Assembly (NCBI GenBank): GCA_007116145.1
Contig: SKJB01000162.1
Location: 1 to 34,084 of the forward strand
DNA length: 34,084 nucleotides
Source of the DNA: Limnochordia bacterium
GTDB taxonomy: Bacteria > Bacillota > Limnochordia > Darwinibacteriales > DTU012
Direction of reading: 5' to 3'
Numbering within the stretch: the first letter of the stretch is position 1; each line of letters opens with the position of its first letter. The notes under the pieces are model-generated. The model did not search any database, was not told the DNA's origin, and worked only from the letters and a program-made list of their open reading frames with translations. Shown in pieces: positions 1 to 34,084 of this stretch. The position numbers were made by a program, and so were the translations under genes.

Positions 1-302
1 AATTGAATGCTTCTTTCAGTAATAAAATAGGAGCAAATTTCTCCAAGCCCGTTGTCACCATCATAGCATTCCATTCCTCCAAATCCGGATAGTTTAGCGA
101 TCTTGGGATTTTTGTTTATTTTGTTTTCGTTTATTGCCTTAACTCTTGAAAATAGGCTTGCTACATCATGATGACCAACATCTCTAAAACTAGCACGCAT
201 ATAAATATCAGTTACCTTTTGTATATCTTCTTTATTCATTCCTGTACTCTGAAGCAATTTTACCATTTTGTTTTCCAAATCAAGTATACTAATTTTACCC
301 AT
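1..302 (-). CDS. Ldh2-family malate/lactate/ureidoglycolate-type dehydrogenase, N-terminal part (cut by window edge)
   Basis: The minus strand stays open from an ATG at 302 to the window edge, giving about 100 residues. The start has an AAGGAG site a few bases upstream. The protein begins MGKISILDLENKMVK and contains RDVGHHDVASLF followed by CYDGDNGLGEIC. In the Ldh2 family (NAD(P)-dependent oxidoreductases of 2-hydroxy acids such as malate, lactate, sulfolactate and ureidoglycolate) the corresponding segments are RGxDSHGVxRL, holding the catalytic histidine, and VDGDNGLGQ. The histidine is kept, although the neighbouring DS of the motif is replaced. The substrate cannot be read from this fragment. 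A good sigma-A-like promoter lies upstream at 416-444. The gene is divergent from the oxoprolinase operon. Family assignment is fairly sure; enzyme specificity is open. Confidence 0.75.
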   Translation of the reverse strand, partial: MGKISILDLENKMVKLLQSTGMNKEDIQKVTDIYMRASFRDVGHHDVASLFSRVKAINENKINKNPKIAKLSGFGGMECYDGDNGLGEICSYFITERSIQ

Positions 303-415
303 ATCAAACTCCTTATTCTCATATTTTACTTGTCTATTGAGGCAAGCATCATGCTGTCCAAGCGTAGGATTCTCTCGATCAAAGGGAACACCTCTTTTAC
401 AACACCAACATATAG

Positions 416-444
416 AGCATAGCAACCCTAATGAGCGCTGTCAA
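416..444 (-). promoter_or_regulatory. Sigma-A-like promoter for the Ldh2-family gene
   Basis: Read on the minus strand, TTGACA (444-439) is followed after exactly 17 bases by TATGCT (421-416). A run of eight A (467-460) lies upstream of the -35 box and could act as an UP element. Predicted start of transcription is near 409, leaving a leader of about 105 bases before the ATG at 302. No clear promoter was found for the divergent pxpC gene; TATAAG at 467-472 is a possible -10 without a matching -35. Confidence 0.65.
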
Positions 445-547
445 GTGATTAGCCACCGCTTTTTTTTATAAGTAGCAATCAAGGTATCCGCTAGGTGCTA
501 TGAAGGTGGTTCTTAGCCATGTGAAAAGTCGATGAAAGGGTGAAGTA

Positions 548-1564
548 ATGAGTAGCATTGAAGTCTTGAGGCGTGGGTTGCTAGATACGATCCAAGATCA
601 GGGTCGTTTGGGTTATCAACAGTTTGGGATACCCTGTAGTGGGGCTATGGATAACTACTCATTATTACTGGGCAACAGTATTGTTGGTAATTCCCCTGAT
701 GAAGCAGGGATTGAAATCACGATGACTGGCCCTAGACTGCGTTTCCGGGGGGACACAGTCTTCTCAGTAACGGGTGGAACTTTTTCGCCTACACTAAACG
801 AGATACAGATTCCCATGTATCGTGCTATCCTAGCAAAAAAGGATGACATACTTGAGCTTGGAACAGCTTTACAAGGTATGCGTGGGTATATAGCTTTTGG
901 CGGAGGTGTTCAATCACCGAAGCAGATGGGAAGTCGATCTACATATATGTTAGGTAGAATTGGGGGACTAGGCGGCAACCCATTACAGATCGGCGATATC
1001 GTCCCTTTAGGTTCACTGCCGTATAAGCACCTCGTTTGTTTAACAAAGCGGAATGCTATCGCGAATGATTTCATTCCTGTAATAGAAGACGAGGTCATAC
1101 TTCGGGTCATTTTAGGGCCCGAGTTAGAGCGCTTTACCGAGCAGGCAGTGAGTAATTTTTTGCGCTACGAATATTGTCTGACCTCGCAGAGTAATCGAAT
1201 GGGCTTGCGTCTTGCGGGTGAACCCTTATCCCATAGTCGCAGTGCAGATATCCTCTCTGCTGGTCTAAGTCTTGGTGCTGTACAAGTGCCAGGCCATGGT
1301 CAGCCGATCATCATGATGGTTGATCGCCAGACAACAGGAGGGTATCCGCGCATTGCTAATGTGATCAGTGTGGATATTCCTAAGTTAGCACAGCTCAGAC
1401 CAGGAGGACGGATGCGTTTTCAAGCAGTGGATGTTCGTGTAGCTCATTCACTAATCGCCCAGGAAGATCAGAAAATAGATAGCTTACGAAGAGCTTGGGG
1501 TAGTACAGCGTATCAGGTGACAATGGATGGGCAAAGGTTTTCTGTGGTTGTTGAGGAAATTTAG
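548..1564 (+). CDS. pxpC: 5-oxoprolinase subunit PxpC (KipA/YbgK, AHS2 carboxyltransferase domain)
   Basis: This is a biotin-dependent-carboxyltransferase-like (AHS2) protein, the C subunit of the ATP-dependent PxpABC 5-oxoprolinase that opens 5-oxoproline to glutamate in the cytoplasm. Family features seen are GLLDTIQDQGRLGYQQFG near the N terminus, SGAMDNYS, VTGGTFSP, a glycine-rich GGGVQSP segment, SNRMGLRLAGEPL, and QVPGHGQPIIMMVDRQTTGG near residues 240-260. At 338 residues it has normal family length. The ATG at 548 follows AAAGGGTG. It is the first gene of the five-gene operon to 4817, an unusual order because pxpC precedes pxpA and pxpB. In Bacillus the homologue KipA was first described as an antagonist of the KinA inhibitor KipI, but the presence of pxpA and pxpB here favours the metabolic role. 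Confidence 0.9.
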   Translation: MSSIEVLRRGLLDTIQDQGRLGYQQFGIPCSGAMDNYSLLLGNSIVGNSPDEAGIEITMTGPRLRFRGDTVFSVTGGTFSPTLNEIQIPMYRAILAKKDDILELGTALQGMRGYIAFGGGVQSPKQMGSRSTYMLGRIGGLGGNPLQIGDIVPLGSLPYKHLVCLTKRNAIANDFIPVIEDEVILRVILGPELERFTEQAVSNFLRYEYCLTSQSNRMGLRLAGEPLSHSRSADILSAGLSLGAVQVPGHGQPIIMMVDRQTTGGYPRIANVISVDIPKLAQLRPGGRMRFQAVDVRVAHSLIAQEDQKIDSLRRAWGSTAYQVTMDGQRFSVVVEEI

Positions 1565-1665
1565 CTCTCTTATGGACGATTTGTAAATTGTATACATGTA
1601 TGTCTAGTCATTTTAGCAGGGATAGCGGATTTGTATCGAGAAACATCAGAAAAAAGGGGTACTTT

Positions 1666-2445
1666 ATGGATATTACAATTAGCAATCAGGCGAGAATGGA
1701 TATTCGTGATGGGTTATGGCTAGGTCCTACCCCTAGTCTAGCACCTGGCTTTACGCAGGCTAATTTGATAGTGCTACCCTCAAAATACGCATTTGATTTT
1801 TTGCTCTTTTGTCATCGTAATGCGCAGGCTTGTCCGGTGATCGATGTTTGCGAAGCGGGGAGCTATCAACCATTCCATTCAGCACCCGATGGCGATCTAC
1901 GCACCGATCTGCCAAAATACTATGTGTATCGAAATGGAGTTCTCGTTAGTGAAAAACGAGATATTATCGAGCTGTGGACGGAGGATATGGTATCCTTCCT
2001 GTTAGGATGTAGTTTTACATTTGAGACCGCACTACGAAGAGCTGGCATTCCAGTTCGTCATATTGAAGAAGGAAAAAATGTGCCAATGTACATAACAAAC
2101 ATAGAATGCAACAAGGCTGGTCTCTTTCAAGGCCCGATGGTAGTGAGTATGCGGCCAATTCCGGCGCATATGATTGCTCTTGCTGTGCAAACAACCGCTA
2201 GATTTCCAAAAGTGCACGGGGCACCTATTCATCTGGGCAACCCGTTACACGTAGGAATTATGGATCTAAATAAACCAGACTTTGGAGATGCGGTAACCAT
2301 TCACCCTGGTGAGATACCGGTCTTTTGGGCTTGTGGTGTTACTCCGCAAGCAGCGATTATGCGAGTGAAGCTGGATCAAGTGATTACACATGCTCCAGGT
2401 CATATGTTCATTACTGACTTGCGAGATGAAGAGATGACGGATTGA
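1666..2445 (+). CDS. DUF1445 / YcsI family putative hydro-lyase (D-glutamate cyclase N-domain-like)
   Basis: The 259-residue product matches the YcsI/DUF1445 family, also called putative hydro-lyase. Recognisable stretches are APGFTQANLIVLPSKYAFDF, CHRNAQACPVIDV, FLLGCSFTFETAL, the NIECNKAGLFQGPMVVSMRP block and VHGAPIHLGNP. I chose the ATG at 1666, which has AAGGGGT five bases upstream; the frame is open further upstream to 1588 but without a comparable site and with an atypical sequence. In humans this domain is the N-terminal half of mitochondrial DGLUCY, which converts D-glutamate to 5-oxo-D-proline. The bacterial members usually sit with pxp genes, as in B. subtilis ycsI. Neighbours on both sides are oxoprolinase genes and the DUF4392 partner follows at 2471. 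Activity of this protein alone is inference. Confidence 0.85.
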   Translation: MDITISNQARMDIRDGLWLGPTPSLAPGFTQANLIVLPSKYAFDFLLFCHRNAQACPVIDVCEAGSYQPFHSAPDGDLRTDLPKYYVYRNGVLVSEKRDIIELWTEDMVSFLLGCSFTFETALRRAGIPVRHIEEGKNVPMYITNIECNKAGLFQGPMVVSMRPIPAHMIALAVQTTARFPKVHGAPIHLGNPLHVGIMDLNKPDFGDAVTIHPGEIPVFWACGVTPQAAIMRVKLDQVITHAPGHMFITDLRDEEMTD

Positions 2446-2470
2446 ATAACAATAACTAAACGAGGTTAAT

Positions 2471-3343
2471 ATGATAGCAAACAGATATTTAGCAAAAATA
2501 AATGCATTAATAACGGAAGATTTCGGAAAGCGCGGCCTTTGCCATACTAATGACACCAGTGATTTTAATGAAGCTGTGTATTCTCTCTGGCAAAGTACAT
2601 CTGTACTGATTGTAACGGGTTTTTGTATTCGAGATGTTATGCGGGGCGAAACAGATGGCCCATTAGGTGCAGTAGTTTTAGGTAGTGCTTTGCAACGATT
2701 AGGGAAAGAGGTGGTATTAGCAACCGATAGATTCTCCAGTCAGTTGCTAGACGTGTGCTGCCAAGTATATGACTTTAGTCCTGCTGTGGAACTAGTACCT
2801 TTCGCAGGAGCTTTGCAGTCTTGTAACGATATACTTTGCAAATACCAACCGTCTCACGTCATTGGACTAGAACGTCCGAGCCGTGCTAGGGATGGCCGTT
2901 GTTATTCCATGCGGGGAGAGGACTTAAGCGATATCATTCCAGATACAGATGGGTTTTTTAGTAGACAAGGAGCCAACCCCCCAGTAACTGTGGGGATTGG
3001 TGATGGAGGAAATGAATTGGGAATGGGAAAATACGCACTGGAACTCGCGCGGTCTTTGCCCAATGGTGATACCATTTGGGCTGCTACAGTGGCTGACTAC
3101 GCCATTCCTGTTGCAGTGTCCAATTGGGGTGCTTATGGATTAAGTGCGGCATTATCCATGTTATCATCACAATTCCTACTCCATGAGCCCCATGTTGAAG
3201 AGCGGTTTCTTACTGAGATGATCAAGGCTGGTGCAGTGGATGGGTGTACAAAGCAAGCTGGTTTATCAGTTGACGGTATAGCTCTGCATATTCATAAAAA
3301 TTTGGTTAAGCAACTTGGAGCGTTGGTGAATGATGGATCATAA
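2471..3343 (+). CDS. DUF4392 protein (D-glutamate cyclase C-terminal-domain-like)
   Basis: The 290-residue protein resembles the DUF4392 family, which forms the C-terminal half of human D-glutamate cyclase. Seen are VLIVTGFCIRD, a TDGPLGAVVLGSALQRLGKEV segment where a nucleotide- or substrate-binding glycine turn is expected, HVIGLERPSRARDG, and the VGIGDGGNELGMGK stretch near residues 172-185. The C-terminal part carries DYAIPVAVSNWGAYGLSAAL. No signal peptide or membrane segment is present, so it is cytoplasmic. It starts 25 bases after the DUF1445 stop, behind ACGAGGT, and lies in the same operon as pxpA, pxpB and pxpC. The adjacency of the two DGLUCY halves suggests a two-subunit cyclase or successive enzymes. 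Family assignment is good; the reaction is inferred from the eukaryotic fusion. Confidence 0.8.
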   Translation: MIANRYLAKINALITEDFGKRGLCHTNDTSDFNEAVYSLWQSTSVLIVTGFCIRDVMRGETDGPLGAVVLGSALQRLGKEVVLATDRFSSQLLDVCCQVYDFSPAVELVPFAGALQSCNDILCKYQPSHVIGLERPSRARDGRCYSMRGEDLSDIIPDTDGFFSRQGANPPVTVGIGDGGNELGMGKYALELARSLPNGDTIWAATVADYAIPVAVSNWGAYGLSAALSMLSSQFLLHEPHVEERFLTEMIKAGAVDGCTKQAGLSVDGIALHIHKNLVKQLGALVNDGS

Positions 3344-3388
3344 ACCAGAAGCGTAACATCGATCATGTAATTACTGAGGAGGGGTTCA

Positions 3389-4147
3389 ATGCCAATTGAT
3401 CTCAATTGTGACTTAGGTGAAGGGTTTGGGGCCTATGCAATAGGTCAGGACGAACAGGTGCTTGGCCATATAACATCTGCTAATATCGCTTGTGGATTTC
3501 ATGGGGGCGATCCAATGGTGATGAACCAGACAGTGTCTCTTGCTTTAAAACAAGGAGTTGCTATTGGCGCTCATCCGGGTTACCCGGACTTAATGGGTTT
3601 TGGCAGGCGCTATATGGGATTAAGCCTTGATGAAATTCGGACATATACGATGTATCAAATTGGCGCGCTGCAAGCCATCGTGCGTGCCCATGGAGCTAGG
3701 CTCTCCCATGTGAAACCGCACGGAGCGCTCTATAATCGGGCAGCAAGTGATTATCCTACAGCGCGTGCTATTGCCGAAGCGATTGCTTTAGTTGACGAAA
3801 GCTTAGTTTTTTTAGGCCTCCCCTTTTCTGCTATGGAAAGAGCAGCTAATGATGTAAACATAACATATGCTTGTGAGGCTTTTGCAGATCGAGCGTACAC
3901 CAATAAAGGAGAACTTGTATCAAGAGAGCAAGCAGGTGCTATTATCCATGATCCAAATGAAGTGGTAGAGAGAGTTTTACGAATGGTACAAGAAAATAGC
4001 ATTCGCTCTATTGATGGAGTAGATGTCAGTGTGCGTGTAGATAGTATCTGTTTACATGGCGATAACCCGTCAGCCGTAACCTTAGCCCAGCGATTGCAGC
4101 GCGAACTCTTGGCAGCTAAGGTGGATTTACAGCCTTTAAAGCGGTAG
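3389..4147 (+). CDS. pxpA: 5-oxoprolinase subunit PxpA (LamB/YcsF family)
   Basis: LamB/YcsF family protein, the A subunit of the ATP-dependent 5-oxoprolinase. The diagnostic N terminus IDLNCDLGEGFGAY is followed by SANIACGFHGGDP, HPGYPDLMGFGRR and VKPHGALYN, all blocks with conserved acidic and histidine residues of the family. The length of 252 residues is normal. The ATG at 3389 has GAGGAGGGG upstream. It lies 45 bases after the DUF4392 gene and 16 bases before pxpB, so the subunits are probably made together. PxpA is needed along with PxpB and PxpC for ATP-driven opening of 5-oxo-L-proline. No anomalies were seen. Confidence 0.93.
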   Translation: MPIDLNCDLGEGFGAYAIGQDEQVLGHITSANIACGFHGGDPMVMNQTVSLALKQGVAIGAHPGYPDLMGFGRRYMGLSLDEIRTYTMYQIGALQAIVRAHGARLSHVKPHGALYNRAASDYPTARAIAEAIALVDESLVFLGLPFSAMERAANDVNITYACEAFADRAYTNKGELVSREQAGAIIHDPNEVVERVLRMVQENSIRSIDGVDVSVRVDSICLHGDNPSAVTLAQRLQRELLAAKVDLQPLKR

Positions 4148-4163
4148 ATAGGAGGTTATATGC

Positions 4164-4817
4164 ATGGAGTCGTATCCTAGGTTTTTACCAAGTGGTGATT
4201 GCGGTCTGGTTGTGGAGTTTGAAGAAGAGATCGCAAGAACGGTTAATGACAAGGTTTTAGCACTACAAGCGTATTTAATGCAAGCTAATCCACGAGTCTT
4301 TAGGGAGTTAATTCCGAGTTATCGCGCACTTCTAGTGGAATACGATCCCTTGTATATTACGTATCAAAAACTTGAAGCATACTTACACCACGCGTGCGAA
4401 CAAGCAAGAAATAGTACTCCACAGCCCCTGGAATTGATTATCATCCCCACTGTATACGGAGGAGAGTTTGGAGCCGATTTATCGTTTGTTGCATCGTATA
4501 ACTCGCTAACTCCAGAGGATGTGATTGCGATTCACAGTAGCGTGGATTATCCTGTATATATGATCGGTTTTACACCTGGATTCCCGTATTTAGGAGGACT
4601 AGATAGCCGTATTGCTTGCCCACGTCGCGCAACGCCTCGCATGAAGATCGTAGCTGGTTCGATTGGTATTGCAGGAAATCAAACTGGAATTTATCCCTTA
4701 GACAGTCCTGGAGGATGGCAAATAATTGGACATACTTCGCTACAATTATTTAGCCCCGAGAGAGAACCCGCGGTCTTGCTAAGACCAGGGAATCTTGTGC
4801 GGTTTGTACCAGTTTAA
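4164..4817 (+). CDS. pxpB: 5-oxoprolinase subunit PxpB (KipI/YbgJ, AHS1 domain)
   Basis: AHS1 (allophanate hydrolase subunit 1-like) protein of 217 residues, the B subunit of 5-oxoprolinase. Features are FLPSGDCGLVVEF at the N terminus, IPTVYGGEFGADL near the middle, and the strongly conserved YMIGFTPGFPYLGGLD segment followed by PRRATPRMKIVAGSIGIAG. An ATG at 4160 is closer to the TAGGAGGT site but runs into a stop after six codons; the ATG at 4164 is the one that opens the gene. It is the last gene of the operon and is followed by a strong hairpin at 4833-4877. The Bacillus homologue KipI binds and inhibits the sporulation kinase KinA, but nothing here indicates that role. Confidence 0.92.
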   Translation: MESYPRFLPSGDCGLVVEFEEEIARTVNDKVLALQAYLMQANPRVFRELIPSYRALLVEYDPLYITYQKLEAYLHHACEQARNSTPQPLELIIIPTVYGGEFGADLSFVASYNSLTPEDVIAIHSSVDYPVYMIGFTPGFPYLGGLDSRIACPRRATPRMKIVAGSIGIAGNQTGIYPLDSPGGWQIIGHTSLQLFSPEREPAVLLRPGNLVRFVPV

Positions 4818-4832
4818 TCGCTGGCGATATAG

Positions 4833-4877
4833 TAATAACCCCGTTTCCAACGTACACCGTTGGGAACGGGGTTGTTA
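4833..4877. terminator. Bidirectional hairpin terminator between pxpB and the TRAP permease gene
   Basis: A near-perfect 20-bp inverted repeat (TAATAACCCCGTTTCCAACG and its complement, with two mismatched positions that can pair as G-T or lie near the base) encloses a five-base loop. It sits between two converging genes 71 bases apart, as expected of a shared terminator. T-rich flanks are short on both sides. Confidence 0.8.
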
Positions 4878-4888
4878 TGCTGATGCGA

Positions 4889-6841
4889 TTAGGCGAAAAC
4901 AGCTGCTTTTTGCTCAGCAGTTTGCGGACGACGGCGCCATTGGAGCATCCAGATCCCGACTATAATTGCCAGTCCAAGAAAATCATAGAGGAGGATGGGA
5001 GACACCAAAAGCAGGGCCGCGACAAGTAAGAGTATTCGTTCGTGGAGATAGCATTTTGTAACTAACCAATTTTGAAGAAATGCAGACATACCAACCAAAC
5101 CAACACAAGTGGAGATGACTACTTTTACCACTTCAAGAAATGTGGTATCGATCATTAACAGGGCAGGTGCTAAGACAAAGACAACAGGGATTAGCATACC
5201 TGAAATATCAAATTTGAAACCCATGATACCTGTTTTCCATGGATCAGATTTAGCAATGCCAGCAGCTGCATAGGCTGCTACGCCAACGGGAGGGGTGTCG
5301 TCAGCAAGAATGGCGTAATAGAGCACAAAGAGATGAGCTGCAAGTAGCGGTACTCCAAACCCATTGACTAAAATGGGTGCGGTTACTGTTGAAACAATAA
5401 TGTATTTGGCGGTGGTTGGCATGGCTAACCCCATGATAATGGAGGCGAGAATAGTCAATCCCATAGCTAGATATAAATTGCCTCCAGCCACACTGATCAC
5501 GATATCTGTTAGACGCAAGCCTAATCCAGTTAGCGAGACCACACCAACAATAATTCCTGCAACTGCACAGGCAGCGGCAACCCCTAAAGCATTTTTCGCC
5601 CCGCGCTCGAGAGCGACTAATGCGTCTTGCCAAGTTATTCGGGTATGGGCTTGAATCCAACTGGCTGCATACACCAGGATGATCCCAATAAAGGCAGCTC
5701 GAAGTGGGGTAAAGCCACTGACTAACATGGCAATAATACCAAAGATCGGAATAAGCAAGTGCCATCCTAAACGAATAGTCTCCTTAGCAACTGGCAATTC
5801 AGCACGGGGTATTCCCTCAATGTTATTCTTACAGGCCTCAAAATGAACCATCATCATCATTGCAACGTAATCTAGCAGTGCTGGAAGTGTAGCTGCTAAG
5901 GCGATGGTTATATATGGAATACCCGTGATTTCTGACATTGCAAATGCAGCGGCACCCATGATCGGGGGCAGATATTGCCCTGTACTTGATGCTGCGACTT
6001 CGACTGCGCCTGCTACATGTGGCTTAAAACCTACTTTTTTCATTAACGGGATTGTAAACGAACCCGTTGTCACTACGTTTGCCACAGAACTTCCGTTGAT
6101 ACTACCCATGGCTCCACTAGCTAAGATCGCAGCTTTTGCAGGCCCGCCGCGCATATGTCCAAAAAGACCCATGGATAGGCGGATGAGAAATTGGCCCGCC
6201 CCGGTAACCTCAAGAAATGAACCAAATAGAATAAAAAGGAAGACAAATGTCGCAGAAACTCCGATGGGAATCCCAAAAAGTCCTTCTGTAGTAAGATAGA
6301 GATGCTCTGCTAATGATTCTAAGTTAGCGCCGCGGTGTGCAAAGATACCAGGTATGTGGGGACCAAGGTAAGCATAGCCTAAAAATATTAGACCAACAAC
6401 AGATAAAGCAGGTCCTAGTGCGCGGCGAGTCGCTTCTAATACTAAAACAATGGTAAGGATACCAAATGCTGTATCCCACTGTGTGGGCCAACCAGCACGA
6501 AAGGCTAATTGATCATAATTTACAATAATATATAGTCCTGCAGCCACACCGAGTAACGCTAGCACTACGTCGTACCATGGTAGGCGCTTGAGATCGGATT
6601 TCTTTGATGCGGGGAATAAGAGAAAAATAAGACAGAGAGCAAATGATAAGTGGAGCGCGCGGTGGCGTAGAGCTTCAATCATACCAAACCCTGCCGTATA
6701 GAGATGATACAAAGACATAATAATCGCAATAACGGTGATGATTTTGCCTACAACCCCCGACAGATTGCGTTTAAGTCCTTCTACTTCTTCTACTTTTCGT
6801 CCGATTTCATGGCTTGTGTTCTTTTCAAGAGAAAGTTCCAT
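4889..6841 (-). CDS. TRAP transporter permease, TAXI type, fused DctQ/DctM (4TM/12TM)
   Basis: Integral membrane protein of 650 residues, the usual size of TAXI-type TRAP permeases in which the small and large subunits are fused. After a cytoplasmic N terminus of about 30 residues there are four hydrophobic segments (roughly 30-125), then the large DctM-like portion with many helices. Typical TAXI-TRAP stretches are GAMGSINGSSVANVVTTGSFTIP near residues 245-265, a gating-loop region rich in small residues, and MGLAMPTTAKYIIVST near residue 460. It drives ion-coupled uptake of the solute captured by the periplasmic receptor encoded at 7507-8463. The ATG has a GGAGG site. It is the third gene of the minus-strand operon, 31 bases after the DUF1850 gene. 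The substrate is not determined by the sequence; context suggests glutamate or 5-oxoproline. Confidence 0.92.
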   Translation of the reverse strand: MELSLEKNTSHEIGRKVEEVEGLKRNLSGVVGKIITVIAIIMSLYHLYTAGFGMIEALRHRALHLSFALCLIFLLFPASKKSDLKRLPWYDVVLALLGVAAGLYIIVNYDQLAFRAGWPTQWDTAFGILTIVLVLEATRRALGPALSVVGLIFLGYAYLGPHIPGIFAHRGANLESLAEHLYLTTEGLFGIPIGVSATFVFLFILFGSFLEVTGAGQFLIRLSMGLFGHMRGGPAKAAILASGAMGSINGSSVANVVTTGSFTIPLMKKVGFKPHVAGAVEVAASSTGQYLPPIMGAAAFAMSEITGIPYITIALAATLPALLDYVAMMMMVHFEACKNNIEGIPRAELPVAKETIRLGWHLLIPIFGIIAMLVSGFTPLRAAFIGIILVYAASWIQAHTRITWQDALVALERGAKNALGVAAACAVAGIIVGVVSLTGLGLRLTDIVISVAGGNLYLAMGLTILASIIMGLAMPTTAKYIIVSTVTAPILVNGFGVPLLAAHLFVLYYAILADDTPPVGVAAYAAAGIAKSDPWKTGIMGFKFDISGMLIPVVFVLAPALLMIDTTFLEVVKVVISTCVGLVGMSAFLQNWLVTKCYLHERILLLVAALLLVSPILLYDFLGLAIIVGIWMLQWRRRPQTAEQKAAVFA

Positions 6842-6872
6842 CTAAATACCTCCTGCGTGTAGCTTTTAACTT

Positions 6873-7412
6873 TTAATGTGATACCATATTGTAGTAGCCT
6901 CGAAAGTGAAGTTGCGCACCATAGGGTAAATGCTCAAACGTTATTACACCGAGAGGAAAATGAATAGTGTATTTGTTATCAGGAACCACCATTACAATAA
7001 AGGTGCCAAGAACTACGTTGAGATCCTCCAAAATATAGGTGGTGCCAACTTGACGAAACGCTCCGAGTTCTTGTGAAAATGGTAAACCAGCGCCAAAGGA
7101 TTCGTACCGAGTTGCTATCAGCACGAGATTGCCATCATTATCTAGGCAAAACTCCTCGAACACGTAGGTTTGCTCCACAGAATGGAGAAAGGATACGGTG
7201 AATGTCTCATTCGGGCGGAGGCTAAAGGTTAGAACCTGTCTTGGTATATCTGGGTCGGTGACGACAATGAGTTCTACCATGGATTTTTCCGTATCTGGAG
7301 TAGTTGCAAGAGCCTCATGGGATGTGAAAAATTCAAGGGTAGAGAGTACTACGAAGACCGCAGTGAGCATATATATCCATTTTGCATGAACTAAGTGATC
7401 TCGTCTAAACAC
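6873..7412 (-). CDS. DUF1850 family exported protein of the TAXI-TRAP operon
   Basis: DUF1850 proteins of unknown function are commonly encoded between the receptor and permease genes of TAXI-TRAP operons, as here. The frame opens at a TTG at 7454, but I prefer the GTG at 7412, which is preceded by GTAGGAGG six bases away; this gives 179 residues. A hydrophobic segment near residues 15-30 (IYMLTAVFVVLSTLEFF) is a signal anchor or signal peptide, so the rest is extracytoplasmic. The body shows FTVSFLHSVEQTYVFEEF, the conserved HSVE-type motif of the family, and RYESFGAGLPF. No enzymatic role is evident; it may assist receptor docking or assembly. Assignment to the family is good, function unknown. 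Confidence 0.82.
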   Translation of the reverse strand: MFRRDHLVHAKWIYMLTAVFVVLSTLEFFTSHEALATTPDTEKSMVELIVVTDPDIPRQVLTFSLRPNETFTVSFLHSVEQTYVFEEFCLDNDGNLVLIATRYESFGAGLPFSQELGAFRQVGTTYILEDLNVVLGTFIVMVVPDNKYTIHFPLGVITFEHLPYGAQLHFRGYYNMVSH

Positions 7413-7445
7413 TGGAAAGCCTCCTACGGTTACGAAGTCATTTAG

Positions 7446-7488
7446 ATAGGTCAAGATTTGCGGTATGACAGTGCAAATCTTGACCTAT
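7446..7488 (-). repeat. Intercistronic 16-bp perfect inverted repeat between TAXI receptor and DUF1850 genes
   Basis: ATAGGTCAAGATTTGC at 7446-7461 and its exact complement at 7473-7488 enclose an 11-base loop. On the transcribed minus strand this hairpin begins 19 bases after the receptor stop codon and ends about 33 bases before the GTG of the next gene. No T run follows, so it is unlikely to be a full terminator. Hairpins at this place in binding-protein operons commonly protect the upstream mRNA and let the receptor be made in excess of the membrane subunits. Confidence 0.75.
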
Positions 7489-7506
7489 TGACATGGGTAG
7501 GGCTAA

Positions 7507-8463
7507 TTATTCGTTAAAGTAGCGTGCTGTTCCTTCGTGTAGTTCAAGTGGTTGACCATCTTGAGCGGCTTCTTTACTGATGCGTCCACCAGCAGAATGC
7601 AAGGAAGCAAGTGTTGCAAGGTTATCAAAAATTGCTTTTGTCGATTGATATACGACGTCAGCATTCACGTTCTCATGGGTTGCTAACATAGCCATTACAG
7701 CAACTGTTTGGACGTCCTCGTCGATGTTGCGGTAGGTCCCTGCGGGAATTGTTACCTGCGTATAGAAGGGATAATCCGCTGAGAGAGTTGAGAAAGCAGA
7801 GTCTAATACGGGGATGACACGGATATTAAGACTAGTGGCTAGGTCAGTAACAGCGGCCGTTGGAAATCCTGCAGTTAAAAAGGCCGCGTCTACATTTCGA
7901 TCCCGGATGTTTGATGCTGCTTCAGCAAAGGATAAGTAATCAACTCTAATGTCATTATAGCTTAGACCATGAGCAGCTAGAATTTGACGTGCATTAGCTT
8001 CTGTTCCGCTACCAGCAGCTCCGACAGCGACTCGTTTGCCTGCTAAATCTGCTACAGATTCAATGCCTGAGCCCGCTAGAGTTACGATTTGAATTGTCTC
8101 GGGGTAAAGCATTGCAACACCGCGTAGTCCAGGCATTGCCCGGCCAGCAAACATTTCTGTGCCTGTGGCAGCGTAATAACCGATATCGTTTTGAATGAGA
8201 GCGAACTCTACATTGCCACGATCAAGCAATCCGACATTTGCGACTGAAGCTCCAGTGGATTGGACACTAACTGTAAGATGCGGGTACTGTTCAGAAACGA
8301 TTCTTGCCATCCCGCCCCCTAATGGATAGTAGACACCTGCAAGACCACCTGTAGCAATTGTAACAAAGGTTCTTTGCTGTGCAAAGGCAAAAGAGCTCAT
8401 AGCGACAAGAGCAAACATTAGCACGACAACGACAATAAATACATGGGGAATTCGTTTAAACAT
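7507..8463 (-). CDS. TAXI family TRAP transporter solute-binding protein
   Basis: A 318-residue extracytoplasmic receptor. Residues 1-28 are a signal peptide ending AFA, with no cysteine at the cleavage site, so the mature protein should be free in a periplasm rather than a lipoprotein. The mature N terminus carries the TAXI hallmark IATGGLAGVYYPLGG, followed by VQSTGASVANVGLL, the FALIQNDIGYYA block, LAGKRVAVGAAGSGTE and the DAAFLTAGFPTAAV segment. The ATG has GAGGAGG upstream. It is the promoter-proximal gene of the receptor-DUF1850-permease operon. Known TAXI ligands include glutamate and related compounds, which fits the converging oxoprolinase operon, but the ligand here is inferred. Confidence 0.93.
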   Translation of the reverse strand: MFKRIPHVFIVVVVLMFALVAMSSFAFAQQRTFVTIATGGLAGVYYPLGGGMARIVSEQYPHLTVSVQSTGASVANVGLLDRGNVEFALIQNDIGYYAATGTEMFAGRAMPGLRGVAMLYPETIQIVTLAGSGIESVADLAGKRVAVGAAGSGTEANARQILAAHGLSYNDIRVDYLSFAEAASNIRDRNVDAAFLTAGFPTAAVTDLATSLNIRVIPVLDSAFSTLSADYPFYTQVTIPAGTYRNIDEDVQTVAVMAMLATHENVNADVVYQSTKAIFDNLATLASLHSAGGRISKEAAQDGQPLELHEGTARYFNE

Positions 8464-8750
8464 AATTTTTCCTCCTCAAATTTTTTCGAGTTACCCAGCG
8501 CTTCATATGATGCATAACCAACCATTTTGACAGTGTTAGTGGCGATCAGGCGATCAAATCTGCTCAGATAACTCCTTCTTGTAATACTTATGTGTTTTTA
8601 TCCAGAACTCCTGCTTTTAATACGATGTATTCATGTGTTTTTTGCGAATTTAACAGCATGCATGTCGAAAGTGAAAAGGATTTTTCGCAAGAATGTTGAA
8701 TTTTTCAGAAGGAGCAGCGAAATAATACGAAAAACACGAGGGAGTGTATT
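8464..8750. other. Divergent intergenic region (TAXI-TRAP operon / lipoprotein gene)
   Basis: This 287-base region must hold promoters for both directions. It contains a tandem 8-bp repeat GGCGATCA at 8541-8548 and 8549-8556, a possible operator, just downstream of TTGACA at 8527-8532, which has no -10 at a usable distance. No convincing complete promoter was found on either strand. Confidence 0.4.
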
Positions 8751-11063
8751 ATGTTAAAACCTAATTTCGTTTTGAAAATTTGTGTTTTAGTATTAGCAAT
8801 GGTTTATCTCATCGGATGTGGTGGAGGCGGTGGGTCAACTCCTCCAAAACCAACAACATACACACTAACTGTGACCATCGAGGGGCACGGTAGCGTTACG
8901 GGTGTCGCTACAGAGGGCAAATATGTAGCTGGTAGTGTAGCTACAATTAGAGTGGTTCCTGTTGCAGGCCATGCATTTGATACCTGGAAAGGTAATCATG
9001 GTTCTGAGGTGATCGAAGGTGTGGTCAATGATACATTTCAGATTACAATGAGCCAGAATAAGACAATTGAAGCCCATTTTGGTCAAGCTACTTCCTATAA
9101 TCAAACAATCGTTGTTGACGAAGGGACACCAAGTGTTATCCTCCCAGATGTTACTGTTAGTGGTCTGCCAGGTGGTGTGACTCTTTCGGTCCAACCAGTC
9201 CCAGCAGAAGAGAAACTGGCGATCCTTGGAGGTGAGCAAGCAGCTGGTGAATTACTACAGTTTAGCGTAGATCGCTTAGATAAGCCTGTTGAACTTCGCA
9301 TTGGGACAACCAATGATAATGCAGTTCTTTCATACTACAACGCCACACGTGGCAAATGGGAAATGGTTTCGGGTTCAACTGTAGTTACCATCCAAGGTAA
9401 ATTATATGTAAAAGCGATGGTAAGTCACTTTTCTGTCTACGGTCCAGTAGTGAAGACTCCCTCGCTAGTAGCTGCTAGTATTACAGAAGCTAGTAATCCC
9501 GCGAAGGATGCAACAGTAATGGTAATGCCATTTGTACCAACAGGTTATACACTGAGCATTCACTCGTCAAGTGTACCTAAAGTTATAAGCACGAATGGTA
9601 CAATAACTCCGCCAGATAAGAGCACTGCAGTGAGTTTGGTATTCAAGATAACACAAGGGTCTATCTCAGCGTATACCGATGCAATTACTGTGCTGGTTCC
9701 CGCCAAGACATATACGGCTCCCGAGATAGATACTGTACATGCTAAACGACTCGTACAGGGCTTACAAGCGGCGGACTTTATGACAATTGCTGTGAGCATG
9801 ACAGATCACATAACAGAGTTGAACACGCTCTATTTTGAAAGCGATGTAATCGTGGATGCATTAATCGCACTAGATACAATTGCTTTTGTGTTAGCGCCTA
9901 TATTCAATGAAACGTTGGTAGAACTTGATGAAAACTATCAATATTATTTTGCGTGGGATGGTGAGGAGTATGCATATTTTCAAAGAGGTAACGCAATTTC
10001 TAATGACCAAGGTCTAGCAAGCTGGGAACTCATTATCAATGATCAATTTCGACTAGGATATGAAACGGATGGCTGGCATATAGTGAAGGAATTGTTAGCC
10101 GATAATGTAATGAAGAGTGTCCTTGCTCAAACAATTCGTTCAGATGCTAACGTCACCTTTGATTTCTATGTACAGAGATTACCCGAAAACCAAGTCATAG
10201 TTGAGGGAACGTTTGATCTTTGCGTTAACGAGCTTGATGTTTGGGATATAACGCAAATTTGGTTCGAGGCATGTTATGTTGACGAGGAAGTTACCACACT
10301 TAGTGGAATGTTTACTCCAACGTTTTATGCAAGTAATGGAGAATTGCAAAGCTTTATCTTAGATGGAAGTATCACCTCCGATTATCTGTCTCTCGATGGA
10401 GTCCTCGCGATATCTGATATCATGCATACCGTTCGACCATTCCGTTATGCCAAGAATGCAAGTTTAGACGGAACGCTGCGCTTCATGGACACTGTAGAAT
10501 TTGCAGGGGCGGTAGATATGGAATTTGGTGCTGTAGATAATGGAATTATTGCGATGACAAATGTAAGATTGACTGATGTAGAATACTGTGATCTTGTTGC
10601 AGATTGGCTGTTAGAGATCGACTTTTTTGGAGGGTGGGACTCTATGGGAGAACCGTGTTTCGATTATGATCTTCAGCTTAACTTTGCTGGGAATTATCAT
10701 CGCTTACGTGGGCACTATGAGCAAGAGTGGTTACAAGATTCTTCTTATGGGTCGACTAAATTTATACTCGATGAATACCAGTTTAATCATGATCCTGCCT
10801 TGCAAGGTGAAATCGAAATTCGGCTTGGGGACGATCCAACGAGTGGTGAATTTGGTTTTCGAGTGGCTACAGCTCAACTTGCAAATGATAGTGTACAGTT
10901 AGATGTAGAAATTACACCGACTGAGAGCTTTCCGAAGGTAGTCGGGACAATGAGAGATAATGCCGGTAATCAACTAGCCTCGATTAAAAATAACACAACA
11001 TTTGAGGTTGTGATGGTTCATTTTGCTGATGGTACAATGACTAGTTTAGATTTTGGATTCTAA
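8751..11063 (+). CDS. Large surface lipoprotein with InlB-B-repeat-like and atrophied Ig-like domains
   Basis: The 770-residue product begins with a lipoprotein signal: a hydrophobic stretch ends YLIGC, with Cys23 followed by five glycines as a flexible linker. Residues about 35-112 resemble a divergent InlB B-repeat (YTLTVTIEGHGSVTG, then FDTWKG and the closing NKTIEAHFG). Residues about 238-322 fit an atrophied bacterial Ig domain, with two short helices, SIHSSSVPKVIS, NGTITPPDKSTAVSLVFKIT and a final VLVPA strand. The segment between them may be another beta-sandwich. The last 450 residues match nothing I recognise; they look beta-rich and acidic, with several isolated cysteines. GAGGGAG precedes the ATG. 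It probably sits on the cell surface or faces the periplasm. It precedes the barrel-like gene at 11162 and may be co-expressed with it. Confidence 0.75.
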   Translation: MLKPNFVLKICVLVLAMVYLIGCGGGGGSTPPKPTTYTLTVTIEGHGSVTGVATEGKYVAGSVATIRVVPVAGHAFDTWKGNHGSEVIEGVVNDTFQITMSQNKTIEAHFGQATSYNQTIVVDEGTPSVILPDVTVSGLPGGVTLSVQPVPAEEKLAILGGEQAAGELLQFSVDRLDKPVELRIGTTNDNAVLSYYNATRGKWEMVSGSTVVTIQGKLYVKAMVSHFSVYGPVVKTPSLVAASITEASNPAKDATVMVMPFVPTGYTLSIHSSSVPKVISTNGTITPPDKSTAVSLVFKITQGSISAYTDAITVLVPAKTYTAPEIDTVHAKRLVQGLQAADFMTIAVSMTDHITELNTLYFESDVIVDALIALDTIAFVLAPIFNETLVELDENYQYYFAWDGEEYAYFQRGNAISNDQGLASWELIINDQFRLGYETDGWHIVKELLADNVMKSVLAQTIRSDANVTFDFYVQRLPENQVIVEGTFDLCVNELDVWDITQIWFEACYVDEEVTTLSGMFTPTFYASNGELQSFILDGSITSDYLSLDGVLAISDIMHTVRPFRYAKNASLDGTLRFMDTVEFAGAVDMEFGAVDNGIIAMTNVRLTDVEYCDLVADWLLEIDFFGGWDSMGEPCFDYDLQLNFAGNYHRLRGHYEQEWLQDSSYGSTKFILDEYQFNHDPALQGEIEIRLGDDPTSGEFGFRVATAQLANDSVQLDVEITPTESFPKVVGTMRDNAGNQLASIKNNTTFEVVMVHFADGTMTSLDFGF

Positions 11064-11161
11064 ACCGTAACAAATAAAGTTTCATCTATGGCAGAGGGTA
11101 CGTTCTCGTTCCCGCTCTCGTTCTTCGTTATGCGTATGTCTAGTTGGGCGGAGGGTCACTT

Positions 11162-12298
11162 TTGATACAGCGAATTTTCTCAACGAAAACGATCGTGTTC
11201 TTATTTATTGTTTCCATAAATCTAGTGTGTTCTCATGCAGCATGCGCATCTATGGGTATGCATCAAATTCGGATGTATCTACAATTGGATTTAGGAAGTA
11301 ATTTTGTAAGCTATGATAATATTCCTAAAATGCTATGGTTAGATGATATTCGCTGGGATCGCTTTCTGCCATTACTCACAAAACCGGGTATGGATTCGGA
11401 TATTCTATTTAATCAAGAGACCATATGGCAGGGTGAATATCTGCAAGAACGTTTTATTATATCGCTGTATACATCGAATGAAAAATCGCTTTATGTAAAG
11501 GAAAGCACGGTGAACTTTCTTAGCCAACTCTATGGCCTTGAGCAGTTTGTACTTAATCACCACTATCCGATAAGCTATACATTTGAGAGTGCCACCCGGG
11601 CTGGGTTAAAGGGGCAATTTCGTGTTCTGCAGACCGCAAAGTTTGCGTTTGCAGCAAACCTCAATTTGTGGAACGTAGCAAACTACAACTTTCATTCACT
11701 ACAGGGAGTTGGCTGGATTGATAATCAGTACGCATTGCAATTGAAGGCCGATTCGCTAGCGATAAATAATAGTGAAGATGACTTTCGAACGACACCGTAT
11801 AGTTCATTTGGCTATGCAGCAGGAGTACAGTTTGAAGCACAACTGAGCAAACATTTAGGGGTAACCCTATTACTTGATAGTATACTTTATAGCGAGAACC
11901 GTAATCAGGTATACCGTAGTATTCAACATATTGATACTGATCGCATGTATCTTGATGCTTCTGGTGTGATTCGCTATCGTTCTTTGATTGAAGGTAGCTG
12001 GGAATACCGAGATGAACAGTGTTCTATGCCAACAGAAGTACATACTCGTGTCGTACTAAATTTGGATCCCGTGGAAGTGTTGTGGGGTCAAGCGTGGCAA
12101 CAGGATTTTACAACTGATTTTTGGGTGAGTTATTGCTGGAACTCCTATCGTTTATGGGGGGGTGTTTTAGATAATTTGCACACCTATGAAATTCGGATGG
12201 AAACACCCAATCTGGTTTTTCGCGGTGCAACCGACAGTTTGAATCCAAGGCAAGCACGCTCGTTTGGTCTTGCAATCGGGTCGCAATGGCAGTTTTAG
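11162..12298 (+). CDS. Exported beta-rich protein, probable outer-membrane barrel (function unknown)
   Basis: The frame opens at a TTG at 11144, but the TTG at 11162 has GGAGGG seven bases upstream and starts directly with a typical signal peptide (MIQRIFSTKTIVFLFIVSI... ending near HAACA), giving 378 residues. The mature part alternates polar and hydrophobic residues with many aromatic girdle residues, for example FWVSYCWNSYRLWGG, and ends in SQWQF. A terminal phenylalanine preceded by alternating hydrophobic residues is the outer-membrane insertion signature of diderm bacteria. No known barrel family was recognised. The neighbouring lipoprotein gene ends 98 bases upstream. Alternative: a secreted beta-sandwich protein. 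The location claim is inference from the C-terminal pattern and composition. Confidence 0.6.
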   Translation: MIQRIFSTKTIVFLFIVSINLVCSHAACASMGMHQIRMYLQLDLGSNFVSYDNIPKMLWLDDIRWDRFLPLLTKPGMDSDILFNQETIWQGEYLQERFIISLYTSNEKSLYVKESTVNFLSQLYGLEQFVLNHHYPISYTFESATRAGLKGQFRVLQTAKFAFAANLNLWNVANYNFHSLQGVGWIDNQYALQLKADSLAINNSEDDFRTTPYSSFGYAAGVQFEAQLSKHLGVTLLLDSILYSENRNQVYRSIQHIDTDRMYLDASGVIRYRSLIEGSWEYRDEQCSMPTEVHTRVVLNLDPVEVLWGQAWQQDFTTDFWVSYCWNSYRLWGGVLDNLHTYEIRMETPNLVFRGATDSLNPRQARSFGLAIGSQWQF

Positions 12299-12327
12299 AA
12301 CAGAGTGCTTTATTCCAATGATTTTTA

Positions 12328-12336
12328 TGATATAAT
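12328..12336 (+). promoter_or_regulatory. Extended -10 promoter of the orphan MrpD/NuoN-like gene
   Basis: TGA followed directly by TATAAT forms a perfect extended -10 element (TGnTATAAT). No good -35 is present, which extended -10 promoters tolerate. Predicted transcription start is near 12343, about 30 bases before the ATG at 12372, and the GAGGAG site lies in between. Confidence 0.65.
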
Positions 12337-12371
12337 TAGATGAAACTAAGTTACTTTGAGGAGTGAAAAAG

Positions 12372-13961
12372 ATGCTTATCCCATTGATTATTGCTTTTCC
12401 CTTATTTGCGATCTTAGGGATGACTAGATCTAAGGTTGCCCCAAAATCCCTCCACGGATTTTTTGGGATATTGCTCACACTCGTTCCGATGGTCTATGTC
12501 TTCATTAATGGTTCGGTAGCAACTCTGACAATCCCCTCAGTATATACTTTGTACTGGTACTTCCATTCCTACAGCTTTGTCGGAGCGGTGTCTTTCGTTG
12601 TCGTAGGCTCCATCTTAACCCTGTTTATCACCCAGTTTTTAAATCGTTCCCAGCTTATTGCGTTTGCAATTGCTCTTTCTAGTGCTTTGGGAATCACATT
12701 GTCCCAAAACTATTTTGGGCTCTTCGTATTTTGGGAGCTGTTAACGATTAGCACCTCTTTAATCATCTTTTTTGAAAAGGATACAGACCTATCAATTGGG
12801 AGGAACTTCCTGTTGACGCACTTAGCTGGTGGGTTAGCGTTGCTCTTTGGAATTATGTTACAGTTCCATGCTACTCAAAGCCTAGCTTTAGTTCCGCCTA
12901 GTAGCGGGCAGATCTTCTTCTTGATAGGAATTGGAATGAAAGTAGGATTTGTGCCGCTGCATTTCTGGATTCCTGCGACCTACAGTACAATCCACCCAGC
13001 CTCTACTGTAGCACTTTCCATATTTACCACTAAGGCTGGAATTGTTGTATTGATGAAGCTCTTCTCTGGATACGAACCCCTAATCTATATGGGACTCTTG
13101 ATGATCTTTTTTGGGATTTACTCGTCTCTGTGCAAGCAGAACTTCAGAGAAATTCTATCTTATCAGCATGTGAGCCAACTCGGGTTTATGGTAGTTGCAA
13201 TTGGGACCGGAGGTGCCTTGGGCGTAAACGGGGGCTTTATGCACATGACCAACCATATGATCTATAAAAGTCTGCTATTTATGATAACAGCCCTTATTTT
13301 CATCTACTCTGGTAGCGAATCTCTGAAGACACAGCATAAGAAACCACTATGGCTATTAGGGTTTGCGCTCCTCGGTTCTCTAGCTATTATGGGACTACCA
13401 CCCTTGAATGGATTCGCTAGCAAAACGCTGATTAAGTATGCATCCTCTGATGTCATTCAGATTCTGTTGTCCATTAGTGCAGTAGGAACTGCCCTGTCTT
13501 TTGCCCGCTTTTTTTACTACGGATTCTGGCACACCTCCCCTTGCCAGCGGGTCAGTGACCGCTTTGCGCAGGTCGGCACTGAAGTCAAGCTCGCCATGGG
13601 TCTGCTGTCTGGATTAATTCTGCTGATAGGTGTTGCCCCTGGAATATTAAGTAGCATAACCCCGTATAGATATGAGAGTATGTACTCCCTTGCCGGGGCT
13701 ATCCAGGCTCTAGGCGCAATAGCCGTTGGGGGTCTTCTGTTCGTTGTTCTGCGCACAAACCTGCAACCGGTTTTGGTTCGTCAGGTAAGTAATGGAACGT
13801 TCTCTAACACGCTGCTAGTACTTGCCAACAATTTGGTGGATTCGGTGGTTCGTTGGGAAAAGCATATAACACAACTGAATAATGCCCAGTTCATACTCCC
13901 TGTCCTAACCCTTTTGTTTCTCTTATTAATGGTGACTTCTGCACTGCAAGGCAAATTCTAG
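12372..13961 (+). CDS. Proton-conducting membrane transporter, MrpD/NuoM/NuoN-like (orphan)
   Basis: A 529-residue polytopic membrane protein of the proton-translocating NADH-quinone oxidoreductase / Mrp antiporter family. The family's buried charged residues are visible: a glutamate in FVFWELL (E122), a lysine in GIGMKVGFVPLHFW (K190) followed by IHPASTVALS and a second lysine (K221), QHVSQLGFM, and a lysine in HMIYKSLLFM. I chose the ATG at 12372 over the GTG at 12363, since the GTG overlaps the TTTGAGGAG site. Such subunits normally work beside partner subunits of complex I, Mrp or membrane hydrogenases; none is present here, and the gene has its own promoter. The gene is richer in C and in CTG/TCC/CTC codons than its neighbours, a possible sign of transfer. 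Which complex it serves is unknown. Confidence 0.85.
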   Translation: MLIPLIIAFPLFAILGMTRSKVAPKSLHGFFGILLTLVPMVYVFINGSVATLTIPSVYTLYWYFHSYSFVGAVSFVVVGSILTLFITQFLNRSQLIAFAIALSSALGITLSQNYFGLFVFWELLTISTSLIIFFEKDTDLSIGRNFLLTHLAGGLALLFGIMLQFHATQSLALVPPSSGQIFFLIGIGMKVGFVPLHFWIPATYSTIHPASTVALSIFTTKAGIVVLMKLFSGYEPLIYMGLLMIFFGIYSSLCKQNFREILSYQHVSQLGFMVVAIGTGGALGVNGGFMHMTNHMIYKSLLFMITALIFIYSGSESLKTQHKKPLWLLGFALLGSLAIMGLPPLNGFASKTLIKYASSDVIQILLSISAVGTALSFARFFYYGFWHTSPCQRVSDRFAQVGTEVKLAMGLLSGLILLIGVAPGILSSITPYRYESMYSLAGAIQALGAIAVGGLLFVVLRTNLQPVLVRQVSNGTFSNTLLVLANNLVDSVVRWEKHITQLNNAQFILPVLTLLFLLLMVTSALQGKF

Positions 13962-13987
13962 AAATAAACTCAAGTTTTGTTGTCAAA

Positions 13988-14016
13988 TTGACAGAAACAA
14001 ATTTGTCTGTTAAACT
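13988..14016 (+). promoter_or_regulatory. Promoter of ppk2 with overlapping palindromes
   Basis: TTGACA (13988-13993) and TAAACT (14011-14016) are 17 bases apart. The -35 box is the right half of the palindrome TGTCAA-A-TTGACA (13981-13993), and the spacer contains the 10-bp palindrome ACAAATTTGT. The arrangement suggests an operator for a dimeric regulator that covers the promoter. Confidence 0.6.
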
Positions 14017-14018
14017 TG

Positions 14019-14055
14019 CTGTAAACCTAGTAATATAGCTGGGCTAGGTTTACAG
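14019..14055 (+). repeat. 12-bp perfect inverted repeat in the ppk2 leader
   Basis: CTGTAAACCTAG at 14019-14030 and its exact complement at 14044-14055 are separated by 13 bases. The hairpin starts at about the predicted transcription start, so it would form the very 5' end of the mRNA, about 40 bases ahead of the GTG start of ppk2. It may stabilise the transcript or be a second operator. No T run follows. Confidence 0.65.
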
Positions 14056-14096
14056 TGTTAGAAGGTATTAGGGCAAACAGATCAGGAGATGAGTTA

Positions 14097-14900
14097 GTGA
14101 ACCAAGACGTTATAATTCAATGCAAAGACGATATTGAACTTGCGGCGTATCCGACGAAGCCCGCAGTAGAGCATGGAACGGACTCAATGGTAACGGAAAT
14201 TAAAAAGAGGGCAAAAATCATTGAAAAGCATCACGAAATTCTGATTGCCACTCGCCAATGTGGTCTACTCATTATCCTCCAAGGGATGGATGCCGCAGGC
14301 AAGGATGGCACTACTAAGCATATTGCGAGTAACCTAAATCCCATCGGCACAATAATCAATTCGTTTAAAGTGCCAAATGAGGATGAAAGGGAACATGATT
14401 ATTTATGGCGTGTGCATAATCGGGTTCCAGCACGGGGAGAAGTAGGTATTTTTAACAGATCACATTATGAAGATGTCTTAGTTCCTATGGTGACCAATGA
14501 AATTACCGCTAAAACATGCCAAAAACGCTATCGGCAAATTAATGATTTTGAAAAAATGCTTGTCGAAAATGATATTATCGTGATTAAGTTATTCCTTCAT
14601 ATTTCAAAGAGTGAACAAAAAACTAGGTTAGAGAAGCGGTTGCGAAAACCACAAAAGCAATGGAAGTTCAGTATGGCCGACTTAGAAGCAAGAAAAAAAT
14701 GGGGCGATTTTTCATGTATTTACGAGGAGACGTTATCGAAGACGAGTACCTCACACGCTCCATGGCACATTATTCCTGCAGATGATAAGCTTTATCGGAA
14801 TTATCTTGTTTCGAGATTGTTGTTAGAAGTATTTGAGTCATTAAATCTTAACTATCCCGACCTTGATCAAACATTAAAAGATATTGTTATTGAAGATTAA
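14097..14900 (+). CDS. ppk2: Polyphosphate kinase 2 family protein (polyphosphate:nucleotide phosphotransferase)
   Basis: PPK2 enzymes transfer phosphate between polyphosphate and nucleotides, usually making ADP or ATP from polyphosphate. The 267-residue product has the P-loop GMDAAGKDG at residues 63-71, SFKVPNEDEREHDYLWR, and the Walker-B-like GIFNRSHYEDVL near 117-128. The HDYLWR and NRSHYEDVL forms resemble class III enzymes, which act on both AMP and ADP. I chose the GTG at 14097 with AGGAG eight bases upstream; the frame extends up to a GTG at 14055 inside the leader hairpin, without a ribosome binding site. It converges with ppk1, the stops being only 12 bases apart. A short TAACAA/TTGTTA repeat in the gap is too weak to call a terminator. 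Confidence 0.9.
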   Translation: MNQDVIIQCKDDIELAAYPTKPAVEHGTDSMVTEIKKRAKIIEKHHEILIATRQCGLLIILQGMDAAGKDGTTKHIASNLNPIGTIINSFKVPNEDEREHDYLWRVHNRVPARGEVGIFNRSHYEDVLVPMVTNEITAKTCQKRYRQINDFEKMLVENDIIVIKLFLHISKSEQKTRLEKRLRKPQKQWKFSMADLEARKKWGDFSCIYEETLSKTSTSHAPWHIIPADDKLYRNYLVSRLLLEVFESLNLNYPDLDQTLKDIVIED

Positions 14901-14912
14901 CAACATTATTTG

Positions 14913-16964
14913 TTAGCGTGCATTAAGCATATAACTTTGGGAATCAATCTCTGTTTCTTCACCCATAGCATGAATCTTCTCATAGTCGCCGGTTGCAGTA
15001 AGGTGCCAACTCTGGACATTATCACCAAGGTGAATGGATAGTATTTTAAGTACTTGCTGTTGAATGTCGATTTGTTCGATAGGGAAAAGAATTTCCACTC
15101 TACGATCTAAATTGCGAGGCATTAGGTCGGCACTCCCTAGATACAATTTTGGGTTTCCTCCATTGCAAAAATAGAAAATGCGCGTGTGTTCCAAAAACCT
15201 CCCAACAATCGATGTTACTTTAATATTGTCGCTAATACCCTTTAAACCTGGCCTCAAACAGCATATCCCTCGGATCTGGAGCTCTACACGGACGCCTGCT
15301 TGCGATGCTCTATAGAGGGCTGCAATGCATTCTTTATCGACAAGCGAGTTCAGTTTTAGGATAATGTGACCTTTACCATCTTTACCATGAGCATGAATTT
15401 CGTCATTGATTAGTTCTAGAATGTCTTGCCTTAGGAATTCTGGAGCCACTAGTAATTTTTTGTACTTTTGGTGATTGGCATAACCTGTTAATGAGTGAAA
15501 TAATAACAGGACATCAGAGCACATTTCCTTGCGACAAGTAAATAGACTGAAATCGCAATACAACCTGGCTGTTTCTGGATTATAGTTGCCTGTGCCTAGG
15601 TGTGCGTAGCTAACAATAGATTTATTTTCCTGGCGCAACACTAATGTCATTTTTGTATGTACCTTTAGGCCCACCAACCCATAAATAACATGGACACCAG
15701 CTTTTTCTAGTTCTTGGGCCCAGGAGATATTGTTAGCCTCATCGAAACGTGCTCGCAGCTCAACTAAAACTGTAACCTGTTTGCCAAGAGAACGGGCACG
15801 GATTAAAGCTTTTATAATATCTGCGTTTTTCCCTACACGATACAGAGTTTGTTTAATCGCTAAAACATCTGGTGATTCGGCAGCAGCCCAGAGAAATTCT
15901 TCTACTGGCTGAAAGCTGTCGTAGGGATGATATAATATGAAATCATTTTTCTTGATGGAATCAAAAATATTCCTGACTAGTGGGCGAGTGGTCATGAGCT
16001 TTGGTTGAATCGGTGCATATTTTAAGTCTGGTCGATTAACGCTTGTTAGTTCCCATAGACATGATAACGCCAAGGGGTAGGTAGTTCTAATAACCTGATC
16101 GGGTGTGACGTGAAGGTTTTCTACTAATATTTTAAGGATATGGTCGGGGATTTTGTCTTGGACCTCTAACGAGACAACACCGCCAAATTGTCTCAGTTCT
16201 ACCTGTTCTTGCATAAGTGTCCACAGATCGGCCGCGTCATCATCATCTAATTCGATGTCAGCATCGCGAATTACGCGAAACGGACTTGCAGCTAGTACAG
16301 AATACCCTGGAAACAATAGGTTGAGATTGTTAGCGATAATATCCTCTAACCAGACAAAGCTTTGTTCATTACAGTCCTCTTCGACTAAAATTGATTGCAG
16401 AGAGACCAACCGCTGTAATCCATCGGGTAGTTTCAAGCGTGCGAAACCCTCGTTACCCTGGGAATCACAAACAATTATAGCTAGGTTGACGCTTAGACTA
16501 GAAATATGTGGAAATGGGCGCGTAGGATCAAACGCCATAGGGGTAAGTATAGGAAAAATCATTTCGCGAAAGTAATCGGTTAAGTGACCCTTTTGCTCGT
16601 TCGATAGCTTAGAGTACTCGACGATGTTTATCTTCTCAGCTGCAAGTAACGGACTTAGTTCGTCATTCCAAATTTTTGCGTATTCTGCAAGCTGCTCGTT
16701 TACTTTTTTGTGAATTTTTGCTAGTTGTTCAGCTGGAGATAATCCATCTGGTGGTGCTTCTAGTGCACCTTTTACTAACTGTCTACGCAGGCCAGAAACG
16801 CGAATCATATAGAATTCTTCCATGTTACTAATATAGATGGCTAGATATTTAATTCGTTCCAACAGTGGATGTCGCGTATTGCGGGCTTCTTGCATTACTC
16901 GATAGTTGAAATTTAACCAACTGAGTTCACGGTTAAAAAAATTAGTTGGATCTGGATTTTTCAT
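14913..16964 (-). CDS. ppk1: Polyphosphate kinase 1
   Basis: PPK1 reversibly polymerises the terminal phosphate of ATP into inorganic polyphosphate. The 683-residue length is normal. The start is NFFNRELSWLNFNYRV, as in the PPK1 N-terminal domain. The two phospholipase-D-like C-terminal domains carry the catalytic histidines: H436 in LKVHTKMTL, which corresponds to the phosphorylated histidine, and H593 in FLEHTRIF. Also seen are DPTRPFPHISSLS, PYDSFQPVEEF, AIKQTLYRVG and SADLMPRNLDRRVE. The ATG at 16964 has a perfect AAGGAGGAG seven bases upstream; an in-frame start at 16988 has none. A promoter lies at 16993-17020. With ppk2 and the nearby pst operon it forms a phosphate-storage neighbourhood. 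Confidence 0.96.
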   Translation of the reverse strand: MKNPDPTNFFNRELSWLNFNYRVMQEARNTRHPLLERIKYLAIYISNMEEFYMIRVSGLRRQLVKGALEAPPDGLSPAEQLAKIHKKVNEQLAEYAKIWNDELSPLLAAEKINIVEYSKLSNEQKGHLTDYFREMIFPILTPMAFDPTRPFPHISSLSVNLAIIVCDSQGNEGFARLKLPDGLQRLVSLQSILVEEDCNEQSFVWLEDIIANNLNLLFPGYSVLAASPFRVIRDADIELDDDDAADLWTLMQEQVELRQFGGVVSLEVQDKIPDHILKILVENLHVTPDQVIRTTYPLALSCLWELTSVNRPDLKYAPIQPKLMTTRPLVRNIFDSIKKNDFILYHPYDSFQPVEEFLWAAAESPDVLAIKQTLYRVGKNADIIKALIRARSLGKQVTVLVELRARFDEANNISWAQELEKAGVHVIYGLVGLKVHTKMTLVLRQENKSIVSYAHLGTGNYNPETARLYCDFSLFTCRKEMCSDVLLLFHSLTGYANHQKYKKLLVAPEFLRQDILELINDEIHAHGKDGKGHIILKLNSLVDKECIAALYRASQAGVRVELQIRGICCLRPGLKGISDNIKVTSIVGRFLEHTRIFYFCNGGNPKLYLGSADLMPRNLDRRVEILFPIEQIDIQQQVLKILSIHLGDNVQSWHLTATGDYEKIHAMGEETEIDSQSYMLNAR

Positions 16965-16992
16965 GATACGCTCCTCCTTGCTAATCAATACT

Positions 16993-17020
16993 ATTATACT
17001 ACAAATAGCTGATAGAGCAA
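16993..17020 (-). promoter_or_regulatory. Promoter of ppk1
   Basis: On the minus strand TTGCTC (17020-17015) is followed after 16 bases by a perfect TATAAT (16998-16993). Transcription would begin near 16986, giving a leader of about 22 bases that contains the AAGGAGGAG ribosome binding site. Confidence 0.65.
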
Positions 17021-17072
17021 GAGAGAATCAAGTACATATCGCATAGGATTACGAAAAAGAGGGGTGAGCATC

Positions 17073-17294
17073 ATGGCAAAAAAGAAGGTTAAAGTGTGTA
17101 AAAAGTGTTCAGGATTTAATGTGACGAAGTTAGACGAAGTGATGAAGGAGAAACACTATAAAGTGGGATGTATTGGTAAATGCTCTAAGAAATACCCCAA
17201 ACTTGCCGGAAAAGTCTATGGTTACATTGATGGTGATTTTGAGGTTTGTGACACAAAAAAAGAGTTTTTGGCAAAAATTGCTAAGTTATCTTAA
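17073..17294 (+). CDS. Small DUF1450-like (YuzB-type) cysteine-containing protein
   Basis: A 73-residue cytoplasmic protein with VCKKC near the N terminus and CIGKCSKKYP in the middle, followed by a glycine-tyrosine turn (KVYGYIDGDFEV) and C58-equivalent in EVCDTKKEF. This resembles the thioredoxin-fold ferredoxin-like DUF1450/YuzB group, where paired cysteines may bind a metal or form disulfides. The ATG at 17073 has GAGGGG eight bases upstream; a GTG at 17064 overlaps that site. It is divergent from ppk1 and precedes pepA by 77 bases. Lysine-rich composition suggests a basic protein. Function unknown; family call moderate. Confidence 0.65.
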   Translation: MAKKKVKVCKKCSGFNVTKLDEVMKEKHYKVGCIGKCSKKYPKLAGKVYGYIDGDFEVCDTKKEFLAKIAKLS

Positions 17295-17371
17295 GTGCCA
17301 AAGACCCTGAAACTCTCTCTGTATCGTTATAACAGGAATGTTAATAAGCATTTGAGTTGGAGGTAGTGTTT

Positions 17372-18853
17372 ATGAAGTTTAGAGTAGGGAATTTTGATAA
17401 TGTAGTAGAGCAAGATGCCCTGGTGTTGCTGCTTGCAGTAGGGGAGGTCCCAACGTTACCGCCTACATTAGTTAGTATTCAAGCTACTGTGGAGACGATA
17501 GTAGCCTGTAATGATTTTGAAGGTAAATTTAAGGAATCACTAGGATTTCGATTGTCGAATCCTTTGGGTCAAGTTAATAAAGTAGTATTAATTGGACTAG
17601 GCTCGAAAGCGGAAGTAGATTCGGAGAAATTGCGAAAATTGGTGGCCTGTGCTTACGGAGAAGTAAAAAGGCTTAAGAGCAAGACCGCTTCCGTCATATT
17701 GCCTGAGGGCACTGCGGTTACGTTTGCAGAGCAAACCAAGGTAATGACAGAGTCGTTTTTGATGAGCATGTACTCTTTTGATACCTATCAGGGGGAGAAA
17801 AAACCTACTGGTGTTACCGAGGTTAGTTTTATTGTAACTGAGGATGACCTCGCTGAGGCTAAGGAAGGAATAGTCGAAGGTCAGATCCTTGGAGAAACGA
17901 CTGTATTAGCTCGGCAGTTAGTCAATGAGCCAGCTAATGTGATGACGCCAGAGAATTTAGGTGAAGAAGTCGCCAAAATTGGTCAAGAAAGCGGCTTTGA
18001 GGTAGAGGTTTTCGCGGAAGAAAAAATAACTGCGTTGGGTATGACGGCATTTTTAGAGGTTGCTCGAGCTGCAGCGAACCGACCGCGATTGATTGTAATG
18101 CGCTATTTTGGAGATACAGGCAATACGCAACAGCTGCTTGGTTTGGTCGGTAAGGGTTTGACCTTTGATAGCGGTGGATTGTCTGTAAAACCCACGGAAA
18201 GCATGGTTTATATGAAGTGCGACATGGGCGGAGCTGCAGCTACTATTGGAGCCATGTCCGCCATTGCCCGACTAGGATTAAAGATAAATGTTATTGCAGT
18301 GGTGGCAGCATGTGAAAACATGATCGCAGGAAAGGGTTACCGGCCAGGAGATATTATTCAAACAATGGCTGGTAAGACAGTGTTTATTGGTAACACAGAT
18401 GCGGAAGGGCGGCTAACCCTAGCCGATGCAGTACACTATATTGTAGCGCACGAAGGGGTAGCTCAGGTGGTGGATATTGCCACTCTCACTGGAGCTGCGG
18501 TGATAGCCCTAGGACACTCAACATCGTTAGTGGTTACCAATAATCAGGAATTGTATGCGAGTTTAGAAAAAGCGTCACAAGTTTCAGGAGAAAAGGTGTG
18601 GCAAATGCCATCGTTCCCTGAGTATCAAGAAATGCTAAAATCCAAGGTGGCTGATCTTACAAATTCTGCAGGTCGAGCAGGATCGAGTATTACAGCAGGC
18701 CTTTTTATCGGAGAGTTTGTTCAGAAAAAGCCCTGGTTACACATTGACATTGCAGGTACAGCCTGGACCGAGAAGCCTGAGGATTACATTTCCTTAGGTG
18801 GCACTGGGGTGGGCGTACGATTACTATATCATTTGGTTAAAGAGTTGTCGTAA
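17372..18853 (+). CDS. pepA: Leucyl aminopeptidase (M17 family)
   Basis: Cytosolic two-metal aminopeptidase that removes N-terminal residues from peptides. The 493-residue product has the M17 metal ligands K261, D266 (in GKGLTFDSGG), D284 (in KCDMGGAAA), D343 and E345 (in NTDAEGRL), plus catalytic K273 and R347. ARQLVNEPANVMTP marks the boundary between the N-terminal macro-like domain and the catalytic domain. The ATG at 17372 follows GGAGGT with good spacing; the frame runs back to a TTG at 17357 inside that site. It may be co-transcribed with the small gene upstream. A large hairpin terminator follows at 18901. Confidence 0.95.
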   Translation: MKFRVGNFDNVVEQDALVLLLAVGEVPTLPPTLVSIQATVETIVACNDFEGKFKESLGFRLSNPLGQVNKVVLIGLGSKAEVDSEKLRKLVACAYGEVKRLKSKTASVILPEGTAVTFAEQTKVMTESFLMSMYSFDTYQGEKKPTGVTEVSFIVTEDDLAEAKEGIVEGQILGETTVLARQLVNEPANVMTPENLGEEVAKIGQESGFEVEVFAEEKITALGMTAFLEVARAAANRPRLIVMRYFGDTGNTQQLLGLVGKGLTFDSGGLSVKPTESMVYMKCDMGGAAATIGAMSAIARLGLKINVIAVVAACENMIAGKGYRPGDIIQTMAGKTVFIGNTDAEGRLTLADAVHYIVAHEGVAQVVDIATLTGAAVIALGHSTSLVVTNNQELYASLEKASQVSGEKVWQMPSFPEYQEMLKSKVADLTNSAGRAGSSITAGLFIGEFVQKKPWLHIDIAGTAWTEKPEDYISLGGTGVGVRLLYHLVKELS

Positions 18854-18900
18854 CTCTAAATACCGAGGCTGGGTAATACCATCCATCAAAGCGAAAAGCG

Positions 18901-18974
18901 AGACCCATACATCCTTTAGGACTGAGCTCTTGTGTAGAAAGAGCTCTATACGAAGGAAAGTATGGGTCTTTTGG
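18901..18974 (+). terminator. Large two-tier hairpin terminator after pepA
   Basis: An outer 10-bp repeat AGACCCATAC / GTATGGGTCT (18901-18910 and 18960-18969) encloses an inner 8-bp repeat GAGCTCTT / AAGAGCTC (18924-18931 and 18939-18946), with a CCTT/AAGG pair between them. The outer arm is followed by TTTT-rich sequence. It separates pepA from the pst operon. The nested form is larger than a simple terminator. Confidence 0.7.
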
Positions 18975-18995
18975 TTATCTGTGACAAAAAACCTG

Positions 18996-19052
18996 ACTTT
19001 ACATAGATTTGATAATCCTCTGATGGTGCACTTTACATAGTAACTCTATACT
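18996..19052 (+). promoter_or_regulatory. Probable PhoP-controlled promoter of the pst operon
   Basis: ACTTTACATAG occurs twice (18996-19006 and 19030-19040). TTTACA at 18998 is followed 11 bases later by TTGATA at 19009, and another TTTACA stands at 19032; this fits TT(A/T/C)ACA-type Pho boxes with 11-bp spacing. A good -10, TATACT, is at 19047-19052. With transcription starting near 19059 the boxes fall at about -61, -50 and -27, where PhoP binds on activated Firmicutes promoters. No proper -35 is present, as expected of an activator-dependent promoter. Confidence 0.6.
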
Positions 19053-19073
19053 AGTATTTGTAGGGGTAAATAA

Positions 19074-19109
19074 ATGAAAACCTACATAGACAAAAGGGAG
19101 GCGTTATAA
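19074..19109 (+). CDS. Possible 11-codon leader ORF before pstS
   Basis: ATG at 19074 opens an 11-residue frame (MKTYIDKREAL) that ends two bases before the pstS ATG. TAGGGG stands seven bases upstream. The frame covers the pstS ribosome binding site AGGGAGG, so its translation could influence pstS. It may equally be chance; no sequence property proves translation. Confidence 0.25.
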   Translation: MKTYIDKREAL

Positions 19110-19111
19110 AG

Positions 19112-20158
19112 ATGAATAAGAGAATGGTGTTAGTAGTTAGTCTTGTTTTTGCATTAGTTGTCATTAATATGGGTTCTGTATTTGCGGCCAATTTACAAAT
19201 TGATGGTGCTGGAGCTAGTTTTCCTTATCCTATTTATTCCAAGTGGTTTGATGAATATCGGAAGATAGACCCTTCAGTCCAAATCAACTACCAGTCCATT
19301 GGCAGTGGTGGTGGAATTCGCCAGATCAGTGCGAAAACAGTTGACTTTGGTGCGACTGATGCTCCAATGACGGACGAAGCATTAGCTGCGTTAGATCGAG
19401 AGTTGATACACATTCCAACAGTAATTGGTTCGGTTGCTGTGGTCTACAACATTCCTGGAGTTCCATCTGGTCTAAAATTAACTGGCGATATTGTAGCCGA
19501 TATTTACTTGGGTACGATTACAAAATGGAATGACGTTCGTATAACAGAGATTAATCCTGGTGTTAATCTACCAGACTTATCTATTGCTGCTGCTAGACGT
19601 TCAGATGGCAGTGGGACAACCTTTACATTTAGTGATTACTTGAGTAACATTAGCACTGTTTGGAAGGAGACAGTGGGTACCGGTAGTGCTTTACGTTGGC
19701 CTGTTGGTTTAGGCGCTCGAGGAAATGAGGGTGTAGCGGGTCTTGTGCGCCAATTACCTGGTGCGATTGGTTATGTTGAACAAGCATATGCAGAACAGAA
19801 CAATTTATCGCAGGTTGCTCTTAAAAACAAGGCTGGATATTATGTAATGCCATCGTTAGTTGGTGCAAGTTTAGCTGCCGCTGGAGTTGAAATGCCAGAT
19901 GATTATCGGGTTTCCATTGTGAATGCGGACGGACCAGATGCGTATCCAATTGCTACATTTACTTGGTTACTTGTTTATAAAAACGCTTTTGACCAAGCAA
20001 AGGGCCAGAAATTAGCCGATTTTATCTGGTGGGCTATTCATGAGGGTGATTCGTTTGCGATAGAGTTACACTACTCGCCACTACCCGAAGCTGTGATTTC
20101 AAAGCTACAAGGCACGTTAAAACAACTAAACTTTAACGGAAATACCTTCTTAAAATAA
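19112..20158 (+). CDS. pstS: Phosphate ABC transporter substrate-binding protein PstS
   Basis: High-affinity phosphate receptor of the PstSCAB importer. The 348-residue precursor has a signal peptide of about 25 residues ending VFA-AN, with no lipobox cysteine, so it should be a free periplasmic protein. Phosphate-binding segments are GAGASFPYPIYSKW, GSGGGIRQISAKTVDFGATDAP and the SDGSGTTFTFSDYL loop. GAGAS and SDGSGTT supply the backbone and side-chain contacts to phosphate in this family. AGGGAGG precedes the ATG. It is the first gene of the eight-gene phosphate operon and is likely induced by phosphate starvation through the boxes upstream. Confidence 0.97.
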   Translation: MNKRMVLVVSLVFALVVINMGSVFAANLQIDGAGASFPYPIYSKWFDEYRKIDPSVQINYQSIGSGGGIRQISAKTVDFGATDAPMTDEALAALDRELIHIPTVIGSVAVVYNIPGVPSGLKLTGDIVADIYLGTITKWNDVRITEINPGVNLPDLSIAAARRSDGSGTTFTFSDYLSNISTVWKETVGTGSALRWPVGLGARGNEGVAGLVRQLPGAIGYVEQAYAEQNNLSQVALKNKAGYYVMPSLVGASLAAAGVEMPDDYRVSIVNADGPDAYPIATFTWLLVYKNAFDQAKGQKLADFIWWAIHEGDSFAIELHYSPLPEAVISKLQGTLKQLNFNGNTFLK

Positions 20159-20196
20159 AATACTTTTAAATGTTGGTATAAGGAGTGAGAACCTTA

Positions 20197-21186
20197 ATGC
20201 ATCAACTACCATCTAAGGGCAAAGGCGCAACGCCTTCTGCCCTTTCGAGGTCAAAAATGCACGAAACGCTGTTAGTCGGAAGTGTTCCCGATCGCGTGTT
20301 CAAATTTGTTACAGCAACTGCTGCCGTGGTTGTGCTCGGTTTAGTTAGTATGATTGTATTTCAGTTGACCACAAAATCCTGGGAATCGATAACTCGGTAT
20401 GGGTTAGCGTTTATCACTAGTGACATGTGGGATCCTGTTTTTCATGAATATGGCGCTTTGCCATTTATCTTTGGCACAGTCGCTTCTTCGATTATTGGTT
20501 TATTAATTGCAGTGCCTGCTAGTTTAGGTGTTGCGATTTTCCTATCTGAGCTCGCGCAAAAGAGAATTCGACGACCAGTTACGTTTTTAGTCGAAGTATT
20601 AGCGTCGATTCCTAGTGTTATTTACGGTCTATGGGGTGTATTTGTATTAATACCACTTATCCGCAGTGTTCAACCGTTCATTCAAACACGACTTGGTTTT
20701 TTGCCCTTTTTTCAAGGTCCACCCTTTGGGTATAGTCTGTTTACTGCGGGCGTTATCTTAGCTATTATGATTATTCCCACCATTACCAGTTTAAGTCGCG
20801 ACGCTTTAAACGCTGTTCCAAATCATCAGCGTGAGGCAAGTCTAGCTTTAGGTGCTACTCGCTGGGAGACCATTTGGAATGTTGTATTACCCTATAATAA
20901 GTCAGGGATTATTGGTGCTATTATGTTAGGACTAGGGCGTGCTCTCGGTGAAACGATGGCGGTTACGATGGTGATCGGTAATCAACCAGAGATTAGTATG
21001 TCCATTTTCATGCCAGCGCAAACCATGGCTAGTTTAATTGCCAATGAATTTAATGAAGCAACAGAAGCTATTCATTTGAGTGCGCTAATCGAAATTGGAT
21101 TTTTACTGTTCTTGGTAACACTTACGCTTAATATTATCGCTAAACTATTGATGATTCGCGTACGAGGAAAGGGGGCTCACAGGTGA
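20197..21186 (+). CDS. pstC: Phosphate ABC transporter permease PstC
   Basis: Inner-membrane permease of the Pst importer, about 329 residues. Six or so hydrophobic segments follow a 40-residue polar N terminus. Typical stretches are ASIPSVIYGLWGVFVL, an insert around QTRLGFLPFFQG found in PstC, and the coupling-loop region REASLALGATRWETIW with the EAA-type sequence before LGRALGETMAV. The frame opens at a GTG at 20185 that lies within the AAGGAG site; the ATG at 20197, 11 bases after the site, is the more likely start. It follows pstS by 38 bases and overlaps pstA by four. Confidence 0.95.
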   Translation: MHQLPSKGKGATPSALSRSKMHETLLVGSVPDRVFKFVTATAAVVVLGLVSMIVFQLTTKSWESITRYGLAFITSDMWDPVFHEYGALPFIFGTVASSIIGLLIAVPASLGVAIFLSELAQKRIRRPVTFLVEVLASIPSVIYGLWGVFVLIPLIRSVQPFIQTRLGFLPFFQGPPFGYSLFTAGVILAIMIIPTITSLSRDALNAVPNHQREASLALGATRWETIWNVVLPYNKSGIIGAIMLGLGRALGETMAVTMVIGNQPEISMSIFMPAQTMASLIANEFNEATEAIHLSALIEIGFLLFLVTLTLNIIAKLLMIRVRGKGAHR

Positions 21187-22025
21187 GTTGCCGTCGTAAG
21201 TTTATAGACAAAGTTATGATTTTTGTCCCTTGGCTGTGTGTCGTTGTAACTGTGATTCCACTAATTAGTATTCTCGGCTATCTTATTTATAAAGGGAGTC
21301 AAACTCTAAATGTCGCTTTTATTACCCAGCTTCCAAAACCAGTTGGTGAGTCTGGTGGTGGAATGGCTAACTCGATAATGGGAACTGGAATTGTCGTGGG
21401 CTTAGCTGGAATTTTTGGAATTCCTATCGGTGTTTTAGCAGGGGTATACTTGGCTGAATTCGGTAAACACACGAAATTAGGGTGGATAGTTCGTTTCTTG
21501 GCCGATGTTCTCCAAGGAGTTCCATCAATTGTCATAGGTATTGTTGCCTATACGGTTGTGGTTGTGCCTATGGGTAATTTCTCTGCCTATGCAGGTGCTG
21601 TAGCTTTGGCCATGATGCTAATTCCATTTCTTACACGCACAACAGAGGAAGCCATATTAACGGTTCCCGAAGATATCAAAGAGGCTGGGTTAGCTCTGGG
21701 GCAGCCGTATTGGAGAATTATTCTTGGTATTGTGCTCCGCAGTGCCCGTGGTCCCATTCTGACGGGTATTATGTTAGCAATTGCTAGAATTGCTGGTGAG
21801 ACTGCACCGTTACTATTCACTGCGCTAAATAATCGTTTTTGGCATCGGGGGTTAAATGGTCCAATTTCCACTCTAACCGTGCAAATATACAGCTATGCAA
21901 TAGCTCCATTTAACGACTGGAATGCGCAAGCCTGGTCTGGGGCGTTAGTACTCATTTTATTGGTTACGCTATTAAATATTTTAGTTCGCACCGTAGCTCG
22001 GTCTCGTTATATTGAGCGGTCTTAA
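21183..22025 (+). CDS. pstA: Phosphate ABC transporter permease PstA
   Basis: Second permease subunit of the Pst importer, 280 residues with about six transmembrane segments. Characteristic stretches are GGGMANSIMGTG near residue 60, GVPSIVIGIVAY, and the coupling loop around KEAGLALGQPYWRII followed by AIARIAGETAPLLFTAL. The GTG start at 21183 overlaps the pstC stop as GTGA, implying translational coupling. It pairs with PstC to form the channel energised by the two PstB proteins that follow. Confidence 0.95.
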   Translation: MSCRRKFIDKVMIFVPWLCVVVTVIPLISILGYLIYKGSQTLNVAFITQLPKPVGESGGGMANSIMGTGIVVGLAGIFGIPIGVLAGVYLAEFGKHTKLGWIVRFLADVLQGVPSIVIGIVAYTVVVVPMGNFSAYAGAVALAMMLIPFLTRTTEEAILTVPEDIKEAGLALGQPYWRIILGIVLRSARGPILTGIMLAIARIAGETAPLLFTALNNRFWHRGLNGPISTLTVQIYSYAIAPFNDWNAQAWSGALVLILLVTLLNILVRTVARSRYIERS

Positions 22026-22047
22026 TAATTTCAAAGGAGGGTTTTTC

Positions 22048-22881
22048 ATGAGTATTGCTGCCGTTGAACGAAGTGTAGATCGCTCAGTGGTTAAACCATT
22101 GATTGCACCAAAAATAGGTTTAGAGCAGACATCCGTTATCACTACAAAGGATTTATCGGTGTACTATAGAGAACTGGAGGCCATTCGGTCTGTTTCTATG
22201 ACTATTACTAGTAAAGCCATAACCGCCTTAATAGGACCCTCTGGTTGTGGTAAATCTACTTTCTTACGCACTCTTAATCGCATGAATGACACCGTTCTAG
22301 GTTTTTCCATTAACGGAGAGGTAGTGGTTGATGGTGAACGGATTTATAGTTCAAATGTCGATACAATCGCACTTCGCAAAAAAATAGGGATGGTCTTTCA
22401 ACGGCCGAACCCTTTTCCCATGTCGATTATTGACAACATAACATGGGCTCTTACATTTCATGGAATTCGCCGTAGGGATGAGCGCGAGGCAATTGGTGTG
22501 GAAAGCTTAAAACGAGCAGGGTTGTGGGATGAAGTCTGTGGTCGTTTGAAAGATCCAGTGTTTGCGTTATCTGGTGGTCAGCAACAAAGATTATGTATTG
22601 CACGAGCAATTGCGTTGCAGCCAACGATATTACTAATGGATGAGCCGACTTCTGCTCTAGATCCTATAGCAACTCGCGTAGTGGAAGATTTAATGATCTC
22701 ATTAAAAGAGGATTATACTGTTGTATTGGTCTCTCATAACATGGAGCAAGCAGCTCGGGTTTCGGATCAAACGGCATTTTTCTTGATGGGAGAGTTAGTC
22801 GAATACTCAGCAACCGAGAGTATGTTTTCTAATCCAAAAAACAAAACTACGGAAGATTATATTACTGGACGCTTCGGATAG
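22048..22881 (+). CDS. pstB: Phosphate ABC transporter ATP-binding protein PstB (first copy)
   Basis: ATPase of the Pst importer. With the ATG at 22048, behind a strong AAAGGAGGG, it has 277 residues. Walker [10 protein letters not shown] at 63-71, the Q-loop in [12 protein letters not shown], signature LSGGQQQRL near 174-182, Walker B LLMDEP at 195-200 and the switch histidine H230 are all intact. The frame extends upstream to 22012 over the pstA end, but without a ribosome binding site. Its N terminus is about 25 residues longer than that of the second copy ([13 protein letters not shown]...), and it diverges from typical PstB in [10 protein letters not shown]. The tandem arrangement is like pstBA/pstBB of Bacillus. 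Confidence 0.95.
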
Positions 22882-22892
22882 GAGGTAGCTAT

Positions 22893-23648
22893 ATGCCAAG
22901 CAATAAAATAAGTGTAACCGACTTAAATTTGTACTATGGTCATTTACATGCGTTAAAAAGCATTAATCTTAGTATTCATCCGCAAGAGATAACTGCCTTT
23001 ATTGGCCCCTCGGGGTGTGGCAAATCTACCATTCTCAAGACCCTAAATCGAATGAACGACTTGGTTGAGGGATGTAAGATTACAGGAAAAGTTTTATTAG
23101 ACAGCGAAGATATTTATGGTAACGTTGATTTGAATTTACTTCGAAAGCGCGTCGGGATGGTGTTTCAAAAACCAAACCCGTTTCCAAAGTCGGTTTATGA
23201 TAATGTGGCTTATGGTCCACGTTTGCATGGTATCAAGAGTAAGGCAGTATTGGACGATATCGTAGAAAAGGCATTGAAGGACACAGTAATCTGGGATGAA
23301 GTTAAAGATCGCCTGCGAGATAACGCTTTAGGGCTATCGGGCGGTCAGCAACAACGGTTGTGTATTGCTCGGGCGCTAGCAGTGCAGCCTGAAGTATTAT
23401 TAATGGATGAACCAACATCCGCACTTGATCCGACGTCAACAGCAAAAATCGAAGAGTTGGTTACTGTGTTGAAAGCAGATTATACGATTGTAATAGTGAC
23501 CCATAATATGCAGCAAGCAGCGCGCATATCTGATCAGACAGCTTGCTTTTTAATGGGCGAAATCATTGAATGTAATTGTACAAACCAATTATTTTCCGAT
23601 CCAAAAGACAGACGTACAGAAGATTATATAACTGGGAGGTTTGGCTAG
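22893..23648 (+). CDS. pstB: Phosphate ABC transporter ATP-binding protein PstB (second copy)
   Basis: Second PstB ATPase, 251 residues, closer to the family norm in length and sequence. Walker [10 protein letters not shown] lies at residues 38-46, followed by [45 protein letters not shown] and a THNMQQAAR switch region. It begins 11 bases after the first copy, behind AGGAGGT, and its TAG overlaps the GTG of phoU by one base. The two copies share most of their catalytic core, so they stem from a duplication, and could form a heterodimer or serve alternative conditions. Confidence 0.96.
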
Positions 23649-24301
23649 TGAGACATCATTTTGATTCTTTGCTTGATCAACTGAATGATGCAATGATTGT
23701 GATGGGTTCATTGATTGAATCTGCTATATCGAGTGCAACAAAGGCGCTTGTTGAGCAAGATAAGCAACAAGCCTTAAAAGCAATAGCGTTTGACCAGGAA
23801 ATTGATCAAAAGGAGAAAGATATTGAGGCACTTTGTCTAAAGTTGCTTCTCCAGCAACAACCAGTGGCGCGTGATCTACGACAGATTTCTGCAGCGCTAA
23901 AAATGATTACGGATATGGAGCGAATTGGAGATCAAGCAACGGATATTTCGGAGATAACCATTCTTTTGGCGGACACATCGTATATAAAAAAGCTTGAACA
24001 TATCTCGCTAATGGCGATAGAAACTGGTAAAATGGTTACAGACGCAGTGGATGCATTTGTGCAGAATGATCTTGTAAAAGCACATGGGGTAATCGATGCA
24101 GATGACATCGTTGACAACCTGTTTGTGACAGTAAAAAATGATCTGATTGTTCTAATTAATGAGGATGTTGCCAATGGCAGTCAAGCCATGGATTTGTTGA
24201 TGGTGGCCAAATATTATGAGCGCATTGGTGATCATGCAGTAAATATTGCTGAGTGGGTAGAATTTTCAATAACAGGTACACACCGAAACAGCTTAAAGTA
24301 G
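23648..24301 (+). CDS. phoU: Phosphate-signalling regulator PhoU
   Basis: PhoU couples Pst transport to the PhoR kinase and prevents Pho activation when phosphate is plentiful. The 217-residue all-helical product shows both PhoU repeats: DQEIDQKEKDIEALCLKLL with PVARDLRQISAALKMITDMERIGDQATDIS, and later LLMVAKYYERIGDHAVNIAEW. The two ERIGD(Q/H)A motifs bind metal clusters in known structures. The start is the GTG at 23648, one base overlapping the pstB stop (TAGTG), with GGGAGG eight bases upstream; the frame is open into pstB but those codons belong to the overlapping gene. It is followed by the two-component genes. Confidence 0.95.
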   Translation: MRHHFDSLLDQLNDAMIVMGSLIESAISSATKALVEQDKQQALKAIAFDQEIDQKEKDIEALCLKLLLQQQPVARDLRQISAALKMITDMERIGDQATDISEITILLADTSYIKKLEHISLMAIETGKMVTDAVDAFVQNDLVKAHGVIDADDIVDNLFVTVKNDLIVLINEDVANGSQAMDLLMVAKYYERIGDHAVNIAEWVEFSITGTHRNSLK

Positions 24302-24316
24302 AAAGTAGGTTGTGCT

Positions 24317-25000
24317 ATGAGTATGATTTATTATGTCGAAGATGATACTTCAATTCGTGATGCAGTTGTATATGCACTAGAAGCAACAGAATTTAAGGCT
24401 GAGGGGTTCGAAGATGGAGCAACCCTTTTTACTAAATTGAAGTCGAAAATACCTGATCTCATCCTTCTGGATATTATGCTACCAGGAGAAGACGGAATTC
24501 ACATTCTTAAGCATTTACGATCTGATCAACGTACAGCCAACATTCCGGTTATCCTCATTACTGCCAAGGGTTCCGAGTTTGAAAAAGTTATTGGGCTCGA
24601 CAGTGGTGCAGATGATTATGTTGCGAAGCCATTTGGTGTGATGGAATTAATATCACGTATAAAGGCAGTATTACGAAGAATTCCGAAAAAAAAAGATGAC
24701 GAGAAAATAGTGATTGGTAACATTGCTATTGACGCCTATGAGTATGAAGTTAGTGTTGCAGGGAGAAAATTGGAGCTAACCCTAAAAGAATTTGACCTGC
24801 TCTATTGTTTGATGAAGAATAAAGGGCGGGTTTTTTCTAGGAATGAGCTCCTGGATCTAATCTGGGGTTACGATTCAGAGGGTGAAACACGCACAGTGGA
24901 TGTGCACATTGGAACGATTCGGCAGAAACTCGGTGATTTTGGTACTATGATCGAAACAGTGCGTGGGGTAGGTTATAAGTTTACCAGGAATGAGGGATAG
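24317..25000 (+). CDS. phoP: OmpR/PhoB-family phosphate response regulator
   Basis: A 227-residue response regulator. The receiver domain has acidic pair D9-D10, phosphoacceptor D52 in LLDIMLPGEDG, T82 and K104 (AKPFG). The C-terminal winged-helix DNA-binding domain includes LTLKEFDLLYCLMKN, VFSRNELLDLIWG and the terminal VRGVGYKF hairpin. Its place directly after phoU and before the kinase gene marks it as the Pho regulator (PhoP in Firmicutes usage, PhoB in Proteobacteria). It probably acts on the boxes upstream of pstS and may act on other promoters here. The spacing to phoU is 15 bases and to phoR two bases. Confidence 0.93.
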   Translation: MSMIYYVEDDTSIRDAVVYALEATEFKAEGFEDGATLFTKLKSKIPDLILLDIMLPGEDGIHILKHLRSDQRTANIPVILITAKGSEFEKVIGLDSGADDYVAKPFGVMELISRIKAVLRRIPKKKDDEKIVIGNIAIDAYEYEVSVAGRKLELTLKEFDLLYCLMKNKGRVFSRNELLDLIWGYDSEGETRTVDVHIGTIRQKLGDFGTMIETVRGVGYKFTRNEG

Positions 25001-25002
25001 AT

Positions 25003-26700
25003 ATGGGGCGTATTATATTGCGTAATATGGTTCTTTTGACACTCATTTCGGTAACGATCACCTCTGTTTTTACAGTAGGTGCAGTGTATAAGATCTATAA
25101 TGATACCACCCGCAGTGAGCTGAAAGCCGACGCTTTATTCGTTTTAGGTTTGATAGACGAGAGGGATGACCTCGATCAGTTGACAGATCTAAGAGCAATT
25201 CAGAATTTTCATACGCGCATCACGACGATAGCTACTAATGGGGAGGTACTTTTTGATAACTGGGCTGATCACGAACAGATGGATAATCACCTGTCGCGAC
25301 GTGAGGTGCAAGGAGCGCTGCAAGATGGATTTGCAGAGAGCTTTCGCCTCTCTAGTACTCTTGGTAGCCAAACGTTCTATTATGCAGTATTATTAGATGA
25401 TGGTACCATACTTCGCTTTGCCAAAACAACAGAAAGTGTGATATTTACGCTTTATCGTTTATTGGCGCTAATCGGTCTAATTGTGCTAGGCGTGACTCTG
25501 GTCGCCATTTTCCTTGCAGGTAGAATGACAGAAGGGATTATGACGCCGATTAACAATATTGATTTAGATAAGCCGTTAGGAAATGATGTGTATGACGAGT
25601 TATCACCGTTATTAACACGGATTGCGAGGCAAAATAGATCCATTGATCAGCAGTTAAGTCTACTCCAGCATAAGCAAGCAGAATTTGAAGCGATAACAAG
25701 TAATATGACAGAAGGACTAATAATTCTAGATAGTACAATGCGAATGGTTTCACTTAATTCTAGTGCATTATCGATACTAAATCCAGAAACAGCGACTGCT
25801 CAGGAGTTTAAAGGAAAAAGTATTTTACTTTTAACAAGAGATATGGACTTGCAGAGGGCCATAACGAAAAGTCTGCTAGGAGAACGAGCCGAAGTAATAC
25901 TATCGGTTAATGATAAGAGTTATGAAGTGTATCTTAATCCAATCTTTGATGGTAATAGTATTGGGGGTTTAATACTCATATTCCTTGATATTACACAGAA
26001 GTATGAAGTTGAGAAAATGCGTAGGGAATTTTCTGGTAACGTATCCCATGAATTAAAAACTCCACTAACTTCAATTTCTAGCTATTCGGAGCTTATGAAA
26101 AATGATATGGTTAAGCCACAAGATATTCAAAAGTTCTCGCAGCATATCTATGATGAAACACAACGAATGATAGCCTTAGTAGAAGATATCTTACAGATAT
26201 CTCGGTTAGATGAAAAAGTTGTGCCAAATCCTAGAGTCTCTGTCAATCTATTGGAGCTTGCAAAAGAGGTTGTAGATCGATTAGAACCTGTTGCTATTAA
26301 GAAAGATGTCACAGTTTCAGTGACAGGAGAATCTTTGTCGATATATGGCGATCGGCAAGTTCTATTTGAAATGATTTATAACTTATGTGACAATGCTATT
26401 AAATACAATCGTAGTGGCGGGAAGGTAAACATGGACTGTGTGAGCCATGATGGAAAGGTAGTGCTAAAGGTTTCGGACAACGGCATCGGTATTCCCAAAC
26501 AATACCAAGGTCGAGTTTTTGAACGTTTCTATCGAGTTGATACAAGTCATTCCAAAAAAACTGGTGGAACTGGTCTAGGTCTGTCTATCGTAAAACATGC
26601 AGTCAAACATCATAATGCCGAGATTAAGCTAGAAAGTGTGGAGAATGAAGGTACAACGATAAGAATCAGTTTCTTGGCAGAAAGTAGACGATTAGGCTAG
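25003..26700 (+). CDS. phoR: Phosphate-sensing histidine kinase PhoR
   Basis: A 565-residue membrane kinase. A first transmembrane helix lies near residues 8-28, an extracytoplasmic domain of about 120 residues follows, and a second helix is near 150-173. A PAS-like domain covers about 225-330. The dimerization domain has phosphoacceptor H349 in FSGNVSHELKTPL; the ATP-binding domain shows the N box (N460, N464 in MIYNLCDNAIKYN), G1 DNGIGIP at 492-498, and G2 GGTGLGLS at 521-528. A HAMP domain is not obvious between the second helix and PAS. The gene starts two bases after the regulator stop. Phosphate sensing in such systems comes through PhoU and Pst, with the PAS region as contact. Confidence 0.93.
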   Translation: MGRIILRNMVLLTLISVTITSVFTVGAVYKIYNDTTRSELKADALFVLGLIDERDDLDQLTDLRAIQNFHTRITTIATNGEVLFDNWADHEQMDNHLSRREVQGALQDGFAESFRLSSTLGSQTFYYAVLLDDGTILRFAKTTESVIFTLYRLLALIGLIVLGVTLVAIFLAGRMTEGIMTPINNIDLDKPLGNDVYDELSPLLTRIARQNRSIDQQLSLLQHKQAEFEAITSNMTEGLIILDSTMRMVSLNSSALSILNPETATAQEFKGKSILLLTRDMDLQRAITKSLLGERAEVILSVNDKSYEVYLNPIFDGNSIGGLILIFLDITQKYEVEKMRREFSGNVSHELKTPLTSISSYSELMKNDMVKPQDIQKFSQHIYDETQRMIALVEDILQISRLDEKVVPNPRVSVNLLELAKEVVDRLEPVAIKKDVTVSVTGESLSIYGDRQVLFEMIYNLCDNAIKYNRSGGKVNMDCVSHDGKVVLKVSDNGIGIPKQYQGRVFERFYRVDTSHSKKTGGTGLGLSIVKHAVKHHNAEIKLESVENEGTTIRISFLAESRRLG

Positions 26701-26715
26701 TAGCAGACTCGTGGT

Positions 26716-26765
26716 CTATTCGTTAATACGCCCCTTCATCGTTGAAGGGGCGTATTAACGAATAG
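26716..26765. terminator. 23-bp perfect hairpin after phoR
   Basis: The arms 26716-26738 and 26743-26765 are exact complements over 23 bases, with a TCGT loop. It begins 15 bases after the phoR stop and probably ends the pst-pho transcript, although there is no T run on the plus strand. The long perfect match with a tetraloop is more than most terminators have; a repeat element is possible. Confidence 0.65.
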
Positions 26766-26798
26766 TAAAGGTTGATCTATGGCTGACGACGGAGGTGT

Positions 26799-26830
26799 GT
26801 CCACGGGTGAAGCCGTGGGCTTTATATTTA
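26799..26830 (+). terminator. GC-rich hairpin plus T-rich tail; terminator or IS200/IS605-type end remnant
   Basis: GTCCACGG and CCGTGGGC (26799-26806 and 26813-26820) pair over eight positions including one G-T, with a GTGAAG loop, followed by TTTATATTTA. The shape fits an intrinsic terminator. The wording GGTGTGTCCACGGGTGAAGCCGTGGGC also recalls ends of IS200/IS605 elements and the RNAs of TnpB, but no transposase gene is nearby. Confidence 0.5.
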
Positions 26831-26831
26831 A

Positions 26832-26887
26832 TCTTCAAGATTTCTTCAAAATGAATTTAGATTCCCTTTAGCTTTCTCCTCTATACT
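26832..26887 (+). promoter_or_regulatory. Promoter region with 11-bp-spaced direct repeats for the secreted-protein/polyferredoxin module
   Basis: TCTTCAA occurs at 26832-26838 and 26843-26849, exactly 11 bases apart; TTTAG occurs at 26856-26860 and 26867-26871, also 11 apart. A good -10, TATACT, is at 26882-26887, with no clear -35. Direct repeats at one helical turn are the usual target of OmpR-family regulators. Transcription would begin near 26894, 25 bases before the ATG at 26919. Confidence 0.5.
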
Positions 26888-26918
26888 GTAGACAAATGAT
26901 GGAGAGGGGTTTGATGTA

Positions 26919-27596
26919 ATGATAAAACGATTGGTTTTTGCGATGGTGCTAATTAGTTTCTTGGTATCTGGAGTGGCTGCTAGTGAAGAATCTTCCTTAA
27001 CTGGCAAAGATTTTGTACGAATGGGGGAATTTAAAGAAATTGTTGGGATCTTAGAGACTTGTCCGGATGAGGAATGGTACTGTCAAACTGCAGAAATTCT
27101 TTATGAGATCCACTTAGGAGATCATGACTTTCAGAGAGAGATCGGTCTCAATCTAACCCCAGGTGCCGAAGTCGTTGTCACGGGCTTTGTGTACGGAAAT
27201 GATATGGCGGTAGTTTCCATAACAACTCCAGTGACATATCAATTACGGACTATGGCTGGTGTGCCTCTTTGGGCAGGAAGAAGTAGAGTTGCACAGCTAG
27301 CGGCGGCGGAGGGTTTTACGGATTCGAGTGCGTTTGGTGCAGAAGGAGGTTTTGGGGACTTCGACCTAGTTTCTGGTGAAGAACCAATTAAAGAAATCCA
27401 TGAACAACCGAGTGCAGGTGTTGTTGATGATCAGCTCGAGCGTCGTAGAGGCGAAGGCTTGTATTGGCTACAACAGCAAGATGGGCTAGCTAGTGAAGGG
27501 TCTAGAGGACTTGCTAGCGGATCTTATGTTGCCGACGCAGAAATAGACTGTGGCGAAACAACCCCAGAAGTACAACTAGTAGAGTCTGATGAGTAA
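26919..27596 (+). CDS. Secreted OB-fold-like protein of unknown function with GFGD-rich segment
   Basis: I do not recognise a named family. The 225-residue protein has a signal peptide of about 21 residues (MIKRLVFAMVLISFLVSGVAA). Residues about 38-120 form a compact beta-rich domain with TCPDEEWYCQ (C48 and C55), YEIHLGDHDFQREIGLNL and PGAEVVVTGFVYGNDMAVVS, closing with PLWAGR; this looks like a small OB-fold-type domain. Residues 132-149 are glycine/phenylalanine-rich (GFTDSSAFGAEGGFGDFDL). The remainder is polar and probably disordered, with a third cysteine, C211. It is followed 20 bases later by another secreted protein and then a polyferredoxin whose exported loop carries the same GFGD type of segment. 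A role in extracytoplasmic redox chemistry is inference. GAGAGGGG precedes the ATG. Confidence 0.75.
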   Translation: MIKRLVFAMVLISFLVSGVAASEESSLTGKDFVRMGEFKEIVGILETCPDEEWYCQTAEILYEIHLGDHDFQREIGLNLTPGAEVVVTGFVYGNDMAVVSITTPVTYQLRTMAGVPLWAGRSRVAQLAAAEGFTDSSAFGAEGGFGDFDLVSGEEPIKEIHEQPSAGVVDDQLERRRGEGLYWLQQQDGLASEGSRGLASGSYVADAEIDCGETTPEVQLVESDE

Positions 27597-27616
27597 GAAT
27601 CTAGGAGGTTCACACT

Positions 27617-28246
27617 ATGAAGTGTAAATGTATAGTTATCTGCGGAGTACTGCTTATCAGTCTGTTTAGTCTAACATCCGCTGGGCAGGCATGCCGTTTC
27701 TTTTTTAATCACTCAAGGATAGAAACTACAATCGGAACCTCTGGGACGATTGCAGTACGTGTTCTCATGGATCACAATGATTGTTCACTCGAAGGGCACG
27801 TCGAAGGTATGCAGTTTAGTTGGGAAAACGTACAAGTTACTGCTGCGTCTCCTTGGAAGGAGGTCGGTAAGGATCTCTATGAAAGATCATTCTCGGTGAC
27901 ACTTTCCGAAGTCGGAACCGGCCACTTTAAAATTTTTAAAGATTGCACACGCGAAGGCTACGAAGAGGAGTCTATTCCTATTGTCGTACATCCAGGAGGT
28001 GACATTTGGCAGAGTGCTCGCAATGGTAACTATCCATACGTAAACTACTCAGATCCACTGGTAGTAAGTGGTGAGTTCCAACTGAATGAGCAGGCTCTGT
28101 TGATAGGAGATCACGTGATTGAACTGCCGAAGACGTTGGACACATTAGAGAAGGGTGCCCACGAAGTCACAGTCTTTTACGTAGAAGCAGACGATGCCAA
28201 ACAAGCCATACTTATTGTTGGGCCAAATTACTATTATCGTTTTTAA
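27617..28246 (+). CDS. Secreted beta-sandwich-like protein of unknown function
   Basis: A 209-residue product with a signal peptide ending near residue 25 (LFSLTSAGQA), so Cys26 would be at or near the mature N terminus; the preceding GQA is not a proper lipobox. Residues about 26-125 resemble an Ig-like sandwich with C26, C56 and C110, in CRFFFNHSRIE, MDHNDCSLEGH and FKIFKDCTREGY; two histidines (H53, H61) flank C56, a possible metal site. The C-terminal 80 residues form a second beta-rich part ending NYYYRF. It lies 20 bases after the first secreted-protein gene behind AGGAGGT, and 49 bases before the polyferredoxin gene. No function can be assigned. Confidence 0.75.
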   Translation: MKCKCIVICGVLLISLFSLTSAGQACRFFFNHSRIETTIGTSGTIAVRVLMDHNDCSLEGHVEGMQFSWENVQVTAASPWKEVGKDLYERSFSVTLSEVGTGHFKIFKDCTREGYEEESIPIVVHPGGDIWQSARNGNYPYVNYSDPLVVSGEFQLNEQALLIGDHVIELPKTLDTLEKGAHEVTVFYVEADDAKQAILIVGPNYYYRF

Positions 28247-28295
28247 CATAACTACAACGTAGGCCCGATCGGATAGACGGAAGCGAGGAGTGATT

Positions 28296-29249
28296 ATGGT
28301 TGTAAGAGAGCACGGAAGAGAATTAAAGAGTAGGATCGTTACATTGTGTATCTTGGTTCTATTGGTGCTTGTTGGCGTAGGTAGCAAAACACCGGTGCAT
28401 GCGTTTGATCAAGGGTTTGGCTCTACGGATGGATTTGCCGTAGAAGATGGATTTGGAGACGCCGCTTTTGGCGATATGTCCGAGATAAATGAGGATTTTT
28501 TCGTGCACGATACCTTAGAAAAGCTCCTTCTCTTGCTGGCTTTTTCCCTGGTGAGTATAGTGATCTACTACAAAGCTCGGTTTTTGCGTACACTGCTATT
28601 AGTCACTAGTGTGTTGGTGCTAGGAATGTATATGAGTGGATTCTTGTGCCCGCTAGCAGCGGTACAGAACATCTTTCAAAAGTATCACACTGCCTTTCTC
28701 TTGATATTTCTTGTACCCATAATCCTAGCAATAACCATGGGTAGACTATTTTGCGGATATATATGCCCGTTTGGAGCCATTCAAGAGCTGTTACAAGTCC
28801 AAAAGTGGCAAATGTCTATACCAACAAAGTACATTCATACGATGCAGAAATTGAAGTATTTTTTACTGATGTACCTCGTCATTCGAGTAGTAGCGACTAG
28901 CAATATTATAGGTGTTGGGCATAGTCCGTTTGGAGCTTTGTTTAGGTTTGGCGGGACCACCACATCCATTGTAATTACCTTGCTAATTGGCTTGTTGTCG
29001 ATTTTCATCTACCGTCCGTTCTGCCAGTTTATCTGCCCACTTGGAGCCTGTTTGGGACTGACGTCTTTAGCGAACAAGAAATCACCTCTGCCGGCTCAAT
29101 GTACAGGGTGTAATCAATGCACGAAGCACTGCAAAATAGCAGCCATTTCTAAAGGGCGCATTAACAAGAGCGAATGTCTCTTGTGTGGGCAATGTGCTGA
29201 TTCGTGCTGGATTCCTAAGAGTAAGCACTTGAAAGCGAATAGTAGTTAG
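28296..29249 (+). CDS. NapH-like membrane polyferredoxin (4Fe-4S protein)
   Basis: A 317-residue integral membrane iron-sulfur protein. After a first helix (residues about 14-30) comes an exported loop of about 40 residues with FDQGFGSTDGFAVEDGFGD, then four or more helices. Cysteine motifs typical of NapH/NosR/CcoG-type proteins are GFLCPLAAVQ (C118), CGYICPFGAIQE (C153, C157) and CQFICPLGAC (C243, C247, C252). Two classical [4Fe-4S] sites close the protein: C269, C272, C275, C279 and C294, C297, C300, C304. Such proteins move electrons between the quinone pool or cytoplasm and extracytoplasmic partners. The ATG at 28296 follows GAGGAG; a GTG at 28290 lies within that site. The partner proteins are probably the two secreted products upstream. 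The electron acceptor is unknown. Confidence 0.88.
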   Translation: MVVREHGRELKSRIVTLCILVLLVLVGVGSKTPVHAFDQGFGSTDGFAVEDGFGDAAFGDMSEINEDFFVHDTLEKLLLLLAFSLVSIVIYYKARFLRTLLLVTSVLVLGMYMSGFLCPLAAVQNIFQKYHTAFLLIFLVPIILAITMGRLFCGYICPFGAIQELLQVQKWQMSIPTKYIHTMQKLKYFLLMYLVIRVVATSNIIGVGHSPFGALFRFGGTTTSIVITLLIGLLSIFIYRPFCQFICPLGACLGLTSLANKKSPLPAQCTGCNQCTKHCKIAAISKGRINKSECLLCGQCADSCWIPKSKHLKANSS

Positions 29250-29266
29250 AGCGGTGTGAATAAGCT

Positions 29267-29298
29267 GAAAAGCAGGCCATGGTGATGGTCTGCTTTTC
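29267..29298 (+). terminator. Hairpin after the polyferredoxin gene
   Basis: GAAAAGCAGGCCAT and ATGGTCTGCTTTTC pair over 14 positions (one G-T) around a GGTG loop. It lies 17 bases after the polyferredoxin stop. The T-rich part is inside the right arm rather than after it, so termination may be partial or bidirectional. Confidence 0.6.
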
Positions 29299-29399
29299 GG
29301 TGTAGGCGAATATGCTAGATTGTGATCTGTTGAACCACAGGAAGTGAGCGACGGCACTGATTTTCCGATTTTTGAAAGGTAGCAGGGTTCATGAAGGGT

Positions 29400-29417
29400 A
29401 TGTAGAATATGTAGAAT
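29400..29417 (+). repeat. Short tandem repeat ATGTAGAAT x2
   Basis: Two exact copies of a nine-base unit followed by the partial unit ATGTGG, 43 bases before the SGNH hydrolase start. It could be an operator or simple slippage. Confidence 0.4.
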
Positions 29418-29459
29418 ATGTGGTTCTAGCAAGCAAATTAGACATGAGGGGTAGAGACA

Positions 29460-30458
29460 ATGAAAGCATATCACTATAGAGATGGTGTTTTTGAATTTGC
29501 GGGAGCTGTATCTGTGGAGTCTAATGCAGACTGGGTAGCGCCGTGGCGCATTCAAGTGGATCAGTCGAAGTTATATCCATTCTTGATCGATAAGGCAGCG
29601 CAGGCCTGTTCTGGGATTCGAGTTACATTTGCGACAACGAGCGAAAACGTATCGCTTTTTATCGAGCCGTGTAGTGAGGCTATCTGTTTGGATCTCTGTG
29701 TTGAGGGTTTATTCGTGGAGACAATACAAGTAGAAGCAAACACAGAGGAGGTCACCTTTGCTCCATTAACTCCAGGGAAAAAGCTTGTTGAGATATGGCT
29801 AGACCCGCGTTATCCGCTCCGTTTACGGGCTGTTGCCATTGATTCGGATGCAGACATTACAAAAGAGGAGCGAAATAAGCCGCGGTGGGTTCACTATGGC
29901 AGTTCTATTAGTCATGCTAGTACTGGTCGTACTCCTACAAAGATATGGCCCGCACTAGTCGCAAACCGAGCCGAACTTCATCTAACGAACTTAGGTTTTG
30001 GTGGAAACTGTGTTTTTGAGCCGATGATTGGTCGCTTAATTCGCGATCTTCCAGCTGATTTCATTTCTTTAAAACTAGGTATTAATGTACATCGTGGCGC
30101 ATTAACTCAACGAACTTTTGCTCCGAACGTAATTGGCTTAATTGCGTTAATTCGCGAAAAGCACCCTCATATTCCGTTGGCAATCATATCTCCAATTATA
30201 TGCCCGCCTCGAGAGTCGGAGCGGTTCCACCAGCAGAGTTTAACTCTATGCGAGATGCGTAGTATTCTTGCTGATGTTGTAGCCACATTTCAACAATATG
30301 GAGACCGAAATATTCATTATGTTAATGGTTTGTCTATTTTTGGAACCAATGACCTACAGTATCTCCCAGATGAGCTTCATCCTGATGCTGAAGGTCAGTT
30401 TGTTGTAGCGGATAACTTTACTCAGCATGTTGTTAGAGAAATTTTTAGTAAACCATAG
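29460..30458 (+). CDS. SGNH/GDSL-type hydrolase with N-terminal beta-sandwich domain
   Basis: A 332-residue cytoplasmic esterase-type hydrolase. Residues 1-130 form a beta-rich accessory domain found in front of this subgroup of SGNH hydrolases. The catalytic domain begins at about 140 with WVHYGSSISH, where S149 is the likely nucleophile in a GSSI form of the GDSI block. The other blocks are GFGGNC (G182), LKLGINV (N209) and DELHPD (D304, H307), completing the SGNH set. There is no signal peptide. GAGGGGT precedes the ATG. It is a single gene between the polyferredoxin module and the dehydrogenase operon, with no terminator seen after it. The substrate is unknown; members of this group act on acyl or acetyl esters of small molecules or sugars. 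Confidence 0.82.
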   Translation: MKAYHYRDGVFEFAGAVSVESNADWVAPWRIQVDQSKLYPFLIDKAAQACSGIRVTFATTSENVSLFIEPCSEAICLDLCVEGLFVETIQVEANTEEVTFAPLTPGKKLVEIWLDPRYPLRLRAVAIDSDADITKEERNKPRWVHYGSSISHASTGRTPTKIWPALVANRAELHLTNLGFGGNCVFEPMIGRLIRDLPADFISLKLGINVHRGALTQRTFAPNVIGLIALIREKHPHIPLAIISPIICPPRESERFHQQSLTLCEMRSILADVVATFQQYGDRNIHYVNGLSIFGTNDLQYLPDELHPDAEGQFVVADNFTQHVVREIFSKP

Positions 30459-30507
30459 TAAACCCAAGCGTTTGTAAAGGAGGGATTACCACGTCCTAAG
30501 GTGAACA

Positions 30508-30536
30508 TTGAAGTAATATATCGGTAGTTATATCAT
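30508..30536 (+). promoter_or_regulatory. Promoter of the dehydrogenase-LarA operon
   Basis: TTGAAG (30508-30513) and TATCAT (30531-30536) are exactly 17 bases apart, giving a sigma-A-like promoter with transcription starting near 30543 and a leader of about 35 bases that carries AAAGGAGAG. Confidence 0.6.
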
Positions 30537-30577
30537 AGCGCAAGTGTTCGTTAGTTTTAAAAGGAGAGTGTTAAAAC

Positions 30578-31855
30578 ATGAATTTAAAAGAAAGAGCTAG
30601 GGAGTTGCTAAAAGGATTTAAAGGTGAGGATTATACGTTCGGTTTTCAAGTCCTATCTACTATATCAGACTATGCAAGTACATATGGAAAGCGAATCCTT
30701 GTTATAGGCAAGGAGGATCACTTAAAGCCTACCATCAATCAAATAAGAACAGACTTTGAGAAGAAAGATATCGTTATTGTCGGCAATCAAGTGTTTGCTG
30801 GAGCCCATCCGAATACTCCAATGGAAGACGTTTACCGAATCACTAGCTACATTTTGCATTTTAAACCAGATTGCGTTGTTGCTATTGGTGGTGGAAGCAC
30901 GTTAGATGCGGTTAAAGCAGCGAACGTGTTAGCTACTCTAGGGAGCGAGAGTCCAGATATTGATAGTTATTTCGGTGTAGGATTAGTAACCGAGGCTCTA
31001 GAGCGTAGTGGCAAGGAGTTGCTGCCAATACTAGCGGTGCAAACGGCTAGCAGTTCGGGTGCGCATTTAACCAAGTATGCCAATATCACCAATATGTATA
31101 CCAAACAAAAGAAACTGATTGTCGATCCAGCTGTTATCCCCAAGAAGGCCGTTTTCGATTATGGACTGACCCAAAGCATGCCGATGGAATTAACGATTGA
31201 TGGAGCTTTAGATGGAATGGCTCATTGTCTTGAAGTGTATTTTGGTTCAACGGAGTCGTTTGAGTTACTAACAGAGATAACTTCGGTGGCAATGGGTCTA
31301 ACCCTTGATGCTATGCCTGTTTTGTTACAGGATCCCAAAAACCTAGATGCCAGAGAATCATTGGGGTTAGCTACGGATCTTGGAGGGTATGCCATTATGA
31401 TTGGCGGAACAAATGGTGCCCATCTAACGAGCTTCTCTTTGATTAATTTAACCAGTCACGGCAAGGCTTGTGGCATAATGAACCCGTATTACACTGTTTT
31501 CTTTAGTCCGGCTATCGGACGACAACTCAAGGTTATTGCCAACGTGTTTAACCAAGCAGGTATAATTGATGCTAGTTATCTGGAGCTTACAGGTAGAGAA
31601 CTTGGTGAATGTGTGGCACATGCGATGATTACGTTTGCAAAATCGATTAATGCTGCGACAACCTTAGGAGAGCTTACGGGTTTTTCGCTGGACTACATAG
31701 GGCAAGCTCTAGCGGCTGCTAAAAATCCACAGCTAGAGATGAAGTTAAAGAATATGCCCGTGCCTCTTAATTCGTCATTAGTAGATAAATATATGGAACC
31801 CATATTACAAGCAGCGGTTATTGGGGATTTTCGCTTGATTAAAACTATGTCTTAG
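30578..31855 (+). CDS. Iron-containing alcohol dehydrogenase family protein
   Basis: Cytoplasmic NAD(P)-dependent dehydrogenase of 425 residues, somewhat longer than the usual 380-400. The Rossmann-like N-terminal domain has VVAIGGGSTLDAVKAAN (GGGST at 104-108). The metal site is intact: D212 and H216 in DGALDGMAHCLE, H282 in GAHLTSFSL and H294 in SHGKACG; spacing of the last two is a little shorter than in typical Fe-ADHs. KLIVDPAVIPKKAVFD is the usual inter-domain stretch. It is the first gene of a pair with the LarA-type gene 34 bases downstream, so it may oxidise or form a 2-hydroxy acid or alcohol whose epimer LarA supplies. Substrate unknown. Confidence 0.9.
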   Translation: MNLKERARELLKGFKGEDYTFGFQVLSTISDYASTYGKRILVIGKEDHLKPTINQIRTDFEKKDIVIVGNQVFAGAHPNTPMEDVYRITSYILHFKPDCVVAIGGGSTLDAVKAANVLATLGSESPDIDSYFGVGLVTEALERSGKELLPILAVQTASSSGAHLTKYANITNMYTKQKKLIVDPAVIPKKAVFDYGLTQSMPMELTIDGALDGMAHCLEVYFGSTESFELLTEITSVAMGLTLDAMPVLLQDPKNLDARESLGLATDLGGYAIMIGGTNGAHLTSFSLINLTSHGKACGIMNPYYTVFFSPAIGRQLKVIANVFNQAGIIDASYLELTGRELGECVAHAMITFAKSINAATTLGELTGFSLDYIGQALAAAKNPQLEMKLKNMPVPLNSSLVDKYMEPILQAAVIGDFRLIKTMS

Positions 31856-31888
31856 CTGTAATCTACAGAGCTGTTGGGAGGCTTAGTA

Positions 31889-33274
31889 ATGAAACGGGTG
31901 AACATTCCTTTTATTTCAAAAAACGTAGAGATCGAACTACCCGATGAAACCGAAGTGTTATCGATGCAAACGCCTCAGCCGTTATCCAATGAAGCGCAAG
32001 CAATTCAGCAGGCATTAGATAATCCTATTCAAAGCTTGCCACTAGAGCAAATTGTTGAGGCAAAAAAGACTAAGAATCCTCATCCAACTGCAGTTATTGT
32101 CATCTCCGACAATACAAGACCTGTGCCGTATACAAGTGACAATGGGATTCTTTGGCCGATCATAGAGAGGCTTCTTCATGCTGGTGTTAATAGGAGGGAT
32201 ATCTGTGTCCTTGTTGCCACTGGTACCCATCGTGCTATGCATGAACAGGAACTACGAGAGATGATTGATGAACGAGTCTTTTTGCATGGGATACCCGTGA
32301 TAAACCATAATTGTCGGGATGCAGCTAATTTGTCTCACCTTGGGAGTACGAAGCGAGGGACAAAAGTGCTGGTTAATAAGAGCTATTTAGATGCAGATAT
32401 TAAGATTTTAACGGGGTTAGTGGAAAGTCATTTTATGGCGGGTGTATCCGGAGGACGTAAATCTGTTTGCCCAGGACTGCTTGGTGAGGAAGGTACATAT
32501 GTTTTTCATGGAGCAGAGATGCTAGCATCAAAAAACGTTCGTGATCTAAATATAACGGATAATCCTGTGCATGAAGAGGCTTTAGAAGTAGCTATTATGG
32601 CGGGTGTAGATTTTATCGTTAATGTTACCTTAGATCATGCATTTAAGCTAACAGGTGTCTTTGCTGGACACTTAGTGTACGCCCACGAAGCTGCAGCAAG
32701 GTGTTTAAGAGATTATGTTGCGATTCCTCTGGATAAACAATATGATATTGTGATTACACATGGTGGTTATGTGGGCTTGAATCATTATCAAGTGGGTAAG
32801 GTAGCCGTTGTAGCTACACAGGCTGTTAAACAGGGTGGACATTTACTTGTGGTAGGTGATAATACCGATGTCGACCCTGTAGGCAGTTTAAATTATAAAA
32901 CCGTGCTTTATCTTTTGAAGCTCTTTGGAGTTGAGGGATTTTTGCGATTAATCCAATCTCCAGATTGGATATTTATACCGGAACAATGGCAAGTGCAGAT
33001 GTGGGCGAAGCTATTTGCACAAATACCACAGGAACATTTTCTGTACTACAGTCCCCAGTTCGAGCAACAACACTATCGAATTATTCCTGGATTTAACGGA
33101 AATGATCTATTAAGCAGTGCTAACCAATATACCCAATCGTATGATTCGATGAGCAAAGTTATCCAATATGGAGTTTTGCGAGCCCTGAAACAGTTAGAAG
33201 AAGCGGGAATTAGTAAGCCTTCGATGGCATATTTAGCTGACGGACCGTATGGGATTATCGTTTTAGATAACTAG
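31889..33274 (+). CDS. larA: LarA family nickel-pincer enzyme (lactate racemase-like)
   Basis: LarA enzymes use the nickel-pincer nucleotide cofactor to racemise or epimerise 2-hydroxy acids. The 461-residue product has SDNTRP (D74, R77), the LVATGTHR segment (H114), and ESHFMAGVSGGRKSVCPGL. H181, K191 and H207 are spaced 10 and 16 residues apart, exactly as H174, K184 and H200 of Lactobacillus LarA, where the lysine binds the cofactor covalently and the histidines bind nickel or act as catalytic bases. Length is slightly above the usual 420-440. The ATG at 31889 has GGGAGG nine bases upstream; a TTG at 31874 overlaps that site. The cofactor genes larB, larC and larE are not in this window. 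Substrate may differ from lactate, since many LarA homologues act on other hydroxy acids. Confidence 0.88.
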   Translation: MKRVNIPFISKNVEIELPDETEVLSMQTPQPLSNEAQAIQQALDNPIQSLPLEQIVEAKKTKNPHPTAVIVISDNTRPVPYTSDNGILWPIIERLLHAGVNRRDICVLVATGTHRAMHEQELREMIDERVFLHGIPVINHNCRDAANLSHLGSTKRGTKVLVNKSYLDADIKILTGLVESHFMAGVSGGRKSVCPGLLGEEGTYVFHGAEMLASKNVRDLNITDNPVHEEALEVAIMAGVDFIVNVTLDHAFKLTGVFAGHLVYAHEAAARCLRDYVAIPLDKQYDIVITHGGYVGLNHYQVGKVAVVATQAVKQGGHLLVVGDNTDVDPVGSLNYKTVLYLLKLFGVEGFLRLIQSPDWIFIPEQWQVQMWAKLFAQIPQEHFLYYSPQFEQQHYRIIPGFNGNDLLSSANQYTQSYDSMSKVIQYGVLRALKQLEEAGISKPSMAYLADGPYGIIVLDN

Positions 33275-33357
33275 TTAGAACACCGTCGACTTAGTGAGAA
33301 GCAATTCAATGATCTTTTCCCCGCTTCTTGAACTGTCTTTGAAATAGACTTACTAGG

Positions 33358-33723
33358 TTATTTATCTGTTTCGTATAGTTCCCTGAAAGATTCTACAATC
33401 TGCACCGCTTCAATAGTCATTGTATGTATATCCTCAACGAGTGCTTGAATTGTAGATAGACGAGAATTGTCATTCGTCATTTCGGCTCGTTCTGCTATTA
33501 CGCTGATTGTACAAATAGCATTTCTTAATTTATCGGTTAATAGGTCCTCTAATGACTCCAATCGCTTGTGCTGGTAAGTTTTCATCGAAGTGTTTCTCAT
33601 CGCGCACATGTCGTCGTAAATTAGAACGCAACTACCAACCGCACCAATGTTTTCGCGGGAACTTCTAGTGGGGAAGGTCTGTGATACCAAAAATTTTTTT
33701 TGTATATCTTTTGCTAATATCAC
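33358..33723 (-). CDS. Small protein resembling a histidine-kinase dimerization domain without its histidine
   Basis: A 121-residue cytoplasmic protein. The N-terminal 40 residues are of no known type and contain two cysteines. From about residue 50 it is helical: YQHKRLESLEDLLTDKLRNAICTI reads like the first helix of a HisKA domain, where kinases have a HE(L/I)RNP or HDFNN block, but here the histidine position holds aspartate or lysine (DKLRN). The second helical stretch (LSTIQALVEDIHTMTIEAVQIVESFRELYE) completes a hairpin. No ATPase domain follows. The GTG at 33723 has ACGGAGG eight bases upstream and is preferred to the GTG at 33732, which overlaps it. It may dimerise with a kinase as a regulator. 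Function unknown. Confidence 0.6.
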   Translation of the reverse strand: MILAKDIQKKFLVSQTFPTRSSRENIGAVGSCVLIYDDMCAMRNTSMKTYQHKRLESLEDLLTDKLRNAICTISVIAERAEMTNDNSRLSTIQALVEDIHTMTIEAVQIVESFRELYETDK

Positions 33724-33930
33724 TGCTTTCACCTCCGTAAATTTTTACCACAAAATCTAGACCGCCAGTAACACTAACGACTATTAATATACTTCGATGT
33801 AGGTATGTTATTATCCTTTTGTTAAACAAAAAAATTTCGCCAACTATTAACTTATTTTAACAAATCAATTTTTTGCGATTATTTATAATTTTGTTTATTT
33901 AGAGGATTATTTAGATCGGAAAGCATGGTG
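33724..33930. other. AT-rich intergenic region
   Basis: The region is strongly AT-rich. It holds the 15-base palindrome TTTTGTT-A-AACAAAA at 33817-33831 and TTAACT/TTAACA repeats ten bases apart at 33847-33862. It should carry the promoter of the minus-strand gene at 33723; TATATT is present on that strand but no matching -35 was found. Confidence 0.4.
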
Positions 33931-34084
33931 TCAGGTGGAATTGGACAGAATCCTTTTATTCTGGGAGTCTTTAATTAGGAGTTTCGCGTAGCGCATCAAA
34001 TTACTATAGGATCTCTGAATGGCTTCATCACTCGCAGCGTTAAACAACGATATCTTTGCGCTTTGTGAGTTACATTCAATAAAC
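33931..34084 (-). CDS. C-terminal fragment of an unidentified protein (cut by window edge)
   Basis: The minus strand is open from the right edge to a TGA at 33933-33931, giving 50 residues (ECNSQSAKISLFNAAS, then RSYSNLMRYAKLLIKDS). The composition looks like a real soluble helical C terminus and is less AT-biased than the adjoining intergenic DNA, but 50 open codons could be chance. No family was recognised. Confidence 0.4.
   Translation of the reverse strand, partial: FIECNSQSAKISLFNAASDEAIQRSYSNLMRYAKLLIKDSQNKRILSNST

Follow-up and report, generated by a model that had tools for sequence, protein, structure and literature searches.

Membrane polyferredoxins of the NapH/NosR kind are widespread and mostly of unknown purpose; in the known cases, the electrons go to NapG, an FMN domain or copper. 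NosR and RdhC share this membrane core, which is preceded in both by an exported FMN domain (PMC5928378), and CcoG is a cupric reductase (PMC8456105). The three-gene unit described here comes from a Limnochordia bacterium and encodes such a polyferredoxin (protein 3) together with two secreted proteins (proteins 1 and 2), the second of which carries a Cys/His domain; as a partner domain of NapH/NosR-kind polyferredoxins, this domain is previously undescribed. The window (the whole 34,084-nucleotide stretch of contig SKJB01000162.1, assembly GCA_007116145.1, that was analyzed) is a single contig from a draft genome of 2.76 Mb.

The original prediction of three closely spaced genes was borne out: the open reading frames are where it placed them, on the same strand (Table 1), with gaps of 20 bp (genes 1 and 2) and 43 bp (genes 2 and 3). 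For protein 3, inspection of the sequence suggests that the ATG at 28296, which is better spaced than the listed GTG at 28290, is the probable true start. Proteins 1 and 2 had been described as exported and without a recognizable family; signal peptides are visible by eye on both, searches of Pfam and NCBIfam gave no match for protein 1 and none of note for protein 2, PDB sequence searches gave nothing convincing for either, and no known unrelated family claimed them.

Table 1. Features of the three-gene unit and its upstream region (positions in the window)
Feature	Position	Strand	Remarks
Perfect inverted repeat	26716..26765	.	23-nt arms, 4-nt loop; between phoR and unit; no T-run
Terminator-like hairpin CCACGGGTGAAGCCGTGG	26799..26820	+	just 5' of unit promoter
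Candidate regulated promoter of unit	26832..26887	+	direct repeat, CTTTA 26866, -10 TATACT 26882-26887
Gene 1, protein 1	26919..27596	+	secreted, 225 aa
GF/acidic segment of protein 1, residues 132-150	27312..27368	+	
Gene 2, protein 2	27617..28246	+	secreted, 209 aa
Cys/His domain of protein 2	27692..27991	+	common to fusions of G424 and G512
Gene 3, protein 3	28290..29249	+	NapH/NosR-type membrane polyferredoxin, 319 aa
GF/acidic loop of protein 3, residues 39-62	28404..28475	+	predicted exported
First CX3CP motif, C155-P160	28752..28769	+	invariant in four sequences
Second CX3CP motif, C245-P250	29022..29039	+	invariant in four sequences
Two four-Cys [4Fe-4S] sites, C271-C281 and C296-C306	29100..29207	+	predicted cytoplasmic

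Protein 3 was predicted to be a polyferredoxin with two [4Fe-4S] sites and CP motifs, and so it is: it scores above the cut-off for Fer4_5 (PF12801; 54.9 bits, cut-off 22) and has two CX3CP motifs and two four-Cys sites, the cysteines of which (C271/274/277/281 and C296/299/302/306) do not vary among four relatives. It has six hydrophobic segments; by the positive-inside rule, the CX3CP motifs and [4Fe-4S] sites are predicted to be on the cytoplasmic side, and the loop between segments 1 and 2 (nine acidic residues and one basic) is predicted to be outside. The models of the described families all score below their cut-offs: NapH (TIGR02163) gives 66.1 bits against 213, NosR (NF046105, which includes the FMN domain) 63.9 against 1000, with an alignment confined to the C-terminal membrane part (model 431-662), and CcoG (TIGR02745) 14.1 against 316.7. 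Like NapH of the NapGH quinol dehydrogenase, protein 3 combines a membrane core that bears two CX3CP motifs with two [4Fe-4S] sites at the C-terminus. Unlike NapH, it has an exported loop near the N-terminus and, in place of an adjoining NapG-like gene, a secreted Cys/His partner; neither NapG nor NapA is encoded among the genes adjoining the unit in the source or the sister genome. With NosR and RdhC (PceC) it shares a membrane core that lies behind an extracytoplasmic domain (and, with NosR, the two Fe-S sites), whereas the FMN-binding domain, which marks RdhC, is absent (FMN_bind matched neither protein 3 nor the fusion protein described below) and the Cys/His domain stands in its place. 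CcoG/RdxA/FixG are likewise membrane polyferredoxins, with metal reduction a known function, but protein 3 differs from them in its N-terminal part and its partners as well as in its score. Two further NapH-like proteins (L073 in genome G374 and L094 in G278) have a long exported N-terminal part without the Cys/His domain and are possibly other partner-domain variants of the NapH-like core.

The original prediction had made the joint occurrence of the three genes in other genomes a test of itself. They were found together in one other genome among the 61 relatives searched, the Limnochordia MAG CSBr16_202 (G002; SKHL01000180.1), which belongs to the same family and a different genus. Gene order is identical there and the three proteins are 46, 54 and 53% identical to proteins 1, 2 and 3, respectively; the unit is flanked by cysS, an rRNA methyltransferase and a sigma factor, among others, where the source genome has pst and pho genes. 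In the sister MAG, the contig stops within gene 1 and so does not include the promoter. The unit is rare: protein 2 is present in two of 73 genomes of the class (the source and CSBr16_202), a two-sequence profile of it matched nothing except the source genome among 399 sampled phylum genomes, and a scan of a named genome collection with two narrow peptide patterns (which distant relatives would escape) found the sister MAG only. Other phyla were covered by that two-pattern scan and by plasmid and viral collections. The plasmid collection held no relative of proteins 1 or 2 and only ordinary NapH-like matches to protein 3 (the best of these, from Peptoclostridium, was set aside because its neighbors differ), and no relative was found in viral contigs. 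Similar secreted domains may occur in Desulfobacterota and Bacteroidota, which we take as a lead only.

The strongest argument for joining proteins 2 and 3 comes from a search of the 399 phylum genomes with a profile of protein 3. The top-scoring match outside Limnochordia, in genome G424 (L072; E 4e-39, the next being 5e-31), is a single chain made up of a signal peptide, a domain that starts with Cys, a Ser/Thr/Glu-rich linker and the polyferredoxin; a second such fusion is present in G512, of another family, with a domain 75% identical to that of G424. When aligned with MAFFT, Cys26, His53, Cys56, Trp80, Cys110 and Glu113-Gly114 of protein 2 fall on the same residues of the fused domains, with identical C-x26-H-x2-C spacing and gaps of two residues only. 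All four domains (two from Limnochordia, two from fusions) have a Cys at mature position 1, the C-x26-H-x2-C motif and a later C-x2-EG, and also have W, D, FxV and G in common. Global alignments of protein 2 with the fused domains beat shuffled sequences (p 0.0007-0.004), and the Cys/His motif occurred in 0 of 200,000 shuffles, a count that is post hoc because the motif was taken from the alignment itself. Profiles of the protein-2 pair and of the fusion pair, both shallow, were also compared with each other: P was 0.028 with signal peptides and 0.028-0.11 overall, and without signal peptides 39 of 300 column shuffles reached the score, so the similarity of the profiles is not significant when taken alone. 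In the 399 phylum genomes, a profile built from all four Cys/His domains found no member beyond the two fusions. Because a distant, protein-2-like domain is fused to the polyferredoxin in two lineages (the best evidence we have), proteins 2 and 3 most likely function together. In a separate observation on G512, spurious open reading frames about 4-5 kb from the fusion gene (L105 13771-14608) carry a repeated VSANDPINRGLK peptide, which looks like a CRISPR array read as protein.

The membrane core, with the domain left out, tells a similar story: in a tree, protein 3 groups with the two fusions (support 84/77, moderate), which score 93.6 and 99.9 bits against the NapH model (cut-off 213), and these members are set apart from 29 ordinary NapH-like proteins. 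It would be easy to regard the locus as an ordinary NapH-like polyferredoxin that lies beside two unrelated secreted proteins, since such polyferredoxins are common (110 of 399 phylum genomes at E 1e-12); we consider this very unlikely, as the gene order is conserved between genera despite different flanks, the domain is fused in two further lineages and the core tree separates these members from the ordinary ones.

Mature protein 2 holds exactly three cysteines (C26, C56 and C110), all conserved, along with H32, H53 and H103, in keeping with the predicted three cysteines and nearby histidines. It begins with Cys26, which is followed by what a low-confidence model depicts as an all-beta domain with H53-x2-C56 and C110-x2-EG. 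Because this AlphaFold model is poor (pLDDT 49), a metal or disulfide site is not visible in three dimensions, and the Ig-like and filamin folds that Foldseek returned for it are unreliable. One use of these residues would be disulfide reduction: two of the three cysteines would form a pair that is reduced and passes its electrons on to exported proteins or a small molecule, so that an iron-sulfur membrane protein would do work like that of DsbD/CcdA. The conservation of all three mature cysteines in both Limnochordia and both fusions fits this, and the CX3CP core may itself be a disulfide relay, as discussed for NosR, NapH and RdhC (PMC5928378); however, protein 2 has neither a CxxC motif nor a thioredoxin-like fold, Cys56 and Cys110 might do no more than stabilize a beta sandwich as a structural disulfide, and we judge this explanation improbable.

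We favor instead, with moderate confidence, the reading that proteins 2 and 3 work as a single device for electron transfer across the membrane, in which the Cys/His domain of protein 2 is the receiver and protein 1 an accessory. Electrons, supplied by ferredoxin or by a quinol in the membrane, would enter protein 3 from the cytoplasmic side via its two [4Fe-4S] clusters, and its CX3CP core would relay them outward. The receiving center outside would be the Cys/His domain of protein 2, located where NosR and RdhC have their extracytoplasmic FMN domain and probably built around a redox metal ion (e.g., Cu or Fe) or a thiol/disulfide of Cys26, Cys56 and Cys110. That electrons are probably exported to a previously undescribed kind of outside site is suggested by the fusion of the Cys/His domain to the polyferredoxin in two other lineages. 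Since the source genome has genes for Rnf-type subunits and for pyruvate:ferredoxin oxidoreductase, low-potential ferredoxin should be at hand, and reduced ferredoxin is a plausible donor to protein 3. No gene adjoining the unit points to a substrate. Elsewhere in the source genome (L232 2-1450, contig C65), an exported ethylbenzene-dehydrogenase-type heme-binding protein with a CISCH motif (CXXCH) is the only likely c-type cytochrome in 1.80 Mb, in which no multiheme cytochrome was found.

The electrons could also serve maturation, in the manner proposed for CcoG and MauN, with protein 3 reducing a metal (e.g., Cu2+) or a cofactor for loading into protein 2 or another exported enzyme. The conserved Cys/His set of protein 2 would suit such a role, and protein 3 does match, weakly, the model of a known cupric reductase (CcoG; PMC8456105). 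Yet that match scores 14 against a cut-off of 317, CcoG works on intracellular copper whereas the partner here is outside, and no copper-handling gene or cuproenzyme is among the window genes scanned, so we think this unlikely. The predicted electron-transfer or metal/cofactor maturation unit across the membrane is partly supported: the gene order and, with more weight, the fusions back a transmembrane redox unit of proteins 2 and 3, to which protein 1 may or may not belong.

Protein 1 was found in the Limnochordia pair only and not near the fusion genes of G424 and G512; its place in the unit is therefore tentative, and it would be an accessory in Limnochordia. Residues 37-104, modeled from two sequences, have the strand order b-b-b-helix-b-b (block pLDDT about 52-81), and the top PDB matches of the model in Foldseek are mostly OB-fold proteins (best E 2e-3), so that this part is probably an OB fold. 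The protein would thus resemble exported OB folds of the BOF/YgiW type (YgiW itself stands at Foldseek rank 15), from which it differs in having no Pfam match and fair model confidence for residues 37-104 only. Two further candidate matches were discarded as chance: an LptA-like protein in G293 and a hit inside a DNA polymerase III gene frame in G352.

A "GFGD" segment had been described as common to proteins 1 and 3. Over 17 ungapped columns, EGFTDSSAFGAEGGFGD of protein 1 and QGFGSTDGFAVEDGFGD of protein 3 are indeed more alike than expected (p about 0.001-0.0015), but the same comparison in the sister genome, where the segment is poorly kept, gave p 0.17, and when short peptides were searched for in 1.80 Mb of the source genome, unrelated open reading frames, including a DnaJ Gly/Phe region, matched equally well. 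The common Gly/Phe/acid character may reflect a common partner; as an argument for an interaction of proteins 1 and 3 the segment is weak.

The predicted repeat-containing promoter is present, with an 11-nt direct repeat (TCTTCAAGATT/TCTTCAAAATG) at 26832-26853. PhoU, a PhoB-type response regulator and a PhoR-type kinase are encoded directly upstream of the unit, with the response regulator gene at 24317-25000, and a phosphate cluster (14055-24301 of the window; PPK2, PPK1, a phosphate-binding-type protein, pst-type permease and ATPase, PhoU) precedes the PhoB/PhoR-type pair. The operon may answer to phosphate starvation, as the likeness of its promoter to that of pstS suggests: the spacing is identical to that of the pstS promoter (19031-19052), 7.8 kb upstream, a 22-mer matches at 15 of 22 positions (tied best window-wide), and the 2.76 Mb genome has exactly two copies of CTTTA-N8-CTCTATACT, one at pstS (19031) and one at the unit (26866). 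Repeats precede both -10 boxes (the 11-bp repeat at the unit, a repeated CTTTACATAG at pstS). One could go further and see the unit as part of the phosphate-starvation response encoded upstream, serving phosphorus acquisition; this is possible and rather doubtful, since the pattern was derived from these two sites themselves and the likeness is unremarkable when 33 or more bases are compared (ranks 9 to 224). As for the other upstream elements, the 15-nt core of the inverted repeat does not recur anywhere in 1.80 Mb of the source genome, the region holds two terminator-like hairpins where 2.2 are expected by chance, and the hairpin just before the promoter resembles an IS200/IS605-type end.

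Taken at its boldest, the protein-2 domain would be a new extracytoplasmic beta-sandwich metal/thiol redox domain in the place of the flavin domain of NosR-type polyferredoxins, and the mark of a new, flavin-free system of transmembrane electron export, an idea we hold tentatively and at less than even odds. A partner of a further kind, encoded next door in one lineage and as part of the same chain in others, offers a handle on where polyferredoxins of this kind send their electrons, and a unit of two proteins is small enough for expression and measurement.
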